A stretch of DNA of 58,392 nt from an uncultured Planctomycetia bacterium (GTDB taxonomy: Bacteria > Planctomycetota > Phycisphaerae > FEN-1346 > JAACEH01). The stretch covers positions 1-58,392 of the forward strand of contig CAIYVX010000019.1 of NCBI GenBank assembly GCA_903929765.1. The letters run 5' to 3'. Made by a program: the position numbers and the translations under genes. Each line of letters starts with the position of its first letter. The stretch's first letter is position 1. The notes under the pieces were generated by a model. The model was not told the DNA's origin and searched no databases. It saw only the letters and a program-made list of their open reading frames with translations. Shown piece by piece: positions 1 through 58,392 of this stretch.

Positions 1-1128
1 CGCTACGCTCGCCTCCGCTCCGCCGCCCCAGGAAGATCAATTTACAGAAAGGATTTTACACCCCCGATTTTCTTTTACACCAAGAGCAAGGACTATACAT
101 GGAACCCACAATATAGCGAATACTCTAAAGAGTACATTGAAGCGGAATGGAACGAACTTCCATCGGGCCGGTCCTATAAGGCCGAGAATATGTTGGACCC
201 TCGCGGCAGCATGGAAGAGTATGATTTCATGGGCACGCGCGCGAAGTGGCGAACCAACCATGAAGGAATGATGGAACTCTGGAACGCCCCGCAAACGGAG
301 GTTCCGAATAGCCACGGCAGGATCAAATTAGGGAAGAATGGAAAGCCGACCAAAAGGTGCCGAATTATCTTTTTAGATGAGCTTCCGGGAGTCTCGCTAC
401 AAAGCTGGTGGGACGACATTAACTCGTTAAGAGGCGGATCACTCGAACGGCTTGGCTACCCAACGCAAAAACCACTCGCCTTGCTAGAAAGAATAATCAA
501 AGCTTCGTCCAACCCCAACGACATCGTACTCGACGCATTTTGCGGCTGCGCCACCACTCTTGTTGCCGCTGAAAATCTCGGCCGCCAATGGATTGGCATC
601 GACATTTCCCCCACCGCCTGCCGCGTCATGGGCAAGCGCCTCCGCGACGTTTGCCACATCCGCGAGAACGAGGCGCTCTGGAAAATCGGTCGCGGTTTCG
701 TGACGCGCGGCCTGCCCTGGAGCGAGGAAAAGTTGCGCCAGTTGCCGCCCTTTGAGTTCGAGAACTGGGCCGTCATCGCCCTCGGCGGCGTCACCAATGC
801 CGCCCAGGTCGGCGACCACGGCATCGACGGTCGCATCTATCCCGTCTCTGCCCTGCCCGGCAAGCGCAGAGCCGAAGAACTGGAATTCATGGACCTCTGG
901 TATCCCATTCAGGTCAAGCAGAAGGACAAGGCCGGCCGCCCCGACATCGACTCATTCGAGGCCGTCATGACCCGCGAAGACCGCCCGCTCGGCTACTTCG
1001 TCGCCTTCGACTACTCTTCCGACGCCCTGGCCGAGATCGACGCCTACTTCCGCAAGAGCCACAAAATCATCAAGCCCCTCACCGTCAAAGACATCCTCGA
1101 AGGCGAACTCGCCCGCAAGCTGGCTTAG
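1..1128 (+). CDS. DNA methyltransferase with C-terminal Mrr-like nuclease domain (5' partial)
   Basis: The frame is open from base 1, so the N-terminus lies outside the window. The fragment holds the C-terminal half of an N4/N6 amino-methyltransferase: YPTQKP near fragment residues 153-158, then the SAM-binding motif DAFCGCATT near 178-186 followed by GIDIS. About 80 residues further on, GDHGIDG (271-277) and IQVKQ (303-307) have the spacing and flavour of a PD-(D/E)xK site with a Q-x-K variant, as in Mrr-type restriction endonucleases. I therefore infer a fused modification-restriction enzyme, although the family is normally annotated as a methyltransferase only. The first ~36 bases read as low-complexity RYARLRSAAP, and the ordinary methylase sequence only starts around FFYTKSKDYTWN; the beginning may be a repeat or a contig-edge artefact. 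Confidence 0.85.
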   Translation, partial: RYARLRSAAPGRSIYRKDFTPPIFFYTKSKDYTWNPQYSEYSKEYIEAEWNELPSGRSYKAENMLDPRGSMEEYDFMGTRAKWRTNHEGMMELWNAPQTEVPNSHGRIKLGKNGKPTKRCRIIFLDELPGVSLQSWWDDINSLRGGSLERLGYPTQKPLALLERIIKASSNPNDIVLDAFCGCATTLVAAENLGRQWIGIDISPTACRVMGKRLRDVCHIRENEALWKIGRGFVTRGLPWSEEKLRQLPPFEFENWAVIALGGVTNAAQVGDHGIDGRIYPVSALPGKRRAEELEFMDLWYPIQVKQKDKAGRPDIDSFEAVMTREDRPLGYFVAFDYSSDALAEIDAYFRKSHKIIKPLTVKDILEGELARKLA

Positions 1129-1525
1129 ACAGTTTTGAAGAGAAAAGTCGATGATAAAAATAAAGTGGCATCGCGACCAATGTCCAGCGCCAATTATCTC
1201 ACAGTTCAGTTCCTCGCAGTTCAAGCGCGGCGACAATGGCCTAACATTCCAAGGAGGCTGGTTTGAACTCGAGTACGCTGCGAGCGTCCTAATATCTTTT
1301 AAATTCCGGGGACACCTTACTTAATTGCCTGGTGCCATGCCTGCCCCGCAGGCATGTTTCGCCAACCCGCCCCCCAAAGGCCGACGCCGCCCGCCCCGTG
1401 GCGATGTCGTCGCCGTTGAAGCCCCCAGCATTGCTGGGGGACGCTGTTTCTGCGACTGTTTCTTCTGTTGTCTCTTCTTCTGCCGTTACTGACCACTGAC
1501 CACTAACCACTGACCACTATTCCAC
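1129..1525. repeat. Gene-free stretch with three repeat modules
   Basis: No gene is supported here. The gap holds an F-like hairpin around 1328-1356 (GCCATGCCTGCCCCGCAGGC core), a family A palindrome at 1416-1450 (CCCCCAGCATTGCTGGGGG), and a run of the heptamer-like unit TGACCACT/TAACCACT at 1486-1518 (family I). The A palindrome recurs at 41794, 53722 and 54333. The plus-strand base skew also changes in this gap, from C-rich on its left to G-rich on its right. Confidence 0.75.
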
Positions 1526-2731
1526 TCACCCCACCGGCCCGAACTCCTCAATGCGCCGCCCGATTTTTTTCAGCCGCTCAAAATCGGCCCCCGGCGGGGT
1601 GGTGTCGGAAATGCCGAGGATGAGGTGGTCGCCGCGGCCGATGTCGGTGAAGAAGCCGTCGAGAAAGGCGTCGAACTCGCGGTCCGAGAGCGAGTCGTGG
1701 AGCAGGGCGACCGAGGGGATGCCGCCCATGATCGTGATCCCCTGCCGCGCAAAAACTTGCCGCACTTCGGCGATGGAAAGCTGGGTCATCGGGCGGGGGC
1801 AGACGGAGTCGGCGACGTCGATGCCACTGGCGACGTAATGTTCCAGGAGCCCCGAGTTCTCACCGTCGGTGTGGGTCAGCAGGTATTTTTTACGCGCGTG
1901 GAGCTGGTCGGCGAAGCGGCGCAGCCAGGGCTGGATGTGCGCAGCGAAAAAGGGCGGATAGGTGACGCGGGCGTCGTAGTTGGCCCCCAGGAGAAAAATT
2001 TCGGCGGGGCTGGCGGCGGCCACGGCGAAAAGTTTGTTCCAGTAGATGGCGATGGATTTGGCCAGGGCGGCCAGCGCGGCGGGGTGGTCGTAAAGATCGA
2101 AGAAGAAGCGGTCGAGCGGCATGAGTTCGCGCTGGATGAGGTGCATGGGCGAGGCGGCCAGGCTGAGGAATCCGGCGGCCAGGCCCGCCTTTCCGACGGC
2201 GCGGGCGAAGTCGAGGTAGCCTTCGTAATTCGCTTCGACGGCGGCATGTTCGAAAAGGTAGCCGACGGCGGCGTAGTCCTTTGCATCTTTGATAGCGTAT
2301 TCGGCGACGTGGCTGATGGTGATGCCGGCGGCGCGCATGGAATCGTCGTAAAGGGCGGCGGTGCGAACCGTGCCGACGGGCGTGCGGTACTCGACCCGTG
2401 TTAAGTCCCCGTCCTGGGTGACGCGGCGGTCCACGTCGCGAAGGACGGTGCGGCAGGGCATGCCGGAGAGACGGTAGAGGCCGAGGGCGCGGTCGATTTC
2501 GGCGTCGGGGGCAGGGTCGCCCTTAAAGTCGGGGACGATGGCGTGGCGTCCGGCCCCGAGGATTTCGGCGACCTGGGCTTCGGTGGCGTCGCAGGCCTCC
2601 GGCGGCAGAGTGCCGGCGCGGCGGTTGGCCCGGTACCAGAGGTCGAGCCGGGGCACCCAGGGAATACGCTGAGTGGGCTGGCCGCGAATGGTGCGGAGCA
2701 TGTCGGACTTGAAATCGGGCATGGGCATCAT
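1526..2731 (-). CDS. Uroporphyrinogen decarboxylase (URO-D) family protein
   Basis: A 401-residue protein of the URO-D superfamily, the fold shared by HemE and by cobalamin-dependent methyltransferases such as MtaA/MtbA. The C-terminal half has HTDGENSG, then GIDVADSVCPRPM and IMGGIPS, a pattern typical of the methyltransferase-like branch rather than true HemE. The substrate cannot be told from sequence. The frame is open to a GTG at 2785, but 2736-2765 in that extension looks like a degenerate family E repeat, so I place the start at the ATG pair at 2726-2731; no strong ribosome-binding site decides it. It lies downstream of the lipoprotein operon on the same strand, 66 bases away. Confidence 0.8.
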   Translation of the reverse strand: MMPMPDFKSDMLRTIRGQPTQRIPWVPRLDLWYRANRRAGTLPPEACDATEAQVAEILGAGRHAIVPDFKGDPAPDAEIDRALGLYRLSGMPCRTVLRDVDRRVTQDGDLTRVEYRTPVGTVRTAALYDDSMRAAGITISHVAEYAIKDAKDYAAVGYLFEHAAVEANYEGYLDFARAVGKAGLAAGFLSLAASPMHLIQRELMPLDRFFFDLYDHPAALAALAKSIAIYWNKLFAVAAASPAEIFLLGANYDARVTYPPFFAAHIQPWLRRFADQLHARKKYLLTHTDGENSGLLEHYVASGIDVADSVCPRPMTQLSIAEVRQVFARQGITIMGGIPSVALLHDSLSDREFDAFLDGFFTDIGRGDHLILGISDTTPPGADFERLKKIGRRIEEFGPVG

Positions 2732-2797
2732 ACACGATAGGACAGAGACCAACTCCGCCCCTGTGCGGGAAACGGCCGCTTTCACAGCAACGGATAA

Positions 2798-3307
2798 TCA
2801 GTCGCCGGTGTTGGCGTGTTTCTTGACCAGTTCCTGGAACCGTTTCTGCGGCCCACCTTCGTAGCCCTCGGCGGCTTTCTCATTGGCGGCTTTCTGGGCG
2901 GCGAGTTTGGCCACGGTCTCCTTGTCGTCGTAATGCTTGTCGACGACGATGCCGAACTGGTCAAGCTGGACGGTCAGGAGGACCGGGGTGTCGGGATAGT
3001 CGTATTTATAGAGCATCCAGCCGGCGCGGCTGTCGGCCGGCGTCTTGCCGGTCGAGTCGGCCTGGTAAACGAAATCGGTCGGCCTGCCGAGGACTTTTTC
3101 GACGTCGGCCCGCAGCGCGCCGATCTTGACGTCCTTGTCGAAACCCTTCTTGATTTTGTCCGGCGAGGTCTTCGGTCCCGTCAACCAATAGGGCACGGCG
3201 ACACACTGGTTGTCGTTGTTATTGAGGCTGTCCAGAGACTGACAGCCGCCAAGAGCCAGTGCCGCCAGAGCCATCGCCGCCAGGAGAATTGCTTTCACGC
3301 GAGCCAT
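2798..3307 (-). CDS. Lipoprotein, SmpA/OmlA-like
   Basis: A 169-residue protein with a lipoprotein signal peptide ending in LALGGC (lipidated Cys22). The mature part carries ALRADVEKVLGRPTDF followed by a WMLYKYDYP strand pattern, reminiscent of the BamE/SmpA/OmlA fold, in which a helix ending before a G-x-P turn precedes a small sheet. The last 60 residues are Lys/Glu/Ala-rich and probably helical. It follows the upstream lipoprotein gene by 8 bases and is surely co-transcribed from the promoter at 3996-4025. A role at the outer membrane is inferred from the signal only. Confidence 0.75.
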   Translation of the reverse strand: MARVKAILLAAMALAALALGGCQSLDSLNNNDNQCVAVPYWLTGPKTSPDKIKKGFDKDVKIGALRADVEKVLGRPTDFVYQADSTGKTPADSRAGWMLYKYDYPDTPVLLTVQLDQFGIVVDKHYDDKETVAKLAAQKAANEKAAEGYEGGPQKRFQELVKKHANTGD

Positions 3308-3315
3308 CCTTCCGG

Positions 3316-3963
3316 TCAGTCGCCGACCGTGATCGTCCGCTTGCCAAACATCTTATCGCCCGAGCCGTCGGGCAGATAATACGTCACTTCGACGATGATC
3401 TTCGCTGTCCCCAGGCCGTGCTCCACCTTGAGCGGGAAGCGGTAGCTGCGGTCGATCACGTCGTAATACTTGCGGATGTCCTGTTCGCTGAGGATATTGA
3501 TCAGCCAGTTGCCATGCTCGGGGCCGCGCGTTTCGAGGCTGCGCGGCACATATTCGTAAAGCTGGACCCGGAACGACCCGAGGGCCTTGACCGGATCGTC
3601 GAAGGCGTCCTTGAGGCGAACCCGGACTTCGAGGCCCCTGGCCGTGGCCGCGCCGCCGGTGTCGAGGTCGGCGAACTTCGTGAACGGATCGACCACCACG
3701 CTCTTGGGGCCGAACAGGGCGTACCAGCGCTCGCTGGTGACCAATTGGGCGTCACTCGTGGCCCCGCCGGAGAGCGCCTGGTTCAGGCGATCGAGCCGGG
3801 CCACCAGGGCTTCCTTCTCTGGCGAAGCGGGCAACTTGGAAGCATCGTTGCGCGCCGCCGCGCCCAGTTCCACCGCCGAAGCCAGCGACCGGGCCGTCGG
3901 CGACTCGGTGCACCCGACCGCCCAGCCCGCCGTCAAAGCCGCCATAATGACCAGTAGACGCAC
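3316..3963 (-). CDS. Lipoprotein of unknown function
   Basis: A 215-residue lipoprotein: the signal peptide RLLVIMAALTAGWAVGC places the lipidated cysteine at residue 18. The mature region starts with a helical stretch (ARLDRLNQALSG) and continues as a beta-rich domain with a pattern like C2 or Ig-type sandwiches (LEVRVRLKDAFDDPVKALG, FRVQLYEYVPRSL). The frame opens earlier at a GTG at 3990, but the consensus promoter would start the transcript there. The GTG at 3961-3963, preceded by GAGGG, is therefore the better start. It is the first gene of a two-lipoprotein operon. I do not recognise the family. Confidence 0.8.
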   Translation of the reverse strand: MRLLVIMAALTAGWAVGCTESPTARSLASAVELGAAARNDASKLPASPEKEALVARLDRLNQALSGGATSDAQLVTSERWYALFGPKSVVVDPFTKFADLDTGGAATARGLEVRVRLKDAFDDPVKALGSFRVQLYEYVPRSLETRGPEHGNWLINILSEQDIRKYYDVIDRSYRFPLKVEHGLGTAKIIVEVTYYLPDGSGDKMFGKRTITVGD

Positions 3964-3995
3964 GAAAACCCTCGAATTTAAAGATTTCACGGGCG

Positions 3996-4025
3996 ATTAT
4001 AGCGGCCGCCGACAACGACTGTCAA
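3996..4025 (-). promoter_or_regulatory. Consensus sigma-70 promoter of the lipoprotein operon
   Basis: Read on the minus strand, TTGACA (4020-4025), an 18-base spacer, and TATAAT (3996-4001) match both hexamers perfectly. The predicted transcript start falls at about 3988-3990, only about 25 bases before the GTG start chosen at 3963. Confidence 0.85.
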
Positions 4026-4075
4026 GACCGAAGCCCGACTATTGTGGACCGGCCAGGGAACATCGTATCCCCGAC

Positions 4076-4117
4076 AAAAAAAACTCCGGCCGGCCCGCGA
4101 CGTCGGACCGGCCGGAG
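4076..4117 (-). terminator. Rho-independent terminator of the large beta-helix gene
   Basis: On the minus strand a GC-rich hairpin at 4084-4117 (arms CTCCGGCCGG / CCGGCCGGAG) is followed directly by eight T residues (complement of 4076-4083). It lies 33 bases past the stop codon of the 1931-residue gene. Confidence 0.9.
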
Positions 4118-4149
4118 CGTGATCTCATCTACCGTCAGGCAAAAACCTC

Positions 4150-7100
4150 CTAGTTGTCCACGATCTTAATCGACTTCGCGCCCAGCACCGGCCCGCCGTT
4201 GGCCGCCGTGACGGCTGGATTCAGAGCGATGATGTAGGTCTTCGACGTCGGCAACGAACTGTTCAGCGTAACGGTCAGAATCCTGGCCGTCGAGTCCAGC
4301 GCGGCCGAGGTGATGTAGCCGGCATAGCTGGTGCCGCCGGTGTCGACGATGCTGATGGCCGAGGTGTTGACCGTGGGACCGCTTAAGGCCGAGTCCACCG
4401 TGACCTTGAAGCCCTTGACCAGGTCGTTGGGCGAACTGAGGGTCTGGCCTTCGGTAATCGTGTTGAAGCCCTGCGTGGTGGTGCTGGCGGCCCAGGCCGT
4501 GACGTTGGCCGGGGTGATGGGCCAGGTCGGCAAAACGCGGGTGGTGTGGCCGTTGAGCTTGCCGGCCATGTAGTCCATGATTTTGATGCTCGAGCCCATG
4601 TTGCCGCCGTCGCTGGCGGCGCCGATGGCCGGGCTGCCGGCCTGCAGCGTCAGGTCCATGCTCCGACTGGTGCTGTGGTTGTTCTTCCAGTTGACGAGGT
4701 TCCGCGAGAACATCCCGAAGCTGAACTTGGCGTCCGAGGGCGTGAAATCGACGTAGGAGTTGGGCGAACCCGGGTAGAAGAAATAGTAGCTGTTGGTGTT
4801 GGCGCCGACCCCGGTGATCTGACGCGAGACGCCGTCGAAGCCGAGTTCGATGTAGTCGCCGACGACCATGTTGCTGGCGTCTTGAACATAGACCCGGTTA
4901 GCCAGGGTGAAGTTGAAGCCTACCGGCTGGAAGTAATACGGGGCGTTAGCAAACTTCGGATCACCGTAGGCGCTGTGCGTGTCCTGGCTGCTCGAGGCGA
5001 CGTACTGTGAGAAGGTCAGGCTGTTGCTGCCATTGAAGATGACAACGCCGGTGCTGCTGGTGCCGGGCATCTGGTAAAAGAGGTTGTAGTCGCTGAAGTA
5101 GCCCTGCGCCTGCGTGCCGACGCCAAAGGCCTCACCCGCGAAGCCCACGTCGGCGAGGTTGTTACTGGCGGTGATGCCGCTGTAGACGGTCGCATAGCAG
5201 CCGAACCCGGCGAAGAGGAAGGTGTTGTGCTTCAGGACGGCGCTAACGTACTCGCCCTGGAGGACGTAGCCTTCGATGCCCAGGAAAGTATTGTTGATGA
5301 AGTTCGTGTTCGATCCGCTGTTCTCCTGGATGCCGTCGGGGCCGGAGAAGACCAGATTGTTGTAGAGCCAGAACTGCGAGGCATTGCCGCCGTCCTGGAT
5401 GTTATCGGGATGCTCGCCCCACCAGGCGTCGTGAATGTAGTTGCCGGAGATGGACACGCTGGAGAGCCCGCCGTAGATGTTGTCGTCGTAGCTGAAGGCG
5501 ATCTCGTTCTCGATGATCCCCGACGAGGGCGAGAAGAGGGGACTGCCGACACAGATGCCGAAGCCGTCCCCGATGCTGTCGTCATCCAGCGGCCCGAGGC
5601 CCCAGCCGTTCCAGGTTATGACGTTGTGCAGGAAAGTGTCGCCAGTGTTGCCTAAGGCGTAGATGCCGGAGCCGCCGTTGTCATGAATTACGCAGTTGCG
5701 GACCACATTGTTCGAGGGCGTATAGCCATTGAAGTTGCCGAAACCGTGGCCGTTGCTGCCGCGGACCTCCAGGCCGTCGAAGACCCAGTTGCTCAGGTTG
5801 CCCCATTCAAAGACGAAGCGGTTGCGACGCCCCGCCTCGAACAGGTGGCCGGCGGGCCGCCCGCCGCCGATGGGCCAGACGAAGACGCGGTAGTTGCTGC
5901 CGCTGTGCGCGACCACCCACTGGCCCGGTGTGCCCATCAACTGCACGAGGTTGGCGATGTAATAACGGCAGCCCGTGGGGGTCGGGGACCAGGTCTGGCT
6001 CCACGCGCCGCCCCACGGCGGCGCGTCAATGCTCAGCGTGTGCGACGCGGCGTCGTACCCGCCGATCACATCCCAGTACTGCATCGTGCCGTCATAGCGG
6101 AACATGTAGATGCTCCCGCCCTTGTAGTAGGTCTGGGTCAGGTTGACCGTGTCGACCAGGGTACTGGGCGTAGCCACGGCGTTCGGCACCCACCAGGCCG
6201 AGTTCGGCGTCTGGGCCAGCGTGAGCGGGGCGTCGTCCTGCCAGACCTGCACCGGTTCCCAGGAGATGTCGGTGTAATAGATGTTGGCGTAATTGGCGTT
6301 GCCGCTGGCCGTGGTCGCGGTGCACTGCGTCCAACTGCCGCTCGAGGTGGGAATCGCGTCCGCCCCCGTCACCACCACGCGGTCGCCGGGGTTGCCCTTG
6401 ACGACAATGGGGTTGGCGAAAGTGCCGCTGTTGGTGAGCGATGGCGCTTCACGGTAGACGCCCTGGAGGACGACGGTGGTCGCCCCGGCCTTGGCGATGC
6501 TGGTGGCCTTGTTGACGGTCAGGAACGGCCGGGCCAGGGTGCCGGGGTTGGAGTCCGAGGCCAGGGGGTTGAGGTTGTTCACGTACGAACCCGTGACGTA
6601 AACCGCCGTCAGCGTGGTGTTGCCGTTGATGGTCAACTGCGTGGTCAGAGCGCAGGAGTTGGAGATCAGGCTCCCGCCGCTCAGGTTCCAGTGGTCCAGG
6701 ACGTAGCCGGCGTTGACCGTCGAGGTGGTGATCGTCACCACTGTGCCGCCGACGTAACCGGCCTGGCTCGGCGTCACCGTAACCGTGCCCTGTGAGGTGA
6801 CGATAGTCAGGGAGCCGGTCGCGTCGAAGTTCGCCGAGAGGGTCACGTTGCCCTGCACCGTCAGCGTGGCCACCGATGACGTCAGCGGACTGACCGTCCC
6901 GTTGGTCACGTTCCAACTGCCGAGGCCGTAGCCGGAACTGGCCGTGGCCGTGACCGTCGCCGTATTGCCGTAGTAATACTTGGCCTGGCTCGGCGAGACC
7001 GACGCATTGCCGCCGGTCGTCTGGTTCAACGTCACCGTGTACTGCGCCGGCGTGAACGAGGCCGTCAGGCTCACGTTGTTGGTCACCGTGGCCGTGGTCG

Positions 7101-9945
7101 AGGCCACGTTGGCCCCCAGATTGGCCCCGGTCGCCGTCCAACCCACGAACTGGTAGCCCGTGGCCGGATAGGCCTGGATCTGCAGCACGTTGCCATAGTA
7201 GTACGGCCCGGAGACCGGCTGGTAAGCCACCGTTCCGTTCGCGGGCGACGGCAAGACCGCCGTCGTCACCGAGTAGGGAGACAGGCTGAACAGGGCCGTC
7301 AGGTCGAAGCTGCCCAGCACCGTCAGCGAGGTCGTCGCCGCCGTCGAGTTCGAGATCGTCGCGTTGGTGGCCGTCCAGTTGACGAACTGCCAGCCGGCGT
7401 TGGGCGAAGCCGTAATGCCCACTATCTGGTTGTAAGTGTACGGGCCGTTGGACGTCAACTGGATCGTGCCGCCGGTGGCGCTTTCCGTACCGGTGTAGGC
7501 CGGAACGAACATCGCCGTCAGCGAGCAACTCGAATAGATGGTCAGCGAGGTGGTTGCGGCCGTGGAGTTAGAGAGTACCCCGCCGCCGGTGACCGACCAG
7601 TAGGAGAAGCCGTAGCCCGAAATGGCAGACGCCTGAACCGTCACCACCGAGCTGGGCGTGTAAGTCAGCAGGCGCGGCAACCAAGTCACCGCGCCGGCGC
7701 CGGGCGGACTGATCGACGTGGTCAAGGTCAGGTTGCCCGCATCAAACACACCCCGCGCCGTGGCGGCAAAGACGGCCATTTCGGGGGGATGGCCGCTGTA
7801 GTTGACCGAGGCGATAGTATTGATCAGCGCGATGCTCTGGAGCGGCTTGGCGGAATTCAGCGTCAGGGGCGTGGAAAATTCGTAGAGGTTGAGCAGATCC
7901 TGCGCGTCGGTCCGGAAATACATGCCGTGGTCATACAGATACTGGGTGCTATGAAAGAGGGTGCTGAAGCCCGGGAACGCGGACGTGACGCTGGAGGAGC
8001 CAAAGGCCGGACCGGAGGTCGTCCCGAAGTCGTAGAGCAGCGTCGAACTACTGTCGGCGTAAACGGCCCAGATCTGGCAGTAATTGGCGTTCGCGGTCGC
8101 CAGGACGAAGTTGATGTCCGAGTAGTAGGTCACGGGCACGGGCAGTGTCACCTGCGCGACGTCCCAGGTGTAAATGTAGTTAGTCTGGCCGATGACCGCC
8201 GCGTTGCTCCTGTCGATCGAATCATAGGGCATCAAGGCGTTGCCACTGACCGAGGCGATGCAGTAGGTCCGGCCGCCGGAGCCGGTCAGGATGCCGTTCC
8301 TCGGCGAGCCTTGGCTGCCGGTCAAATAGGTGCCGTTGTACCCGACGGGTCCCGCGCTGTCGGAGACCGTCGTGACGGCGCCCAGACCACAACAGTTCCC
8401 GCCGTCGTTCCTGAGGTTCAGCGAGTAGCCGTTCTGCTCCCCGACGTACAGGGTATCCACCTGTGTGGATTGCGCCAGGGCTTTGTTGAACATGGCCGGA
8501 CTGACCCAGGCGTTCATGTTGAACCCGCTGGAAATCTGGAGCGGCGACAATCCGGAATAGAGCGCCGTCAGCGAACAGTTGCCGTTGATGGTCATCGTCG
8601 CCGACACCACCGAGGAGTTCGACAACACCGCGCTGCCCGTAACCATCCAGCCGACGAAGGTAAAGCCCGTATTGGCCGTATAACTTAGCGTCACCACCGA
8701 ACCGGGGGCATAGGTCGCCTGGCTCGGCGTGTAACCGACCGTGCCGTTCGCCGACTGGTACAAGGTCACCGTGTAGTTGCTGGGAATCTGCGAGTAGCTG
8801 GCCGTCACGGTGCAACTGGAGGTGATGGTCAGCGAGGTGGTCTGGGCCGTGGAGTTCGAGATCGTCCCGCCGGTGGCCGTCCAGCACACGAAGTTGTAGC
8901 CCGTATTCTTCGTCTCGCTGATCGTCACCACGTCGCCGTAGAGGTAGCCAGACTGGCTCGGCGTCGCCGCTACCGTTCCACCGGCGACCGGGCTGGCCGC
9001 CATGGTCAGCGGGAAAGATACGGGCCTGGCCGTGGCGGCAAAGATGCCCAGTTCGGGGCAATTGGCGTTATAGTTGATCGAGGCGATAGTATCGATCATA
9101 ACGATGCTCAGGAGTTTCTTGGCGGGATTCAGCGTCAGGGGCGTGGAAAATTCGTAGAGGTTGAGCAGGTTGGCGGCGTCGGTCCGGAAATACATGCCGT
9201 GTTCATAAAGATACCAGGTGCTATGATAGACGGTGTTGAAACCCGTGTAGGTGGAGGTGGGGCTTGCCGAGAAGACGTTCGGACCTTTGGACGCCCCGAA
9301 GTCGTAGAGCTTGGTCGAGGTGGTGTCGGAATATTTGGCCCAGATCTGGCAGTAATTGGAGTTCTGGGTGGTCATGACAAAGTCGATGTCCGTGTAGTAG
9401 CCCTGTGCCACCGGCAGCGTCACCTGCGAGACGGACCAGGTGCCCGTGTTGTAATAATTGCCGACGCACGCGGCGTTCTTCATGTCGATCGAGTCGTAGG
9501 GCATCGAGGCGTTGCCCTGGATCGAGGCGATGTTGTAAACGCCGCCCAAGGCGCCATAGGCGGTCGACGCCAGGACGCCGTTCCTCGGCGTACCCTGGCT
9601 GCCGGTCAAATAGGTGCCGTTGTACGATATTATGCCGGCGCTGTCGGAGACCGTCGTGACGGCGCACAGGCGATCCACGTTCCCGCCGTAGTTAAACAAG
9701 TTCGTCGCGTAGCCGTTCGGCTCGCCGCCGGGGTACGCCGGGCCGTACAGGGTATCCACCTGCGTGGATTGCGACACGGCGGTGTTATACATGGCCGGGC
9801 TGGCCCAGGCCTTCATGTTGAATCCGCCCGAAATGGTCAGCGTGACCACGGCCGGGGGATTCGCGGCAAAAGCCGGCACGGCCAACATTACCGTCATCGC
9901 CAGAGCCAGCACAAACCCCACAACCACCAGTGTGCTTCGTACCAT
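4150..9945 (-). CDS. Large exported multi-domain protein: duplicated N-terminal domain, InlB-like repeats, parallel beta-helix
   Basis: 1931 residues. The start at 9943-9945 is set by GGAGG eight bases upstream and begins a classic signal peptide (RSTLVVVGFVLALAMTVM...AFA). Then, in order: an unknown ~270-residue domain (about 38-312), two Flg_new/InlB-B-like bacterial repeats with the GY.F..W.(A/V)TGG pattern (about 315-460), a second copy of the unknown domain (about 470-735; shared SGFNM.AW.SPAM, YNGTYLTGSQG.PRNG), about six more repeats (735-1120), a DUF1565-type start of a right-handed beta-helix (ASDSNPGTLARPF) running to about 1780, and a C-terminal SbsA/Ig-like domain. Polysaccharide lyase, hydrolase or adhesin roles are all possible. 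It stands beside the glycan locus and has its own terminator. Confidence 0.85.
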   Translation of the reverse strand: MVRSTLVVVGFVLALAMTVMLAVPAFAANPPAVVTLTISGGFNMKAWASPAMYNTAVSQSTQVDTLYGPAYPGGEPNGYATNLFNYGGNVDRLCAVTTVSDSAGIISYNGTYLTGSQGTPRNGVLASTAYGALGGVYNIASIQGNASMPYDSIDMKNAACVGNYYNTGTWSVSQVTLPVAQGYYTDIDFVMTTQNSNYCQIWAKYSDTTSTKLYDFGASKGPNVFSASPTSTYTGFNTVYHSTWYLYEHGMYFRTDAANLLNLYEFSTPLTLNPAKKLLSIVMIDTIASINYNANCPELGIFAATARPVSFPLTMAASPVAGGTVAATPSQSGYLYGDVVTISETKNTGYNFVCWTATGGTISNSTAQTTSLTITSSCTVTASYSQIPSNYTVTLYQSANGTVGYTPSQATYAPGSVVTLSYTANTGFTFVGWMVTGSAVLSNSSVVSATMTINGNCSLTALYSGLSPLQISSGFNMNAWVSPAMFNKALAQSTQVDTLYVGEQNGYSLNLRNDGGNCCGLGAVTTVSDSAGPVGYNGTYLTGSQGSPRNGILTGSGGRTYCIASVSGNALMPYDSIDRSNAAVIGQTNYIYTWDVAQVTLPVPVTYYSDINFVLATANANYCQIWAVYADSSSTLLYDFGTTSGPAFGSSSVTSAFPGFSTLFHSTQYLYDHGMYFRTDAQDLLNLYEFSTPLTLNSAKPLQSIALINTIASVNYSGHPPEMAVFAATARGVFDAGNLTLTTSISPPGAGAVTWLPRLLTYTPSSVVTVQASAISGYGFSYWSVTGGGVLSNSTAATTSLTIYSSCSLTAMFVPAYTGTESATGGTIQLTSNGPYTYNQIVGITASPNAGWQFVNWTATNATISNSTAATTSLTVLGSFDLTALFSLSPYSVTTAVLPSPANGTVAYQPVSGPYYYGNVLQIQAYPATGYQFVGWTATGANLGANVASTTATVTNNVSLTASFTPAQYTVTLNQTTGGNASVSPSQAKYYYGNTATVTATASSGYGLGSWNVTNGTVSPLTSSVATLTVQGNVTLSANFDATGSLTIVTSQGTVTVTPSQAGYVGGTVVTITTSTVNAGYVLDHWNLSGGSLISNSCALTTQLTINGNTTLTAVYVTGSYVNNLNPLASDSNPGTLARPFLTVNKATSIAKAGATTVVLQGVYREAPSLTNSGTFANPIVVKGNPGDRVVVTGADAIPTSSGSWTQCTATTASGNANYANIYYTDISWEPVQVWQDDAPLTLAQTPNSAWWVPNAVATPSTLVDTVNLTQTYYKGGSIYMFRYDGTMQYWDVIGGYDAASHTLSIDAPPWGGAWSQTWSPTPTGCRYYIANLVQLMGTPGQWVVAHSGSNYRVFVWPIGGGRPAGHLFEAGRRNRFVFEWGNLSNWVFDGLEVRGSNGHGFGNFNGYTPSNNVVRNCVIHDNGGSGIYALGNTGDTFLHNVITWNGWGLGPLDDDSIGDGFGICVGSPLFSPSSGIIENEIAFSYDDNIYGGLSSVSISGNYIHDAWWGEHPDNIQDGGNASQFWLYNNLVFSGPDGIQENSGSNTNFINNTFLGIEGYVLQGEYVSAVLKHNTFLFAGFGCYATVYSGITASNNLADVGFAGEAFGVGTQAQGYFSDYNLFYQMPGTSSTGVVIFNGSNSLTFSQYVASSSQDTHSAYGDPKFANAPYYFQPVGFNFTLANRVYVQDASNMVVGDYIELGFDGVSRQITGVGANTNSYYFFYPGSPNSYVDFTPSDAKFSFGMFSRNLVNWKNNHSTSRSMDLTLQAGSPAIGAASDGGNMGSSIKIMDYMAGKLNGHTTRVLPTWPITPANVTAWAASTTTQGFNTITEGQTLSSPNDLVKGFKVTVDSALSGPTVNTSAISIVDTGGTSYAGYITSAALDSTARILTVTLNSSLPTSKTYIIALNPAVTAANGGPVLGAKSIKIVDN

Positions 9946-10420
9946 GAGACTTACCTCCGAAATGAAAGGGCCCACCACAACACCCACTAACGCCCGCGCC
10001 CCACAAGGGCCTGCGGCGTAAATCACAAGCGTGTTATTTCTCCGCCCCTCGACGAAGTGGAAAGCATTCGGCCCCAGGCGGCGCTCAAGATGCCCGATCA
10101 GAGTTGATCCGCCGAACAACCGTCAAGCCGTTCCCATCCCTACAACCCAGCGACCCCACAGCAGCACAACCAGAAACGAAAAAGGACATGAGTGCCAGAC
10201 TCGAGCCGCGCCGCCCAAAAACCTCAACCGGAAAACCAGGACGCGGAGCAACACCATCCCAACTTCAAAAGGGTCTGTCAAGAAAAAATCAAAAAGCCGA
10301 CTTTTGTCATAGGAGAAAAAAGCTTGCGGAACTTTGGAAAACTGCGACAATCCGAAGGTCGCGGTCCAGACCGATTCTGGATCGACGTTGGCCGACAGAG
10401 TCAGGAAAAAGGAGCGGCGG
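9946..10420. other. Divergent intergenic region, 475 bases
   Basis: This region separates the minus-strand beta-helix gene from the plus-strand glycan locus and must carry promoters in both directions. The only structure I can point to is the leader element at 10302-10383 described separately. No gene with a ribosome-binding site or recognisable product is seen. Confidence 0.6.
10302..10383 (+). promoter_or_regulatory. Leader element, copy 1 (shared with 11953-12034)
   Basis: About 82 bases that recur with roughly a dozen changes at 11953-12034. Shared blocks are CTTTTGTC, a run of A, GCTTGCGGAAC, GGAAAACTGCGACAATCCGA and AGACCGATTCTGGA. TTGCGG (10324-10329), a 16-base spacer and GACAAT (10346-10351) could be a weak sigma-70 promoter inside it. 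It ends about 40 bases before the TylF-like gene. Confidence 0.6.
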
Positions 10421-11158
10421 ATGCATCCAGTACCCCGGAAGATCGCCAAGGTTCTGCTGTATCCCTGGTACAAGCTTGAGTCGCGAGTTCGTCCGCCAAG
10501 CCGGTGGACGAGCATCACCTGCCGCGCCCTGGGCGTCGGCGACTCGCAGCACGACCCGCGGATCAGCTTGCTGGTTGAGAGTCTCCGTCAAACGGCGGAC
10601 GTTCCGGGCGAGGTGGCGGAGTGCGGTGTGTTTCAAGGGATTTCCTGTATTCGTCTGGCCCTGGCCATTAAAGAGCAGGGCCTGGCTAAGACTCTCTACG
10701 CCCTGGATTCGTTCTCCGGTTTCGACGAGTCCGCCGACCAGGAGGCAGCACATCTGAAAGACGGCGTCGACAATCCGGTGCTGCTGAAGGGTGGTTTTTC
10801 CGAGACGTCGGTGGCCCTGCTGAACCGCAAGATCCGGGAGGTCCGGGTCGAGTCGATCGTCAAGCTGGTGCCTGGTTATTTTTGCGACTCGCTGCCGACG
10901 CTGCCCGAGCGTCGCTACAGCTTCGTACACCTGGACTGCGATCTGGCCAAGTCCTACCGGGAGTGCCTGGAGTATTTTTATCCGCGGCTGAATCAGGGCG
11001 GCATTATACATCTTGATGAATACGACCACGCCGAATGGCCTCTGACCAAGAAGGTCATTGACGATTTTTTCGGCGCTCGGGACGAGGAGTTGGTCCCCGT
11101 CAGCCGCACGCTACGGGGCAAGAGGGCAGATCGCTGGTACATCCGCAAGGCGCATTAG
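10421..11158 (+). CDS. TylF/MycF-family O-methyltransferase
   Basis: 245 residues, a class I SAM-dependent methyltransferase of the macrocin-O-methyltransferase (TylF) type that modifies sugar hydroxyls. The SAM-binding loop is EVAECGVFQGISC (about 64-76), the acidic strand end LYALDSFSGFDE follows, and FVHLDCDLAKSY plus GGIIHLDEYDHAEWP supply the metal- and substrate-site acidic residues of the family. The start at 10421 has AAGGAG six bases upstream; the open frame runs further upstream but has no such signal. As first gene of the glycan locus it most likely O-methylates a sugar of the surface polysaccharide. The acceptor is unknown. Confidence 0.85.
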   Translation: MHPVPRKIAKVLLYPWYKLESRVRPPSRWTSITCRALGVGDSQHDPRISLLVESLRQTADVPGEVAECGVFQGISCIRLALAIKEQGLAKTLYALDSFSGFDESADQEAAHLKDGVDNPVLLKGGFSETSVALLNRKIREVRVESIVKLVPGYFCDSLPTLPERRYSFVHLDCDLAKSYRECLEYFYPRLNQGGIIHLDEYDHAEWPLTKKVIDDFFGARDEELVPVSRTLRGKRADRWYIRKAH

Positions 11159-11195
11159 ACTGTATCTGAAAACTCCGGCGTCGGCGTGGTTCCTC

Positions 11196-11828
11196 TCAGG
11201 TGCGATACTTGATGACTTTAGCCGGCACGCCGACGGCCACGGCGTTGGGTTCAATGTCATGGGTGACGACCGCGCCGGCCCCGATGACAGCGCCGTGTCC
11301 GATGGTCACGCCGGGCATGACGCGCACGCCGGAGCCGAACCAAACGTCATCGCTGATGACAATGGGTTTGGGATCGTACTTTTGGAGCCGGATCAGTTCG
11401 TCTTTGGCGAAGCCGTGATTGACGTCCGTAATATAAGAGTGCGGGGCCAGGAGGCAATCGGCGCCGATGGTGACGCTTTGATAGGCGACAATAATGGAGC
11501 GTCCCCCGATATAGGTGTTATCCCCGATGACCAAACGTCCGCCCCGAATATCTGTTCCGATGTAAACACCTTCTCCCAGGTGAACATTGCTGCCGATGAC
11601 GATATCGCCACCGCCGACCAGGATGGAACCGTCCAACACCAGGCCCGGCCCGACACGGGCTCCGGCGGCCTTGAGACGCAGACAGTTCCACCGAGAAACG
11701 GCGAGGTGCTGTAACCAGTCCAGCAGGCGAAAGAGCCGCATCGGGCGTGTGATAATCCGCCAAATGTGCTCCAAGCCGCGCTTCGCGCGGGGCGAATTAA
11801 AATGAACTCGTTGAATTTGATCGGACAT
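11196..11828 (-). CDS. Left-handed beta-helix (hexapeptide repeat) acyltransferase
   Basis: 210 residues. Many imperfect hexapeptide turns are visible (GSNVHLGEGVYIG, IGDNTYIGG, ISDDVWFGSGVRVMPGVTIGHGAVIGAGAVV), with VNHGF holding the catalytic histidine typical of maltose/galactoside/WcaF-type O-acetyltransferases and the C-terminal AVGVPAKVIKY signature. It probably acetylates a sugar in the neighbouring polysaccharide pathway. The start at 11826-11828 has GGAGG ten bases upstream. It converges on the methyltransferase gene, 37 bases away, and is transcribed from its own promoter at 11911-11939. Confidence 0.88.
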   Translation of the reverse strand: MSDQIQRVHFNSPRAKRGLEHIWRIITRPMRLFRLLDWLQHLAVSRWNCLRLKAAGARVGPGLVLDGSILVGGGDIVIGSNVHLGEGVYIGTDIRGGRLVIGDNTYIGGRSIIVAYQSVTIGADCLLAPHSYITDVNHGFAKDELIRLQKYDPKPIVISDDVWFGSGVRVMPGVTIGHGAVIGAGAVVTHDIEPNAVAVGVPAKVIKYRT

Positions 11829-11910
11829 ATTTCGTGGCCCTCCACGGCCTTCCGGTCGGCTGAGCCTATAACGAGCCTGACTGGTAGGTTGAAAGTATCG
11901 CGGCGTTAAC

Positions 11911-11939
11911 ATTATACCCTCGTTGCCTTTGGTTTACAA
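11911..11939 (-). promoter_or_regulatory. Sigma-70-like promoter of the acyltransferase gene
   Basis: On the minus strand: TTGTAA (11934-11939), a 17-base spacer, and TATAAT (11911-11916). It predicts a 5' leader of about 75 bases. Confidence 0.6.
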
Positions 11940-11952
11940 CCCTTTTGAAGCC

Positions 11953-12034
11953 CTTTTGTCGCTTAAGAAAAAAAGCTTGCGGAACATGGGAAAACTGCGA
12001 CAATCCGATGGTCTTGGTCTAGACCGATTCTGGA
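11953..12034 (+). promoter_or_regulatory. Leader element, copy 2
   Basis: Second copy of the element at 10302-10383, ending 13 bases before the ATP-grasp start codon. TTGCGG (11977-11982) and GACAAT (11999-12004) keep the 16-base spacing. The two copies are the only ones I find in the window. Confidence 0.6.
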
Positions 12035-12047
12035 GGGTGTTCCGTTC

Positions 12048-13118
12048 ATGCGCATACTCCTGACAAACGGCGACTACCGGCACACTTTGGCCATCCGCCA
12101 GCGCCTGCTGCGCTACGACCCGTCGCTAAAAATTCTGGCCCACAAGGGCCGCTTGCCGCTGCTGGCGTGGTTTGGCGGCATCCCGCGCCGTGACATCGTC
12201 GGCGGCACCCTGGAACAAGCCCTGGCCCAGACCGAATTCGACCAGGTCATTCCGGTCGGCGGCAAGGCGGTCGTGGCCGTGGCCGAGGCCTGCCCCGAAA
12301 AGGCGGTCCTGCCGTCCCGGACGTCGCTCGAGATCTGCCTGAATAAGGATCGCACCACCGAGTTGGCGAACAAACTCGGGGTACCCTGCCCGCGCACCTG
12401 GGCGCCCACGAGCGTCGAGGAAGCCTTGTCGCTCGATGTGCCGCTGCCGTGCGTCATCAAGTCGGGGGACGAGTCGAAGGCCAAGTTTGTGGTTCTCTAT
12501 GCCAAGACACGCGACGAGTTTACGACCAGGTACCAGGAGGCCGCCGCGCGTTGTGCGGCCAAGGGCGGCGCGCTGCCGCTCATTCAGGAATATGTCACGG
12601 GCGTCGGCGCCGGCTTCTTCGCCCTCTACCAGAAGGGTCAGGCCAAGTGGATTTTCATGCACCGCCGGCTCCGCGAGTGGCCCCTCACGGGCGGGTCCAG
12701 CACCGCCGCCGCCGCCTTCTATCATCCCCAGCTCAAGGAATACGGCCTGAAGCTCCTGGACGCCCTGGGCTGGCACGGCGTGGCCATGGTCGAGTTTAAG
12801 TACGATCCGGCCACGGACCGCTTCTGGCTGATCGAGATCAACCCCAAGTTCTGGGGTTCCCTGGCCCTGGCCCTGGCCTCCGGGGTCGATTTTCCGGTGG
12901 GACTGCACCGCATCTTTCGCGGCGAGACGCTCGAATACAGTGAAGAATACAACCGCAACATCAGCTTTTACTGGCCGTTGCCGAACGACCTGCGGGCCCT
13001 GCTGAAGATGCGTCACTGGCGCGGGCTGGGCGACTATTTCCGCAAAGACAGCCGGACGGATTTTCTCGAACACCCGCTGGTGGACCTGACCGAAATAGCG
13101 AGAATCATTCTGCTATGA
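12048..13118 (+). CDS. ATP-grasp carboxylate-amine ligase-like protein
   Basis: 356 residues. ATP-grasp enzymes join a carboxylate to an amine or thiol through an acylphosphate. Visible parts are an N-terminal Rossmann-like preATP domain (MRILLTNGDYRHTL, then VIPVGGKAVVAVAE), NKDRTTELANKLGVPCPRTW, the ATP-binding Lys in PCVIKSGDESKAKFV, the linker LIQEYVTGVGAGFFALY, and the metal-site end FWLIEINPKFWGSLALA. Substrate unknown. The stop overlaps the start of the next gene by four bases (ATGA), so translation is coupled to the PHP protein. The start follows leader element copy 2, with GGAGG eleven bases upstream. Confidence 0.85.
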   Translation: MRILLTNGDYRHTLAIRQRLLRYDPSLKILAHKGRLPLLAWFGGIPRRDIVGGTLEQALAQTEFDQVIPVGGKAVVAVAEACPEKAVLPSRTSLEICLNKDRTTELANKLGVPCPRTWAPTSVEEALSLDVPLPCVIKSGDESKAKFVVLYAKTRDEFTTRYQEAAARCAAKGGALPLIQEYVTGVGAGFFALYQKGQAKWIFMHRRLREWPLTGGSSTAAAAFYHPQLKEYGLKLLDALGWHGVAMVEFKYDPATDRFWLIEINPKFWGSLALALASGVDFPVGLHRIFRGETLEYSEEYNRNISFYWPLPNDLRALLKMRHWRGLGDYFRKDSRTDFLEHPLVDLTEIARIILL

Positions 13119-13819
13119 TCCGGGCAATTACGCATATTCACACCAATTATTCTTACGACTCGCGTCTGCCGGCGCCGCGGTTGCTGCAGGCCCTCCAGGC
13201 CGACCTGGTGGGTCTGGCCCTGGTGGCCGACCACGACAGCTTCCAAGGCGCCATCGACCTGGCCGCCGAAGTGCGGCGCACCGGGGCCGCGCTCCTCGTG
13301 CCCCTGGCGGCCGAAATTGCCACCGAATTCGGCGACGTCGTGGTCGTGCTCCCGGACGGCGTCGCGGCCCCGGAGGTCAAAGCGATCAAGAAATGGGCCG
13401 ACCTCCGCAACGCCATTCGCCAACTCGGGGGCCGGATCTGGCTGCCGCACCCGTTTCAGCATCACCGCGAGGTGGAAACCCTGGCCGCCGAGGCCGACGT
13501 GATCGAGGTCTTCAATGCCCGTTGCACCCCGGAGAACAACGCCGCGGCCCAGGAGTTGTGCCGCCGCTTCGGCAAGATTCCGGCCTATGGGGCCGACGCC
13601 CATAGTCTGGTCGAGTGTTTCCGCACCGTCGTCGAATATCCGCCGGCCGCAACGGCCATCGAAATACTGTCCCAAGCGCCGCGGTGTCTGTCGCAGGGCC
13701 TCACGCCGCACCGAGCTATCGTCTGGAGCCAGTTGGTCAAGGGTTTCAAGCAGCGCCGCCCGAAACTGGTGGTCATGACGCTTCTGGCCTGGCTTCCCCA
13801 CCCCCGGAAGAAGCATTAA
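13115..13819 (+). CDS. PHP-domain phosphoesterase
   Basis: 234 residues of the polymerase-and-histidinol-phosphatase fold. The metal motifs are clear: ITHIHTNYSYDS (H-x-H), LVADHDS, LPHPFQHH and IPAYGADAHS. Such proteins are metal-dependent phosphatases or phosphodiesterases. The four-base overlap with the ATP-grasp gene suggests the two act in one pathway, for instance making and then dephosphorylating a sugar-linked intermediate; that is inference. A glycan-locus role is also possible from position alone. Confidence 0.85.
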   Translation: MIRAITHIHTNYSYDSRLPAPRLLQALQADLVGLALVADHDSFQGAIDLAAEVRRTGAALLVPLAAEIATEFGDVVVVLPDGVAAPEVKAIKKWADLRNAIRQLGGRIWLPHPFQHHREVETLAAEADVIEVFNARCTPENNAAAQELCRRFGKIPAYGADAHSLVECFRTVVEYPPAATAIEILSQAPRCLSQGLTPHRAIVWSQLVKGFKQRRPKLVVMTLLAWLPHPRKKH

Positions 13820-13883
13820 GCTGAGGCTTACTCGGAAGGTAATTAGAGCAGATAACGGTTGGTTGTACTCTTTGGGAAAGTTT

Positions 13884-13942
13884 GCCGGCCTTCCACACAC
13901 CTTGCCCCCATACAGCCGGGGGTCAAGGTGTGGCGCCCTGGA
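13884..13942. repeat. Family B palindromic repeat, possible bidirectional terminator
   Basis: Arms CACACCTTG-CCCC and GGGG-CAAGGTGTG form a long stem with a short loop. It lies between the converging PHP and polymerase genes. Other family B copies are at 30232, 30616, 30670, 51440 and, in frame in mutS, 58259. Confidence 0.7.
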
Positions 13943-13967
13943 AGTAACCATTCAATCGTTAACGGCT

Positions 13968-15368
13968 CTAAAGCTGGGGTTCCCCGGACCACTCCTCGGA
14001 CCGCCAATTCTGGCCGTACATTTCCGCCTCTTCCTGGGCGGCGATTTCATCGTCGACTTCTCGTCTGGTCAGGGCGACCAGCCCCATGGTCGCAGCTTGT
14101 ATGACGCTGAGGCTGGGGGTGATGATGAACCCGGAGGTTACCTCAAAAGTCAGCATGGCCAGGGAAGCGCCGATCAGGGCCAGGGCGGAGGGCGCATAGG
14201 CGCCGTTGCGGCCTCTTAAGAGAGTGGCGATGCTGGTCCAGACCATGAAGAAATAGAGCCCGCAATGGGCGGCCAGGCCGATGAGGCCGCCGGTCATGAG
14301 GGCCCCAAGGAAACCACTGTCGAAATTCTCCTGGTTTAGCTTGGAGGAACCGGCGCCGAACAAGTAGTTGCCGCTGGTTCCCAACAGTTCCAGTTGGTTC
14401 TCCCAGAGTTCGAGACGGCCGGTGGATTGAGACACGCCGGTGGTCACGCCATGGGTGCGAACGCTGTCGAAAAAGTCTGTGATGCGAGCCGGCAGTTCGA
14501 CGGTCTGAAGCAGTCCCACGCCGACGATTACCAGGAGTACGAGTCCGATCATGACCAGGACGGGCATCCAGCGACCGCGCGGCAAGAACAGCGACATGGT
14601 CAGCACGGAGATGATCACCAGCGACATGGAAAAGAGGCAGGTGCGCGACTGGGCGAGGATGAAACCGGCGTAGGCCATGAGGAGGGCGGAGGCAATACCG
14701 AAGATTCGAAACAATTTCTTTTTGGCGCACAGGCCGAGGGCCAGGGAAAAGCTGGCAAAAACCGCCAGCACCCCGCCATAGTAGTTGGGGTTGGGCAGGG
14801 TGCCGTAGGAGCGGATAAAACGTCCCGGATCGAGGTTACTGCCTCGAACATACCTGAAAATGAAGGCCGTAAAGGGATTCGGCCAGTAGGCCTGCATCAT
14901 GCCCAGAAACATCTCTGCCGCCCCTAAGAGGGCCAGGAAGCCGACGAGTTGCCACAAGTGGCGCGGCTGAAGGTGCAGGCTGCCCACCGTGATAAAAATC
15001 AGCGTGTTGCGGGCGTACATGAGGGGGGTGTAGAGGCTATTGACGATGAAATTGTCCGGATGGCCCACCAGCGTCAGCAGAACACCGATGGTTTGGGTCA
15101 GAACATAGACCAGCCAGATGCATGTGCCGACGGACAGAATCGTGCTGAAGGCGCGGCGGCCGAGCCGGGCATTCTGCCGCCGCGCCGTAAAGAACAGGAA
15201 AAGTAAGATCGGGTCCTCGGCCCGGAGCGGCGGAGGGCCGCCGGCGCCGAAGACCATGGGCGGAACCACGAGTGGTGCCAGCACCAACAAGCCAATGAGG
15301 AAGGCGGCGAAGCGCGACATCCTCGCCTCAGCTTCAGGGCTGACCAAATAGTTGCCGTAGACGGTCAT
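13968..15368 (-). CDS. O-antigen ligase / Wzy-like polysaccharide polymerase
   Basis: 466 residues, with about eleven predicted membrane spans and a large external loop. The region with STGRLELWENQLELL, LFGAGSSKLNQENFDSGFLGAL and GGLIGL is the Wzy_C/WaaL signature (conserved R near a W-x-N, then a polar loop before the next helix). It would polymerise or ligate lipid-linked glycan repeats outside the inner membrane. The soluble C-terminus (about 430-466) is charged. It has its own promoter (15440-15469) and is the only minus-strand polymerase in the locus. Confidence 0.85.
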   Translation of the reverse strand: MTVYGNYLVSPEAEARMSRFAAFLIGLLVLAPLVVPPMVFGAGGPPPLRAEDPILLFLFFTARRQNARLGRRAFSTILSVGTCIWLVYVLTQTIGVLLTLVGHPDNFIVNSLYTPLMYARNTLIFITVGSLHLQPRHLWQLVGFLALLGAAEMFLGMMQAYWPNPFTAFIFRYVRGSNLDPGRFIRSYGTLPNPNYYGGVLAVFASFSLALGLCAKKKLFRIFGIASALLMAYAGFILAQSRTCLFSMSLVIISVLTMSLFLPRGRWMPVLVMIGLVLLVIVGVGLLQTVELPARITDFFDSVRTHGVTTGVSQSTGRLELWENQLELLGTSGNYLFGAGSSKLNQENFDSGFLGALMTGGLIGLAAHCGLYFFMVWTSIATLLRGRNGAYAPSALALIGASLAMLTFEVTSGFIITPSLSVIQAATMGLVALTRREVDDEIAAQEEAEMYGQNWRSEEWSGEPQL

Positions 15369-15699
15369 AATTGTGGGCTACCCTTCCGGGACCGGCGTCT
15401 CTAAGAATTACAGATTTGCGGCAGACCATCGCGCCGGTGATTATAAGCCTGCGGACCACCGGATAGCAAGTCTCGTCACGGCAGGGCCAGCCGTCAACGA
15501 ACCGGGTCCGGGCGAGGCTCATTATCCGGGCAAACGTTGACCAGTCACTAGTAATTTTCGGAGTTTCGTTGGGAAAAAAAGAGGAAATCCTGCTAGGCGC
15601 AAGGACGACACAGGCTATGATGTTTTATGCGAAGCGGACTTGACGTGACGCACGGACCATCGTCCCAAGTCACCCAGGGCGACCGCAACCGGTGAAGAC
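15369..15699. other. Divergent intergenic region, 331 bases
   Basis: It lies between the polymerase (minus) and the GT2 gene (plus). On the minus strand it carries the promoter at 15440-15469. On the plus strand TATGAT at 15616-15621 could be a -10 element, but no matching -35 is seen. Confidence 0.55.
15440..15469 (-). promoter_or_regulatory. Sigma-70-like promoter of the polymerase gene
   Basis: On the minus strand: TTGCTA (15464-15469), an 18-base spacer, and a perfect TATAAT (15440-15445). Confidence 0.55.
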
Positions 15700-16659
15700 A
15701 TGGATGCCAAGTCGACAAATTCAGTTGCCGGCGGGTCGCCGTCGCGGCCAGACGTGGCCGTCCTGATTCCTTGCTACAACGAGGAACTGACGGTGGGCAA
15801 GGTCATCGACGATTTTCGGCGGGCGTTGCCCGAGGCCAGGATCATCGTCTTCGACAACTGCTCGACCGACCGTACGGCCACTTTGGCCGCCGAACACGGG
15901 GCCACGGTCCTGCGGGAGTGCCGCCAGGGCAAGGGCTTTGTGGTGGAGAGCATGTTCGACCGCATCAAGGCCGACGCCTATGTGATGGTCGACGGCGATG
16001 ACACCTACCCGGCCGAGAAAGTTCACGAGTTGCTGGCGCCGATCCTGGCCGAAGACGCGGACATGGTCGTCGGCTCGCGTCTGGAGACCCATGCGGCCGC
16101 CTCGTTCCGCCCGCTGCACGTGGCCGGCAACAACCTGGTGCGGGCGCTGGTGAACCTGCTGACCCATTCCCACCTGAAAGACATCATGAGCGGCTACCGG
16201 GCCTTCAGCCGCCGTCTGGTTGACCGCCTTCCGGTCGTGGCGTCCGGGTTCGACATTGAGACCGAGATGACCGTCCAAGCCGTCTATTACCAGATGAAGA
16301 TCGTCGAGGTTCCGGTGGCCTATGGCGAACGTCCGACCGGCAGCGAAAGCAAGCTGTCGACGTTTCGCGACGGATTTCTGGTGCTGTGGAAGATTTTCGG
16401 CCTGTTCCGTTCGCTGAAGCCGTTGACGTTTTTCGGCAGCATCGGCCTGCTTTGCTGCGCCGCCGGACTGCTGGCCGGGGTTCTGCCGATCCACGACTAT
16501 CTGACCGAGCCCGGGCACTATGTGCGCCACGTGCCGCTGGGGATTCTGGCCTCGGCCCTGATGATCATAGCGCTGGGCAACATTTCACTGGGCATTCTGC
16601 TGCACACACTCAATTGGCGGCTGCGGGAACTGCATAGCGTGCTGATCCGTCGCCGCTGA
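15700..16659 (+). CDS. GT2 glycosyltransferase, DPM1/GtrB-like, with C-terminal membrane anchor
   Basis: 319 residues. The GT-A fold is plain: VAVLIPCYNEELTVGKVI at the start, IIVFDNCSTDRT, the nucleotide/metal DGDDTYPAE (DxD), and GYRAFSRRLV before FDIETEMTVQA. Two hydrophobic segments (about 248-268 and 283-308) end the protein. These features fit polyprenyl-phosphate glycosyltransferases that make the lipid-linked sugar donors GT-C enzymes use. That fits the many GT-C-like membrane proteins that follow. Confidence 0.88.
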   Translation: MDAKSTNSVAGGSPSRPDVAVLIPCYNEELTVGKVIDDFRRALPEARIIVFDNCSTDRTATLAAEHGATVLRECRQGKGFVVESMFDRIKADAYVMVDGDDTYPAEKVHELLAPILAEDADMVVGSRLETHAAASFRPLHVAGNNLVRALVNLLTHSHLKDIMSGYRAFSRRLVDRLPVVASGFDIETEMTVQAVYYQMKIVEVPVAYGERPTGSESKLSTFRDGFLVLWKIFGLFRSLKPLTFFGSIGLLCCAAGLLAGVLPIHDYLTEPGHYVRHVPLGILASALMIIALGNISLGILLHTLNWRLRELHSVLIRRR

Positions 16660-16735
16660 ACCATCTCGGCGCACCCGACGAAAGCCCTCTGCCGCAGCAG
16701 CTAGGGCACTTAACGTTTGAATGGTTGCACCTCAT

Positions 16736-16850
16736 GTGCCACGGGCGGCTTGACCGACCGTGTGCTTGTCATGGGTGCTGCGCGAACATGGCGGCAAACA
16801 CCGCCGCCATGCCACCCGTCGCCCACACTCAATCGTGAAGTGCTCTAGGG
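16736..16850. repeat. Hairpins between converging genes, including an F-like repeat
   Basis: CATGGCGGC and GCCGCCATG (16788-16812) form a nine-base stem. On the minus strand it begins GGGTGGCATGG, matching the family F repeats at 45675 and 53648. The gap separates the GT2 gene from the converging membrane-protein array and may stop transcription from both sides. Confidence 0.6.
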
Positions 16851-18491
16851 CGAGGTTCGGTGGTAGAGAATCCAGAGTGCATTTTCGTTGACGCGCGAGA
16901 AATGACTTTCGAAGTAGGCTTTTCGGTCAGGTCGGCTCATGGCCCCGATCCAATCGTAGTCATTTTTTTTGTATTTAAGAATCCACTGGGTGTCTTCCAG
17001 GAAAGAGGGCACCAGGAAGGGGTGGCGTTCGGGGGGGACGATCGACCAGAGGAGACTGGTGACGATGCTGCCCCGGGCTGGCGGATTGCCCACCATGTGG
17101 TTAAACGGCGCGATCTCGCAGGCGCAAATCCAAAGCACTTCATTGTGCGGCACATGAGCGGCGTGCAGGAGGTCCATCCCCTCCAGCACCAGATCTTTGT
17201 ACTCAGGGTCGTTGTAGTACTTTAAAGCGGCGAGGCCTTCGGCGTCTGTCTCCGGGGCACGATGACCGGCGGGGAGTTCCTTCGTTGGCACGAAGGTCTT
17301 CACCGTCATGTGCAGAAAGGCTCGGCTCAGCAGGCAGTTCTTCGGTTCCGTGGCCAGGAGCATCACCGCGATAAGCAGGGCGCAATAGAGGCCGAGGCGG
17401 CTGAGCGTCGCCTTCTTTTCCTGGGCGGTTCTGGCGGCAAAAAGGACGGCGGCCAGGGGGACCACGCCGAGGAACGGGATATTCTCCAGTTGCTGGCAGG
17501 AGGAGGAGGTGCCCAAAAGAAAGGCCCCCATGGAGACGAGGCTGAAGAGGCCCAACTGCAGAAGGCGCCGGAACGGCGCCGCACATTGGTGGGCGAAGAC
17601 CAGGGCAATCAGGACGGCCACGCCGGCCGCGCTCCAGGTATGGGTGAACTGGATATACCTGAGGGGAATCAAGAAGGTATTGATGTCGCTGCCGAAGTCG
17701 CTGGTCAGGAGGCTGAGGTAGGGTCGCCACCCGCCGCCCGGCTCGGACAAGGCCATCGCCAGGAGCGCGAAGAGAACCAGGCCGATCAGGCCCCAAAAAC
17801 GCTTCTCTCCGGGCCGGGGCCAGAGGCACCGGATCAGAACGTAGGCCACGACCGCGCCGACCGCGAACCAGGCCTTGACCGAGAAGGCCACGGCCAGGGC
17901 CAACGCTTCCAGGAACACGTCGCCGCAGAAGCCGGCGGTCGTAGGCTTTTGCCGTGGGATGAGGATCGAGAGGAAGAACGCCGCCAGGGCCACGTAACAG
18001 ATCGCGTTGTAATACATGGCGTAGCCGAACTCTCTCCAGGTCATGTCTCCCAGCGGGGTAGCCGTGATCAGCAGGAGTTCGGCGGCGGCCAGAAAGAGGA
18101 GCGACCAGACCAGGCGAAGCCGCGGCAGGGCGACCAGGTAGAGGAGCAGACCCAGAAAGACGGCGAAGATGCCCTGGGCCCAATGCAGGGCCACCGGCGA
18201 GGCGGAGTCAGAGAGACGGATGCCCACAGCCACGAGCCAGACGTACAACGGTCCCCAATGCGAGGCAATGAAGTCGACGTTGAGTCGGTGGCCGTGGAGA
18301 ACGCGATTGCCGGCCTCAACATGCCCGATGGTATCCTGGAGAAAGAGGGTCGAGGCGACCGGCCCCGTGGCCCAGAGCAGCAGGAGGACGGCGCCAGTGA
18401 CCAGGAACCAGCCGCCGGCGGCCTTCCAGAACGATATGGCTTCGGGCAGTTGCAGCGAGTCCCAGAGCGATTTTTCAGCGCGACTGATCAT
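16845..18491 (-). CDS. GT-C-like membrane protein, tandem copy 1
   Basis: 548 residues and about ten membrane spans, with a soluble C-terminal third. The first loop holds DTIGHVEAGNRVLHG, then FIASHWGPLYVWL, the acidic-residue and gly-pro-leu pattern of GT-C glycosyltransferases, which take sugars from polyprenyl-phosphate carriers. The family is not one I can name. The C-terminal domain ends with DRKAYFESHFSRVNENALWILYHRT, shared by all three copies. Copy 1 is the most diverged of the three. AAGGCGAAAAGGA precedes the start, as in copy 2. Confidence 0.75.
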   Translation of the reverse strand: MISRAEKSLWDSLQLPEAISFWKAAGGWFLVTGAVLLLLWATGPVASTLFLQDTIGHVEAGNRVLHGHRLNVDFIASHWGPLYVWLVAVGIRLSDSASPVALHWAQGIFAVFLGLLLYLVALPRLRLVWSLLFLAAAELLLITATPLGDMTWREFGYAMYYNAICYVALAAFFLSILIPRQKPTTAGFCGDVFLEALALAVAFSVKAWFAVGAVVAYVLIRCLWPRPGEKRFWGLIGLVLFALLAMALSEPGGGWRPYLSLLTSDFGSDINTFLIPLRYIQFTHTWSAAGVAVLIALVFAHQCAAPFRRLLQLGLFSLVSMGAFLLGTSSSCQQLENIPFLGVVPLAAVLFAARTAQEKKATLSRLGLYCALLIAVMLLATEPKNCLLSRAFLHMTVKTFVPTKELPAGHRAPETDAEGLAALKYYNDPEYKDLVLEGMDLLHAAHVPHNEVLWICACEIAPFNHMVGNPPARGSIVTSLLWSIVPPERHPFLVPSFLEDTQWILKYKKNDYDWIGAMSRPDRKAYFESHFSRVNENALWILYHRTSP

Positions 18492-18606
18492 TCCTTTTCG
18501 CCTTTACTCGACCTACCCTGTTATTCTGCCGGACTTTTTTCTAAATCGATCCACCTGGCGTTATATCGACACGGCGCCCCTCGTGTCTATCCTAAAACCC
18601 GGCGCT

Positions 18607-20256
18607 CTATGGCGCGGTTCGGTGGTAGAGAATCCAGCGCTCATTTTCGCCGACTTGGGCGAAATGGGACTCGAAGTAGGCTTTCCGATCGGGCCGGCAC
18701 ATGACCACTTGCCAGTCGAAGGCAAGTTCCTTAATTTTCAGAACCCACTGCGTATCTTCCATGAAGGAAGAAGGCCGCAAGAGGGGGTGCCGCGCGGGCG
18801 GAAGGCCCGCATTGACGAGACAGAAGACAATGCTGCCCTTGGGCGGCGGATTACCGACGATGTGGTTAAACTGGCCGTAATCGGTGTCAATCCAGAGGAC
18901 TTCCGTCTGTGGAACTTTGGCGGTCCGGAGGAGATCGATCCCAAAGAGCAGATTTTTCCGGAAGTCCTTGTCGATGTCGTTGTAGTACTTCAAAAACACG
19001 GGGTCGGTGGCGGCGATCCTTGGGTCCACCTGGCTATCTTCTAACTTGGCCGTGTGGTAGGTCTTGACCGACAGATTCAGGAAAGTCCGGCTCAGTAAGC
19101 TATTTTTCGGATCCTGGGCCAAAAGAAGCACGGCGATGAGCAGGGCGGCATAGAGTCCGAGGCGTTCCAGGGGCGTCTTCTGATCCCCGGCGGTTCTGGC
19201 CGCGAACAGGACGGACGCCAGAGGCACCACGCCCAGGAACGGGATGGTGTCCAGATTCTGCGCCGACGAGCTGGTGCCCAGCATAAAAGCCCCCGTGGCC
19301 GCGAGGCTATAGAGGCCCATTTGCAGCAGTCGTCTCCACGGCATGGCACAGTAGTGGGCGAAGAGCAGGGCGATCAGGACGGCCAGGAGCGCCGTACTCC
19401 ACGTTCGTGATAATGGTAAAAACCTCATGGGCAGCAAGACCGGATTGATATTGGAGCCCGCGGCGCTTTTCAGGATGCTCAGGTAGGGCCGCCACCCGCC
19501 GCCCGGCTCGGACAGAGCCACGGCCAGGACGGCGAAGAGGGCCAGGCCGATCAGGCCCCAGAAGCGTTTCTCGCCGGGCCGGGGCCAGAGGCACCGGATC
19601 AGGACATAGGCGGGCAGGGCGCCGAAGGCGAACCAGGCCTTGAGCGAGAACAGCAGGGCCAGCGAGAAGCTTTCCAACAGGACGTCGCACCAGCAGCCGG
19701 CCAGGGTGGATTCGCGGCGCGGGATCAAAAGGGAAACGAACAGGGCGGCCAGCGGGACGAAGCACATGGCGTTGTAATACATGGCATAGCTGAACTCGCT
19801 CCAGACGGTCCGTCCCAGCGGGGTGGACAGGATCAGCAGCAAGTCGGCCGCCAGGAGCAGGAACAGGGCCCAAGGAAGGCGGAGTCGCGGCAGGGCGACC
19901 AGGTAGAGGAGCGTGCCCAAAAAGATGACGGCGAGGGCCTGGGCCCAATGCAGGGCCAGCGGCGAAGCGGAGCCCGAGAGACGGATGCCCACGGCCACGA
20001 GCCAGACGTACAACGGTCCCCAATGCGAGGCAATGAAGTCGACGTTGAGTCGCTGGCCGTGGAGAACGCGATTGCCGGCCTCGACATGGCCGATGGTGTC
20101 GAAAGAAAATAGGTTAGAAACAATCGGCCCCGTGACCCAGAGCAGCAGCAGGACGGCGCCGGTGACCAGAATCCAGCCGCCGGCAGCTTTCAGAAACGAA
20201 ATGCTCTCGGGCGGTTGCAGCGAGTCCCAAAGCGATTTTTCGGCGCGACTGCTCAT
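18607..20256 (-). CDS. GT-C-like membrane protein, tandem copy 2
   Basis: 549 residues, the same architecture as copies 1 and 3 (first-loop DTIGHVEAGNRVLHGQ and FIASHWGPLYVWL, then about ten spans). It is closest to copy 3: long stretches such as the region around WPRPGEKRFWGLIGLALFAV and the C-terminal AKVPQTEVLWID are nearly identical. The intergenic DNA before it repeats that of copy 1 and copy 3, so whole gene-plus-spacer units were duplicated. Function is inferred as in copy 1. Confidence 0.75.
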   Translation of the reverse strand: MSSRAEKSLWDSLQPPESISFLKAAGGWILVTGAVLLLLWVTGPIVSNLFSFDTIGHVEAGNRVLHGQRLNVDFIASHWGPLYVWLVAVGIRLSGSASPLALHWAQALAVIFLGTLLYLVALPRLRLPWALFLLLAADLLLILSTPLGRTVWSEFSYAMYYNAMCFVPLAALFVSLLIPRRESTLAGCWCDVLLESFSLALLFSLKAWFAFGALPAYVLIRCLWPRPGEKRFWGLIGLALFAVLAVALSEPGGGWRPYLSILKSAAGSNINPVLLPMRFLPLSRTWSTALLAVLIALLFAHYCAMPWRRLLQMGLYSLAATGAFMLGTSSSAQNLDTIPFLGVVPLASVLFAARTAGDQKTPLERLGLYAALLIAVLLLAQDPKNSLLSRTFLNLSVKTYHTAKLEDSQVDPRIAATDPVFLKYYNDIDKDFRKNLLFGIDLLRTAKVPQTEVLWIDTDYGQFNHIVGNPPPKGSIVFCLVNAGLPPARHPLLRPSSFMEDTQWVLKIKELAFDWQVVMCRPDRKAYFESHFAQVGENERWILYHRTAP

Positions 20257-20375
20257 TCCTTTTCGCCTTTACTCGGCCTACACTGTCAGGCCACCGGACC
20301 ATTCAACCTCATACGACCATCGTGTCAAAATAACAGTGCCACGGCGACACTGGCGTCTATCCCAAACCCGGCGCT

Positions 20376-22019
20376 CTAGGGCGCGGTGCGGTGGTAAAGA
20401 ATCCAACGCTCATTTTCGCCGACTTGGGCGAAATGGGACTCGAAGTAGGCTTTCCGGTCGGGCCGGCTAAAGGCCACCAACCCCATGTAATCGAAGTTCT
20501 TATTGTCCAGAATCCACTGCGTATCTTCCATGAAGGAAGAAGGCTGCAGGAGGATGTGCTGCGCGGGCTGGAGGGCCGTGTAGACGAGACAGAGGACAAT
20601 GCTGCCCTTGGGCGGCGGATTGCCGACGATGTGGTTAAACTGGCTGTAATCGGAGTCAATCCAGAGGACTTCCGTCTGCGGCACTTTGGCGGTCCGGAGG
20701 AGATCAAGCCCCAACAGCACATTTTTCCGGAAGTCCGGGTCATTGTAGTACTTCAAGGACGCGCTATCGGCGGCGGAGATATTTGTCTCCGCTTGGCGGG
20801 CTTCCGCCCTGACCGAGGCGAAGCTCCTGACCTGGACCTTCAGGAAGGTCCGGCTGAGGAAGCTATTTTTCGGATCCTGGGCCAAAAGAAGCACGACGCT
20901 GAACAGGGCGGCATAGAGTCCGAGGCGTTCCAGGAGCGTCTTTTGTTCCCGGGCGGTTCTGGCCGCAAACAGGACGGTCGCCAGAGGCGCCACGCCCATG
21001 AGCGGCAGGGTATCCAGATTTTGCGCGGACGAGGCGGTGCCCAGCATAAAAGCCCCCATGGCCGCGAGGCTATAGAGGCCCATCTGGAGCAGGCGCCGCC
21101 AGGGCAGGGCACATTGGCGGGCGAAGACCAGGGCCAGCAGGACGGCCAGGAGCGCCACGCTCCAGGTTCGTGAAAATTGTATATATCTCATGGGCAGCAA
21201 GGCCGGATTGACGCCACACTCTCTGGCGCTGTTCAGGAGGGCCAGGTACGGTCGCAAGCCGCCCCCCGGCGCTGACAGGACCGCGGTCAGGACGGCGAAG
21301 AGGGCCAGACCGATCAAGCCCCAGAAACGTTTCTCGCCGGGCCGGGGCCAGAGGCAACGGATCAGGACATAGCCGGGCAGCGCGCCGACCGCGTACCAGG
21401 CCTTGAGCGAGAACAGCAGGGCCAGCAACAAGCCTTCCAACAGGACGTCGCACCAGCGGCCGGCCGGGGTGGATTCGCGGCGCGGGATCAAAAGGGAGAC
21501 GAACAGGGCGGCCAGCGGGACGAAGCACATGACGTTGTAATACATGGCGTAGCCGAATTCGTGCCAGACGGCGCGTCCCAGCGGCGTGGCCAGGATCAGC
21601 AGCAAGTCGGCCGCAAGGAGCAGGAACAAGGCCCAAGTAAGCCGGAGCCGCGGCAGGGCGACCAGGTAGAGGAGCGTGCCCAAAAAGATGACGGAGAGGG
21701 CCTGGAGCCAATGATGTGCCAGCGGCGAGGCGGAGCCCGAGAGACGGATGCCCAAAGCCACGAGCCAGAGGTATAAGGGTCCCCAATGCGAGGCGATGAA
21801 GTCGACGTTGAGTCGCTGGCCGTGGAGAATGCGATTGCCGGACTCAACATGGCCGAGGGTATCGTCGGGAAAGATGTTCGAGGGGACCGGACCCGTGACC
21901 CAGAGCAGCAGGAGGACGGCGCCGGTGACCAGGATCCAGCCGCCGGCGGCCTTCGGGAACGATATTCTTTCGGGCGGTTGAAGCGAGTCCCAGAGCGATT
22001 TTTCAGCGTGCCAGGCCAT
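20376..22019 (-). CDS. GT-C-like membrane protein, tandem copy 3
   Basis: 547 residues. The frame is open to 22199, but homology to the other two copies begins at AWHAEKSLWDSLQ, so the ATG at 22017-22019 is chosen; AAGGC lies upstream as in its paralogs. The first loop reads DTLGHVESGNRILHGQ and FIASHWGPLYLWL. Divergence from copy 2 is concentrated in an extracytoplasmic segment near residues 400-430, which may reflect a different sugar or acceptor. It is the promoter-proximal copy: a possible promoter at 22119-22148 would read all three. Confidence 0.75.
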   Translation of the reverse strand: MAWHAEKSLWDSLQPPERISFPKAAGGWILVTGAVLLLLWVTGPVPSNIFPDDTLGHVESGNRILHGQRLNVDFIASHWGPLYLWLVALGIRLSGSASPLAHHWLQALSVIFLGTLLYLVALPRLRLTWALFLLLAADLLLILATPLGRAVWHEFGYAMYYNVMCFVPLAALFVSLLIPRRESTPAGRWCDVLLEGLLLALLFSLKAWYAVGALPGYVLIRCLWPRPGEKRFWGLIGLALFAVLTAVLSAPGGGLRPYLALLNSARECGVNPALLPMRYIQFSRTWSVALLAVLLALVFARQCALPWRRLLQMGLYSLAAMGAFMLGTASSAQNLDTLPLMGVAPLATVLFAARTAREQKTLLERLGLYAALFSVVLLLAQDPKNSFLSRTFLKVQVRSFASVRAEARQAETNISAADSASLKYYNDPDFRKNVLLGLDLLRTAKVPQTEVLWIDSDYSQFNHIVGNPPPKGSIVLCLVYTALQPAQHILLQPSSFMEDTQWILDNKNFDYMGLVAFSRPDRKAYFESHFAQVGENERWILYHRTAP

Positions 22020-22118
22020 TGCTTTTCGCCTTAACTCGAGCGTACCTGTTGGAACGGGATTTTCCAGACAAACCTGCCTCGCAATACCATCGGGCGACCT
22101 GGACCTGGAGAACAATTT

Positions 22119-22148
22119 ATTATAGTAACCCGCTCCCGCCAGCGTCCA
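22119..22148 (-). promoter_or_regulatory. Possible promoter of the three-copy array
   Basis: On the minus strand: a perfect TATAAT (22119-22124), and TGGACG (22143-22148) at 18 bases. The -35 match is only moderate. Confidence 0.4.
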
Positions 22149-22180
22149 CATTTTTCCGTCCCCGTCCCCGCCCTTCTCAT

Positions 22181-22209
22181 TTGCCAAGTTGGGAGGCAAA
22201 TTCTATAAT
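22181..22209 (+). promoter_or_regulatory. Sigma-70 promoter of the GT-C pair
   Basis: TTGCCA (22181-22186), a 17-base spacer, and TATAAT (22204-22209). This gives a 5' leader of about 57 bases before the start at 22274, and probably drives transcription through to 27587. Confidence 0.8.
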
Positions 22210-22273
22210 GCCCGGCGGCGAACCGTCGAAGGCCTTTCCCGCGATTCCGTAGCAATAATAAAGGAGCAGGGTA

Positions 22274-23695
22274 ATGAGCAGCGAAGCGCGGCCCGGGGAG
22301 AGTGGTACGAGCCTGTGGCGCGACCGGCGATTGTGGCTGGTGGCGGCGGTGGCGCTGGCGGTGCGGGCCGGGCTGCTGGCGGCGGCGCTGGGGACGGGGG
22401 TCACGGCGGAGTTGCCGGATTCGCCGTCCTATGAACACCCGGCCCAAAGCTTCCTGGCGGCGGGGATTTTTTCGCAGGATCAGTCACCGCCTTACACGAT
22501 TGACATTTTGCGGACGCCGGGCTATCCGCTTTTTCTGGCCGGGGTCTGGCGGGCCTGGGGCGTGGGGAACCATGTGGCTCTGGAGGTCATCCAAGTCGTC
22601 CTGAGCGTATTGGCGGTGATCCTGGTGTATGCGGCGGCGCGGCCTTTGGTGGGTCGGCGCGGGGCCGTGGTGGCGGGGTTGTTGCTGGCGGTGAGCGGTC
22701 TGAGCGCCGCCCTGCCCTGCTATGTGTTGGGCGACGCGCTGTTCCAGTTCTGGATGGCATTGTGGCTGCTCCTGCTGGTGCGTTATGTCGTGGACCGTTC
22801 GTGGGTCAATCTGCTGGCGGTGGCCGTGGTGGCGGGTTTGGGATCCTATGTGCGTCCGGCGGGGATGTTGCTGCCTGGGGTGGTGGCGTTGGTCGCGTTG
22901 TGGCCGAGAGCGGAGAGCCGGAGAACGGCCGCCGGCGGCTCAGGTCAAGGCGGCGGTCTTGGTCGGCGGCTCGGTCAGGCGGTGGCGGTGCTGCTGGTGC
23001 CGGCGTTGATCTTGTTTCCGTGGATGGTTCGCAATCACCTGGGCGCGGACACGTGGGAGCCGACCGTGATAACATCATGGACCATGTTGAATTTTCGCGC
23101 GCCGGAGGTGAAAAGTATAGCCGAAGGCCAGGTCTTTAATCATGAGGCCCAGACTGAGTTTTTTGCGGAGGCGGCGGCGCGGACTCCGGCGAATGCGACG
23201 CCAGGCGAACGGTCTCGGATCGGTGGGGCGGTAGCGCTGGAATACATGCGGCAACATCCCTGGGCGACGGCGCGGGCCTATGCCAACGGCGCGGTGACCC
23301 TGCTGCTCTTGCCGGACCATTGGGGCGTGCCGCACCTGCTGGGTGTGACCGAAGAGGGCGGGCTGTTGCACGGCGGCGGAGGCTGGTACGAGAAGGCGCG
23401 GGCGATGCTGGGGCGCTATCACGGAGTGACACTAGCCTATATGGCCTGGGAGACGGCGTGGCTGGGGCTGGTCTGGTTGATGGCTCTGGCGGGGTGGTTG
23501 CGGCTCAGGCGCCGGGGTCAGGCGGCGGCCGCGAACGCCCTGGTTCTGGTGGTGATATGCCTGCTGGTCACGGCCCTTGGTCCGGAAGCGGTGACGCGGT
23601 ACCGAGCGCCGCTGCTGGTGCCGCTGGTGGTGCTGGCGGGAGCGATGTGGTGGCAGACGACGAAGCCGAGCCAGGACCGCCGGGTTTCGGCCTGA
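22274..23695 (+). CDS. GT-C family glycosyltransferase-like membrane protein (pair member 1)
   Basis: 473 residues, about ten membrane spans. The first extracytoplasmic loop has ELPDSPSYEHPAQSFLAAG and then DILRTPGYPLFLAGVW, the acidic pair and R-x-P-G-Y-P-L motif of PMT_2/ArnT-like GT-C enzymes. A later loop carries FPWMVRNHLGADTWEP and TSWTMLNF. Such enzymes move a sugar from a polyprenyl-phosphate donor to a lipid, glycan or protein outside the membrane. A start-proximal GGAG is present. It is a clear paralog of the next gene. Confidence 0.8.
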   Translation: MSSEARPGESGTSLWRDRRLWLVAAVALAVRAGLLAAALGTGVTAELPDSPSYEHPAQSFLAAGIFSQDQSPPYTIDILRTPGYPLFLAGVWRAWGVGNHVALEVIQVVLSVLAVILVYAAARPLVGRRGAVVAGLLLAVSGLSAALPCYVLGDALFQFWMALWLLLLVRYVVDRSWVNLLAVAVVAGLGSYVRPAGMLLPGVVALVALWPRAESRRTAAGGSGQGGGLGRRLGQAVAVLLVPALILFPWMVRNHLGADTWEPTVITSWTMLNFRAPEVKSIAEGQVFNHEAQTEFFAEAAARTPANATPGERSRIGGAVALEYMRQHPWATARAYANGAVTLLLLPDHWGVPHLLGVTEEGGLLHGGGGWYEKARAMLGRYHGVTLAYMAWETAWLGLVWLMALAGWLRLRRRGQAAAANALVLVVICLLVTALGPEAVTRYRAPLLVPLVVLAGAMWWQTTKPSQDRRVSA

Positions 23696-23740
23696 CGAGA
23701 GTTGGCAGCGCCGTTATTAATATTAATAGGGACTTAAGGG

Positions 23741-25189
23741 ATGGCTGCATCGGTGACAACAGCGCCTCCTGTAAGCTTGTGGCGCGACCGGCGACTGTGG
23801 CTGGTTATGGCGGTGGCGCTGACGGTGCGAGCGGGATTGTTCGTTTCGGCGCAGCATGAAGGGCTGCTGCCGACGGCGGCCGGTCCGGTGGCGGCCGTGG
23901 CGTCTGACGATGCGGCGGGGTACATCAGGCCGGCGCGGAGCTTCCTGGCGGCGGGGACGTTTTCGCAAGACGAAAAGCCGCCGTATACAATTGACATTTT
24001 GCGCACGCCGGGGTATCCGCTGTTTCTGGCCGGGGTGTGGCGGGTGGCGGGCGACGGAAACTATCTGGCCGTGGCCGTGGCACAGCTAGCTCTGAGCCTG
24101 GCGGCGGTGGTTTTGGTGTACGCGGCGGCGCGACGGCTGGCCGGCCGGCGGGCGGCGCTGGCGGCAGGATTGCTGTTCGCGCTGAGCGGGATGAGTGCGG
24201 CGCTGCCGTGCTACATATTCAGCGACGCGCTGTACCAGTTCTGGATGGCCTTGTGGCTGTTCCTGTTAGTGTGCTACGTCGAGGAGCGTTCGTGGCGGAA
24301 TCTGCTGGCCGTGTCGGCGGTGGCCGGATTGGGCCTGTACGTCCGACCGGCGGGACTGTTGTTGCCGGCGGTCGTGGCTGTGGCGGCCCTGGCAGGTCGG
24401 AAGGCGGCGGAAGACTCCGGTGGAAATATCGACCGCCTTGTCGGCCTGAGGCGGCTGGTCGGCCAGGCGGCGGTGGCGCTGTTGTTGCCGGCGCTCCTTT
24501 TGTTTCCGTGGATGTATCGCAATCATCTGGGCGCGGATACGTGGGAGCCGACCATCATCACCTCGTGGACCATGTTGAACTTCCGCGCGCCGATGGTCAT
24601 GAGCCTGGCCGAGGGCAAGGAGTATTATTCGGAGGCCCGAGGGGAGTTGGCGGACCGGGCGGCGGCGCGGACGCCGGCAGGGGCCACGCGCGGCGAGCAG
24701 GAGCGAATCAACATGTCCGTGGCTGTTGAATATATGTGGTCACATCCCTGGGCCACGGCGCGGGCCTACGCCGACGGTGCGGCGGTTCTGCTGCTCTTGC
24801 CGGACCATTGGGGTGTGCCGCACCTGCTGGGCGTGAACGAGCCGGGCCATCTGCTGCATGGCGGCGGGGGCTGGGCCGAGAAGGCCCGGGCGATGTTGGG
24901 GCGGTATCATGGGGTGACGCTGGCCTACATGACCTGGGAGACGGCGTGGCTGGTTCTGGTCTGGCTGATGGCGTTGGTGGGGTGGTTACGGCTCCGGCGC
25001 TGGGGCCAGGTGGCGGCCTCGAACGCCTCGGGCCTGGTGTTGCTGGGCCTGGTGGCGGTGACGATTGGGCCGGAAGCGGTGGCACGATACCGGGCGCCGC
25101 TGCTGGTGCCGCTGGTGGTGCTGGCGGGGGCGATGTGGTTAAATTCGACCAAGCGGGATGAAGACCGGCCGGTTCGCGGGCCGATATGA
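23741..25189 (+). CDS. GT-C family glycosyltransferase-like membrane protein (pair member 2)
   Basis: 482 residues and the same fold as the previous gene, with shared motifs ILRTPGYPLFLAGVWR, RNHLGADTWEP, TSWTMLNFRAP and LLLPDHWGVPHLLGV. It differs mainly in the first external loop, where about 20 residues are inserted before YIRPARSFLAAG. Tandem duplication is the simplest origin. It is followed closely by a GT2 gene that could make its lipid-linked donor. Codons are strongly G-ended, like its pair mate. Confidence 0.8.
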   Translation: MAASVTTAPPVSLWRDRRLWLVMAVALTVRAGLFVSAQHEGLLPTAAGPVAAVASDDAAGYIRPARSFLAAGTFSQDEKPPYTIDILRTPGYPLFLAGVWRVAGDGNYLAVAVAQLALSLAAVVLVYAAARRLAGRRAALAAGLLFALSGMSAALPCYIFSDALYQFWMALWLFLLVCYVEERSWRNLLAVSAVAGLGLYVRPAGLLLPAVVAVAALAGRKAAEDSGGNIDRLVGLRRLVGQAAVALLLPALLLFPWMYRNHLGADTWEPTIITSWTMLNFRAPMVMSLAEGKEYYSEARGELADRAAARTPAGATRGEQERINMSVAVEYMWSHPWATARAYADGAAVLLLLPDHWGVPHLLGVNEPGHLLHGGGGWAEKARAMLGRYHGVTLAYMTWETAWLVLVWLMALVGWLRLRRWGQVAASNASGLVLLGLVAVTIGPEAVARYRAPLLVPLVVLAGAMWLNSTKRDEDRPVRGPI

Positions 25190-25222
25190 GGGGACAAGCG
25201 CGGATAATCTATGGAGACCCAG

Positions 25223-25972
25223 ATGAGCGAGAAAAAAGTGATCGTGGTCATGCCGGCCTACAACGCCGAGGCGACCGTGGAGAAAACCGTCCGGGACATG
25301 CCGGCGGGCAGCTACGATGAAATCATCCTGGTCGACGATTGCAGCAAGGACCGCACGGCCGAAGTGGCCCGGGGACTGGGTCTGACGGTCGTGCAGCACC
25401 AGAAGAACCGCGGCTACGGCGGCAATCAGAAAACCTGCTACGACACGGCCCTGGCCCACGGCGCCGATTTCATCGTGATGATCCATCCGGATTATCAGTA
25501 CGATTCGCGGCTGCTGCCTTATGTGGTGGGCTTTCTGAAGACAGGCATCTGCGACGTGCTGCTGGGCAGCCGCATCCGCACGCGGGCCCAAGCCATCGGC
25601 TCGGGCATGCCGCCGATCAAGTATTACTCGAACCGCTTTCTGAGTCTGGTCGAGAACGTCGTCATGGGGCAGAACCTGGCGGAATGGCACTCGGGCTACC
25701 GGGCCTACACGCGAAAGGTGCTGGAGACGGTGCCGTACAATAACAACAGCGACGATTTCGTCTTCGACGCCCAGTTCCTGGCCCAGGCGGTCCACTTCGG
25801 CTTCGAGATCGGCGACGTGCCGGTGCCGTGCCGGTACATGGAAGAGGCTTCGAGCATCAACCTGAGCCGGTCGATCACCTACGGCGTAGGTTGTCTGCGT
25901 GTGGCGGGCCGGTACTGGCTGCACGAACATCATCTGCTGAAATACGGGATTATGGACGTACGGTCCTCCTGA
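25223..25972 (+). CDS. GT2 glycosyltransferase (DPM1-like)
   Basis: 249 residues. VIVVMPAYNAEATVEKTV, IILVDDCSKDRTAE, NRGYGGNQKTCYDTAL and MIHPDYQYDSRLLP give a complete GT-A core, followed by GYRAYTRKVLETVP. There is no membrane anchor, unlike the GT2 at 15700. The start at 25223 is chosen because GGAG sits six bases before it; an ATG 12 bases earlier is in frame. The stop is eight bases before the next gene, so they are co-transcribed. A polyprenyl-phosphate donor-synthesis role is likely. Confidence 0.85.
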   Translation: MSEKKVIVVMPAYNAEATVEKTVRDMPAGSYDEIILVDDCSKDRTAEVARGLGLTVVQHQKNRGYGGNQKTCYDTALAHGADFIVMIHPDYQYDSRLLPYVVGFLKTGICDVLLGSRIRTRAQAIGSGMPPIKYYSNRFLSLVENVVMGQNLAEWHSGYRAYTRKVLETVPYNNNSDDFVFDAQFLAQAVHFGFEIGDVPVPCRYMEEASSINLSRSITYGVGCLRVAGRYWLHEHHLLKYGIMDVRSS

Positions 25973-25979
25973 GAAAAAA

Positions 25980-27587
25980 ATGACAAAGGAACGCCCGGAA
26001 GTAATCGCGCCGTCGGAAATCCGCCCAGGTTGCGTCCTGGCCCGGATCGAGTGGGCCGTCGCCATCGTCCTGACCGCCCTGGCGGTTGGTTGCCATTTTG
26101 CCGTCTTCCGGTACGCCGGGGCCCTGTGGCGCGACGAGGTCACCACGATCAACCTCGCCACCATGCCCACCCTGGCCGACATCTGGAACAATTTACAGTT
26201 TGAATCGTTCCCGCTAGCCTGGATTTTGATCGTCCGCGCCTGGGCGGCCGTCGCGGGACCGGACAACGATACGGCCCTGCGTCTGCTCGGATTTCTGGTC
26301 GGCCTGGGCGTGCTGGGCGTCATCTGGCTCGCCGTCCGCAAATTCATGAAACAGCCGTTTCCGCTGTTGGCTCTGGTCCTGGTCGGGTTCAACTCGGGCC
26401 TGGTCTTTTGGGGCGATTCGTTGCGGGCTTGGGGCCTGGGCAGCCTGACCATCATCCTGGCTGCCGGCCTGTTGTGGCAAGTCGTGCAAGAGCCGACGCG
26501 GTGGCGGATTGTTCTGGCGGCGCTGGTTTCCGTTCTGGCGGTCCAGACGGCCTATCATAACATCCCCCTGCTGTTGGCCATCGGCTTGGCCGCCATGGGC
26601 GTGGCGGCGCGGCGGCGGCAGTGGCGGCGCGTGATCCTGGTGGGGGCCATCGGCCTGTTGGCGGCGCTGACGCTCCTGCCCTATGCCTTTGGCGTCCAGA
26701 CTTATGGAGGCAATTCCAACATTATCGGATACGGCCAGGCGAACCTAAGCCACGGCAATACAGACTTCGTGCGCTATGGCCTGGAATTTGCGTTGCTTCT
26801 GGGCTCTGCGGGAAATTTTATGATTTTCGTCTGGGCAGCGCTGATCGCCGTGGGCGTAGCGGCAGCGACCATCGCCCAAGTTCGTGGCTTCTCGCCAAAA
26901 CTGACCTCCCCGCAGCGCGATCTGGCCCTGTTTGCCGGGTTAATTCTGGTCGTCAGTTTCGCGGCCTTTGCGGCGTTCCTCTGGGCTTTGAACTACCCGA
27001 CCAATCCGTGGTACTTCCTGATTCTGACCGTAGTGATTGCCGTAGCGCTGGAGGCGGCGACCGGCGTTTTCCTGGCTTCGCGGGGCTGGCGCATCGTCCG
27101 CCTGGTCGTGGTGGTGGTTCTGGCCGCCGCCTGTCTGCTCTGCGGCTGGGAGGGGTTCGTAACTCGCCAAACCAACCTTGATCTCATTGCGGCGTCGCTT
27201 CAGAGCCGGGCCGACAAGGATGACCTGATCGTGATCAGGTATTGGGCGATGGGTACCACTTTTGACCGCTACTACAAAGGGCCGACGCCCTGGGAGACGA
27301 TTCCGCCGCTGAAAGACCACAAGTTTCAACGGGTCAATCAACTTCCGAAAGAGTTCTGGTCGGCGACCGATTATGATAAGATCCTGCGGACGGCGGTTGA
27401 CGATATGACCAGGACGCTGCGCGGCGGCCACAAGGTTTGGCTGGTCGGCCGCCCGGTTCTGCGGCCCGGTCTGATCGACCGGCTGATGCTCGATCATGCG
27501 CTGAGCCACACCAGCGAGAAGTTCTGCGACCGCGCGATTAAGTATGAGAATCCGATTCTGGAGGTCGCCGAGGGCTGGCGCGAGTGA
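25980..27587 (+). CDS. GT-C family membrane glycosyltransferase
   Basis: 535 residues, about eleven membrane spans and a soluble C-terminal tail of about 130 residues. ALWRDEVTTINLA in the first loop is the R-D-E motif of dolichyl/polyprenyl-phosphate-dependent GT-C enzymes, and FESFPLAWILIVRAW follows where the P-P-L motif usually lies. It is unrelated in detail to the two tandem groups before it. It is the last plus-strand gene of the locus and converges on the acylphosphatase gene. Confidence 0.8.
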   Translation: MTKERPEVIAPSEIRPGCVLARIEWAVAIVLTALAVGCHFAVFRYAGALWRDEVTTINLATMPTLADIWNNLQFESFPLAWILIVRAWAAVAGPDNDTALRLLGFLVGLGVLGVIWLAVRKFMKQPFPLLALVLVGFNSGLVFWGDSLRAWGLGSLTIILAAGLLWQVVQEPTRWRIVLAALVSVLAVQTAYHNIPLLLAIGLAAMGVAARRRQWRRVILVGAIGLLAALTLLPYAFGVQTYGGNSNIIGYGQANLSHGNTDFVRYGLEFALLLGSAGNFMIFVWAALIAVGVAAATIAQVRGFSPKLTSPQRDLALFAGLILVVSFAAFAAFLWALNYPTNPWYFLILTVVIAVALEAATGVFLASRGWRIVRLVVVVVLAAACLLCGWEGFVTRQTNLDLIAASLQSRADKDDLIVIRYWAMGTTFDRYYKGPTPWETIPPLKDHKFQRVNQLPKEFWSATDYDKILRTAVDDMTRTLRGGHKVWLVGRPVLRPGLIDRLMLDHALSHTSEKFCDRAIKYENPILEVAEGWRE

Positions 27588-27628
27588 CGGACTGACCGGG
27601 CTGGTCGGCCTCGCCCCGGCCGTGCGGA

Positions 27629-28096
27629 TCACGGCTGTTGCTCAAAGACCTTGAACTCGCCGGAGGCCGGTTCCTCGGCCGTCTCCAACTTGTCAACCCT
27701 GGCCCGTTCCGGGCCGCGCTGGAGCAATTTCAACAGTTTGGCGACCTCGTCCGGCGGACCCTCGACGACGGCCTCGACGCGGAGGTCGGGCAGGTTCCTG
27801 ACCCAGCCGGTTAGTTCCAGGCGCTGGGCGTTGGTCTGGGTGAAGTTGCGAAAGCCGACGCCCTGGACGCGACCGCTGACGAAGACATGGACGCGGCGCA
27901 GGCCGTGGGCCGGATCAGCCTTCGCCGCCGAGATCGGGGCCAGGGCCGGTATTTCGGCGGGCGGCCGGGCCGTGGCAACGGATGAGGCGGCCTGCGGCGC
28001 GGGCGCGTCGCCAGAGCCGGCCTGGCAGCCTGGCAACCAGAGTGCGGCCAGGGCGAGGCCGATTGCGGCCAAAGTCAGAATTCTGCGGGTGGCCAT
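27629..28096 (-). CDS. Acylphosphatase domain on a lipoprotein leader
   Basis: 155 residues. Acylphosphatase hydrolyses carboxyl-phosphate bonds and is normally a ~90-residue cytosolic protein. Here the domain (about 68-155) is intact: VHVFVSGRVQGVGFRNFT holds the phosphate-binding loop with the catalytic Arg, and ELTGWVRNLPD the catalytic Asn. In front is a signal peptide ending LWLPGC (lipidated Cys about 24), then an Ala/Pro-rich linker of about 40 residues. The start at 28094-28096 has GAGGAGG five bases upstream. So the enzyme is predicted outside the inner membrane, where acyl phosphates are not expected; it may act on another substrate or serve as a binding fold. Confidence 0.85.
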   Translation of the reverse strand: MATRRILTLAAIGLALAALWLPGCQAGSGDAPAPQAASSVATARPPAEIPALAPISAAKADPAHGLRRVHVFVSGRVQGVGFRNFTQTNAQRLELTGWVRNLPDLRVEAVVEGPPDEVAKLLKLLQRGPERARVDKLETAEEPASGEFKVFEQQP

Positions 28097-28150
28097 GAGC
28101 ACCTCCTCAAGAGTCCCGAACCGAACAGATCGCGGTCAGGAATAATTTTC

Positions 28151-29041
28151 TCAAAACACCATCGCCACATACCCCACAAAATCGTTGATCGCTTCTTCCC
28201 CGTACCGCGGCCGCAGCACGTCGTAGCTCGTCGTGTATTCCAGCAGGTGGCCGCCGGCGCTGCCCATCTGCCGCGCCGCCGCCAGCGTCGCCGCCACCGC
28301 TCCCGGACCACAGGCGTTCTGATGAGCCCGCGCCTCGCCCAGCACCTCCTCGGCCTTCAGCCCGCGCATCAGCTCGATCATCCGCGGATCGTTCTCCGTC
28401 TTGACCCACTCCAGCCCCGCCCGCCCGGAACCGTGCGGCGCAAAGTTGTAATGCGACCGCCCGTAGTGCGTCAGGTCCGTCGTCCCGACAAAAAACACCG
28501 CCCGGCCCGACTGCGCCGCCACTTCCGCCGCCAGCCGCCCCACCTCCGCCGCCTCCGCCCGCGGCGGCATCGCCACCGGCACGATTCGAATGTTTTCGCC
28601 GAACACGTAGCGCAGCATCGGTACTTGCACCTCGATGCTGTGCTCCATCGCATGCACCTGGCTGTTCTCCACGATCCGCCCGCCGCTCGCGCTCACCAGT
28701 GCCGCCGCCAACTCCTCGTCAATCTCCACCGACCCCAGCGGCGTCTGCCACGACCCGCGACCGTACACGCTCGCCTTTTCCAACCCGCTCCAATGCGCCG
28801 TCCCGAAGACCACGAACGTCGTCCCCGCCGCAACGCACCGCTCCATCGTCCGATAGGCCCGCATGGCCACCGCCCCGCTGCAATCCCACCCGGCGTGCGG
28901 CACGATGGTCGCCACCAGTTTTTCCGGCAGCCCCGCCATCGGCGGCTCGGCCACGTCGATCCGCGCCAACTGGGCCCGGCACCCGTGTTCGCTCCCCGCA
29001 TAGAATTGCCCGGCCACCGCCGGCGAACGGACCTCGCTCAT
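28151..29041 (-). CDS. amrB: AmmeMemoRadiSam system protein B (MEMO1 family)
   Basis: 296 residues, the full length of the MEMO1/AmrB family, which resembles class III extradiol dioxygenases. RSPAVAGQFYAG at the N-terminus, VPHAGWDCSGAVAM, GTAHWSG, MEHSIEVQVPML and GTTDLTHYG carry the conserved histidines and acidic residues. In most genomes it sits with an AMMECR1 gene and a radical SAM gene; here neither partner is in the window. The molecular function in bacteria is not settled. GAGGAG precedes the start, and a perfect TATAAT (29069-29074, minus) lies further up without a clear -35. Confidence 0.9.
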   Translation of the reverse strand: MSEVRSPAVAGQFYAGSEHGCRAQLARIDVAEPPMAGLPEKLVATIVPHAGWDCSGAVAMRAYRTMERCVAAGTTFVVFGTAHWSGLEKASVYGRGSWQTPLGSVEIDEELAAALVSASGGRIVENSQVHAMEHSIEVQVPMLRYVFGENIRIVPVAMPPRAEAAEVGRLAAEVAAQSGRAVFFVGTTDLTHYGRSHYNFAPHGSGRAGLEWVKTENDPRMIELMRGLKAEEVLGEARAHQNACGPGAVAATLAAARQMGSAGGHLLEYTTSYDVLRPRYGEEAINDFVGYVAMVF

Positions 29042-29097
29042 GAGCGCTCCTCGAACTGGACTTCCGCCATTATACCCTTGCCGCCCGACCCCTTCGC

Positions 29098-29126
29098 TTG
29101 CATTCCCCGCCCCGCCGTCTTAGAAT
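29098..29126 (+). promoter_or_regulatory. Possible promoter of the zinc-ribbon membrane protein
   Basis: TTGCAT (29098-29103), a 17-base spacer, and TAGAAT (29121-29126). Only the -10 is close to consensus. Confidence 0.45.
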
Positions 29127-29181
29127 AAGGCCGTGGCCGATTGTTTCCGCGGCCTGAACCGATATTAACAGGAGATCTGCC

Positions 29182-30216
29182 ATGGCCAAAACATTGACCT
29201 GCTCATGCGGCCAAACTGTGGACATCGAAAACCTGGCTCCCGGCGCCGCCGTCCGCTGCCCGGGCTGCCAGAACTCGCTCACCGTCCCCGCTGCGCCGCA
29301 AATGGCCGTGGCCGCCGCCATCGATGATTCCGAACCCGATCTGCCTCCTGCCGCAGCCAAACGAAAACTCTCTCCCGCCGAGGAACAGAAACTCAAAGAA
29401 CGCCTCGCCGCCCGGCGCGGCCAGCGCGCCCTCATGAAAATCATGCTCTGGCCCGCCGCCCTTTTCGGCCTGGCCTGTCTGGGCATCGCCGGCGTCGGCG
29501 TCATGTGGTGGGTCCACCCGGCCGAGAAGACCGTCGAGATCAAGGTCGGCGCCGACGGACTCGAACATCTTTACGCCCTGGCCCCCAAGGACAACGCCCC
29601 GGGACAGTACGAAAAGATCGAGGTCCAGCCCGACATCATCCCCGGCGACTCCGCCAGACGCGACGCCGACGACAACCTGGTCTACAAGCTCAACGGCCAG
29701 GACACCCATCGGGCCGGCTCCAGCCCCGCCGGCGACCTCCGCTATCTCGTCACCCTCCTGGAAAAGGGCGGGCAGGAACGCCAGGCCACCATCGAACGCC
29801 ACGGCCTCTGGTTCTATGAAATCGACCCTGCCGCCGGCCAGATCAAAGGCAAACTGGAAAAATTGCCCCTCCTGGCCCAGGAACGAAGCCAAAGCGCCGA
29901 CCAGGACCCCGTCTACGTCCCCGTCGAGATTCCCCAGGTCACCGGCAACAGCATCGTCTTCAACAAGCGCGGCTCCGAACCGCCCCTCGCCGTCGACGTC
30001 GCTTACTACCGCGTCGAGGGCAAGTTTCAGACCAACCAGCTCGGCAAGTTCAAGGAACCCGAAACCGGCGTCTTCATCAGCCTCCGCGAAAACCCCTGGA
30101 TCTTCATCGCCGCCGGCCTGGCCATCGGCCTCCTGCTCCTCGGCGCCGCCGGCTTCTTCGCCCAGCAATGCTACTTCTCCAAGGAAGCCAAAGCCGCCAA
30201 AGCCCGCGCTGCCTAA
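29182..30216 (+). CDS. Zinc-ribbon membrane protein of unknown function
   Basis: 344 residues. The N-terminus has a treble-Cys ribbon, LTCSCGQTVDI and VRCPGCQNSL, giving CxC...CxxC, the MJ0042-like finger often seen in this kind of genome. A membrane span near 100-120 (LFGLACLGIAGVGVMWW) and another near 307-330 (FIAAGLAIGLLLLGAAGFFA) flank a soluble domain of about 185 residues with no motif I recognise. It ends with a Lys/Ala-rich tail. AGGAG is placed well before the ATG. It could be a membrane-bound sensor or assembly factor; I cannot say. Confidence 0.8.
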   Translation: MAKTLTCSCGQTVDIENLAPGAAVRCPGCQNSLTVPAAPQMAVAAAIDDSEPDLPPAAAKRKLSPAEEQKLKERLAARRGQRALMKIMLWPAALFGLACLGIAGVGVMWWVHPAEKTVEIKVGADGLEHLYALAPKDNAPGQYEKIEVQPDIIPGDSARRDADDNLVYKLNGQDTHRAGSSPAGDLRYLVTLLEKGGQERQATIERHGLWFYEIDPAAGQIKGKLEKLPLLAQERSQSADQDPVYVPVEIPQVTGNSIVFNKRGSEPPLAVDVAYYRVEGKFQTNQLGKFKEPETGVFISLRENPWIFIAAGLAIGLLLLGAAGFFAQQCYFSKEAKAAKARAA

Positions 30217-30231
30217 AGCGGCTCCAAGTCC

Positions 30232-30280
30232 GAGTGCCACACTTTGAAGCCCCGGTGCCGCCGGGGCCAAAGTGTGTTCT
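30232..30280. repeat. Family B repeat
   Basis: GTGCCACACTTTGAAG ... CCAAAGTGTG around a CCCCGG/CCGGGG core. It lies 16 bases past the stop of the zinc-ribbon protein, where it may end transcription. A linker-type tail TTCTTCTTCTGCCG follows. Confidence 0.75.
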
Positions 30281-30294
30281 TCTTCTGCCGTTTT

Positions 30295-30335
30295 AATTCT
30301 TCATTTTGAATTTTGAATTTTTAACTTTTAATTCC
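30295..30335. repeat. AT-rich repeat, family H
   Basis: Reiterated TTTTGAATTT / TTTTTAACTT units. On the minus strand the unit supplies the last codons and the TAA stop of the TSCPD gene. Related runs are at 44986, 53763 and 56382. Confidence 0.7.
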
Positions 30336-30596
30336 CAGCGCCGCCCCAAGCGCCTTCGCCAACTGATCCGGGCACGATGTTCCGCGCCCGCCGCAATCCG
30401 TCCCCGTCAGCCGCGCCGCCACCTCGCGCGCCGCCGCGCCCTTGACCAGCGCTTCGATGCCCCGGTGGTTCCCCTCGCACCCGTCCGCAAACTCCACCCG
30501 CTCAATCGTCTCGCCGCGCAGCCAAACCCGAATCTCCGTGCAGCAGCACTTTTTATCCGGCACGCGATAGACCGTCTTTTTCGCTGCTTTCGCCAT
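30321..30596 (-). CDS. TSCPD-domain protein
   Basis: 91 residues, with the eponymous TSCPD motif in GGRGTSCPDQLAKAL and further cysteines (DKKCCCTEI, FADGCEGNH). The domain occurs alone, as here, or at the end of class II ribonucleotide reductases, and probably binds metal through the cysteines. The last codons (GIKS-stop) come from a family H repeat, so the true C-terminus may have been trimmed by it. AGAGG lies five bases before the ATG. Confidence 0.8.
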   Translation of the reverse strand: MAKAAKKTVYRVPDKKCCCTEIRVWLRGETIERVEFADGCEGNHRGIEALVKGAAAREVAARLTGTDCGGRGTSCPDQLAKALGAALGIKS

Positions 30597-30615
30597 TAAG
30601 TCCTCTTATCATCGA

Positions 30616-30719
30616 TGCGGGGTGCCACACCTTGCCCCGGCGGGCAGTATCGCCGGGCAGGGTGTGTCCTGGTTCGGCACACCTCGCCCCCAAAACGGGG
30701 GCCGAGGTGTGGCACCCCC
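30616..30719. repeat. Two family B repeats in tandem
   Basis: The first copy (30616-30669) pairs CACACCTTGCCCCGG with CCGGGCAGGGTGTG. The second (30670-30719) pairs CACACCTCGCCCCC with GGGGGCCGAGGTGTG. They occupy most of the gap between two minus-strand genes. Confidence 0.75.
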
Positions 30720-30748
30720 GTTTCTTCCCGTTCCCAATTGCCGCGCCA

Positions 30749-31498
30749 TCACCAATCTCCCATGCCGGTTGCATGGATGGCATCATTGAGCCGCATCATA
30801 TCTGGACTGTCTTCATGTGCCTTGCTATATAGGGCGGTCACTTGTTCGGCCGTCATCTTCTCGGATTTGATGCTGCCGAGAAGTTGGCCGTTGATTCTAA
30901 CTTCCTGACGAAAGGCCGCCAGCATGATGGCGTGATTCTTGGCCGAAACCGGCCGCTCACCGGATTCCAACTCGACTTTCCACTGGCCCTCGCGAACCGC
31001 CATCCTACACAACCGGGAGCGGTCGTAGATAACCGTGATGTTCCTGTTGCCGTCCGGCTTCAGGATCAAGTCCCGCTCCGACTTGCCATAATTCTCATAC
31101 GCGCCGCGGGCGAGCGCGGCTGCTTCCGGCCCACCAAGAAAGTAGACGGAATAGCCCGCAACAGGGTCAACCTCATCCGCCACTCTTTGATAATTCGGGT
31201 CGCTCTTGCCCAGCTCGACCGCAAACTCATTGAACGACTTCTGCACCTCAACGAACGCTTTTAGCAACTCCTGCGCCGCCTCCGTGCCGTAGCAAAGCGA
31301 CCGGGACTTGGCCAGGTCGCCGGCCCGGGCCGCAGCGCCAAAATCATTAAGAACGACGTGAGCTTGTTCCAACGTCAGCGGCGGGCCTGGTTGTTGGGCG
31401 GCGGATTCAGGGGCCATCTTCTGGCTCTGGCATCCGCCGGTCAGCCCCGCCAAAATTAGCACCAGGACGACCATCAAACCGTTTGTACACAGCTTCAT
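30749..31498 (-). CDS. Lipoprotein of unknown function
   Basis: 249 residues with a signal peptide ending LAGLTGGC (lipidated Cys23). The mature part opens with a helical region (EQAHVVLNDFGAAARAGDLAKSRSLCYG) of the type seen in DUF4878/NTF2-like lipoproteins, and continues with a beta strand series (NITVIYDRSRLCRMAVREGQWKVEL). A cone-shaped NTF2 fold is plausible but not proved. GGGAG precedes the ATG. It stands 46 bases downstream of leuB on the same strand. Confidence 0.75.
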   Translation of the reverse strand: MKLCTNGLMVVLVLILAGLTGGCQSQKMAPESAAQQPGPPLTLEQAHVVLNDFGAAARAGDLAKSRSLCYGTEAAQELLKAFVEVQKSFNEFAVELGKSDPNYQRVADEVDPVAGYSVYFLGGPEAAALARGAYENYGKSERDLILKPDGNRNITVIYDRSRLCRMAVREGQWKVELESGERPVSAKNHAIMLAAFRQEVRINGQLLGSIKSEKMTAEQVTALYSKAHEDSPDMMRLNDAIHATGMGDW

Positions 31499-31544
31499 GA
31501 TCGTTCTCCCTTTACGTCAGGTAGCGGGAAAAAGGCGGCGGTGA

Positions 31545-32687
31545 CTACAGCGCCTGACACACCAAATCGCCCACCTCCCGCGTACCATATCCCATCTTCC
31601 CGGCGTTCTGGCTCTTCATCTTCGTCCCGGTCACCGTCATGATCGCCTTCTCAATCCGCGCCGCCGCTTTGTCTTCGCCCAGGTGTTCGAGCATCAGCCG
31701 GATCGAACCGATGGCCGCGATGGGGTTAATCACGTTCTGCCCGGTGTACTTCGGGGCGCTGCCGCCAATCGGCTCGAACATGCTCACGCCGTGCGGGTTA
31801 ATGTTCCCGCCCGCCGCCACGCCCAGCCCGCCCTGAATCATCGCCGCCAGGTCCGTGATGATGTCGCCGAACATGTTCGAGACCACGATCGTGTCGTAGA
31901 AGTCCGGGTTCTTCACCATCCACATGCAGCAGGCGTCGATGTGGTTATAGTCCCGCTTGATGTCCGGGTAATCCTGCTCGCCCACTTCGTGGAACGTCCG
32001 CCACCACAGGTCGCTCGTGTAGGTCAGGACGTTCGTCTTGGCCACCAGCGTCAGCGTCTTCTTGTCCTTCCGCTTGCGGCAATAATCAAAGGCGTACCGC
32101 AGGCACCGCTCCACCCCCGCCCGCGTATTGCACATGATCTGCGTGGCCACCTCGCGCTCGGTCCCCTTGTACAGCACGCCGCCCATGCCGCTATAAAGCC
32201 CTTCGGTGTTCTCGCGGATGATGGCGAAATCAATGTCCTCCGGCCCACGGTTGGCCAGCGGCGTCTCGACGCCCGGATAGAGCTTCACCGGCCGCAGGTT
32301 GATGTACTGGTCGAGCTGAAACCGCAGTTTCAGCAGCAAGCCCTTTTCCAGAATCCCCGGCTGCACCTTCGGATGGCCGATCGCGCCGAGGGCAATGGCG
32401 TCGAACGCCTTGAGCGCCTCCACTTCCTCGTCGCTGATAATCTTCCCGGTCTTCAAATACCGTTCGCCGCCGTAATCGAATTCGGTCAGCTTGTATTTGA
32501 TTTTTTCCAGCTTGGCCACCGCCGCCAGAACCTTCAGCCCTTCGGCCACCACTTCCGGCCCGGTCCCGTCGCCGCCCAACACCGCTATTCTGTAAACCTT
32601 CCCCGTCTTCTTTGCCTTGGCCACCGTCATCTCCTTCTGCTTTGTCGGGGCAGAGCTTGTCTCTGCCCTGCTGTCAAAGCGCGGCAT
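31545..32687 (-). CDS. leuB: 3-isopropylmalate dehydrogenase
   Basis: 380 residues. Beta-decarboxylating dehydrogenase of leucine synthesis: YRIAVLGGDGTGPEVVAEG, the substrate arginines in LRFQLDQYINLRPVKLYPG, the catalytic lysine in LVAKTNVL, the aspartates of NMFGDIITDLAA, and the NAD site GSAPKYTGQN. Isocitrate or D-malate homologs cannot be excluded. Start choice matters: an ATG at 32685-32687 has GAGGAGAGG with proper spacing, whereas the ATG at 32628-32630, where homology begins (TVAKAKKTG), has AAGGAG touching it. With the upstream start, residues 4-15 are coded by a family E palindrome. Confidence 0.85.
   Translation of the reverse strand: MPRFDSRAETSSAPTKQKEMTVAKAKKTGKVYRIAVLGGDGTGPEVVAEGLKVLAAVAKLEKIKYKLTEFDYGGERYLKTGKIISDEEVEALKAFDAIALGAIGHPKVQPGILEKGLLLKLRFQLDQYINLRPVKLYPGVETPLANRGPEDIDFAIIRENTEGLYSGMGGVLYKGTEREVATQIMCNTRAGVERCLRYAFDYCRKRKDKKTLTLVAKTNVLTYTSDLWWRTFHEVGEQDYPDIKRDYNHIDACCMWMVKNPDFYDTIVVSNMFGDIITDLAAMIQGGLGVAAGGNINPHGVSMFEPIGGSAPKYTGQNVINPIAAIGSIRLMLEHLGEDKAAARIEKAIMTVTGTKMKSQNAGKMGYGTREVGDLVCQAL
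32643..32676. repeat. Family E palindrome inside the leuB N-terminus
   Basis: GGGGCAGAGCTTGTCTCTGCCC with outer arms CTTTG/CAAAG. Related copies are at 54294 (intergenic), 56013 (in the NIF3 gene) and, weakly, 2736. Confidence 0.8.
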
Positions 32688-32730
32688 TTTACCGTCCTCT
32701 CCTCGTTATTACAATTGCTTCCTGCACCGG

Positions 32731-34977
32731 CTACGCCGTCGCTTTCTCCGGCTCCGCCCCGGGCGCCGCTTGTAGCGGCACTTTGATCTCCACCTCCTGG
32801 CCCGACTCCAGCAGGAGCGCATCTTTATTAACCAGGCGCAGTGGCTTATGATTCGGGGCGGTGATGAAAACGCTGTACTTGCCGGGCAACAGGCTGTCCA
32901 ACTGGGCGTGACCCTGGGCGTTGGTGGACGCATTGTTCACCATGCGCCACCGGAACGGTTCTTTCAGTTCCACCGGCTGAACCGTCAGCCGGGCGTTGGC
33001 CAGCGGCCGGCCCGAGGTCGCGTCCGTGATCGTCACCGTTATTTTCGCCCCCTTGATCAACCGCGCCTCCGCCACGCTCGCCCGGCCGCTCTCCGCCACC
33101 TTCACGTTCTCCGCCACGGTGGCCGAGCAGCACCCGGCCAACTCCGGCCGCAGCGGCCCGCCATTGCCGAACCCGAAGGGCATCCGAGTCGTCTGGGCTA
33201 TCAGGCCGTAAACGCCCGGCCGCAGGCCTCCCAGATGAAATGTCCCGTCCGATCCGGTTTCGACCGCCTGCTGGTGGTCCAGGTAATAAGTCTTGCTGCC
33301 ATACACCGGGGAGAACCCCGGCCACTGCTCCGCGACAAACGGCGTCACCAACACGCCCGGCGCCGGCGTGCCGTCGGGCCTCAAAATTTTCCCCGTTATC
33401 TCCGCGTCCGCCTTTTCCGCCACGAGCGTAACGTCCCGCTCCGCCGCCTTCTCGAGAAACACCTCCATCTCGAACTCCGCCAGCCGGAAGCCGGGAACCG
33501 CCAGGGTGATCTTCATGGTCCCGCTCTGCTGGAGGCCAAAGTAGAACCGTCCTTCGCGGTCGGTCCGCACCGTCAGGCCGCTGGAACTCCAATCCTGCCC
33601 GTTGCGAAAGGCCAGAACCAACGGGATTTCGGCCGCAACCAGCGGCGAACCATCCGGCTTGAGCAGCCGCCCCGCCAGAAAGCCCGCCGGCTTGCGACTC
33701 ATGGTCAGTTTGACCGCCGGCGCCGCTTTGCCCTCCTCCACCGTGATCGCGCCGCTGGCCTGTTGCGGCAAAAACTGGTCCACCGCTATCACCACGTGCT
33801 CGCCGCCCGCCAGGAGCTTGAACTCGAACCGCCCCGCCGCGTCCGTCCGCTGTTCCGGCACAAACCGCAGCGCCCCGCCTTCTTTGTAGGAACTCCATGT
33901 TTCCGCAGTCACGGCTAACCAGGCCCGGCCGAAGTACTGCTCGTACCCCTGCGTTTCCATCACGACCACCAGCTCCCCGGTCACCGGTCGGCCGCCCTCG
34001 TCCACCACCGTCCCACAGATCGTCCCGCCGTTCCGGCTCAGCACGATCCGCTGCTGGGCCACCTTTTTGTCCGCCGGAATTTCGACCGTCAATTTCTGCG
34101 ACACATACCCGCTGGCCGAGATCATCAACGCGATCTCCCCCGCCGCAAAACCACGCAACAGGAACGCTCCATTGGCGTCCGTAGAAACCGTAATGCTGTT
34201 TATTTCAACCAGAACCCAGGCCCCGGCCACCGGCGTCTTGCTGTCGCTGGCCAGCACCACGCCGCGAAGGTCGGCCCCGCGCTCCAGTTGAATGTCCTTG
34301 CACTTGACCGTCTGGCCTTCGGCCAGCGCGATGTCCTCAATTCCGTCGCCCCCGAGGAAGGCGCCGCCTGGTTCCAGGCTCGGCTCCACGCTCCAACCCG
34401 CGCCGGGGCGGAGGCCGGAAACCGTCCAGACGCCGTCCGCGCCCGTCTCGGTTTTGACGGCGGGAAAAAGATGCGCGCCTTGATACTCCGCGACCAATGG
34501 GTCGTCGCCCTGCAAATAAAAAGTCACCTGAATTTTGGCCGCCGGAACGCCGGTTTCCTTGTCCACCACCCGACCGGTCAGCGTGCCCCCCGCCTTGAGC
34601 CGCAACGTTTGCGCTGGCGTCGCCTCGGCTTTTTTCACCTCAAACGGTTCGCTGACGACATAGCCCGCGCCGGGCGCCCAAACCGCCACCTGCCACAGGC
34701 CGAAATTGCCCTGCGGCTCCACCCCGACCCACCCCTGGGCATCGGTCGGCCTGGCCTCATATTCAGCGCCCTTGTTGTTGCAAACAAAAACCTTCTCGTG
34801 CCCCAGCGCCGTGCCGTCCGGCTTGAGTATCCGCAGCCGCACCTCCGGCTCTTTTGGCCCCATCGCCGCCGCGACGGCGCTCTTTGCCGAAACCGCGCTC
34901 GTCGCCGAACTTTCCCCCCGCGCCGCCGCGACCGCCAGCGCCATCACCGCCAAAATCATTAACCCATATCTCCGCAC
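32731..34977 (-). CDS. Exported protein with multiple carboxypeptidase-regulatory-like domains
   Basis: 748 residues. After a signal peptide (LMILAVMALAVAAARG) come five or more beta-sandwich modules of the CarboxypepD_reg/prealbumin-like type, each marked by L.G.V.D..TG.P...V..., then TDA.G.F.L.GL..G, for example GRVVDKETGVPAAKI, GTVVDEGGRPVTGEL and GRLLKPDGSPLVAAE. Such arrays act as scaffolds or adhesive stalks; no catalytic module is seen. The start is set to the GTG at 34975-34977, six bases after GGGAGG, rather than the GTG at 34998. Confidence 0.8.
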   Translation of the reverse strand: MRRYGLMILAVMALAVAAARGESSATSAVSAKSAVAAAMGPKEPEVRLRILKPDGTALGHEKVFVCNNKGAEYEARPTDAQGWVGVEPQGNFGLWQVAVWAPGAGYVVSEPFEVKKAEATPAQTLRLKAGGTLTGRVVDKETGVPAAKIQVTFYLQGDDPLVAEYQGAHLFPAVKTETGADGVWTVSGLRPGAGWSVEPSLEPGGAFLGGDGIEDIALAEGQTVKCKDIQLERGADLRGVVLASDSKTPVAGAWVLVEINSITVSTDANGAFLLRGFAAGEIALMISASGYVSQKLTVEIPADKKVAQQRIVLSRNGGTICGTVVDEGGRPVTGELVVVMETQGYEQYFGRAWLAVTAETWSSYKEGGALRFVPEQRTDAAGRFEFKLLAGGEHVVIAVDQFLPQQASGAITVEEGKAAPAVKLTMSRKPAGFLAGRLLKPDGSPLVAAEIPLVLAFRNGQDWSSSGLTVRTDREGRFYFGLQQSGTMKITLAVPGFRLAEFEMEVFLEKAAERDVTLVAEKADAEITGKILRPDGTPAPGVLVTPFVAEQWPGFSPVYGSKTYYLDHQQAVETGSDGTFHLGGLRPGVYGLIAQTTRMPFGFGNGGPLRPELAGCCSATVAENVKVAESGRASVAEARLIKGAKITVTITDATSGRPLANARLTVQPVELKEPFRWRMVNNASTNAQGHAQLDSLLPGKYSVFITAPNHKPLRLVNKDALLLESGQEVEIKVPLQAAPGAEPEKATA

Positions 34978-35009
34978 CGCTAACCTCCCGTTCACCACGC
35001 CGCCATGCC

Positions 35010-35150
35010 GCCATTATGTCGGGTGGCTGCTTGCCGCCACGCCGCAATAAAACGCCGTTTTCCGCCTGGCGTTGCCGCTTTTTTTGCTTCTTCTTCACCC
35101 CTCTCCCTTGGGAGAGGGTGGCCCTTCAGGGCCGGGTGAGGGGTTGTTGA
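35010..35150. repeat. Repeat island: family G, linker, family C
   Basis: A G unit (GTCGGGTGGCTGCTTGCCGC...), the linker AAACGCCGTTTTCCGC...GCGTTGCCG with a pyrimidine run, then a full family C element (CCCTCTCCCTTGGGAGAGGG and GGCCC...GGGCC stems). The same order recurs at 44131 and, with family D in place of C, at 47930 and 48890. Confidence 0.75.
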
Positions 35151-35185
35151 CCTTGCATGCCAAACTCAACTGAAAATTCCAATCC

Positions 35186-36349
35186 TTAATCCCCGCCGCC
35201 CTGAATTCGTTTCACCACCGGTGCCAGCAACTCCGCCTGCCACGGCAACAGACGCCCCTTCTCCACCAGCGCCGCCGCATCGCCCAGGCCCAGCCGCGAA
35301 ATCTCCTCCAGCGCCGCCCGCGGGGCCAGCACCGCCGGCTCGATCCCCAACTCTCCTGCCAACTTAGCCACCGCCTCGCGCAGCCGCTCGAAATTTGCCC
35401 CTGTCCGCCTCCGCACCGGCCCCACCGTCCGCACGCGCGGCTCCGGCCAGTCCGCCGGCCCCAGCAGCGCCGCCGCACGCAAGGCCTCGCGCAGCGTCTC
35501 CAACCGCTCCCCGCGAACGTAGTGCGGAATCTCCGGCAGCCGCCCCTCGCCCGCCAGCAGCGCTTCCGCCGCCGCCACCGCCAGAGCCACAATCTGCTCG
35601 TTGCCCAGAATCTTAAACGGCGGCCGATCCGTCCGATCCGCCTCGCCCTCGCGCCACCGCCAAATTTCCCGCACGAACGCCGCCTGCTGCGGCCCAAGCT
35701 CCCGCACACCACGAATCCGCCATTGCTTCTCCGGGTCCACCACCCGGTCCGTCGCCGTCGCCGCCACCAGGGCGGCACATTGCTGCTCGAACCACGCGCG
35801 CCGCCCCAGCGCGTCCAGTTCCGCCAGAAGCTGGTCCGCAAGCTCCTCCAGGAATCGCGTATCCTCGACCGCGTAGCTTAACTGCGCCGCCTTCAGCGGC
35901 CGCCGCGACCAATCCGATTTCTGCCCGCTCTTGACGCGCAATTCCCCCGACAGCGGCGCCACCAGCGCCGCCAGCCCCAACTCCTTCCGTCCCGCCAGTT
36001 GCGCCGCCAGCATCGTGTCGATCACCGCGCCGCGCGGCCGGAAGCCCAGCGAATTTTTCAGCATCCGCAGATCGTAATCCGCCCCGTGCAGGATCAGCGT
36101 CTTCTCCCCCAGCGCCGCCAGAAACGGACCCAGGTCCACCGCCGACAGCGGATCGATCAGGAAGTGCCGCCCCCGGTCGCTCAACTGCATCAGACAGATT
36201 TTCTCGTGGTAATGGTGCAGGCTGTCGGCCTCGAGGTCGAGCGCCGCCCGCGGCGACGGAGCGATCCAGGCCAGCAACTCGCCCAGCGCCCCATCGTTGT
36301 CAACGTAGGTATAAGCGGCCCCCGCGCCGCTCGGTTGGGTTTGGTTCAT
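35186..36349 (-). CDS. RNase D-like 3'-5' exonuclease with HRDC domains
   Basis: 387 residues, the size of bacterial RNase D. The DEDDy exonuclease motifs are complete: ALDLEADSL (Exo I, D38/E40), LILHGADYDLRML (Exo II), and LSYAVEDTRFLEEL (Exo III, Y and D four apart). The C-terminal half contains one clear HRDC-like helical region (AAFVREIWRWREGEADRTDRPPFKIL) and probably a second (FERLREAVAKLAGELGIEPAVLAPRAAL). RNase D trims the 3' ends of tRNA and other small RNAs. It lies 57 bases downstream of the kinase gene on the same strand. Confidence 0.85.
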   Translation of the reverse strand: MNQTQPSGAGAAYTYVDNDGALGELLAWIAPSPRAALDLEADSLHHYHEKICLMQLSDRGRHFLIDPLSAVDLGPFLAALGEKTLILHGADYDLRMLKNSLGFRPRGAVIDTMLAAQLAGRKELGLAALVAPLSGELRVKSGQKSDWSRRPLKAAQLSYAVEDTRFLEELADQLLAELDALGRRAWFEQQCAALVAATATDRVVDPEKQWRIRGVRELGPQQAAFVREIWRWREGEADRTDRPPFKILGNEQIVALAVAAAEALLAGEGRLPEIPHYVRGERLETLREALRAAALLGPADWPEPRVRTVGPVRRRTGANFERLREAVAKLAGELGIEPAVLAPRAALEEISRLGLGDAAALVEKGRLLPWQAELLAPVVKRIQGGGD

Positions 36350-36406
36350 GTCCAGAAGATACCGTCGCCGGGGCAGGGCTGCATCATAAAAACCGGGCGC
36401 TAATGA

Positions 36407-37699
36407 TCAGTGGCCCCGCAATAGCAGATATATATTCACAATCGCACTCAGCGCCAGCAAGCCGCCCAGCACATACAACACGATCTTCAATTGCGGCATC
36501 GCCGCTTCTTCTTCCCGCGCTGCCTTCGCCGCCCCCGCCCGCGCGCCGCCCGAACCTTCGCCCGGCCCGACCGCAATCTCTTCGCCCTCGGCCAGCTTGG
36601 CCAGCGAATCCGTTCCCGACGCCCCCACCAACTGCCGCGCCAGCACCGGCGGCTGGCCCGCCCGCACCGACTTCAGGTCCAGTAACAGGTCCGCCGTCGA
36701 ACCGTAGCGGTCCCGCGGCTTCTTCGACATCATCACCTCAATCACCTCGCTGATCCCCGCCGAAAGTTTGGTGTTGATGTGGTCCGGCGGCACCAACGTA
36801 CCTTGCAAATGTTTCTGCATCACCTGTTGCGGCGTCGGGGCCTCGAACGGCACCCGCCCCGTCACCATCTGATAGAGCGTCGCCCCCAGCGAATAAATGT
36901 CCGCCCGAAAATCAATGTTCGGATCGCCCCGAATCTGTTCCGGGGCAATGTAATACGGCGTCCCAAACGCCTTGCCCGCCTCGGCCAGCGCCGCCTCCGC
37001 GTCTGAGGCCTGCCGCGCCAGACCCATGTCCGCCAGTTTGGCCACGCCCTCGGGGGTGAGCATGATGTTCTTCGGCTTCACGTCGCGGTGAATGAAGCCC
37101 CGGCTGTGGGCGTGGGCCAGGGCCTCCGCGATCTGGATAATCAGGTCCAGCGCCTCCGACTCCGAAAACGGCTTGCCGCGCTCCTTCAGCACGTCCGCCA
37201 CCGTCGTCCCTTCGACGAACTCCTGCACGAAGTAGCTCACCCCCGCCACCTCGCCCGCGTCGTAGGCCTGCACGATGTTATTGTGACTAAGCGCCGCCGC
37301 CGACTGCGCCTCCTTGATAAACCGCTCCTTGAAGTCCGCCGTCGTCGCCGCCCGATTGTCCAGAATCTTCAACGCCACGATCCGGTCCATCGACACCTGC
37401 CTGGCCCGGAACACCACCGCCTGCGACCCCCGGCCCACCCGCGTAATAATCTCATACCCCGGAATATTGAACGCCGGCCGCTCGGTCGAACTCTCCTGCT
37501 TCAGCGCCGCCAGGACGCGCCGCACCTGGTTCGGCGTCACCGACGTCTGGCCCACCAGGGCCTGGGCCAGGCTCTTGATCGGCGCCAGGTCGGTCCGCCC
37601 GATGAGCGTTGCCTTCGCCCGGTCCAACTCTTCCTCGGTCACGTACCCGTGCCCCAACAGATATTGTTCGAATCTCAAGTCCGAGTTATCGCTGGTCAT
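36407..37699 (-). CDS. Membrane-anchored Ser/Thr protein kinase (Hanks type)
   Basis: 430 residues. An N-terminal helical segment (about 1-75), then the kinase: RVGRGSQAVVF (P-loop), catalytic Lys111 in VALKILD, HRDVKPKN with Asp206 and Asn211, DMG at 224-226 in place of DFG, and GTPYYIAPE. The HRD arginine predicts activation-loop regulation. One membrane helix near 404-426 puts the last few residues across the membrane, with no external sensor domain. It is preceded at two bases by an amidohydrolase gene, so the two are translated together, an unusual pairing. Confidence 0.9.
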   Translation of the reverse strand: MTSDNSDLRFEQYLLGHGYVTEEELDRAKATLIGRTDLAPIKSLAQALVGQTSVTPNQVRRVLAALKQESSTERPAFNIPGYEIITRVGRGSQAVVFRARQVSMDRIVALKILDNRAATTADFKERFIKEAQSAAALSHNNIVQAYDAGEVAGVSYFVQEFVEGTTVADVLKERGKPFSESEALDLIIQIAEALAHAHSRGFIHRDVKPKNIMLTPEGVAKLADMGLARQASDAEAALAEAGKAFGTPYYIAPEQIRGDPNIDFRADIYSLGATLYQMVTGRVPFEAPTPQQVMQKHLQGTLVPPDHINTKLSAGISEVIEVMMSKKPRDRYGSTADLLLDLKSVRAGQPPVLARQLVGASGTDSLAKLAEGEEIAVGPGEGSGGARAGAAKAAREEEAAMPQLKIVLYVLGGLLALSAIVNIYLLLRGH

Positions 37700-37701
37700 G
37701 G

Positions 37702-38520
37702 TTATTCCGGCTTTTTCAAAAATGGTTCCAGCAGTTCCTCCGCGTTGCGGTGCAGGATGTTATGGCGATCCTCGTCGCTGATCTCCGCCGACAGCACACA
37801 CCCGATGCCGTGCATGGGCGAAAACCACGGCAAATCCGTCCCGAACAGAATCCGCTTCGTCAGCCCCCGCGCCACAAAAAGCTCTATCGCCCCCCGACAC
37901 TCCAGCACCGCCGTCAACTCGCAATAGACGTGCGGAAAATCCGTCGCCAGCCGCGCCGCCTCTTCCCACTGCCCGTAACACGAATGGCCCATCAGCAGCC
38001 GCACCTGCGGGAACCGTTCCACCACCGCCCGCACCTGTTTCGGCCCGTTCAGGTCGCTGTGGCCCCAGGTGTGGCACAGGACCAGCAGCTTCCGCGACGC
38101 CGCAAACTCCCAGGCCTCGTCGTAGCGCGGATCGTCCATCGCCACGCCGTGATACGACGACAGAAACTTCAACCCCACAAACGACCCGTTGAGTCCGTCG
38201 AACCGCGCCAGGTCGGCCCGCACCGTCTCCATGTAGTTCCCGTTCATCACCATGTAACCCCGGAACCGGTCCGGATGCTTCTTCACCGCCGCCAGCGTCA
38301 CGTCGTTGCCGTGCAGCGGATCAAAGAGCGCCTCGTGTGACGAAAAGCAGAGCAGCCGCACGCCGGCATGGTCCATCGACCGCAGCATATCCGGCTGCTC
38401 CGCCCGCGGAAAATATATCCCGCCCATCTCCGCCATGTGCCCGTGCATGTCGTAGACCGGGCAATCGGCCACCGCCGGATTTTTCCAGAACGCCCGGGTC
38501 AGTGCGCTGTCGGCAATCAC
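37702..38520 (-). CDS. Amidohydrolase-2-family TIM-barrel protein (operon gene 2)
   Basis: 272 residues of the amidohydrolase_2 group, which includes decarboxylases and lactonases. YDMHGHMAEMG gives the first metal histidines, LVLCHTWGHS the strand-5 histidine, LLMGHSCYG the next, and ILFGTDLPWFSP the terminal aspartate. Its start overlaps the stop of the following amidohydrolase gene by four bases. It precedes the kinase by two bases. Substrate unknown. Confidence 0.85.
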   Translation of the reverse strand: MIADSALTRAFWKNPAVADCPVYDMHGHMAEMGGIYFPRAEQPDMLRSMDHAGVRLLCFSSHEALFDPLHGNDVTLAAVKKHPDRFRGYMVMNGNYMETVRADLARFDGLNGSFVGLKFLSSYHGVAMDDPRYDEAWEFAASRKLLVLCHTWGHSDLNGPKQVRAVVERFPQVRLLMGHSCYGQWEEAARLATDFPHVYCELTAVLECRGAIELFVARGLTKRILFGTDLPWFSPMHGIGCVLSAEISDEDRHNILHRNAEELLEPFLKKPE

Positions 38521-39296
38521 AGGTCCACCTCCTTCAGCAGCCGCTCCAGATTCCCCCCCGCGATGGCCGCGCGGTCGGCTTCCGGCAACTCCGCGTGCCG
38601 GATCGCCAGCATCATCCCTCCGGCATAGCGGTCCGGCAGACCCGAGCCGAACAGCACCCGGTCCGCCCCGTGCCGCTTCGCCACGTCCTCCAATCCGCCG
38701 TCCAGAAAATAGAGCGCTGTGTCAATGTACACGCGCTGATATTTCTCCAACAGCGGCCGGAAATACCGGTCGCAACCCCACGAGCCGTGATCCGTCACCA
38801 CCAGCGTCAGGTTCGGAAAGTCCGACATCAACTCGAACAACTCGTTCCAGGCCAGGTGTGGCGAATACCACTCCGGCAGACGCCGGATCGAATAGAGCAG
38901 CGGAAGGCGCCGCTCCGTCATCGCGTCCAGCAGCGGCCCCATCGTCTCCCGGTTCAGCAGGAACCGGTGCGCCGCCGGAAAGGCCCGCAGCGCCTGCACA
39001 TTGTGCGCCTTCATCGCCGCCAGCAACTTCTTGACCGGCATCTCGCCCGTCTGTTCCGGCAGCATCGTCCAGCAACCCACCAGTTTTTCCTTGTCTTTCC
39101 CCGCCGTCGCCGCCGCCAGCAACTCGTTCCCGCGCTGCGGCGAAACGTCCAATTGAGCCAGGTGCCAGACCAGCGCCCGCTCAATCCCCGCCCGGTCCAA
39201 CTGGGCCTGCAACTCCTCCAGCGTCGCGCACGTCGCCGGACTCGGCCCCGGCTTCGCCGGCAGTCCGAAACTGCAATTACAGTCGAAAAATTTCAT
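38517..39296 (-). CDS. Amidohydrolase-2-family TIM-barrel protein (operon gene 1)
   Basis: 259 residues. FFDCNCSFG replaces the usual D-x-H-x-H at the N-terminus: the first metal histidines are changed to C-N-C, so classical metal binding is doubtful. Later motifs are kept in part (VVTDHGSWG, VLFGSGLPDRYAG), again with Asp altered to Ser before GLP. It may be a non-catalytic relative or bind another metal. The start at 39294-39296 follows GGAGAAGG; a long upstream extension is low-complexity and ignored. It overlaps the next gene by four bases. Confidence 0.8.
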   Translation of the reverse strand: MKFFDCNCSFGLPAKPGPSPATCATLEELQAQLDRAGIERALVWHLAQLDVSPQRGNELLAAATAGKDKEKLVGCWTMLPEQTGEMPVKKLLAAMKAHNVQALRAFPAAHRFLLNRETMGPLLDAMTERRLPLLYSIRRLPEWYSPHLAWNELFELMSDFPNLTLVVTDHGSWGCDRYFRPLLEKYQRVYIDTALYFLDGGLEDVAKRHGADRVLFGSGLPDRYAGGMMLAIRHAELPEADRAAIAGGNLERLLKEVDL

Positions 39297-39364
39297 GACC
39301 TTCTCCGCATCAGTCGAGTAGGCCGGGCCCTGGCCCGACATTAAAAACCCTTGAACTCTACAAA

Positions 39365-39739
39365 CTACTGTTTGCGAGATAGCGGCAAAATGCGGATTCG
39401 TGATCGCGACACTTCGACGACCACCAGCGCTCCCGCCTCCAACTCCCTTTCTGCATCCTTGAGAGCCGCCACCAGAAACCATTCCATGAACTGCGGCCAC
39501 AGGTCAGCTACCCGCAACTGGATAACACTGGGCCCGTCCGCCTGCGTCGCCGCGAGCATCGCGCCGAAGTCAAGGTCGTGGGTCAGAACCACGCACCCAT
39601 TCTCCCGAGCCCAAGCCATAACTTCAGCGTCCGTGGCCCCTGGCTTGCCGATGCGACTCCAGTGCAGCGCCTGGTGCCCATGCCGTTCCAGAACGGCGCA
39701 CCAGTCCGGCGAGAGGTTCATGTCGATCAAAATCTTCAT
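39365..39739 (-). CDS. DUF5615 PIN-like toxin of a toxin-antitoxin pair
   Basis: 124 residues. KILIDMNLSP and VVLTHDLDFGAMLAA carry the acidic residues expected of the PIN-like DUF5615 family, which are predicted RNases. Its start overlaps the stop of the upstream DUF433 gene by four bases (39736-39739). The pair DUF433-DUF5615 is a known type II toxin-antitoxin arrangement. RNase activity is inferred from family membership. Confidence 0.85.
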   Translation of the reverse strand: MKILIDMNLSPDWCAVLERHGHQALHWSRIGKPGATDAEVMAWARENGCVVLTHDLDFGAMLAATQADGPSVIQLRVADLWPQFMEWFLVAALKDAERELEAGALVVVEVSRSRIRILPLSRKQ

Positions 39740-39969
39740 TTCGGCTCGGCCAACGGGATGTCTAATTCCTCCGACCGCCAAGCGGCATAGGCCAGCGCTG
39801 CAAAAATATCCTCGGCCTCAAGATAAGGATAGGCGTGCAAAATATCCTCCGACGTGCGACCCGACGCCAGCAGGCCGAGAATCGCGCCGACGGTGACGCG
39901 CGTGTCACGGATACACGGCTTGCCGCCCATGATCCGCGAGTCGAACCTGATTCGCTCAAATTCACCCAT
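39736..39969 (-). CDS. DUF433 antitoxin
   Basis: 77 residues. RIMGGKPCIRDTRVTVGAIL and TSEDILHAYPYLEAEDIFAAL are the standard DUF433 signature; the fold is a winged or homeodomain-like DNA binder, so it probably represses its own operon. A perfect TATAAT (40011-40016, minus strand) lies about 40 bases upstream and extends into the end of purH, without a clear -35. Confidence 0.9.
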   Translation of the reverse strand: MGEFERIRFDSRIMGGKPCIRDTRVTVGAILGLLASGRTSEDILHAYPYLEAEDIFAALAYAAWRSEELDIPLAEPK

Positions 39970-40022
39970 TGTCGCTCGCTCCTCAAAATGGCCCGGCCGG
40001 CCCTCAGCTAATTATAACGCTA

Positions 40023-41612
40023 TCAATGCTTAAAATGCCGCTGTCCCGTCAACACCATCGCCAGCCCGGCCTTGTCCGCCGCCGCAATTACCTCCGCATC
40101 GGCTTTCGATCCGCCGGGCTGAATGATCGCCGTCGCCCCCGCCGCCACCGCCTCTTCGATCCCGTCCACAAACGGCAGGAACGCGTCGCTCGCCAGCACG
40201 CTCCCCTTCGACCGCTCGCCCGCGATAAACGCCGCGATCCGCGTCGAGTCCACCCGCTTCATCTGTCCCGCCCCCGCACCCACCAGCATCCCGTCTTTCG
40301 CCAAACACACCGCGTTGGAGCGCAGGTGCTTCACGATCTTCCACGCAAATTTCAAATCGGCCAACTCTTTCTCCGTCGGCGGCCGCTTCGTCACCACCTT
40401 CAGCCCGCCCTCGCAGATCAAATCCAGATCGCGGCTCTGCACCAGCAGCCCGCCCACCACCCGCTTCAGGTCGAACTCCTGCCGGTGCGTGTAGCGCGGC
40501 CAAAGTTGCCCCGCCGCCAAGAGCCGCACGTTCTTCCCCCACTTCGGCTTCGTCGTCAGAATCTCCAGCGCCTCCGGCGTGAAGTCCGGCGCGATCACCG
40601 CCTCGATGAACCGCTGGCCCTCGGCCATCCGCTCCGCCGTCGGCCGGTCGATCGGCCGGTTCGACCCCACGATGCACCCGAACGCCGCCACCGGATCGCC
40701 CGCATAGGCCCGCGCGAACGCCTCCGCCAGATCCCGGTCCGCCGCCGCCCCGCACGGATTCGTGTGCTTGATGATCGCCACCGCCGGTTCCTGAAATTCC
40801 TTCACCACCTCCAGCGCCGCATTCAGGTCGAGAATATTGTTGAACGACAACTCCTTGCCCGACACCTGCCGCGCCGAAGAGACGGACGGTTCCTTCGCCC
40901 CGGCCTCGATGTAATACGCCGCCGCCTGGTGCGGATTCTCGCCGTACCGCAAATCCTCCCGCTTGTGCAGCGCCAGCACCATGGTCGGCGGAAACCCGCT
41001 CTCGCGGCTCACCGCCGGATGCCGCGCCGCCAGGTACTGCGCAATGGCCGCATCGTAACTCGCCGTCCGCTCGAACACCTCCAGGGCCAACTCCGCCCGC
41101 AGGCTTTCCGCCGGCTGCCCGTCGTGGGCGTCCATGCTCGCAATCACCTCGTCGTAGCGGCTCGGGTTGCAGATCACCGTCACGTAGCGGTGATTCTTGG
41201 CGGCACTGCGCAACATGCTCGGACCGCCGATGTCGATGTTCTCAATCGACTCTTCCAGCGTCACGTTCGCCCGCGCGATGGTCGCCTCGAACGGATAGAG
41301 GTTCACGCAGACCAGGTCGATCTTCTCGATCCCGAACATCACCATCGCCGCCACATGCTCAGGATTCTCGCGCACCGCCAGCAGGCCCCCGTGCACCTTC
41401 GGGTGCAGCGTTTTGACGCGCCCGTCCATGATCTCCGGGAATCCGGTGAACGCCCCGATCTCGATGACGTGCACGCCCGCCTGTTCCAGCATCTTCGCCG
41501 TCCCGCCGGTGGAAATAATCTCCACCCCGCGCGCCGCCAAAGCCTGGGCGAACTTCACCACGCCCGTCTTGTCCGACACGCTGATCAACGCCCGCTCGAT
41601 TTTCAGATTCAC
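40023..41612 (-). CDS. purH: Bifunctional AICAR transformylase / IMP cyclohydrolase
   Basis: 529 residues, the usual PurH length. The N-terminal cyclohydrolase domain is clear (ALISVSDKTGVVKFAQ, ISTGGTAKMLEQAG, GGPSMLRSAAKNH), followed by the transformylase with DLRYGENPHQ, the catalytic AIIKHTNPCGAA and the C-terminal FLPFVDGIEEAVAAGATAI. It catalyses the last two steps of de novo IMP synthesis. The start is a GTG (41610-41612) with AAGGAG upstream. Confidence 0.97.
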   Translation of the reverse strand: MNLKIERALISVSDKTGVVKFAQALAARGVEIISTGGTAKMLEQAGVHVIEIGAFTGFPEIMDGRVKTLHPKVHGGLLAVRENPEHVAAMVMFGIEKIDLVCVNLYPFEATIARANVTLEESIENIDIGGPSMLRSAAKNHRYVTVICNPSRYDEVIASMDAHDGQPAESLRAELALEVFERTASYDAAIAQYLAARHPAVSRESGFPPTMVLALHKREDLRYGENPHQAAAYYIEAGAKEPSVSSARQVSGKELSFNNILDLNAALEVVKEFQEPAVAIIKHTNPCGAAADRDLAEAFARAYAGDPVAAFGCIVGSNRPIDRPTAERMAEGQRFIEAVIAPDFTPEALEILTTKPKWGKNVRLLAAGQLWPRYTHRQEFDLKRVVGGLLVQSRDLDLICEGGLKVVTKRPPTEKELADLKFAWKIVKHLRSNAVCLAKDGMLVGAGAGQMKRVDSTRIAAFIAGERSKGSVLASDAFLPFVDGIEEAVAAGATAIIQPGGSKADAEVIAAADKAGLAMVLTGQRHFKH

Positions 41613-42004
41613 GCCTTTAACTCCTTTATGCTTCGTCGATGTGTAACGGCTGCTGTTTCACCCCTCTCCCTTGACGGGAGAGGGTAGGGTGAGGGTGCCG
41701 TCCGGCCCCACTCTCCCGCCGTCCGCCGATAATACCGCGCCGCCCCCTCCGCAACAAGAAACTTTGCCGCGTTGTTGCCGTTGCTGTTTCTTATGAAACC
41801 CCCAGCACTGCCGGGGGATGCTGTTTTTGTTTCTTCTTCTTTTTTGCTGCGCCTGAAGCCTTAAGCCTATAGCCTTAAGCCTTCTTTCCTTGAAGTACTG
41901 CCCGATAACCGCCGATAATTCCTACAGCACGGTCTCTCCGAGCGCCGGCCGCCGTGGCTGCGCGCCGCCGAGGGTCTGTGTAAGCTTTTTCGCAGGGCAA
42001 AATC
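41613..42004. repeat. Gene-free repeat island: families C, A and D with linkers
   Basis: Between the divergent purH and fliD genes: a shortened family C element (41657-41699), linker runs (GTTGTTGCCGTTGCTGTTTC), a family A palindrome (41794-41830, CCCCCAGCACTGCCGGGGG), and a family D run of GCCTTAAGCC units (41845-41883). The flagellar promoter sits at the end of D. Confidence 0.8.
41891..41918 (+). promoter_or_regulatory. Putative sigma-28 flagellar promoter of fliD
   Basis: GCCGATAA (41911-41918) is an exact match to the FliA/sigma-28 -10 box and lies 86 bases before fliD. TGAAGTAC (41891-41898), 12 bases upstream, matches TAAAGTTT at five of eight places. A sigma-70 reading (TTGAAG, 18 bases, GATAAT) overlaps it. 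A second CCCGATAA lies 11 bases earlier. Confidence 0.55.
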
Positions 42005-44131
42005 ATGGGCACTCTTTCCACCGGCACCGGCCTCGTCTCCGGCATGAACATCTCCGCCATCGTCAATGCCCTCATCGCGGCCCAGTCCCAGCCCCTGACC
42101 ATCCTCCAGAACCGCCAGACCGCCGCCCAGAACCAGCAGAAAGCCCTCGGCGACATCAACGACACCCTCCAGCAGATGAACCTCCACGCCCTCTCGCTCC
42201 GCATGTCCACCGCCCTCCAGTCCTCCAAGGCCACCACCAGCGATAGCGGCCTCATCACCGCCACCGCCGCCAACGGCGCCGCCGCCGGCTCCTGGCAACT
42301 CACCGTCAACCGTCTCGTCTCCGCCCAGCAACTCGTCTCCAACGGCTTCCCCGATCTCTCCACCACCCCCGTCGGCGCCGGAACCATCACCGTCCAATCC
42401 GCCCAGGCCAAACTCGCCGGCACCTCCGCCCTCGCCGCCCTTAATGGCGGCGCCGGCGTCGCCCACGGCTCCATCGCCATCACCGACCGCGCCGGAAACT
42501 CCAGCTCCATCGACCTCTCCGCCGCCAGCACCGTCCAGGACGTCCTCACCGCCATCAACTCCGCCGCCGCAGGTTCCGGCAGCCCCGCCAACGTCACCGC
42601 CGCCCTCGACCAACGGGGCACCGGCATCGTCCTCACCGACCATTCCGCCGGCTCCGGCAACCTCATCGTCGCCGACTCCGGCAGCACCACTGCGACCGAT
42701 CTCCACCTCGTCACCAACGCCGCCACCAGCCAGGTCGATTCCGGCGACCTCCATCTTCAGTTTGTCGGCCTGACCACCCAACTCAGCGCCCTCAACGCCG
42801 GCCGCGGCATTTCTTCCGGAACCTTCCAGATCACCAACAGCCAGGGCCAAAGCGCCGCCGTCAAGATCACCTCCTCCATGAACACCGTTCAGGACGTCGT
42901 CAACGCCATCAACGCCACCGGAATCAACGTCACCGCCGCCCTCAACTCCACCGGCGACGGCATCCAAGTCACCGATAATGCCGCCGGCGCCACCGCCCTC
43001 ACCATCGCCGACACCTCCGGCACCGCCGCCGCCAGCCTCGACCTCGCCGGCGTCTCCGCCTCCACCGCCTCCGGCCAAAACCTCATCACCGGCTCCTCCA
43101 AAATCTCCATCGCCGTCACCGCCTCCGACACGCTTTCCTCCCTCATAACCAAAATCAATGATTCGGGCGCCAACCTCATGGCCACCAGCCTCAACGACGG
43201 CTCTGCCACCCCCAACCGCCTCTCCCTGGTCGCGCGCGGCACCGGCTCGGCCGGCGAAATGATCGTCGATGGCGGCACGACCGGCCTCAATTTCAACGAA
43301 GTCGTCGTCGGCCAGAACGCCCTCGTCACCCTCGGCTCCAGCTCCGCCGGCGGTCAGCCCATCCAGATCACCAGCGCCTCCAACACCCTCACCAACGTCA
43401 TTCCCAACGTCACCCTCAACCTTGTCGGGGCCGACCCCTCCCGCCCCGTCACCGTCTCCGTCGCCTCCGACCCCACCGGCGTTACCTCCGCGCTCGGCTC
43501 CGTCATCACCGACTTCAACACCGTCATGACCAAAATCTCAGGCTACACCGCCTACGACGCCACCACCCACACCGGCCAGCCCCTCATGGACGACGCCGGC
43601 GTCATGTCCGCCCAGCAACGGCTCTACGACACGATCTTCGCCAAGTACCAGACCGGCGGTCGGTACCAGACCCTCGCCAGCATCGGCTTCGGCCTCGACG
43701 GCAACAATCAGTTGACCCTCGACCAGTCGAAATTCTCCGCCGCCTACACCGCCGACCCCGCTTCCGTCCAGAGCCTCCTCACCGACTCCAGCAACGGCTT
43801 CATCCCCAAACTCCAAAGCCTGGCCGCCTCGCTCTCCGACGCCGGCACCGGCACCCTCGCCGCCGAGTCCGCCAGCCTCCAGAACCAGTACAACATGTAC
43901 CAGCAGGAAATCAACAACATGAACACCCTCCTGGCCGCCAAAAAAACCGCCCTGACCACCGAGTTCGACAACATGGAGGTCGCCCTGTCCAAACTCCAGT
44001 CGCAGCAGGGCGCCCTGACCTCCCTGGCTTCGTTAGTCGACAGCATGACCGGCAACTCCTCGTCCTCCAGCTCTTCCAGTTCGTCATCCAGGAGTTCCAC
44101 TGGAATATCCTCCATCGGTTCGTCGTCGTAA
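42005..44131 (+). CDS. fliD: Flagellar hook-associated protein 2 (filament cap)
   Basis: 708 residues. The FliD_N signature (STGTGLVSGMNISAIVNALI, then coiled-coil QNRQTAAQNQQKALGDINDTLQQM) opens the protein. The middle holds three or more flagellin-hook IN-type motifs (STVQDVLTAINSA, NTVQDVVNAINATG), and FliD_C follows (YDTIFAKYQTGGRYQTLASIGFGLDGNNQLTLD, then helices around NMYQQEINNMNTLLAAKKTALTTEF). It caps the growing filament. The C-terminus ends in a Ser-rich tail. The ribosome-binding site is weak. Confidence 0.93.
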   Translation: MGTLSTGTGLVSGMNISAIVNALIAAQSQPLTILQNRQTAAQNQQKALGDINDTLQQMNLHALSLRMSTALQSSKATTSDSGLITATAANGAAAGSWQLTVNRLVSAQQLVSNGFPDLSTTPVGAGTITVQSAQAKLAGTSALAALNGGAGVAHGSIAITDRAGNSSSIDLSAASTVQDVLTAINSAAAGSGSPANVTAALDQRGTGIVLTDHSAGSGNLIVADSGSTTATDLHLVTNAATSQVDSGDLHLQFVGLTTQLSALNAGRGISSGTFQITNSQGQSAAVKITSSMNTVQDVVNAINATGINVTAALNSTGDGIQVTDNAAGATALTIADTSGTAAASLDLAGVSASTASGQNLITGSSKISIAVTASDTLSSLITKINDSGANLMATSLNDGSATPNRLSLVARGTGSAGEMIVDGGTTGLNFNEVVVGQNALVTLGSSSAGGQPIQITSASNTLTNVIPNVTLNLVGADPSRPVTVSVASDPTGVTSALGSVITDFNTVMTKISGYTAYDATTHTGQPLMDDAGVMSAQQRLYDTIFAKYQTGGRYQTLASIGFGLDGNNQLTLDQSKFSAAYTADPASVQSLLTDSSNGFIPKLQSLAASLSDAGTGTLAAESASLQNQYNMYQQEINNMNTLLAAKKTALTTEFDNMEVALSKLQSQQGALTSLASLVDSMTGNSSSSSSSSSSSRSSTGISSIGSSS

Positions 44132-44220
44132 TGTAGGGTGCGTGATTGCACGCACCGAATAAACCGCCGTTTTCCTCTTGCCGTTGCTGTTGTTGTTTCT
44201 TTATGAAGGGCCTTACCGCC
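44131..44220. repeat. Family G unit and linker between fliD and fliS
   Basis: GTAGGGTGCGTGATTGCACGCACC hairpin, then AAACCGCCGTTTTCC...TTGCCGTTGCTGTTG and TTTATGAAGG. The ATG at 44203 lies in this linker, so the native fliS start is probably the GTG at 44221. Confidence 0.65.
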
Positions 44221-44664
44221 GTGGCCAACCAATCTAAAGCCGCCTACCTCCAGACCCAGGTTCTCACCGCCCGCCCCGAGCAACTCACTCTCATGCTCTT
44301 CGACGGCGCCATCCGCTTCGCCGAGCAGGGCCGCGCCTTCATCGACGAAAAACGCTTCGACCGCAGTTGCGATGCCCTGGCCCGCGCCCAGAACATCCTC
44401 ATCGCCCTGATCAACGGCCTGCGACCCGAGCAGGCCCCCGAACTCTGCCGCCGCCAGGCCGGACTCTACCTCTTTGTCTACAAGCAGCTCGTCCTCGGCA
44501 ATGCCCAGCGCGACCCCGCACCCATCGCCGACGCCCTGCGCATCCTCGCCATCCTGCGCCAGACCTGGCTCGACCTCCTGCTCCAACTCCAGGCCCAGCA
44601 CCCAGGCGGCGACTCTCCCGCCCCCGCCCCCAGGCCCCCCATGGCCCTTTCCATCCAGGGCTGA
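44221..44664 (+). CDS. fliS: Flagellar chaperone FliS
   Basis: 147 residues from the GTG. SKAAYLQTQVLTARPEQLTLMLFDGAIRFAEQG is the helix-1/helix-2 region that binds the flagellin C-terminus, and the rest is a four-helix bundle (ALARAQNILIALINGL, LFVYKQLVLGNAQRD). It keeps flagellin unfolded before export. The GTG start gives a normal family N-terminus (ANQSKAAY); an ATG 18 bases upstream would add six residues coded by a repeat linker. A Pro-rich tail (SPAPAPRPP) is added at the end. It is transcribed with fliD. Confidence 0.88.
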   Translation: MANQSKAAYLQTQVLTARPEQLTLMLFDGAIRFAEQGRAFIDEKRFDRSCDALARAQNILIALINGLRPEQAPELCRRQAGLYLFVYKQLVLGNAQRDPAPIADALRILAILRQTWLDLLLQLQAQHPGGDSPAPAPRPPMALSIQG

Positions 44665-44784
44665 GTTGCCTTTTCAGCCCTCTCCCTTGGGAGAGGGTGG
44701 CCGCTTTAGTGGCCGGGTGAGGGGTTGTGGCCATGTGCGGTAGAGGTCGCAGCGCCACGTTCAGATCGTCCGAACGAGGAAAAA

Positions 44785-44895
44785 CAGCGAACATCCAACA
44801 CTCAATATCCAATATCCAATCACCAAGTACTGCTTCCGCTTTTGTCGCTTTTCCCTTCATGATTGGATATTGAGTGTTGGATATTGGATATTCGC
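44785..44895. repeat. Long imperfect inverted repeat, family J
   Basis: Arms of about 36 bases built from CAATATC-type units (CACTCAATATCCAATATCC on one side, its complement on the other), separated by about 38 bases. A related half-unit TTGGATATTCGCCG is at 52066-52080. Confidence 0.75.
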
Positions 44896-44939
44896 TGTTT
44901 TCTTTTCGCCTTCGGTTTCCGGTCGATGGTCGGTCAAAC

Positions 44940-44973
44940 AAAAAGGGCGACCCACGCGGGCCGCCCTTCTTTT
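44940..44973 (-). terminator. Rho-independent terminator of rplS
   Basis: On the minus strand, a hairpin AAGGGCGGCCCGCGTGGG...CGCCCTT runs into TTTTTG. It lies about 60 bases past rplS. An opposite-strand T-run (TTCTTTTG) allows use by the converging fliS transcript. Confidence 0.75.
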
Positions 44974-44985
44974 GTTGTCTTCTTC

Positions 44986-45022
44986 TTTTAATTTTTCATT
45001 TTTAATTTTTCATTTTTAATTC
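44986..45022. repeat. AT-rich repeat, family H
   Basis: Alternating TTTTTAA and TTTTTCA units, ending next to the rplS stop. Confidence 0.75.
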
Positions 45023-45026
45023 TTCG

Positions 45027-45434
45027 CTATTCCTTGCTCTCCGCCGCCGGAACCGTCTCTTCCCCGGCCACGTGAATCGCCTTCGCCCCGCGCCGCTCTT
45101 TCAGCTTCGTCCGCTTGCCCACCCGGTCGCGGAGGAAATAAAGCTTCGCCCGACGCGTCACGCCCGACCGCACCACCTCGATCTTCCCGATCTTCGGCGA
45201 GTGCAGCGGAAAAATCCGTTCCACGCCTTCCCCCGAAACGATGCGCCGCACCGTGAACTTCTCGTTGATCCCGCGACCTTTGCGACCGATCACCGTACCC
45301 GTGAAAATCTGGATACGTTCCTTGTCGCCTTCCTGAATCTTCACATGCACGCCCACCGTGTCGCCGATCGCAAACTGCGGCGGCGACGCCTTCAGGCCTT
45401 CCTTCTCGACATCCCGAATGATCTGCTGTGACAT
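45027..45434 (-). CDS. rplS: Ribosomal protein L19
   Basis: 135 residues. FAIGDTVGVHVKIQEGDKERIQIFTGTVIGRKGRGI, FTVRRIVSGEGVERIFPLHSP, and LYFLRDRVGKRTKLKERR are the hallmarks of bL19, which sits at the 30S-50S interface. The frame is open upstream, but ATG at 45432-45434 with GGGGAG eight bases before it starts normal homology (SQQIIRDVE). A short acidic tail (AGEETVPAAESKE) follows. It stands alone, without rimM-trmD-rpsP, and has its own strong promoter and a leader of about 160 bases. Confidence 0.97.
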   Translation of the reverse strand: MSQQIIRDVEKEGLKASPPQFAIGDTVGVHVKIQEGDKERIQIFTGTVIGRKGRGINEKFTVRRIVSGEGVERIFPLHSPKIGKIEVVRSGVTRRAKLYFLRDRVGKRTKLKERRGAKAIHVAGEETVPAAESKE

Positions 45435-45602
45435 GACCGTACTCCCCATTACTAGTGCCCGGCCGAAACTCCTCGCCCCGGCGCGCAGCCAAATTGTCGG
45501 CAGCGGGAACCCATCCGAGGACCACCGGTTCCTTGCCCGCACCTCTCTCAGGCCCCGCAGGGCCGCGCCCGGCTCGTGTGGCCACGAGGGGCGAAGACCA
45601 GT

Positions 45603-45631
45603 AATATACCCTACCCGTCACCTTTCGTCAA
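45603..45631 (-). promoter_or_regulatory. Sigma-70 promoter of rplS
   Basis: On the minus strand: TTGACG (45626-45631), a 17-base spacer and TATATT (45603-45608), each five of six to consensus. Confidence 0.8.
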
Positions 45632-45674
45632 TCTTAAAAGCGGCCGTTGTTGCTTTGCCGCCCACCCCAGACGC

Positions 45675-45708
45675 CGGGTGGCATGGTCCACGCGCCGCGT
45701 GGCCATGT
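45675..45708. repeat. Family F palindrome
   Basis: GGGTGGCATGGTCCACGC / GCGTGGCCATG. Other copies are at 53648-53681, as a hairpin at 16783-16818, and in frame in aroA at 52435-52480. Confidence 0.75.
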
Positions 45709-45923
45709 AAGGATAACCGCCCGACCAGGATTGCTCGCCGCAAAATTCCTGGAAATCTTTTCGTGTTCCTGCGTCTAATTAATTAACGAGCCACCGCCCT
45801 TAATAAATTCCTTGCGTCGACGAAACAGTCAGATGATAATAAGCATATTCTGACAAATCGACTGGCAGCAAAAACAGTCTGTCTGCCACTTCATTAATAT
45901 TCTTGTCTTGTGGGGGACCGAAC

Positions 45924-46850
45924 ATGCGACTTTCTTTGCTGCTCTGTCTGGCCGGACTCCTTATCGCCGCCGGTGGCCTGCCGGCCGCTCCCGTCCGCGC
46001 CGAGGACGTCGGCGAACTCTTCCCCGGCGTCAAAGGCGTCGGCGGCGAAGAACTCCGCCGCCAGATCGAAGAATACGACCGCACCCACCACTCCGCCACG
46101 CCCGTCGAAATGCCCAAGTACACCCCGCCACCGCCGCCCCCACCCGAAACTCCGCCTCCTCCGCCGCCGCCCGTAACTCAGCCGGACTCCAAGCCGACAG
46201 TTGTCGCCACCTCCGCCACCCCGCCCGCCAGCGCCGTTGCCGCCCGCCCGGACAATTCGACCAAAACCGACCCGCCCTCCAGCGACACCAAGGTCGTCTC
46301 CCGCGTCAGCTATCTCAAAAAACTCTCCGATCAGGCCGACTTCGTTGAAGCCTATCTGAAAAAGGCCAAAGCCATCCGCGATAAAACCCGCGTCGAAGCC
46401 AACGAGGGCCACGACTCCGAGGCCTTCAACCAGTACATGTTGCGCTACTATGCCGCTGACCTCGACAGCGGCCGCATGCTGGCCCCCAACGCCATCCGGT
46501 ACGCCAAGACCATGATGCTCCCGGCCACCATCTACCGTTATGTTTATTCCCTGGCCGACACCTGCGCCGACCGGGCCAAAAAAGTCGCCAAAGCCGAAGA
46601 TGTGACGCCTGAAGACAAAACCGTCGCCGAAGCGCTGCTCAAAAGGTTGATGGTGGTCCGCAAGTGTGCCCTCCTGGGCTGTGCCGAGGTCTTCTGCCTG
46701 ATTCGTCGCCTCGATGCCGCCGGCCACAACTACGAACAACTGTTGAAGGAATATCCGGGGGATGCCGAGATCAAAGAATCCAACGACCATTTCGTCAAGA
46801 TCCTTGACCGTCCCAGGCCGCACTCTCCGCCACACGGCCACGGCGAATAA
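45924..46850 (+). CDS. Exported protein of unknown family (paralog of 47023)
   Basis: 308 residues, the start set by GGGGGACC before ATG at 45924. A signal peptide (RLSLLLCLAGLLIAAGGLPA) is followed by VGELFPGVKGVGGEELRRQIEEYDRTHH, a Pro-rich stretch of about 45 residues (poly-P runs interrupted by ETP), and an alpha-helical C-terminal domain of about 170 residues (YLKKAKAIRDKTRVEANEG, RPRPHSPPHGHGE at the end). Pair motifs with the next gene are ELFP, RVSYL.KLSD, DSEAFNQ and EDVTPED. I do not recognise it; a surface or periplasmic role is suggested by the signal peptide only. Confidence 0.8.
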   Translation: MRLSLLLCLAGLLIAAGGLPAAPVRAEDVGELFPGVKGVGGEELRRQIEEYDRTHHSATPVEMPKYTPPPPPPPETPPPPPPPVTQPDSKPTVVATSATPPASAVAARPDNSTKTDPPSSDTKVVSRVSYLKKLSDQADFVEAYLKKAKAIRDKTRVEANEGHDSEAFNQYMLRYYAADLDSGRMLAPNAIRYAKTMMLPATIYRYVYSLADTCADRAKKVAKAEDVTPEDKTVAEALLKRLMVVRKCALLGCAEVFCLIRRLDAAGHNYEQLLKEYPGDAEIKESNDHFVKILDRPRPHSPPHGHGE

Positions 46851-46889
46851 CCCGGAATCTCGCCAACTTTTCCCCTCTCCTTGCGTCTC

Positions 46890-46918
46890 TTGAATTAAGC
46901 AGTCTCTTCGCCTAGACT
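46890..46918 (+). promoter_or_regulatory. Sigma-70-like promoter
   Basis: TTGAAT (46890-46895), a 17-base spacer and TAGACT (46913-46918), each four of six to consensus, lying 104 bases before the second paralog. Confidence 0.5.
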
Positions 46919-47022
46919 TAACAAGCTGGCCCGGTTTGACCCTCTGGCCGGGAGCCTTTGTCGGCAGGGGTGGTCGCTTGGAGCCGGGCGAACAAAAAAG
47001 CTTTCTTGCGGAGGTTTTGCAC

Positions 47023-47898
47023 ATGGCCAGGTTTTGCCGGCGCGCTCTGCTTTTGGCCTTCGCCGCCCTTGTTCTTGGTGCCTCCTGTCCCGCCCTGTGG
47101 GCCCAGCCCAGCGGCGAATTGTTCCCCGCCATCAAAATCGTCTCCGGCGACGAAATCGACCACATGATCGCCGATTATGACCGCCTGCACCACATCCCGC
47201 CCTCCGACTTCCTCAAGGCCGCCAAAACCAAACTCCCGCCGGCCCCCAAGTCCGCCTCCGCTTCCTCCGCCGCCAAGGCCGTCGGCGTCACCACGAGCAA
47301 TTCCTCCCTGGCCGCCTCGGCCGTCACCGATTCCAATACCGTCGTCTCCCGCGCCGATTATCTCCACAAACTCTCCGACCTGGCCGCCTACCTCGAAGCC
47401 TACCTGGCCAAGGCCAAATCCATCCGCACCGCCGCCCGCGCCGAAGCCAACCAGGGACCCGACTCCGAGGCCTTCAACCAGCATTACCTCCGCTACTACC
47501 CCGTCGAACTCAACACCAACAGAATCTATGCCCCCTACGTCCTCCAGTACGCCAAGAGCCTGATCTTCCCCATCGCCATCTATCGCCATGTCTATGCCAT
47601 GGCCGACGACTACACTGACCGGGCCAAAAAGGTCGCCAAAGCCCCCGATGTCACCCCCGAAGACCAAGCCGCCGCCGAGGCCCTGGTCAAACGCTTCGGC
47701 GCCTGCCGCAAGGACACCCTCCTCGGCGCCGCCGAGGGCTACTGCCTCATTCGCCAACTCGAAACCTCAGGCCACATCTACGACGTCCTCTTGCAGCAAT
47801 ATCCCAACGACCCCGACGTCGCAGCCTCCCACAACCATTACGTCGAAGTCCGCGACCGTCCCAGGCCCGCCAAGCCGCCCCACGGCCCCGGCGATTAA
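47023..47898 (+). CDS. Exported protein of unknown family (paralog of 45924)
   Basis: 291 residues; the start is decided by GCGGAGG before ATG 47023. Signal peptide ARFCRRALLLAFAALVLG...LWA, then SGELFPAIKIVSGDEIDHMIADYDRLHH, a short Ala/Ser linker instead of the Pro run of its partner, and the shared helical domain (YLHKLSDLAAYLEAYLAKAKSIRT, DSEAFNQHYLRYYP, PDVTPEDQAAAEALVKRF). Gene duplication with a changed linker is the simplest explanation. The family is unknown to me. Confidence 0.8.
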   Translation: MARFCRRALLLAFAALVLGASCPALWAQPSGELFPAIKIVSGDEIDHMIADYDRLHHIPPSDFLKAAKTKLPPAPKSASASSAAKAVGVTTSNSSLAASAVTDSNTVVSRADYLHKLSDLAAYLEAYLAKAKSIRTAARAEANQGPDSEAFNQHYLRYYPVELNTNRIYAPYVLQYAKSLIFPIAIYRHVYAMADDYTDRAKKVAKAPDVTPEDQAAAEALVKRFGACRKDTLLGAAEGYCLIRQLETSGHIYDVLLQQYPNDPDVAASHNHYVEVRDRPRPAKPPHGPGD

Positions 47899-47929
47899 AC
47901 AACACTTCGCCAAAGCCGTTATGTTGCCT

Positions 47930-48045
47930 TTATGTAGTGCGGCTGCTTGCGGCCACGCGGTGGATTAGGGCCTTTTTCCGCTTGGCGTTGCCGTTGTTTC
48001 TGCTGCGCCTGAGGTCTGAGGACTGAAGTCCGAGGTCTATAAAAG
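47930..48045. repeat. Repeat island: family G, linker, family D
   Basis: TATGTAGTGCGGCTGCTTGC (G), CTTTTTCCGCTTGGCGTTGCC (linker, shortened), TGCTGCGCCTGAGGTCTGAGG and further CTGAAGTCCGAGG units (D). Confidence 0.7.
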
Positions 48046-48050
48046 GAGGG

Positions 48051-48089
48051 GGGCGCGATGCCCTTGGAGGGGGGGATGGCATCGCGCCC
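48051..48089. other. Strong isolated hairpin
   Basis: A 12-base perfect stem, GGGCGCGATGCC / GGCATCGCGCCC, with a 15-base G-rich loop. No T-run follows on either strand, so it is not a standard terminator. It is between two converging genes. Confidence 0.6.
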
Positions 48090-48193
48090 TTGGGTCAGAT
48101 CTATTTGGCCCGCCAACTCCGACGCGGGTCGCTTTTTACCTCTTAAGTTATCGGATGATCCCCAACCTCACTTTAGCGATTTTCACTATTATT

Positions 48194-49831
48194 TTACGTC
48201 AACTGGTCCAGATCCAAACTGTGCCGCAATTCCGCCATTTCCCCCGCCGATAGCTCGTCGTCAAACTCTTCCGCCTCCGTTAACCCCTCTCCCTTGGGAG
48301 AGGGTGGCCCGTAAGGGCCGGGCGAGGGGTTGAGGCCGGAAACCTCGAACTTCGGCTCGAAATCATGTTTCGCCGGCGCCGCCGCAAATACCTCCGACCC
48401 CACATCGGACACTCCCAAAACCCGCCGAAACATCAACCCGCGCGCCGTTCCATACTCCACGCCCGTCCAAGCCACCAGCTCCACCCCGGCCGGGCATAAA
48501 ATCTCCAAATCGCCGCTCCGCGCCGCCGAAACCAGAACCACCGGCGGCGCCGTCTCTCCCGCCGCGTCCAGCCCCGCCTCCGGGTACGCCCGGGCGATCA
48601 GCCGCACATGGTCTTCCAGCCAGCGCCGCGCCTCCAGCGCCGCCCGCAACACCTCCGGGTTCGCCGAGGCCTCGCCCGTGCCCTCTTCCGCCGCAAGCAC
48701 CGCCACCGCCCGCCCTGCCGCGTCCACCGCCAGAAGCGCCGGTCGTTCCGCCGCCCCCACCAGGCCCGCCAACTCGATCACGCCCCGGTTCTGCGGCAGC
48801 AAACCCTCCAGCGATTCCCCCACCGCCGCCAGAAGTTCCTCTTCCGACCCCGGCGTCCACGCCGCAAACATCTTGGGTCTGACGCTGCTGTCATGTAGGG
48901 CGGATGCGCTGTTTGCAGCCGCCGTAATCAAATGCCGTTTTCCGCTTGGTGTGGCTGTTGTTGTTTCTTCTTTTGTTGTTTTTGTTGTTTCTTCTTTTTC
49001 TGCTGCGCCTGAAGTCTGAGGTCTGAGGTCTGAAGCCTGCCGTTTGTTGCCTTCCGTTTCCAGCACCGGCCTCAACCGCTCATACACCAGTTCCGCGCTG
49101 ACGTAATCCATCACCGTTTGCGGCGACGCCCACGCCCCGCCGTCCGTCGCGCGCTTCAGCCGCCGCCCCGCAAACGTCGGCGAGCCGCCCAGGTGGGCAA
49201 TCGCCACCCGCGCCAACCGCCGATAGGCCCGCTCCGCTTCCGCCTCGCCCCCCGCCTCCACGACGAACACGTCCGGCACAATCCCCGTCGCCGCTTCCGC
49301 CGACTTCAACTCGCGGTAAGCCTCCACCAGGCTCTCCGACGCCGGCGCCGCCAGGACGATGCAATGCTCCGGCAACTGCCGCTCCAGCGCCAGGTAACTC
49401 CCCGCCGCGTCGGCCAGAACCAGCACGATCCGCGTCGCCACGGCGATCAACCGGTCCAGCTTCCGCGCCGGGTCCGCGTCATCCACCGCCAGATTGTCGC
49501 CGTTAATTTGAACGCAGGCCCGCTCGCCGCGAAATGTTATCAGCAGCGTCGCCCCCGCCGGCGCCGTCAGCCGCCCCAGCGCCGCCCGCCCCAGCGCCGC
49601 CCGGCGGTCCGGGGCCAGCCCCGCCGCCAGCAGCGCCAGCACCGGAACCTTCGCCCGCTCGGCCTCCGGGACGATCGCTTGCGGCGACGCCTGCCGCTCC
49701 GCCCCGCCGCGACCCGCCGGACCAGTCCGCCCCGCCGGCGCCGAAAGAAACAGGTCGCCCAATGCCTGGAGTTCCGGCGACACTTCGCCGCGACCCGGCC
49801 CGAGTTTCATCACCGCGGCCTGAACTTCCAT
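48194..49831 (-). CDS. Protein of unknown function with two in-frame repeat insertions
   Basis: 545 residues. The N-terminal part (about 1-260) ends in an alpha/beta domain (ACVQINGDNLAVDD, IVLVLADAAGSYLALERQ, IPDVFVVEAGG-like) that resembles the effector half of MinD/ParA-like proteins without a P-loop. Residues about 260-314 are coded by repeat modules (D, linker, G) and read as an unstructured Thr/Glu/Lys-rich linker. A second domain (about 315-495) follows, and near the end a family C element codes SPGPYGPPSPKGEG (about 498-517). It lies just downstream of the ParA-CBM48 gene, perhaps its partner. I do not recognise the family. Confidence 0.7.
   Translation of the reverse strand: MEVQAAVMKLGPGRGEVSPELQALGDLFLSAPAGRTGPAGRGGAERQASPQAIVPEAERAKVPVLALLAAGLAPDRRAALGRAALGRLTAPAGATLLITFRGERACVQINGDNLAVDDADPARKLDRLIAVATRIVLVLADAAGSYLALERQLPEHCIVLAAPASESLVEAYRELKSAEAATGIVPDVFVVEAGGEAEAERAYRRLARVAIAHLGGSPTFAGRRLKRATDGGAWASPQTVMDYVSAELVYERLRPVLETEGNKRQASDLRPQTSGAAEKEETTKTTKEETTTATPSGKRHLITAAANSASALHDSSVRPKMFAAWTPGSEEELLAAVGESLEGLLPQNRGVIELAGLVGAAERPALLAVDAAGRAVAVLAAEEGTGEASANPEVLRAALEARRWLEDHVRLIARAYPEAGLDAAGETAPPVVLVSAARSGDLEILCPAGVELVAWTGVEYGTARGLMFRRVLGVSDVGSEVFAAAPAKHDFEPKFEVSGLNPSPGPYGPPSPKGEGLTEAEEFDDELSAGEMAELRHSLDLDQLT
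48281..48338. repeat. Family C element in frame near the C-terminus of the 545-residue protein
   Basis: CCCTCTCCCTTGGGAGAGGGTGGC...GGGCGAGGGG, an ordinary C unit. The gene reads it on the complement as GPPSPKGEG. Confidence 0.85.
48890..49050. repeat. G, linker and D modules in frame in the 545-residue protein
   Basis: TGTAGGGCGGATGCGC (G), AATGCCGTTTTCCGCTTGG with GTTGTTGTTTCTTCTTTTG runs (linker), and TGCTGCGCCTGAAGTCTGAGG units (D), in the order seen in the intergenic island at 47930. Confidence 0.85.
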
Positions 49832-49849
49832 TCTTCTGACGCCTCTGTT

Positions 49850-49990
49850 GTTCGTAGGGACTGGGTTCTACCCTGTCCGGTTGTTGCTGTTTCTTCTTCA
49901 CCCCTCTCCCTTGAGGGAGAGGGTGGCCGCTTTGCGGCCGGGTGAGGGTGCACCTGTTGCTCCCAAATTACAAGTTGCTGTTGTTGTTTT
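49850..49990. repeat. Repeat island: E' and C
   Basis: GTAGGGACTGGGTTCTACCCTG (E', 49850-49882), linker, and a family C element (49898-49950). It separates parA from the 545-residue gene. Confidence 0.7.
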
Positions 49991-51160
49991 TTACTGTGCA
50001 CCAACCGCGGCCATCTCCGGTTTCACGACTTCCAGGAGGCTGTTGAACTCCCCGAACTCGTTCTGCACGCTGTTGGGGTTCGCCGGATCGGCCACCCACC
50101 GCCCGTCGATCACCAGCCGGTATTCGTACCGCCCCTGGCCCAGCGGCAGCTTCAGCCGCCAGGTGTGCCCGTCGCCTTCGTCGTGCCACATCGACCCCGC
50201 TTCCGGGTTCCAGCCGTTGAAATTCCCGGCCAGTTGCACCCGCTTCGCCCCCGGCGCCCGGGCCACGAACTGCACCCCGTCGACCGCCGTCTGCGGTCCC
50301 AGCAACTCCTCGGTCAACTGGCTGATCGCCGCCGACTCCGCCACGGCCGTGACCTGTGCCGACGCCTGCGCCGCCTCAAGTTGAATGGCAAAGGTGTCGG
50401 CCATCAGTTCCTGCGCCAGCGCCTGATAATCCTTGTGTCCCCGGCAACCCGGGAAAAATTCCGTGATCGGGCTGCCCGCCGCCGCCGCTTCCTTCAGCTT
50501 CGCGTTGAACCGCACGGTCGTCTCCGACAGCTCCGCCGCAAATTGCGTCCGCATCTGCCGGTACGCCGCCCGGTCGCTCTTGGTCCGCGGATCGTACATC
50601 GTCGGCACCACCACCACGCGCGGCCGGTGACCCGTCCGCTGCGCCACCAGGTTCACCGTGTCCCGCGCCCGCTCCACACTCTGGAGGCAGAAGTACCCCG
50701 TCTCCGCCGGAATCAGCACCGTGTCCGCCGCCCGCACCGCGTTGACCGACAGCAGGCTCATCGCCGGCCCGCAATCGATCACCGCCCATTCGTAAACCGC
50801 CGCCGCCCGAGTGAGGGCCTCGCGCAGCCGCTCCTCGCGCCGCGCCGCCCCGGACAGCCGCTGTTCCACCGCACTCAGCATGATCGAACCCGGCGCCAGG
50901 AAAAGTTGCGGCAACACCTCCCAGGCGATGTCCGCCAGCGACAGCGGCGCGCACCCGTCCTCCCGGTCCACCAGGCAATCAAACGTCGAACACTCCACGT
51001 CCGTCATCTTCACGTTGCAGCCCATCGTCGCGTGGGCCTGGGCGTCCAGATCGACGATCAGCGTCCGCTTCCCCGCCTCCGCCAGGCAGGCCGCCAGGTG
51101 GATGGTCGTGGTCGTCTTCCCGCAGCCGCCCTTTTGATTGAACACGGCGATTGTTCTCAT
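49991..51160 (-). CDS. ParA-family ATPase with C-terminal CBM48/AMPK-beta-like domain
   Basis: 389 residues. The deviant Walker A NQKGGCGKTTTT (9-19), LIVDLDAQAHAT (switch) and AVIDCGPAMSLL identify a ParA/MinD-type ATPase, used for DNA or cargo positioning. The last ~95 residues (from about 295) are a separate beta domain: VQFVARAPGAKRVQLAGNFNGW, then GDGHTWRLKLPLGQGRYEYRLVIDGRWVADP, the glycogen-binding CBM48/E-set pattern as in AMPK beta. There is no ParB gene in the window. Sugar binding is unproved. The promoter is unclear: TTGGCA and TATATT (51196-51222, minus) are only 15 bases apart. Confidence 0.9.
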   Translation of the reverse strand: MRTIAVFNQKGGCGKTTTTIHLAACLAEAGKRTLIVDLDAQAHATMGCNVKMTDVECSTFDCLVDREDGCAPLSLADIAWEVLPQLFLAPGSIMLSAVEQRLSGAARREERLREALTRAAAVYEWAVIDCGPAMSLLSVNAVRAADTVLIPAETGYFCLQSVERARDTVNLVAQRTGHRPRVVVVPTMYDPRTKSDRAAYRQMRTQFAAELSETTVRFNAKLKEAAAAGSPITEFFPGCRGHKDYQALAQELMADTFAIQLEAAQASAQVTAVAESAAISQLTEELLGPQTAVDGVQFVARAPGAKRVQLAGNFNGWNPEAGSMWHDEGDGHTWRLKLPLGQGRYEYRLVIDGRWVADPANPNSVQNEFGEFNSLLEVVKPEMAAVGAQ

Positions 51161-51676
51161 GAAAGGTCTCCCGAAAAAATTCCTCTGACCGCAGCAATAT
51201 ATCCCCGCCCCACTATTGCCAATCAGGTTTTCCCCGCCGGCGCAGCCTCTCCGCTATTCGAGGCAACGCAAGACGCTTGACGGCTGGTCGGCATGGAAAA
51301 CCTGTCCTGACAATACTGATAGGGCACTGCCGTGAATTATCGGACCGCCCGCGCTGCCATCTTTAAAAAATTATCGGACGCGAAGATTTGATTAAAAAAC
51401 GAGGGGGCTGCCGTTGCTGTTGTTGCCGTTGTTTTTTCCGGGTGCCACACTTTGAAGACCCGGCGTAACCGGGGCCAAAGTGTGTTCTTTGTTACGCCAT
51501 TTATCACCGAACGTCGCCATTTACGATCTGTGGTGGTGCTGCTGCCGTTGCTGCTTCACCCCTCGCCCTTGAAGGGAGAGGCTGGCACGAAGTGCCGAGT
51601 GAGGGCGCACCGGTTGCGCCCACAACGCCAGAGACTGCTGCTTCTGCCGTTCCTTACGTCTTAAGCCTGCCGCTTG
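51161..51676. repeat. Gene-free region upstream of parA: direct repeat, families B, C and D
   Basis: A direct repeat AATTATCGGAC at 51335-51345 and 51369-51379. Then linker (GTTGCTGTTGTTGCCGTTG), a family B unit (51440-51488), a diverged C element (51555-51606) and a short D piece (51656-51672). No gene is seen. Confidence 0.75.
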
Positions 51677-52033
51677 CTATTTCCCCATCGCCACCGCCAG
51701 CTTCGCATCCTTCTCCGCGTCCGACAACTTGTCCCACATCTCCGGGTGCCCGCCGCAGCAGAACCCCACCTTCATCCCCTTGTAATACCGCACCAGCACA
51801 TCCGGCACGTCGTTGGGGTTGAACGGCGCCCCGTTGATCGGGCAGAGACGGTTGACGGTCGCCCCCGCCTTCGCCGGCCCACTCGGCGTCCCCGGCGCCG
51901 GCGGCGTCAGGCAATACGCGCAGGCCGGCTTGACCGCCGGAGCCTGCGCTTTCGGCGCGCACCCGAAATTCGCCCCCGCCACCAGCAGCCCCAGCGCCGC
52001 CAGCAGCGCCAACCTCGTCATTACCCTTCGCAT
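51677..52033 (-). CDS. Lipoprotein with Cys-rich metal-binding (YHS-like) domain
   Basis: 118 residues; start at 52031-52033 with AGGAG seven bases upstream. Signal peptide RRVMTRLALLAALGLLVAGANFGC (lipidated Cys25), then CAYCLTPPAP, LCPINGAPFNPND and VGFCCGGHPEMWDKLSDAEKDAKL. The CPI..G and FCC..C/H..W pattern is that of YHS/heavy-metal-binding lipoproteins, usually coordinating copper or iron. The role here is unknown. A short AlaPro linker joins the anchor to the domain. Confidence 0.8.
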   Translation of the reverse strand: MRRVMTRLALLAALGLLVAGANFGCAPKAQAPAVKPACAYCLTPPAPGTPSGPAKAGATVNRLCPINGAPFNPNDVPDVLVRYYKGMKVGFCCGGHPEMWDKLSDAEKDAKLAVAMGK

Positions 52034-52059
52034 TGCTCTTCTCCTCATAACTGTCCGTA

Positions 52060-52190
52060 CTTCATGTTTGGATATTCGCCGTTTCTGCCGTGTCCTCGCC
52101 AAACCTCCCTTTTCACTCTACCGCAAAAACCGTACACCGGGGGTCTTTTTTACTTTTTACTTTTACCTTTTACTTTTTACTTTCACCTTC
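52060..52190. repeat. J half-unit and AT/CT-rich H-like run upstream of aroA
   Basis: TTTGGATATTCGCCGTTTCT (52066-52085) matches one arm of J. TTTACTTTTTACTTTTACC and similar units (52145-52190) resemble H. They end about 40 bases before the aroA start. Confidence 0.6.
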
Positions 52191-52230
52191 CCTCTTCCTT
52201 CCGTCCCCGAAAATCGATTAAACTGTGGTC

Positions 52231-53613
52231 ATGTCCACCGAACGGTTACAGGTCGTCCGCCGCCCGATCACCGGCACGGTCCGCCCGCCCGGCTCCAAGA
52301 GCCTGACCAACCGCGCCCTCATTGCCGCCGGCCTGGCCGACGGCGAAAGTCTCCTCCGCGGCTGCCTCGACTCCGACGACGCCCGCTACATGAGCCGCGC
52401 CTGGCGAAAGCTCGGCGCCAACATCGGTATTGCCAATGATGAAGCAATGGGTGGCCTGGCCGCGCGCGGCCACGCGGATAGCTCGACACCATCCGAAATC
52501 ATCTCCGTCCCCGAAGTCCTCCTCCGCGTGCGCGGCTGTTCCGGCCGACTCAAACCCGGTCCCGTCGAACTCAAAGTCGGCAACGCCGGCACCGCCATGC
52601 GCTTCCTCACCGCCGTCGTCGCCCTCGGCCGCGGCGACTATCGCCTCGACGGCTCGACCCGCATGCGCGAGCGACCCATCGAAGACCTGCTCGACGCCCT
52701 GCGCCACCTCGGCGTCGACGCCCACTGCGAAGTCGATTCCGGTTGCCCGCCCGTCCTCGTCCACGCCGACGGACTCCCCGGCGGACCCGTCACCGTCTCC
52801 GGCCGCATCTCCAGCCAATACCTCTCCGGCCTCCTCCTGGCCGCCCCCTACGCCGACGCCCCCGTCGCCATCTCCGTCGACGGCGACCTCGTCAGCAAAC
52901 CCTACGCCGCCATGACCTGCCGACTCATGGCCGACTTCGGCGTCCCCGTCGCCAACGACAATTTCCAACATTTCATCATCGAACCCGGACGCTACGCCGC
53001 CCGCGATTACCAGATCGAACCCGACGCCACCGCCGCCACTTACTTCTGGGCCGCCGCCGCCCTCACCGGCGGCCGCGTCACCGTCGCCGGACTCTCCGCC
53101 GCCAGCGCCCAGGGCGACGTCGCCTTTGTCCGCGTCCTGGAAAAGATGGGCTGCCACGTCACCGAAGACGCCGAAGGCCTCACCGTCGAAGGACCGCCGG
53201 CCAAACCAGTAAAACCGGGCCATCCCCGCCTGCGCGGCCTGCGCGTCGATCTCAACGCCATGCCCGACACCGCCCTGACCCTGGCCGCCCTGGCCCTCTT
53301 CGCCGACGGCGAAACCGTCATCGAAAACGTCGCCAACCTCCGCGTCAAGGAAACCGACCGCCTTGCCGCCCTGGCCGTGGAACTGCGAAAGTTCGGCGCC
53401 ACCGTCGAAGAACGGGCCGACGGCCTCCGCATCGTCCCGCCCGCCCATCCTCACCCCGCCCAGGTCGAAACCTACGACGATCACCGCATGGCCATGAGTT
53501 TCGCCCTCGCCGCCCTCCGCGTCGAAGGCGTCGAAATTCTCGGCGCCAACTGCGTCGCCAAAACCTTCCCCGATTTCTTTTCCGTCCTGCGCCAACTCGC
53601 CGGACAGGCGTGA
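52231..53613 (+). CDS. aroA: 3-phosphoshikimate 1-carboxyvinyltransferase (EPSP synthase)
   Basis: 460 residues; the shikimate-pathway step joining PEP to shikimate-3-phosphate. PPGSKSLTNRAL (19-30), ELKVGNAGTAMRFLTAV, SSQYLSGLLLAAPYA, EPDATAATYF, RVDLNAMPDTALTLAALAL and NLRVKETDRLAALA include the PEP- and S3P-binding residues. After the first strand pair an insertion of about 24 residues (about 71-94, EAMGGLAARGHADSST...) replaces a tight turn; its DNA is a family F palindrome. The length is therefore some 20-30 residues above usual. The start is the ATG at 52231; an in-frame GTG lies six bases upstream. Confidence 0.96.
   Translation: MSTERLQVVRRPITGTVRPPGSKSLTNRALIAAGLADGESLLRGCLDSDDARYMSRAWRKLGANIGIANDEAMGGLAARGHADSSTPSEIISVPEVLLRVRGCSGRLKPGPVELKVGNAGTAMRFLTAVVALGRGDYRLDGSTRMRERPIEDLLDALRHLGVDAHCEVDSGCPPVLVHADGLPGGPVTVSGRISSQYLSGLLLAAPYADAPVAISVDGDLVSKPYAAMTCRLMADFGVPVANDNFQHFIIEPGRYAARDYQIEPDATAATYFWAAAALTGGRVTVAGLSAASAQGDVAFVRVLEKMGCHVTEDAEGLTVEGPPAKPVKPGHPRLRGLRVDLNAMPDTALTLAALALFADGETVIENVANLRVKETDRLAALAVELRKFGATVEERADGLRIVPPAHPHPAQVETYDDHRMAMSFALAALRVEGVEILGANCVAKTFPDFFSVLRQLAGQA
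52435..52480. repeat. Family F palindrome in frame in aroA
   Basis: GGGTGGCCTGGCCGCGCG-CGGCCACGC, matching GGGTGGCATGGCCACGC / GCGTGGCCATG copies elsewhere. Confidence 0.75.
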
Positions 53614-53639
53614 TGCTGTTGTTTTTGTTTTGGCCAACA

Positions 53640-53800
53640 ATAACCGTGGGTGGCATGGCCACGCTTCGCGTGGCCATGAATGAACGACGCTTGGAATAGA
53701 AGCTGTTGTTGTTTTTTTTCTTTTGAAGCCCCCAGCATTGCTGGGGGACGCCGTTTCTTCTTCTTTTGCTTTTTAATTTTTACCTTTTACTTTTCTCGCC
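53640..53800. repeat. Repeat island: F, linker, A, H
   Basis: F (53648-53681), GTTGTTGTTTTTTTTCTTTTG linker, A (53722-53760), and AT-rich H units (53763-53800) that provide the C-terminal codons and stop of the minus-strand gene ending at 53773. Confidence 0.8.
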
Positions 53801-54222
53801 CCCGCCCCCCACCCCGCCAACTGCCCCGCCGTCATCGCCACCCACAAACTGAACACCGTTATCATCGTCCCGCTGAACCAGTCGAAGTCCGTCACGATGA
53901 AGTGCAACTCCTCCCCCGTCTTCGTCCCCGCCGCATAACCCTCCCACAACCCCGACAAATATCCCAGCGCCGCCACCACCGGCGTCCACTTCAGCATCCC
54001 CAGCACCGCCCGCGCCTCCAGCCCCGCCCGCCGCCGGATCACCGTCACCAGGAACACCCCCACCGCCACTCCCGCCATCGTCGGCCACACCGACATGAAA
54101 AACCGCTCCGGCGAACCATCCACCACAATCCCATCCACCGTCGCCGCCAGGCAGGCCAAACTCCACGTCGACGCCGCCAGCACCGGCCGCTTCGCCATCC
54201 ACTCCCGCATCAGCTTCCACAT
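53773..54222 (-). CDS. Small membrane protein of unknown function
   Basis: 149 residues with four likely membrane spans (about 13-35, 45-62, 70-95, 110-140). Charged loops include GLEARAVLGMLKWTP and GTKTGEELHFIV. The last residues (KVKGKN-stop) come from an H-type repeat. No family is recognised. AGGAATTTAATTT precedes the ATG. Confidence 0.65.
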   Translation of the reverse strand: MWKLMREWMAKRPVLAASTWSLACLAATVDGIVVDGSPERFFMSVWPTMAGVAVGVFLVTVIRRRAGLEARAVLGMLKWTPVVAALGYLSGLWEGYAAGTKTGEELHFIVTDFDWFSGTMITVFSLWVAMTAGQLAGWGAGARKVKGKN

Positions 54223-54538
54223 AAATTAAATTCCTATCGTGCCGTTTCTTTTCGTAGGGACAGGGCTCTGCCCTGTCCTGCTGTTGTTTCTGTTCGTAGG
54301 GGCAGAGTTTATCTCGGCCCTGCTGTTTCTTCTTTTGAAGCTCCCAGCACTGCTGGGGGACGCTGTTTCTGTTTTTGACTTTCTGTTCTCAAACTCCAAA
54401 TTCCCGGCCGCCTCCGGAACTTTCAACCACCAATCTCAATGCCCCGCAGGGGCTAAAGTTCTTAGCCGGGGGTGAAACCCCCGGTACACCATCCCACGAA
54501 ATATTTATTTTTTTTCTTCTTCTTCTTCTTCTTCTTCT
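54223..54538. repeat. Gene-free repeat island: E', E, A, linker
   Basis: GTAGGGACAGGGCTCTGCCC (E', 54253-54283), GGGGCAGAGTTTATCTCGGCCC (E, 54294-54325), a family A palindrome (54333-54370), and a long TTC-repeat run (54510-54538) leading into the C element of the next entry. Confidence 0.8.
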
Positions 54539-54590
54539 TCACCCCTCTCCCTTGGGAGAGGGTGGCCCGTCAGGGCCGAGTGAGGAATTT
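54538..54590. repeat. Family C element forming the C-terminus of a membrane-protein gene
   Basis: CCCTCTCCCTTGGGAGAGGG and GGCCC...GGGCC, same as other C copies. Read on the minus strand it codes GPDGPPSPKGEG and then TGA. Confidence 0.8.
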
Positions 54591-55120
54591 CCATTCTGCG
54601 CGCCCGGCATCCCAGTCGACTTCCAGATGCCCGAGTTCGCCTTAAGGCCTAGCCACGATCCAACCAGAATGCAAGGAACCGCAAGAGAACCAATCAACGA
54701 TCCCCCTAACAAAACAAACCCCATGGAAAGACAAACTGCAAAGTACCATATATCTTCAACACATATCTTCGGATCCTGGTCGGTCAGTGTCGGCAGGATG
54801 ATTAAGAAAAGGCAAAAGCAAAGGACCGTCGCCGCACAACAGCCGAACAGCGAAAAAGGATTAGGTATTATCGTTTCGGCCAACTTTCCTGCCCGACCGG
54901 CCACCCAGGATATCGAGAAAGACAAGGTGAAAAGACCCACAAATGCCCCCGCGACCAAACCAATGGCCAGTGCTAAATTTCTTATCAAATCTTCATCAGC
55001 TGAAGACGGAACCAGGACATAAAGAGAAATCAGCAATAGTGTCGTAAAGGGTACGCTTCCAAAGGTCGTAACCCTTTCGGCATGTTTCACAATCCAATGA
55101 CCAATCCGCGTCCAGGTCAT
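54539..55120 (-). CDS. Membrane protein of unknown function with repeat-coded tail
   Basis: 193 residues from the ATG at 55118-55120 (GGAGG eight bases upstream). Four likely spans: TLLLISLYVLVPS, LALAIGLVAGAFVGLFTLSF, LFGCCAATVLCFCLFLIILP, and VCLSMGFVLLGGSLIGSLAV. The last ~16 residues (SSLGPDGPPSPKGEG) and the stop are coded by a family C repeat, so the natural end of the protein has been replaced or extended. It starts five bases after the NIF3 gene, so they share a transcript. No family is recognised. Confidence 0.75.
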   Translation of the reverse strand: MTWTRIGHWIVKHAERVTTFGSVPFTTLLLISLYVLVPSSADEDLIRNLALAIGLVAGAFVGLFTLSFSISWVAGRAGKLAETIIPNPFSLFGCCAATVLCFCLFLIILPTLTDQDPKICVEDIWYFAVCLSMGFVLLGGSLIGSLAVPCILVGSWLGLKANSGIWKSTGMPGAQNGNSSLGPDGPPSPKGEG

Positions 55121-55125
55121 CGCCA

Positions 55126-56256
55126 CTACCTCCACCCGCTCGGATCCTTCTCCGTCCGACTCTCCACCACGCTCACCCCCGGCAGCGCCGCTCTCAATAT
55201 CCCCGCCAGCCCCGCCACCGCCGGCTGCTCCGTCGCAAAATGCCCCGCCACAATCACCGCCAGCCCCGCGTCCCGCGCCGCCAGCCGATCCGCATGTTTC
55301 ATCTCGCCCGTCAAATAAACCTCCGCCCCCGCCCGCGCCGCGTGCGGCCACCAATCCCCCGCCGACCCGCTCCCCACCGCCAGCCGCCGCACCTTCCCGC
55401 GCTTCTCTCCGATCACCTCCACCGCCTTAACGCCGAACGCCCGTTTCGCCCGAGCCACCAGCGCCCCTACCGTCATCGCCTTTTCCAAATCCCCCACGCG
55501 ACCCAGCCCCGCCCCCGCCGCCGGAACGTCAACCGGAATCAAATCAAACGCCGGCTCCTCATAACTGTGCGCCTCCCGCAGCGCCGCCACCACCGCCTCC
55601 ACCCGCCCCGCCGGCACCACCGTCTCCAGCCGCACTTCCTCCACATATTCCTTCCGCCCGCGCTCGCCCAGCGTCGGATGCGTCGTCATGCCGCCATTAA
55701 AACTCCCCACCCCCTCCGCCCGAAACGCACACTCGCTGTAATCCCCGATCCGCCCCGCCCCCGCCGCAAAGAGCGCCTCCTCCACCCGATCCAAATCCTC
55801 TTCCGGCAGGAACGTCACCAGCTTGTACCCCCGCGCCAGCGCCGCCGGCGCCATCGGCGTCGCCTCTTTCAGCCCCATCATCGCCGCCAGAATGTCGTTC
55901 AACCCGCCCGCCGCCAGATCGTAATTCGTATGTGCCGCCACCAGCGCCACCCCCGCCGCCGCTGCTTGCAGCGCCACCGCCCCCGCCACCGTCTCCGCCG
56001 TAAATCCGCCACGTTGGGGCAGCGCTTGTCTCGGCCCGGTCGTGGAAAAAAACAACGGATGATGCGTCACCAGGCACTGCGCCTTCGCCCGCGCCGCCTC
56101 GCGCACGTTCCCCGCCGTCGGATCCAGCGCCACCAGCACGCGCCGCACCTTCGCCTTCGGATCGCCCACCAGCAACCCCGAGTTATCCGTCTCCAGTTGC
56201 AGCCGAAACGGCGCCGCCCGATCAATTGCCGCCACCACGTCCGCTACGGTCGTCAT
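55126..56256 (-). CDS. NIF3/DUF34 family dinuclear-metal protein
   Basis: 376 residues, the longer NIF3 type with a middle CutA-like insertion (KLVTFLPEEDLDRVEEALFAAGAG ... SYEEPAFDLIP). Metal histidines are seen in LVTHHPLFF (65-66) and VAAHTNYD, and the C-terminal ones in VIVAGHFATEQPA. The family is linked to GTP cyclohydrolase-like folds and metal or nucleotide handling. Directly after HHPLFF comes STTGPRQALPQRGG (about 71-84), longer than usual; its DNA is a family E palindrome. TTAGGAGG precedes the ATG. Confidence 0.9.
   Translation of the reverse strand: MTTVADVVAAIDRAAPFRLQLETDNSGLLVGDPKAKVRRVLVALDPTAGNVREAARAKAQCLVTHHPLFFSTTGPRQALPQRGGFTAETVAGAVALQAAAAGVALVAAHTNYDLAAGGLNDILAAMMGLKEATPMAPAALARGYKLVTFLPEEDLDRVEEALFAAGAGRIGDYSECAFRAEGVGSFNGGMTTHPTLGERGRKEYVEEVRLETVVPAGRVEAVVAALREAHSYEEPAFDLIPVDVPAAGAGLGRVGDLEKAMTVGALVARAKRAFGVKAVEVIGEKRGKVRRLAVGSGSAGDWWPHAARAGAEVYLTGEMKHADRLAARDAGLAVIVAGHFATEQPAVAGLAGILRAALPGVSVVESRTEKDPSGWR
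56013..56045. repeat. Family E palindrome in frame in the NIF3 gene
   Basis: GGGGCAGCGCTTGTCTCGGCCC, one or two bases different from the copies at 32643 and 54294. Confidence 0.8.
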
Positions 56257-56359
56257 CGGAAATCCTCCTAAGACTCGTCCCGCCCAAAGTGTAGCAAAGC
56301 ACCCCGCCCGATGCTACAATTTGCCCCGGTTGTCCGTGCGGCTCCCGGCCCGACGTTTT

Positions 56360-56416
56360 TGCCGTTGCCGTTTTGTTTCTTCTAATTTTTCATTTTTAAT
56401 TTTGAATTTTGAATTG
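56360..56416. repeat. Linker and AT-rich H repeat directly before mutS
   Basis: TTGCCGTTGCCGTTTTGTTTC linker piece, then TTTTTAATTTTGAATTTTGA units ending a few bases before the mutS ATG, leaving no room for a ribosome-binding site. Confidence 0.75.
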
Positions 56417-56419
56417 CCC

Positions 56420-58392
56420 ATGACCACCCCCGCCATGCGTCAATATAAGGAACTCAAACTCCGCTACCCGGACACCATCCTCTTTTTCCGCATGGGCGAC
56501 TTCTACGAAATGTTCTACGAAGACGCCCGCACCGCCTCCAAAGTCCTCGGCCTCGCCCTCACCTCACGCTCCAAGGGCGACGACGCCGTTCCACTCGCCG
56601 GCGTCCCCTACCACGCCATCGACTCCTACCTCGCCAAAATGATCCGCGCCGGTTTCCGCGTCGCCATCTGCGAACAGATGGAAGACCCCAAAAAGGCCAC
56701 CGGCCTCGTCGCCCGCGACGTCGTCCGCGTCGTCACACCCGGCACCCTCACCGACGAAACCCTTCTCGACGACCGCCGCTCCAACTACCTCGCCGCCGTT
56801 TTGCCCCCGGCCGAAAATTCAAAATCCGGCGACCAGGCCGGCCTCGCCTGGGTCGAACTTTCCACCGGCAAATTCTTCTGCGAAGACGCCTCCTTCGCCG
56901 CCGTTTGCGACGAACTCGCCCGCCTCGGCGTCGCCGAATGCCTCCTCCCCGAAGACTTTCTCTCCGGCGTCGAATCACCCGACCTGCGCCGCCTGCGCAG
57001 CGCCGCCGGTTCGCCCCTGGTGAAGCGCCCGCCCTACGTCTTCGACGCCGACGACGCCACGCGCCGCCTCACCGCCCATTTCGCCCTCGCCACGCTCGAC
57101 GGCTTCGGCCTCGCCGACGTGCCGCGCGGCACCCGCGCCGCCGGTGCCATATTGCAATATCTCGAAGAAACCCAGAAGACCGCCCTCGGCCACATCCGCC
57201 GCCTCGCCGCCGTCCGCCGCGGCCGCTACCTCTACCTCGACGAAGCCACCGTCCGCAGCCTCGAACTCTCCCGCACCATTCGCGGCGAATCCCAGGAACA
57301 CACCCTCCTCGGCGTCCTCGACCGCACCCGCTCCCCCATGGGCGCCCGCCTCGTCCGCTCCTGGCTCCAGTTCCCCCTCGCCGACGTCGAACGTATCAAC
57401 GCCCGCCTCGAAGCCGTCGAAGAGCTTGTCGCCGCCCGCGAATCCCGCGACGACCTCGCCGCCCGACTCGACGACCTCGCCGACCTCGAACGCATCGTCG
57501 CCCGCGTCGCCGTCAACCGCGCCGGACCACGCGACCTCCTCTCCCTCTGCCGCAGCCTCGCCCAACTCCCCGCCATCAAAGCCCGCCTCGCCGGCTGCAA
57601 ATCTGCCCGCCTCGCCACCCTCGAGCGCCGCATCGAACTCCTCCCCGACCTCCGCGACCTCCTCGAAAAATCCATCGCCGAAGACGCCCCCGCCCTCCTC
57701 CGCGAGGGCGGCGTCATCCGCCCCGGCTACGATGCCGAACTCGACCGCCTCCGCGACATCCGTTCCGGCGGCGCCCGCTGGCTCGCCGAATACCAGGTCA
57801 AGGAAGTCGCCCGCACCGGCATTAAAACCCTCCGCGTCGGCTTCAACGCCGTCTTCGGCTACTACCTCGAAATCACCAACGCCCACGCCGAAAAAGTCCC
57901 CGTCGAATACACGCGCAAACAAACTTTGAAGAATGCCGAACGCTACATCACCCCCGAATTGAAAGATCACGAAGTCGAAGTCCTCAGCGCCGAAGAAAAG
58001 TCCCTCGCCCGCGAAGACGAACTCTTCCAGCAGATCCGCGCCCGCGTCGCCGAGTTCACCGCCGCCCTCCAATCCGTCTCCGACGCCCTCGCCGAAACCG
58101 ATGTCCTCACCACCTTCGCCGACCTCGCCGTCCGCCTCCGCTGGACCAAGCCCGAGGTCAACGACTCTCTCGTCCTCGAACTCCACGACGCCCGCCACCC
58201 CGTCCTCGACGCCGTCCTCGGCTCCGACTTCGTCCCCAACGATTGTCTTCTAGGTTCCGGGGGTGCCACACTTTGTCCCGGCGGGCTGTCTCGCCGGGCA
58301 AAGTGTGTTAACGCTGCGGATGAGGGTCCTCTTCTTCACCCCTCTCCCTTGGGAGAGGGTGCCGCTTTAGCGGCGGGTGAGGGGTTGAGGCC
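56420..58392 (+). CDS. mutS: DNA mismatch repair protein MutS (3' partial, with in-frame repeats)
   Basis: Residues 1-611 are ordinary MutS: the mismatch-reading F-x-E in MGDFYEMF (F28, E30), LPLAGVPYHAIDSYLAKMI-like connector, lever and clamp helices, GFNAVFGYYLEITNAHAEKVP, and LHDARHPVLD...SDFVPND at 607-608. Here the Walker A region should follow within about 15 residues. Instead, from residue 612 on the frame reads through a family B repeat (58259-58309) and then a family C repeat (58336-58391), still open at the window end. Either MutS carries a repeat-coded insertion before its ATPase domain, or the gene is broken, or the contig end is chimeric. No ribosome-binding site is seen. Confidence 0.9.
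   Translation, partial: MTTPAMRQYKELKLRYPDTILFFRMGDFYEMFYEDARTASKVLGLALTSRSKGDDAVPLAGVPYHAIDSYLAKMIRAGFRVAICEQMEDPKKATGLVARDVVRVVTPGTLTDETLLDDRRSNYLAAVLPPAENSKSGDQAGLAWVELSTGKFFCEDASFAAVCDELARLGVAECLLPEDFLSGVESPDLRRLRSAAGSPLVKRPPYVFDADDATRRLTAHFALATLDGFGLADVPRGTRAAGAILQYLEETQKTALGHIRRLAAVRRGRYLYLDEATVRSLELSRTIRGESQEHTLLGVLDRTRSPMGARLVRSWLQFPLADVERINARLEAVEELVAARESRDDLAARLDDLADLERIVARVAVNRAGPRDLLSLCRSLAQLPAIKARLAGCKSARLATLERRIELLPDLRDLLEKSIAEDAPALLREGGVIRPGYDAELDRLRDIRSGGARWLAEYQVKEVARTGIKTLRVGFNAVFGYYLEITNAHAEKVPVEYTRKQTLKNAERYITPELKDHEVEVLSAEEKSLAREDELFQQIRARVAEFTAALQSVSDALAETDVLTTFADLAVRLRWTKPEVNDSLVLELHDARHPVLDAVLGSDFVPNDCLLGSGGATLCPGGLSRRAKCVNAADEGPLLHPSPLGEGAALAAGEGLR
58259..58392. repeat. 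Families B and C at the window end, in frame with mutS
   Basis: GGGTGCCACACTTTG...CCGGGCAAAGTGTG (B), then CCCTCTCCCTTGGGAGAGGG...GGCGGGTGAGGGG (C). Repeats at a contig end are also where assemblies break. Confidence 0.85.

Follow-up and report, generated by a model that had tools for sequence, protein, structure and literature searches.

Palindromic elements in frame at the pre-ATPase loop of a planctomycete mutS: a probable tolerated insertion at a contig break

The mutS gene at the end of a contig from an uncultured Planctomycetia bacterium runs without a stop into two palindromic elements, here called B and C, and the most probable explanation (about 0.73 in our estimate) is that these are mobile REP/RPE-like elements lying in frame in a tolerated variable loop of MutS, with the ATPase domain following and the assembly broken at C. 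The window, that is, the whole stretch of 58,392 nucleotides that was analysed, is the entire contig C19 of a draft genome (3.83 Mb, 116 contigs, 96% complete), and because this contig physically ends at the window end, inside mutS, the ATPase half of the gene cannot be read. In the mechanism we propose, the two elements would have inserted between the conserved FVPND motif and the P-loop strand, their translation would form a disordered loop of about 45–50 or more residues, the ATPase domain would resume in frame after C, and the contig would have broken at C where an exact repeat was too long for the assembler. We infer from this reading that the GPNMxGKST motif follows in frame, that the elements are mobile and that mismatch repair still works. 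The open frame, the identities of the elements, the way the loop varies among homologues and the in-frame insertions in other genes of this genome, with empty sites in relatives, all support a loop insertion, whereas the absence of the 3′ part of mutS from every contig, the draft state of the genome and the resemblance of B, linker and C together to the intergenic spacers of this genome count against it.

The mutS frame and the missing ATPase half

The reading frame opens at an ATG at 56420 and extends to the last base of the window. About 608 residues up to FVPND match Pfam MutS_I, MutS_II, MutS_III and MutS_IV, with all of domains I–IV represented, as well as two NCBIfam mutS equivalog models (Table 1). 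The native part is 73% identical to the MutS of a genome of the same family (G001). Judged by MutS, the named relatives closest to this genome are for the most part Planctomycetota. Every one of the 55 residues before the junction that stand in columns invariant across 39 other MutS proteins is retained, and the 608 codons carry no other damage. The earlier note took FVPND for the last ordinary residues; the native protein runs a few residues further, as CLLG(S) (FVPNDCVLS in G001), and because CLLG follows FVPND the start of the repeat shifts to about 58258, a little downstream of where the note had it.

Searching the genome revealed neither a second MutS1 ATPase nor the 3′ part of mutS in any contig of the assembly, the sole MutS_V match being a separate, MutS2-like frame of 796 codons on C83. 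With the ATPase half absent from the assembly, the return into the mutS frame is not seen, and the downstream piece would have to sit on an unbinned contig. Synteny with the genes downstream of mutS in G001 gave no useful neighbour for the continuation in the genome portion compared.

Two other repeats were observed in the window. Positions 16842–21524 hold three direct repeats of about 1.77 kb, probably paralogous genes or gene parts, and positions 1–69 share about 60–66 bp (GGGGGTGTAAAATCCTTTCTGTAAATTGATC..) with the starts of C1 and C23 and the end of C38, probably an insertion-sequence end.

Table 1. Features at the 3′ end of the window
Feature	Position	Strand	Basis
mutS, native 5′ part (MutS domains I–IV, clamp, start of domain V), ending FVPNDCLLG(S)	56420..58257	+	Pfam, NCBIfam
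FVPND, the final conserved motif ahead of the variable loop and Walker A	58229..58243	+	sequence, homologues
Palindromic element B, with a hairpin at 58267-58307; translated as SGGATLCPGGLSRRAKCV	58258..58309	+	dispersed copies, fold z -4.8
Linker between B and C, in frame, about NAADEGPLL	58310..58334	+	sequence
Palindromic element C, with outer arms enclosing two inner hairpins; translated as HPSPLGEGAALAAGEGLR	about 58335-58392	+	genome pattern matches, arm covariation, exact-match profile

Elements B and C

Both B and C are true dispersed repeats with many matches across the genome, and the observation with which the analysis began, that mutS reads into a family B and then a family C element without a stop, was borne out: the frame stays open to the contig end, which lies inside the 3′ edge of C. 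Of the six frames, that of mutS alone stays open to the end of the tail. Element B is a near-perfect hairpin whose variants preserve pairing (CACACTTTG..CAAAGTGTG, CACACCTTG..CAAGGTGTG). In C, the first inner hairpin pairs CCCTCTCCC/GGGAGAGGG, and the second has covarying arms (GCCC..GGGC, GCAC..GTGC, GCCGC..GCGGC). Measured against shuffled sequences, B folds with the score in Table 1 and B and C jointly with z -5.0, while C alone reaches only z -1.5.

The core pattern of C has 258 matches in the genome against 0 for a reversed control, with double counting of a few sites that, as perfect palindromes, match on both strands; the number of C elements is about 250. The same pattern occurs 8 times in G001, the nearest relative, and is absent from most other relatives, and we therefore regard the expansion as lineage-specific.

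The MutS loop as an insertion site

The final strand ahead of the P-loop is joined to GPNMxGKST by a loop of variable length, and the junction lies within this loop. In a set of 99 homologues, 12 residues separate FVPND from TGPNM in 73 and 11 in 15, and G001 MutS too has a short loop that lacks B and C. Long loops nevertheless occur naturally, with 22 residues in L062, 29 in L078, 48 in L086 and 58 in L105, most of these four from Planctomycetota, and L038 has a long one as well. The approximately 45–50 residues added by B, linker and C lie inside the natural range. In L105, the MutS of another Phycisphaeraceae genome, the 58-residue loop is the translation of an inverted repeat (L105:1924-2100), after which the ATPase motifs follow in frame; a search for this repeat in its own genome found the two arms and no further copy. 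The L105 protein as modelled by AlphaFold (39-row alignment, mean pLDDT 84.5) has residues 637–680 disordered, linking the strand 629–633 to the strand 686–690, and the P-loop with Walker A intact at pLDDT 97–98.

The long natural loops and the L105 model indicate that the site is a surface loop and not the hinge between clamp and ATPase. Disruption of a critical hinge, as the earlier note had proposed, is therefore rejected: the position is a variable pre-P-loop loop, 22–58 residues long in some other MutS proteins and disordered in the L105 model. No evidence was found for the mutator strain that might have followed from it. The tolerated loop, which had been offered as the alternative, is favoured by the loop variability, the intact modelled Walker A, the retained invariant residues and the in-frame elements in other genes.

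In-frame copies in other genes

In-frame insertion is common across this genome. Within the genome portion compared, about 122 distinct C copies were examined, and 7 of them lie inside open frames that look coding and extend for 40 codons or more on each side. Six of these seven share the reading phase of the C element in mutS (PSPxGEG...GEGLR); B copies are also found within open frames, in several phases. Pfam identifies the hosts of in-frame B or C as PriA, UvrA, SMC (inside the hinge domain), AsnB, cytochrome b, TauE, a HEAT-repeat protein and a radical SAM/B12 protein, to which are added a sigma-like protein just below the Pfam cut-off and a membrane-like protein without a match. The insert in priA is missing from G001 and other relatives, leaving an empty site, and G001 SMC aligns on both sides of the insert position without the insert. 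As these copies are internal to contigs, they are not artefacts of contig tips.

Further repeat-bearing frames were noted along the way. The SMC hinge (L167:17455-17552) holds B and a second palindrome, and this composite unit recurs at more than 10 places in the genome, some of them in long frames (C108, C2, C105); the SMC hinge loops of the relatives G005 and G002 (L238, L241) are long and look repeat-derived. One C element lies in frame in a ValRS-like ORF of 1274 codons (L168, G000:C82:71200-75300), and a frame of 896 codons carries several in-frame C-type elements (L172, G000:C114:36000-47564).

Why the contig ends, and the competing explanations

An exact 59-base repeat in C (58330-58388) recurs elsewhere in the genome and ends 4 bases before the contig does, and a break at this point is what we would expect of a short-read assembler. 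The general form of this idea, that contigs of this assembly end in repeats, was tried and rejected, since only 6 of 42 sampled contig ends have repeat matches at three places or more, compared with 1 of 40 inner controls; such repeats therefore account for only some of the breaks. As no contig of the assembly supplies the ATPase half, true truncation of mutS and a chimeric contig tip both keep a share of the probability, each being less likely than a loop insertion.

Truncation would mean that a rearrangement or deletion between repeats put intergenic DNA carrying B and C in place of the ATPase half, with loss of ATP binding and of mismatch repair. That no MutS1 ATPase domain is found elsewhere in an assembly 96% complete speaks for it, as do the spacer-like appearance of B and C taken jointly and the capacity of repeats to recombine. 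Against it stands the position of the break, which coincides exactly with the loop of variable length and lies in the sole open frame: a random breakpoint would strike this loop of about 36 bp, in a gene of about 2.6 kb, about 1.4% of the time, and would be expected to meet an open frame in about one case in six. The complete set of invariant residues and the otherwise undamaged codons also argue against truncation, and the contig break in an exact repeat already accounts for the missing part. We consider truncation unlikely.

Improbable too is a chimeric tip, in which the assembler would have fused an intact mutS to repeat DNA from another place. In its favour, the tip is rich in repeats and lies where the contig ends, and its C element has 59 exact bases in common with another place in the genome. 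At the junction of mutS and B, by contrast, the exact repeats begin at 58258 and reach at most 29 bases in B (in the genome portion compared), and the 58 bases 5′ of the junction have no other genome match among the matches listed. Since no genome-repeated sequence crosses this junction, a chimera looks unlikely, and a random join would seldom fall both in the loop and in frame.

Implications

These observations extend in-frame protein-coding palindromic elements to a lineage of GC-rich Planctomycetota in which one family has about 250 copies, and mutS is probably a further repair gene to host them. Insertions of this kind show where proteins tolerate added sequence. They also call for caution, as an intact gene can seem truncated where a contig breaks within repeats of this type. 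A far more speculative proposal, which we hold to be very improbable, is that a lineage-specific burst of palindromes prefers the loops of replication and repair proteins (MutS, UvrA, PriA, SMC), and that the MutS insert weakens mismatch repair, raises the mutation rate and so helps the elements to spread.

Comparison with known palindromic elements

Our literature search found no earlier report of in-frame palindromes in planctomycetes or of inserts in mutS, and three kinds of described elements offer a comparison. The GTAG and CGTC REP superfamilies are small palindromes that occur in hundreds per genome, singly or grouped, and many intragenic REPs are described from DNA synthesis and repair genes of other bacteria, including uvrA, with 20–82 residues encoded in frame; mutS is not among the hosts named in the section consulted (PMC3733652). 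Both GTAG and CGTC are absent from the two strands of 58258-58392, and as they lack these stem-base tags B and C are not placed in these superfamilies. The hosts UvrA, PriA, SMC and MutS may nonetheless recall, by analogy, the bias of intragenic REPs towards repair and replication genes.

Bacterial MITEs such as ERIC, Correia and RUP are non-autonomous, multi-copy inverted-repeat elements that sometimes form in-frame gene fusions (PMC2229807). B and C are likewise inverted-repeat, multi-copy and in frame in genes; unlike MITEs, they come without an identified target-site duplication or cognate transposase.

The closest likeness in features, along with that to the intragenic REPs, is to the Rickettsia palindromic elements (RPE) and the protein-coding palindromes of Wolbachia, which are short, dispersed and found both between genes and in frame inside conserved protein genes (PMC2229807). 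B and C differ from RPE in their GC-rich planctomycete host, in their shorter units (about 50–60 bp) and in the stacking of two families in one loop; the likeness is one of shared features, and the host proteins here are predicted from sequence. As in the RPE-like functional class, B and C are dispersed multi-copy palindromes with copies in frame within conserved protein genes, and the orthologues compared, those of priA, smc and mutS, lack the insert.
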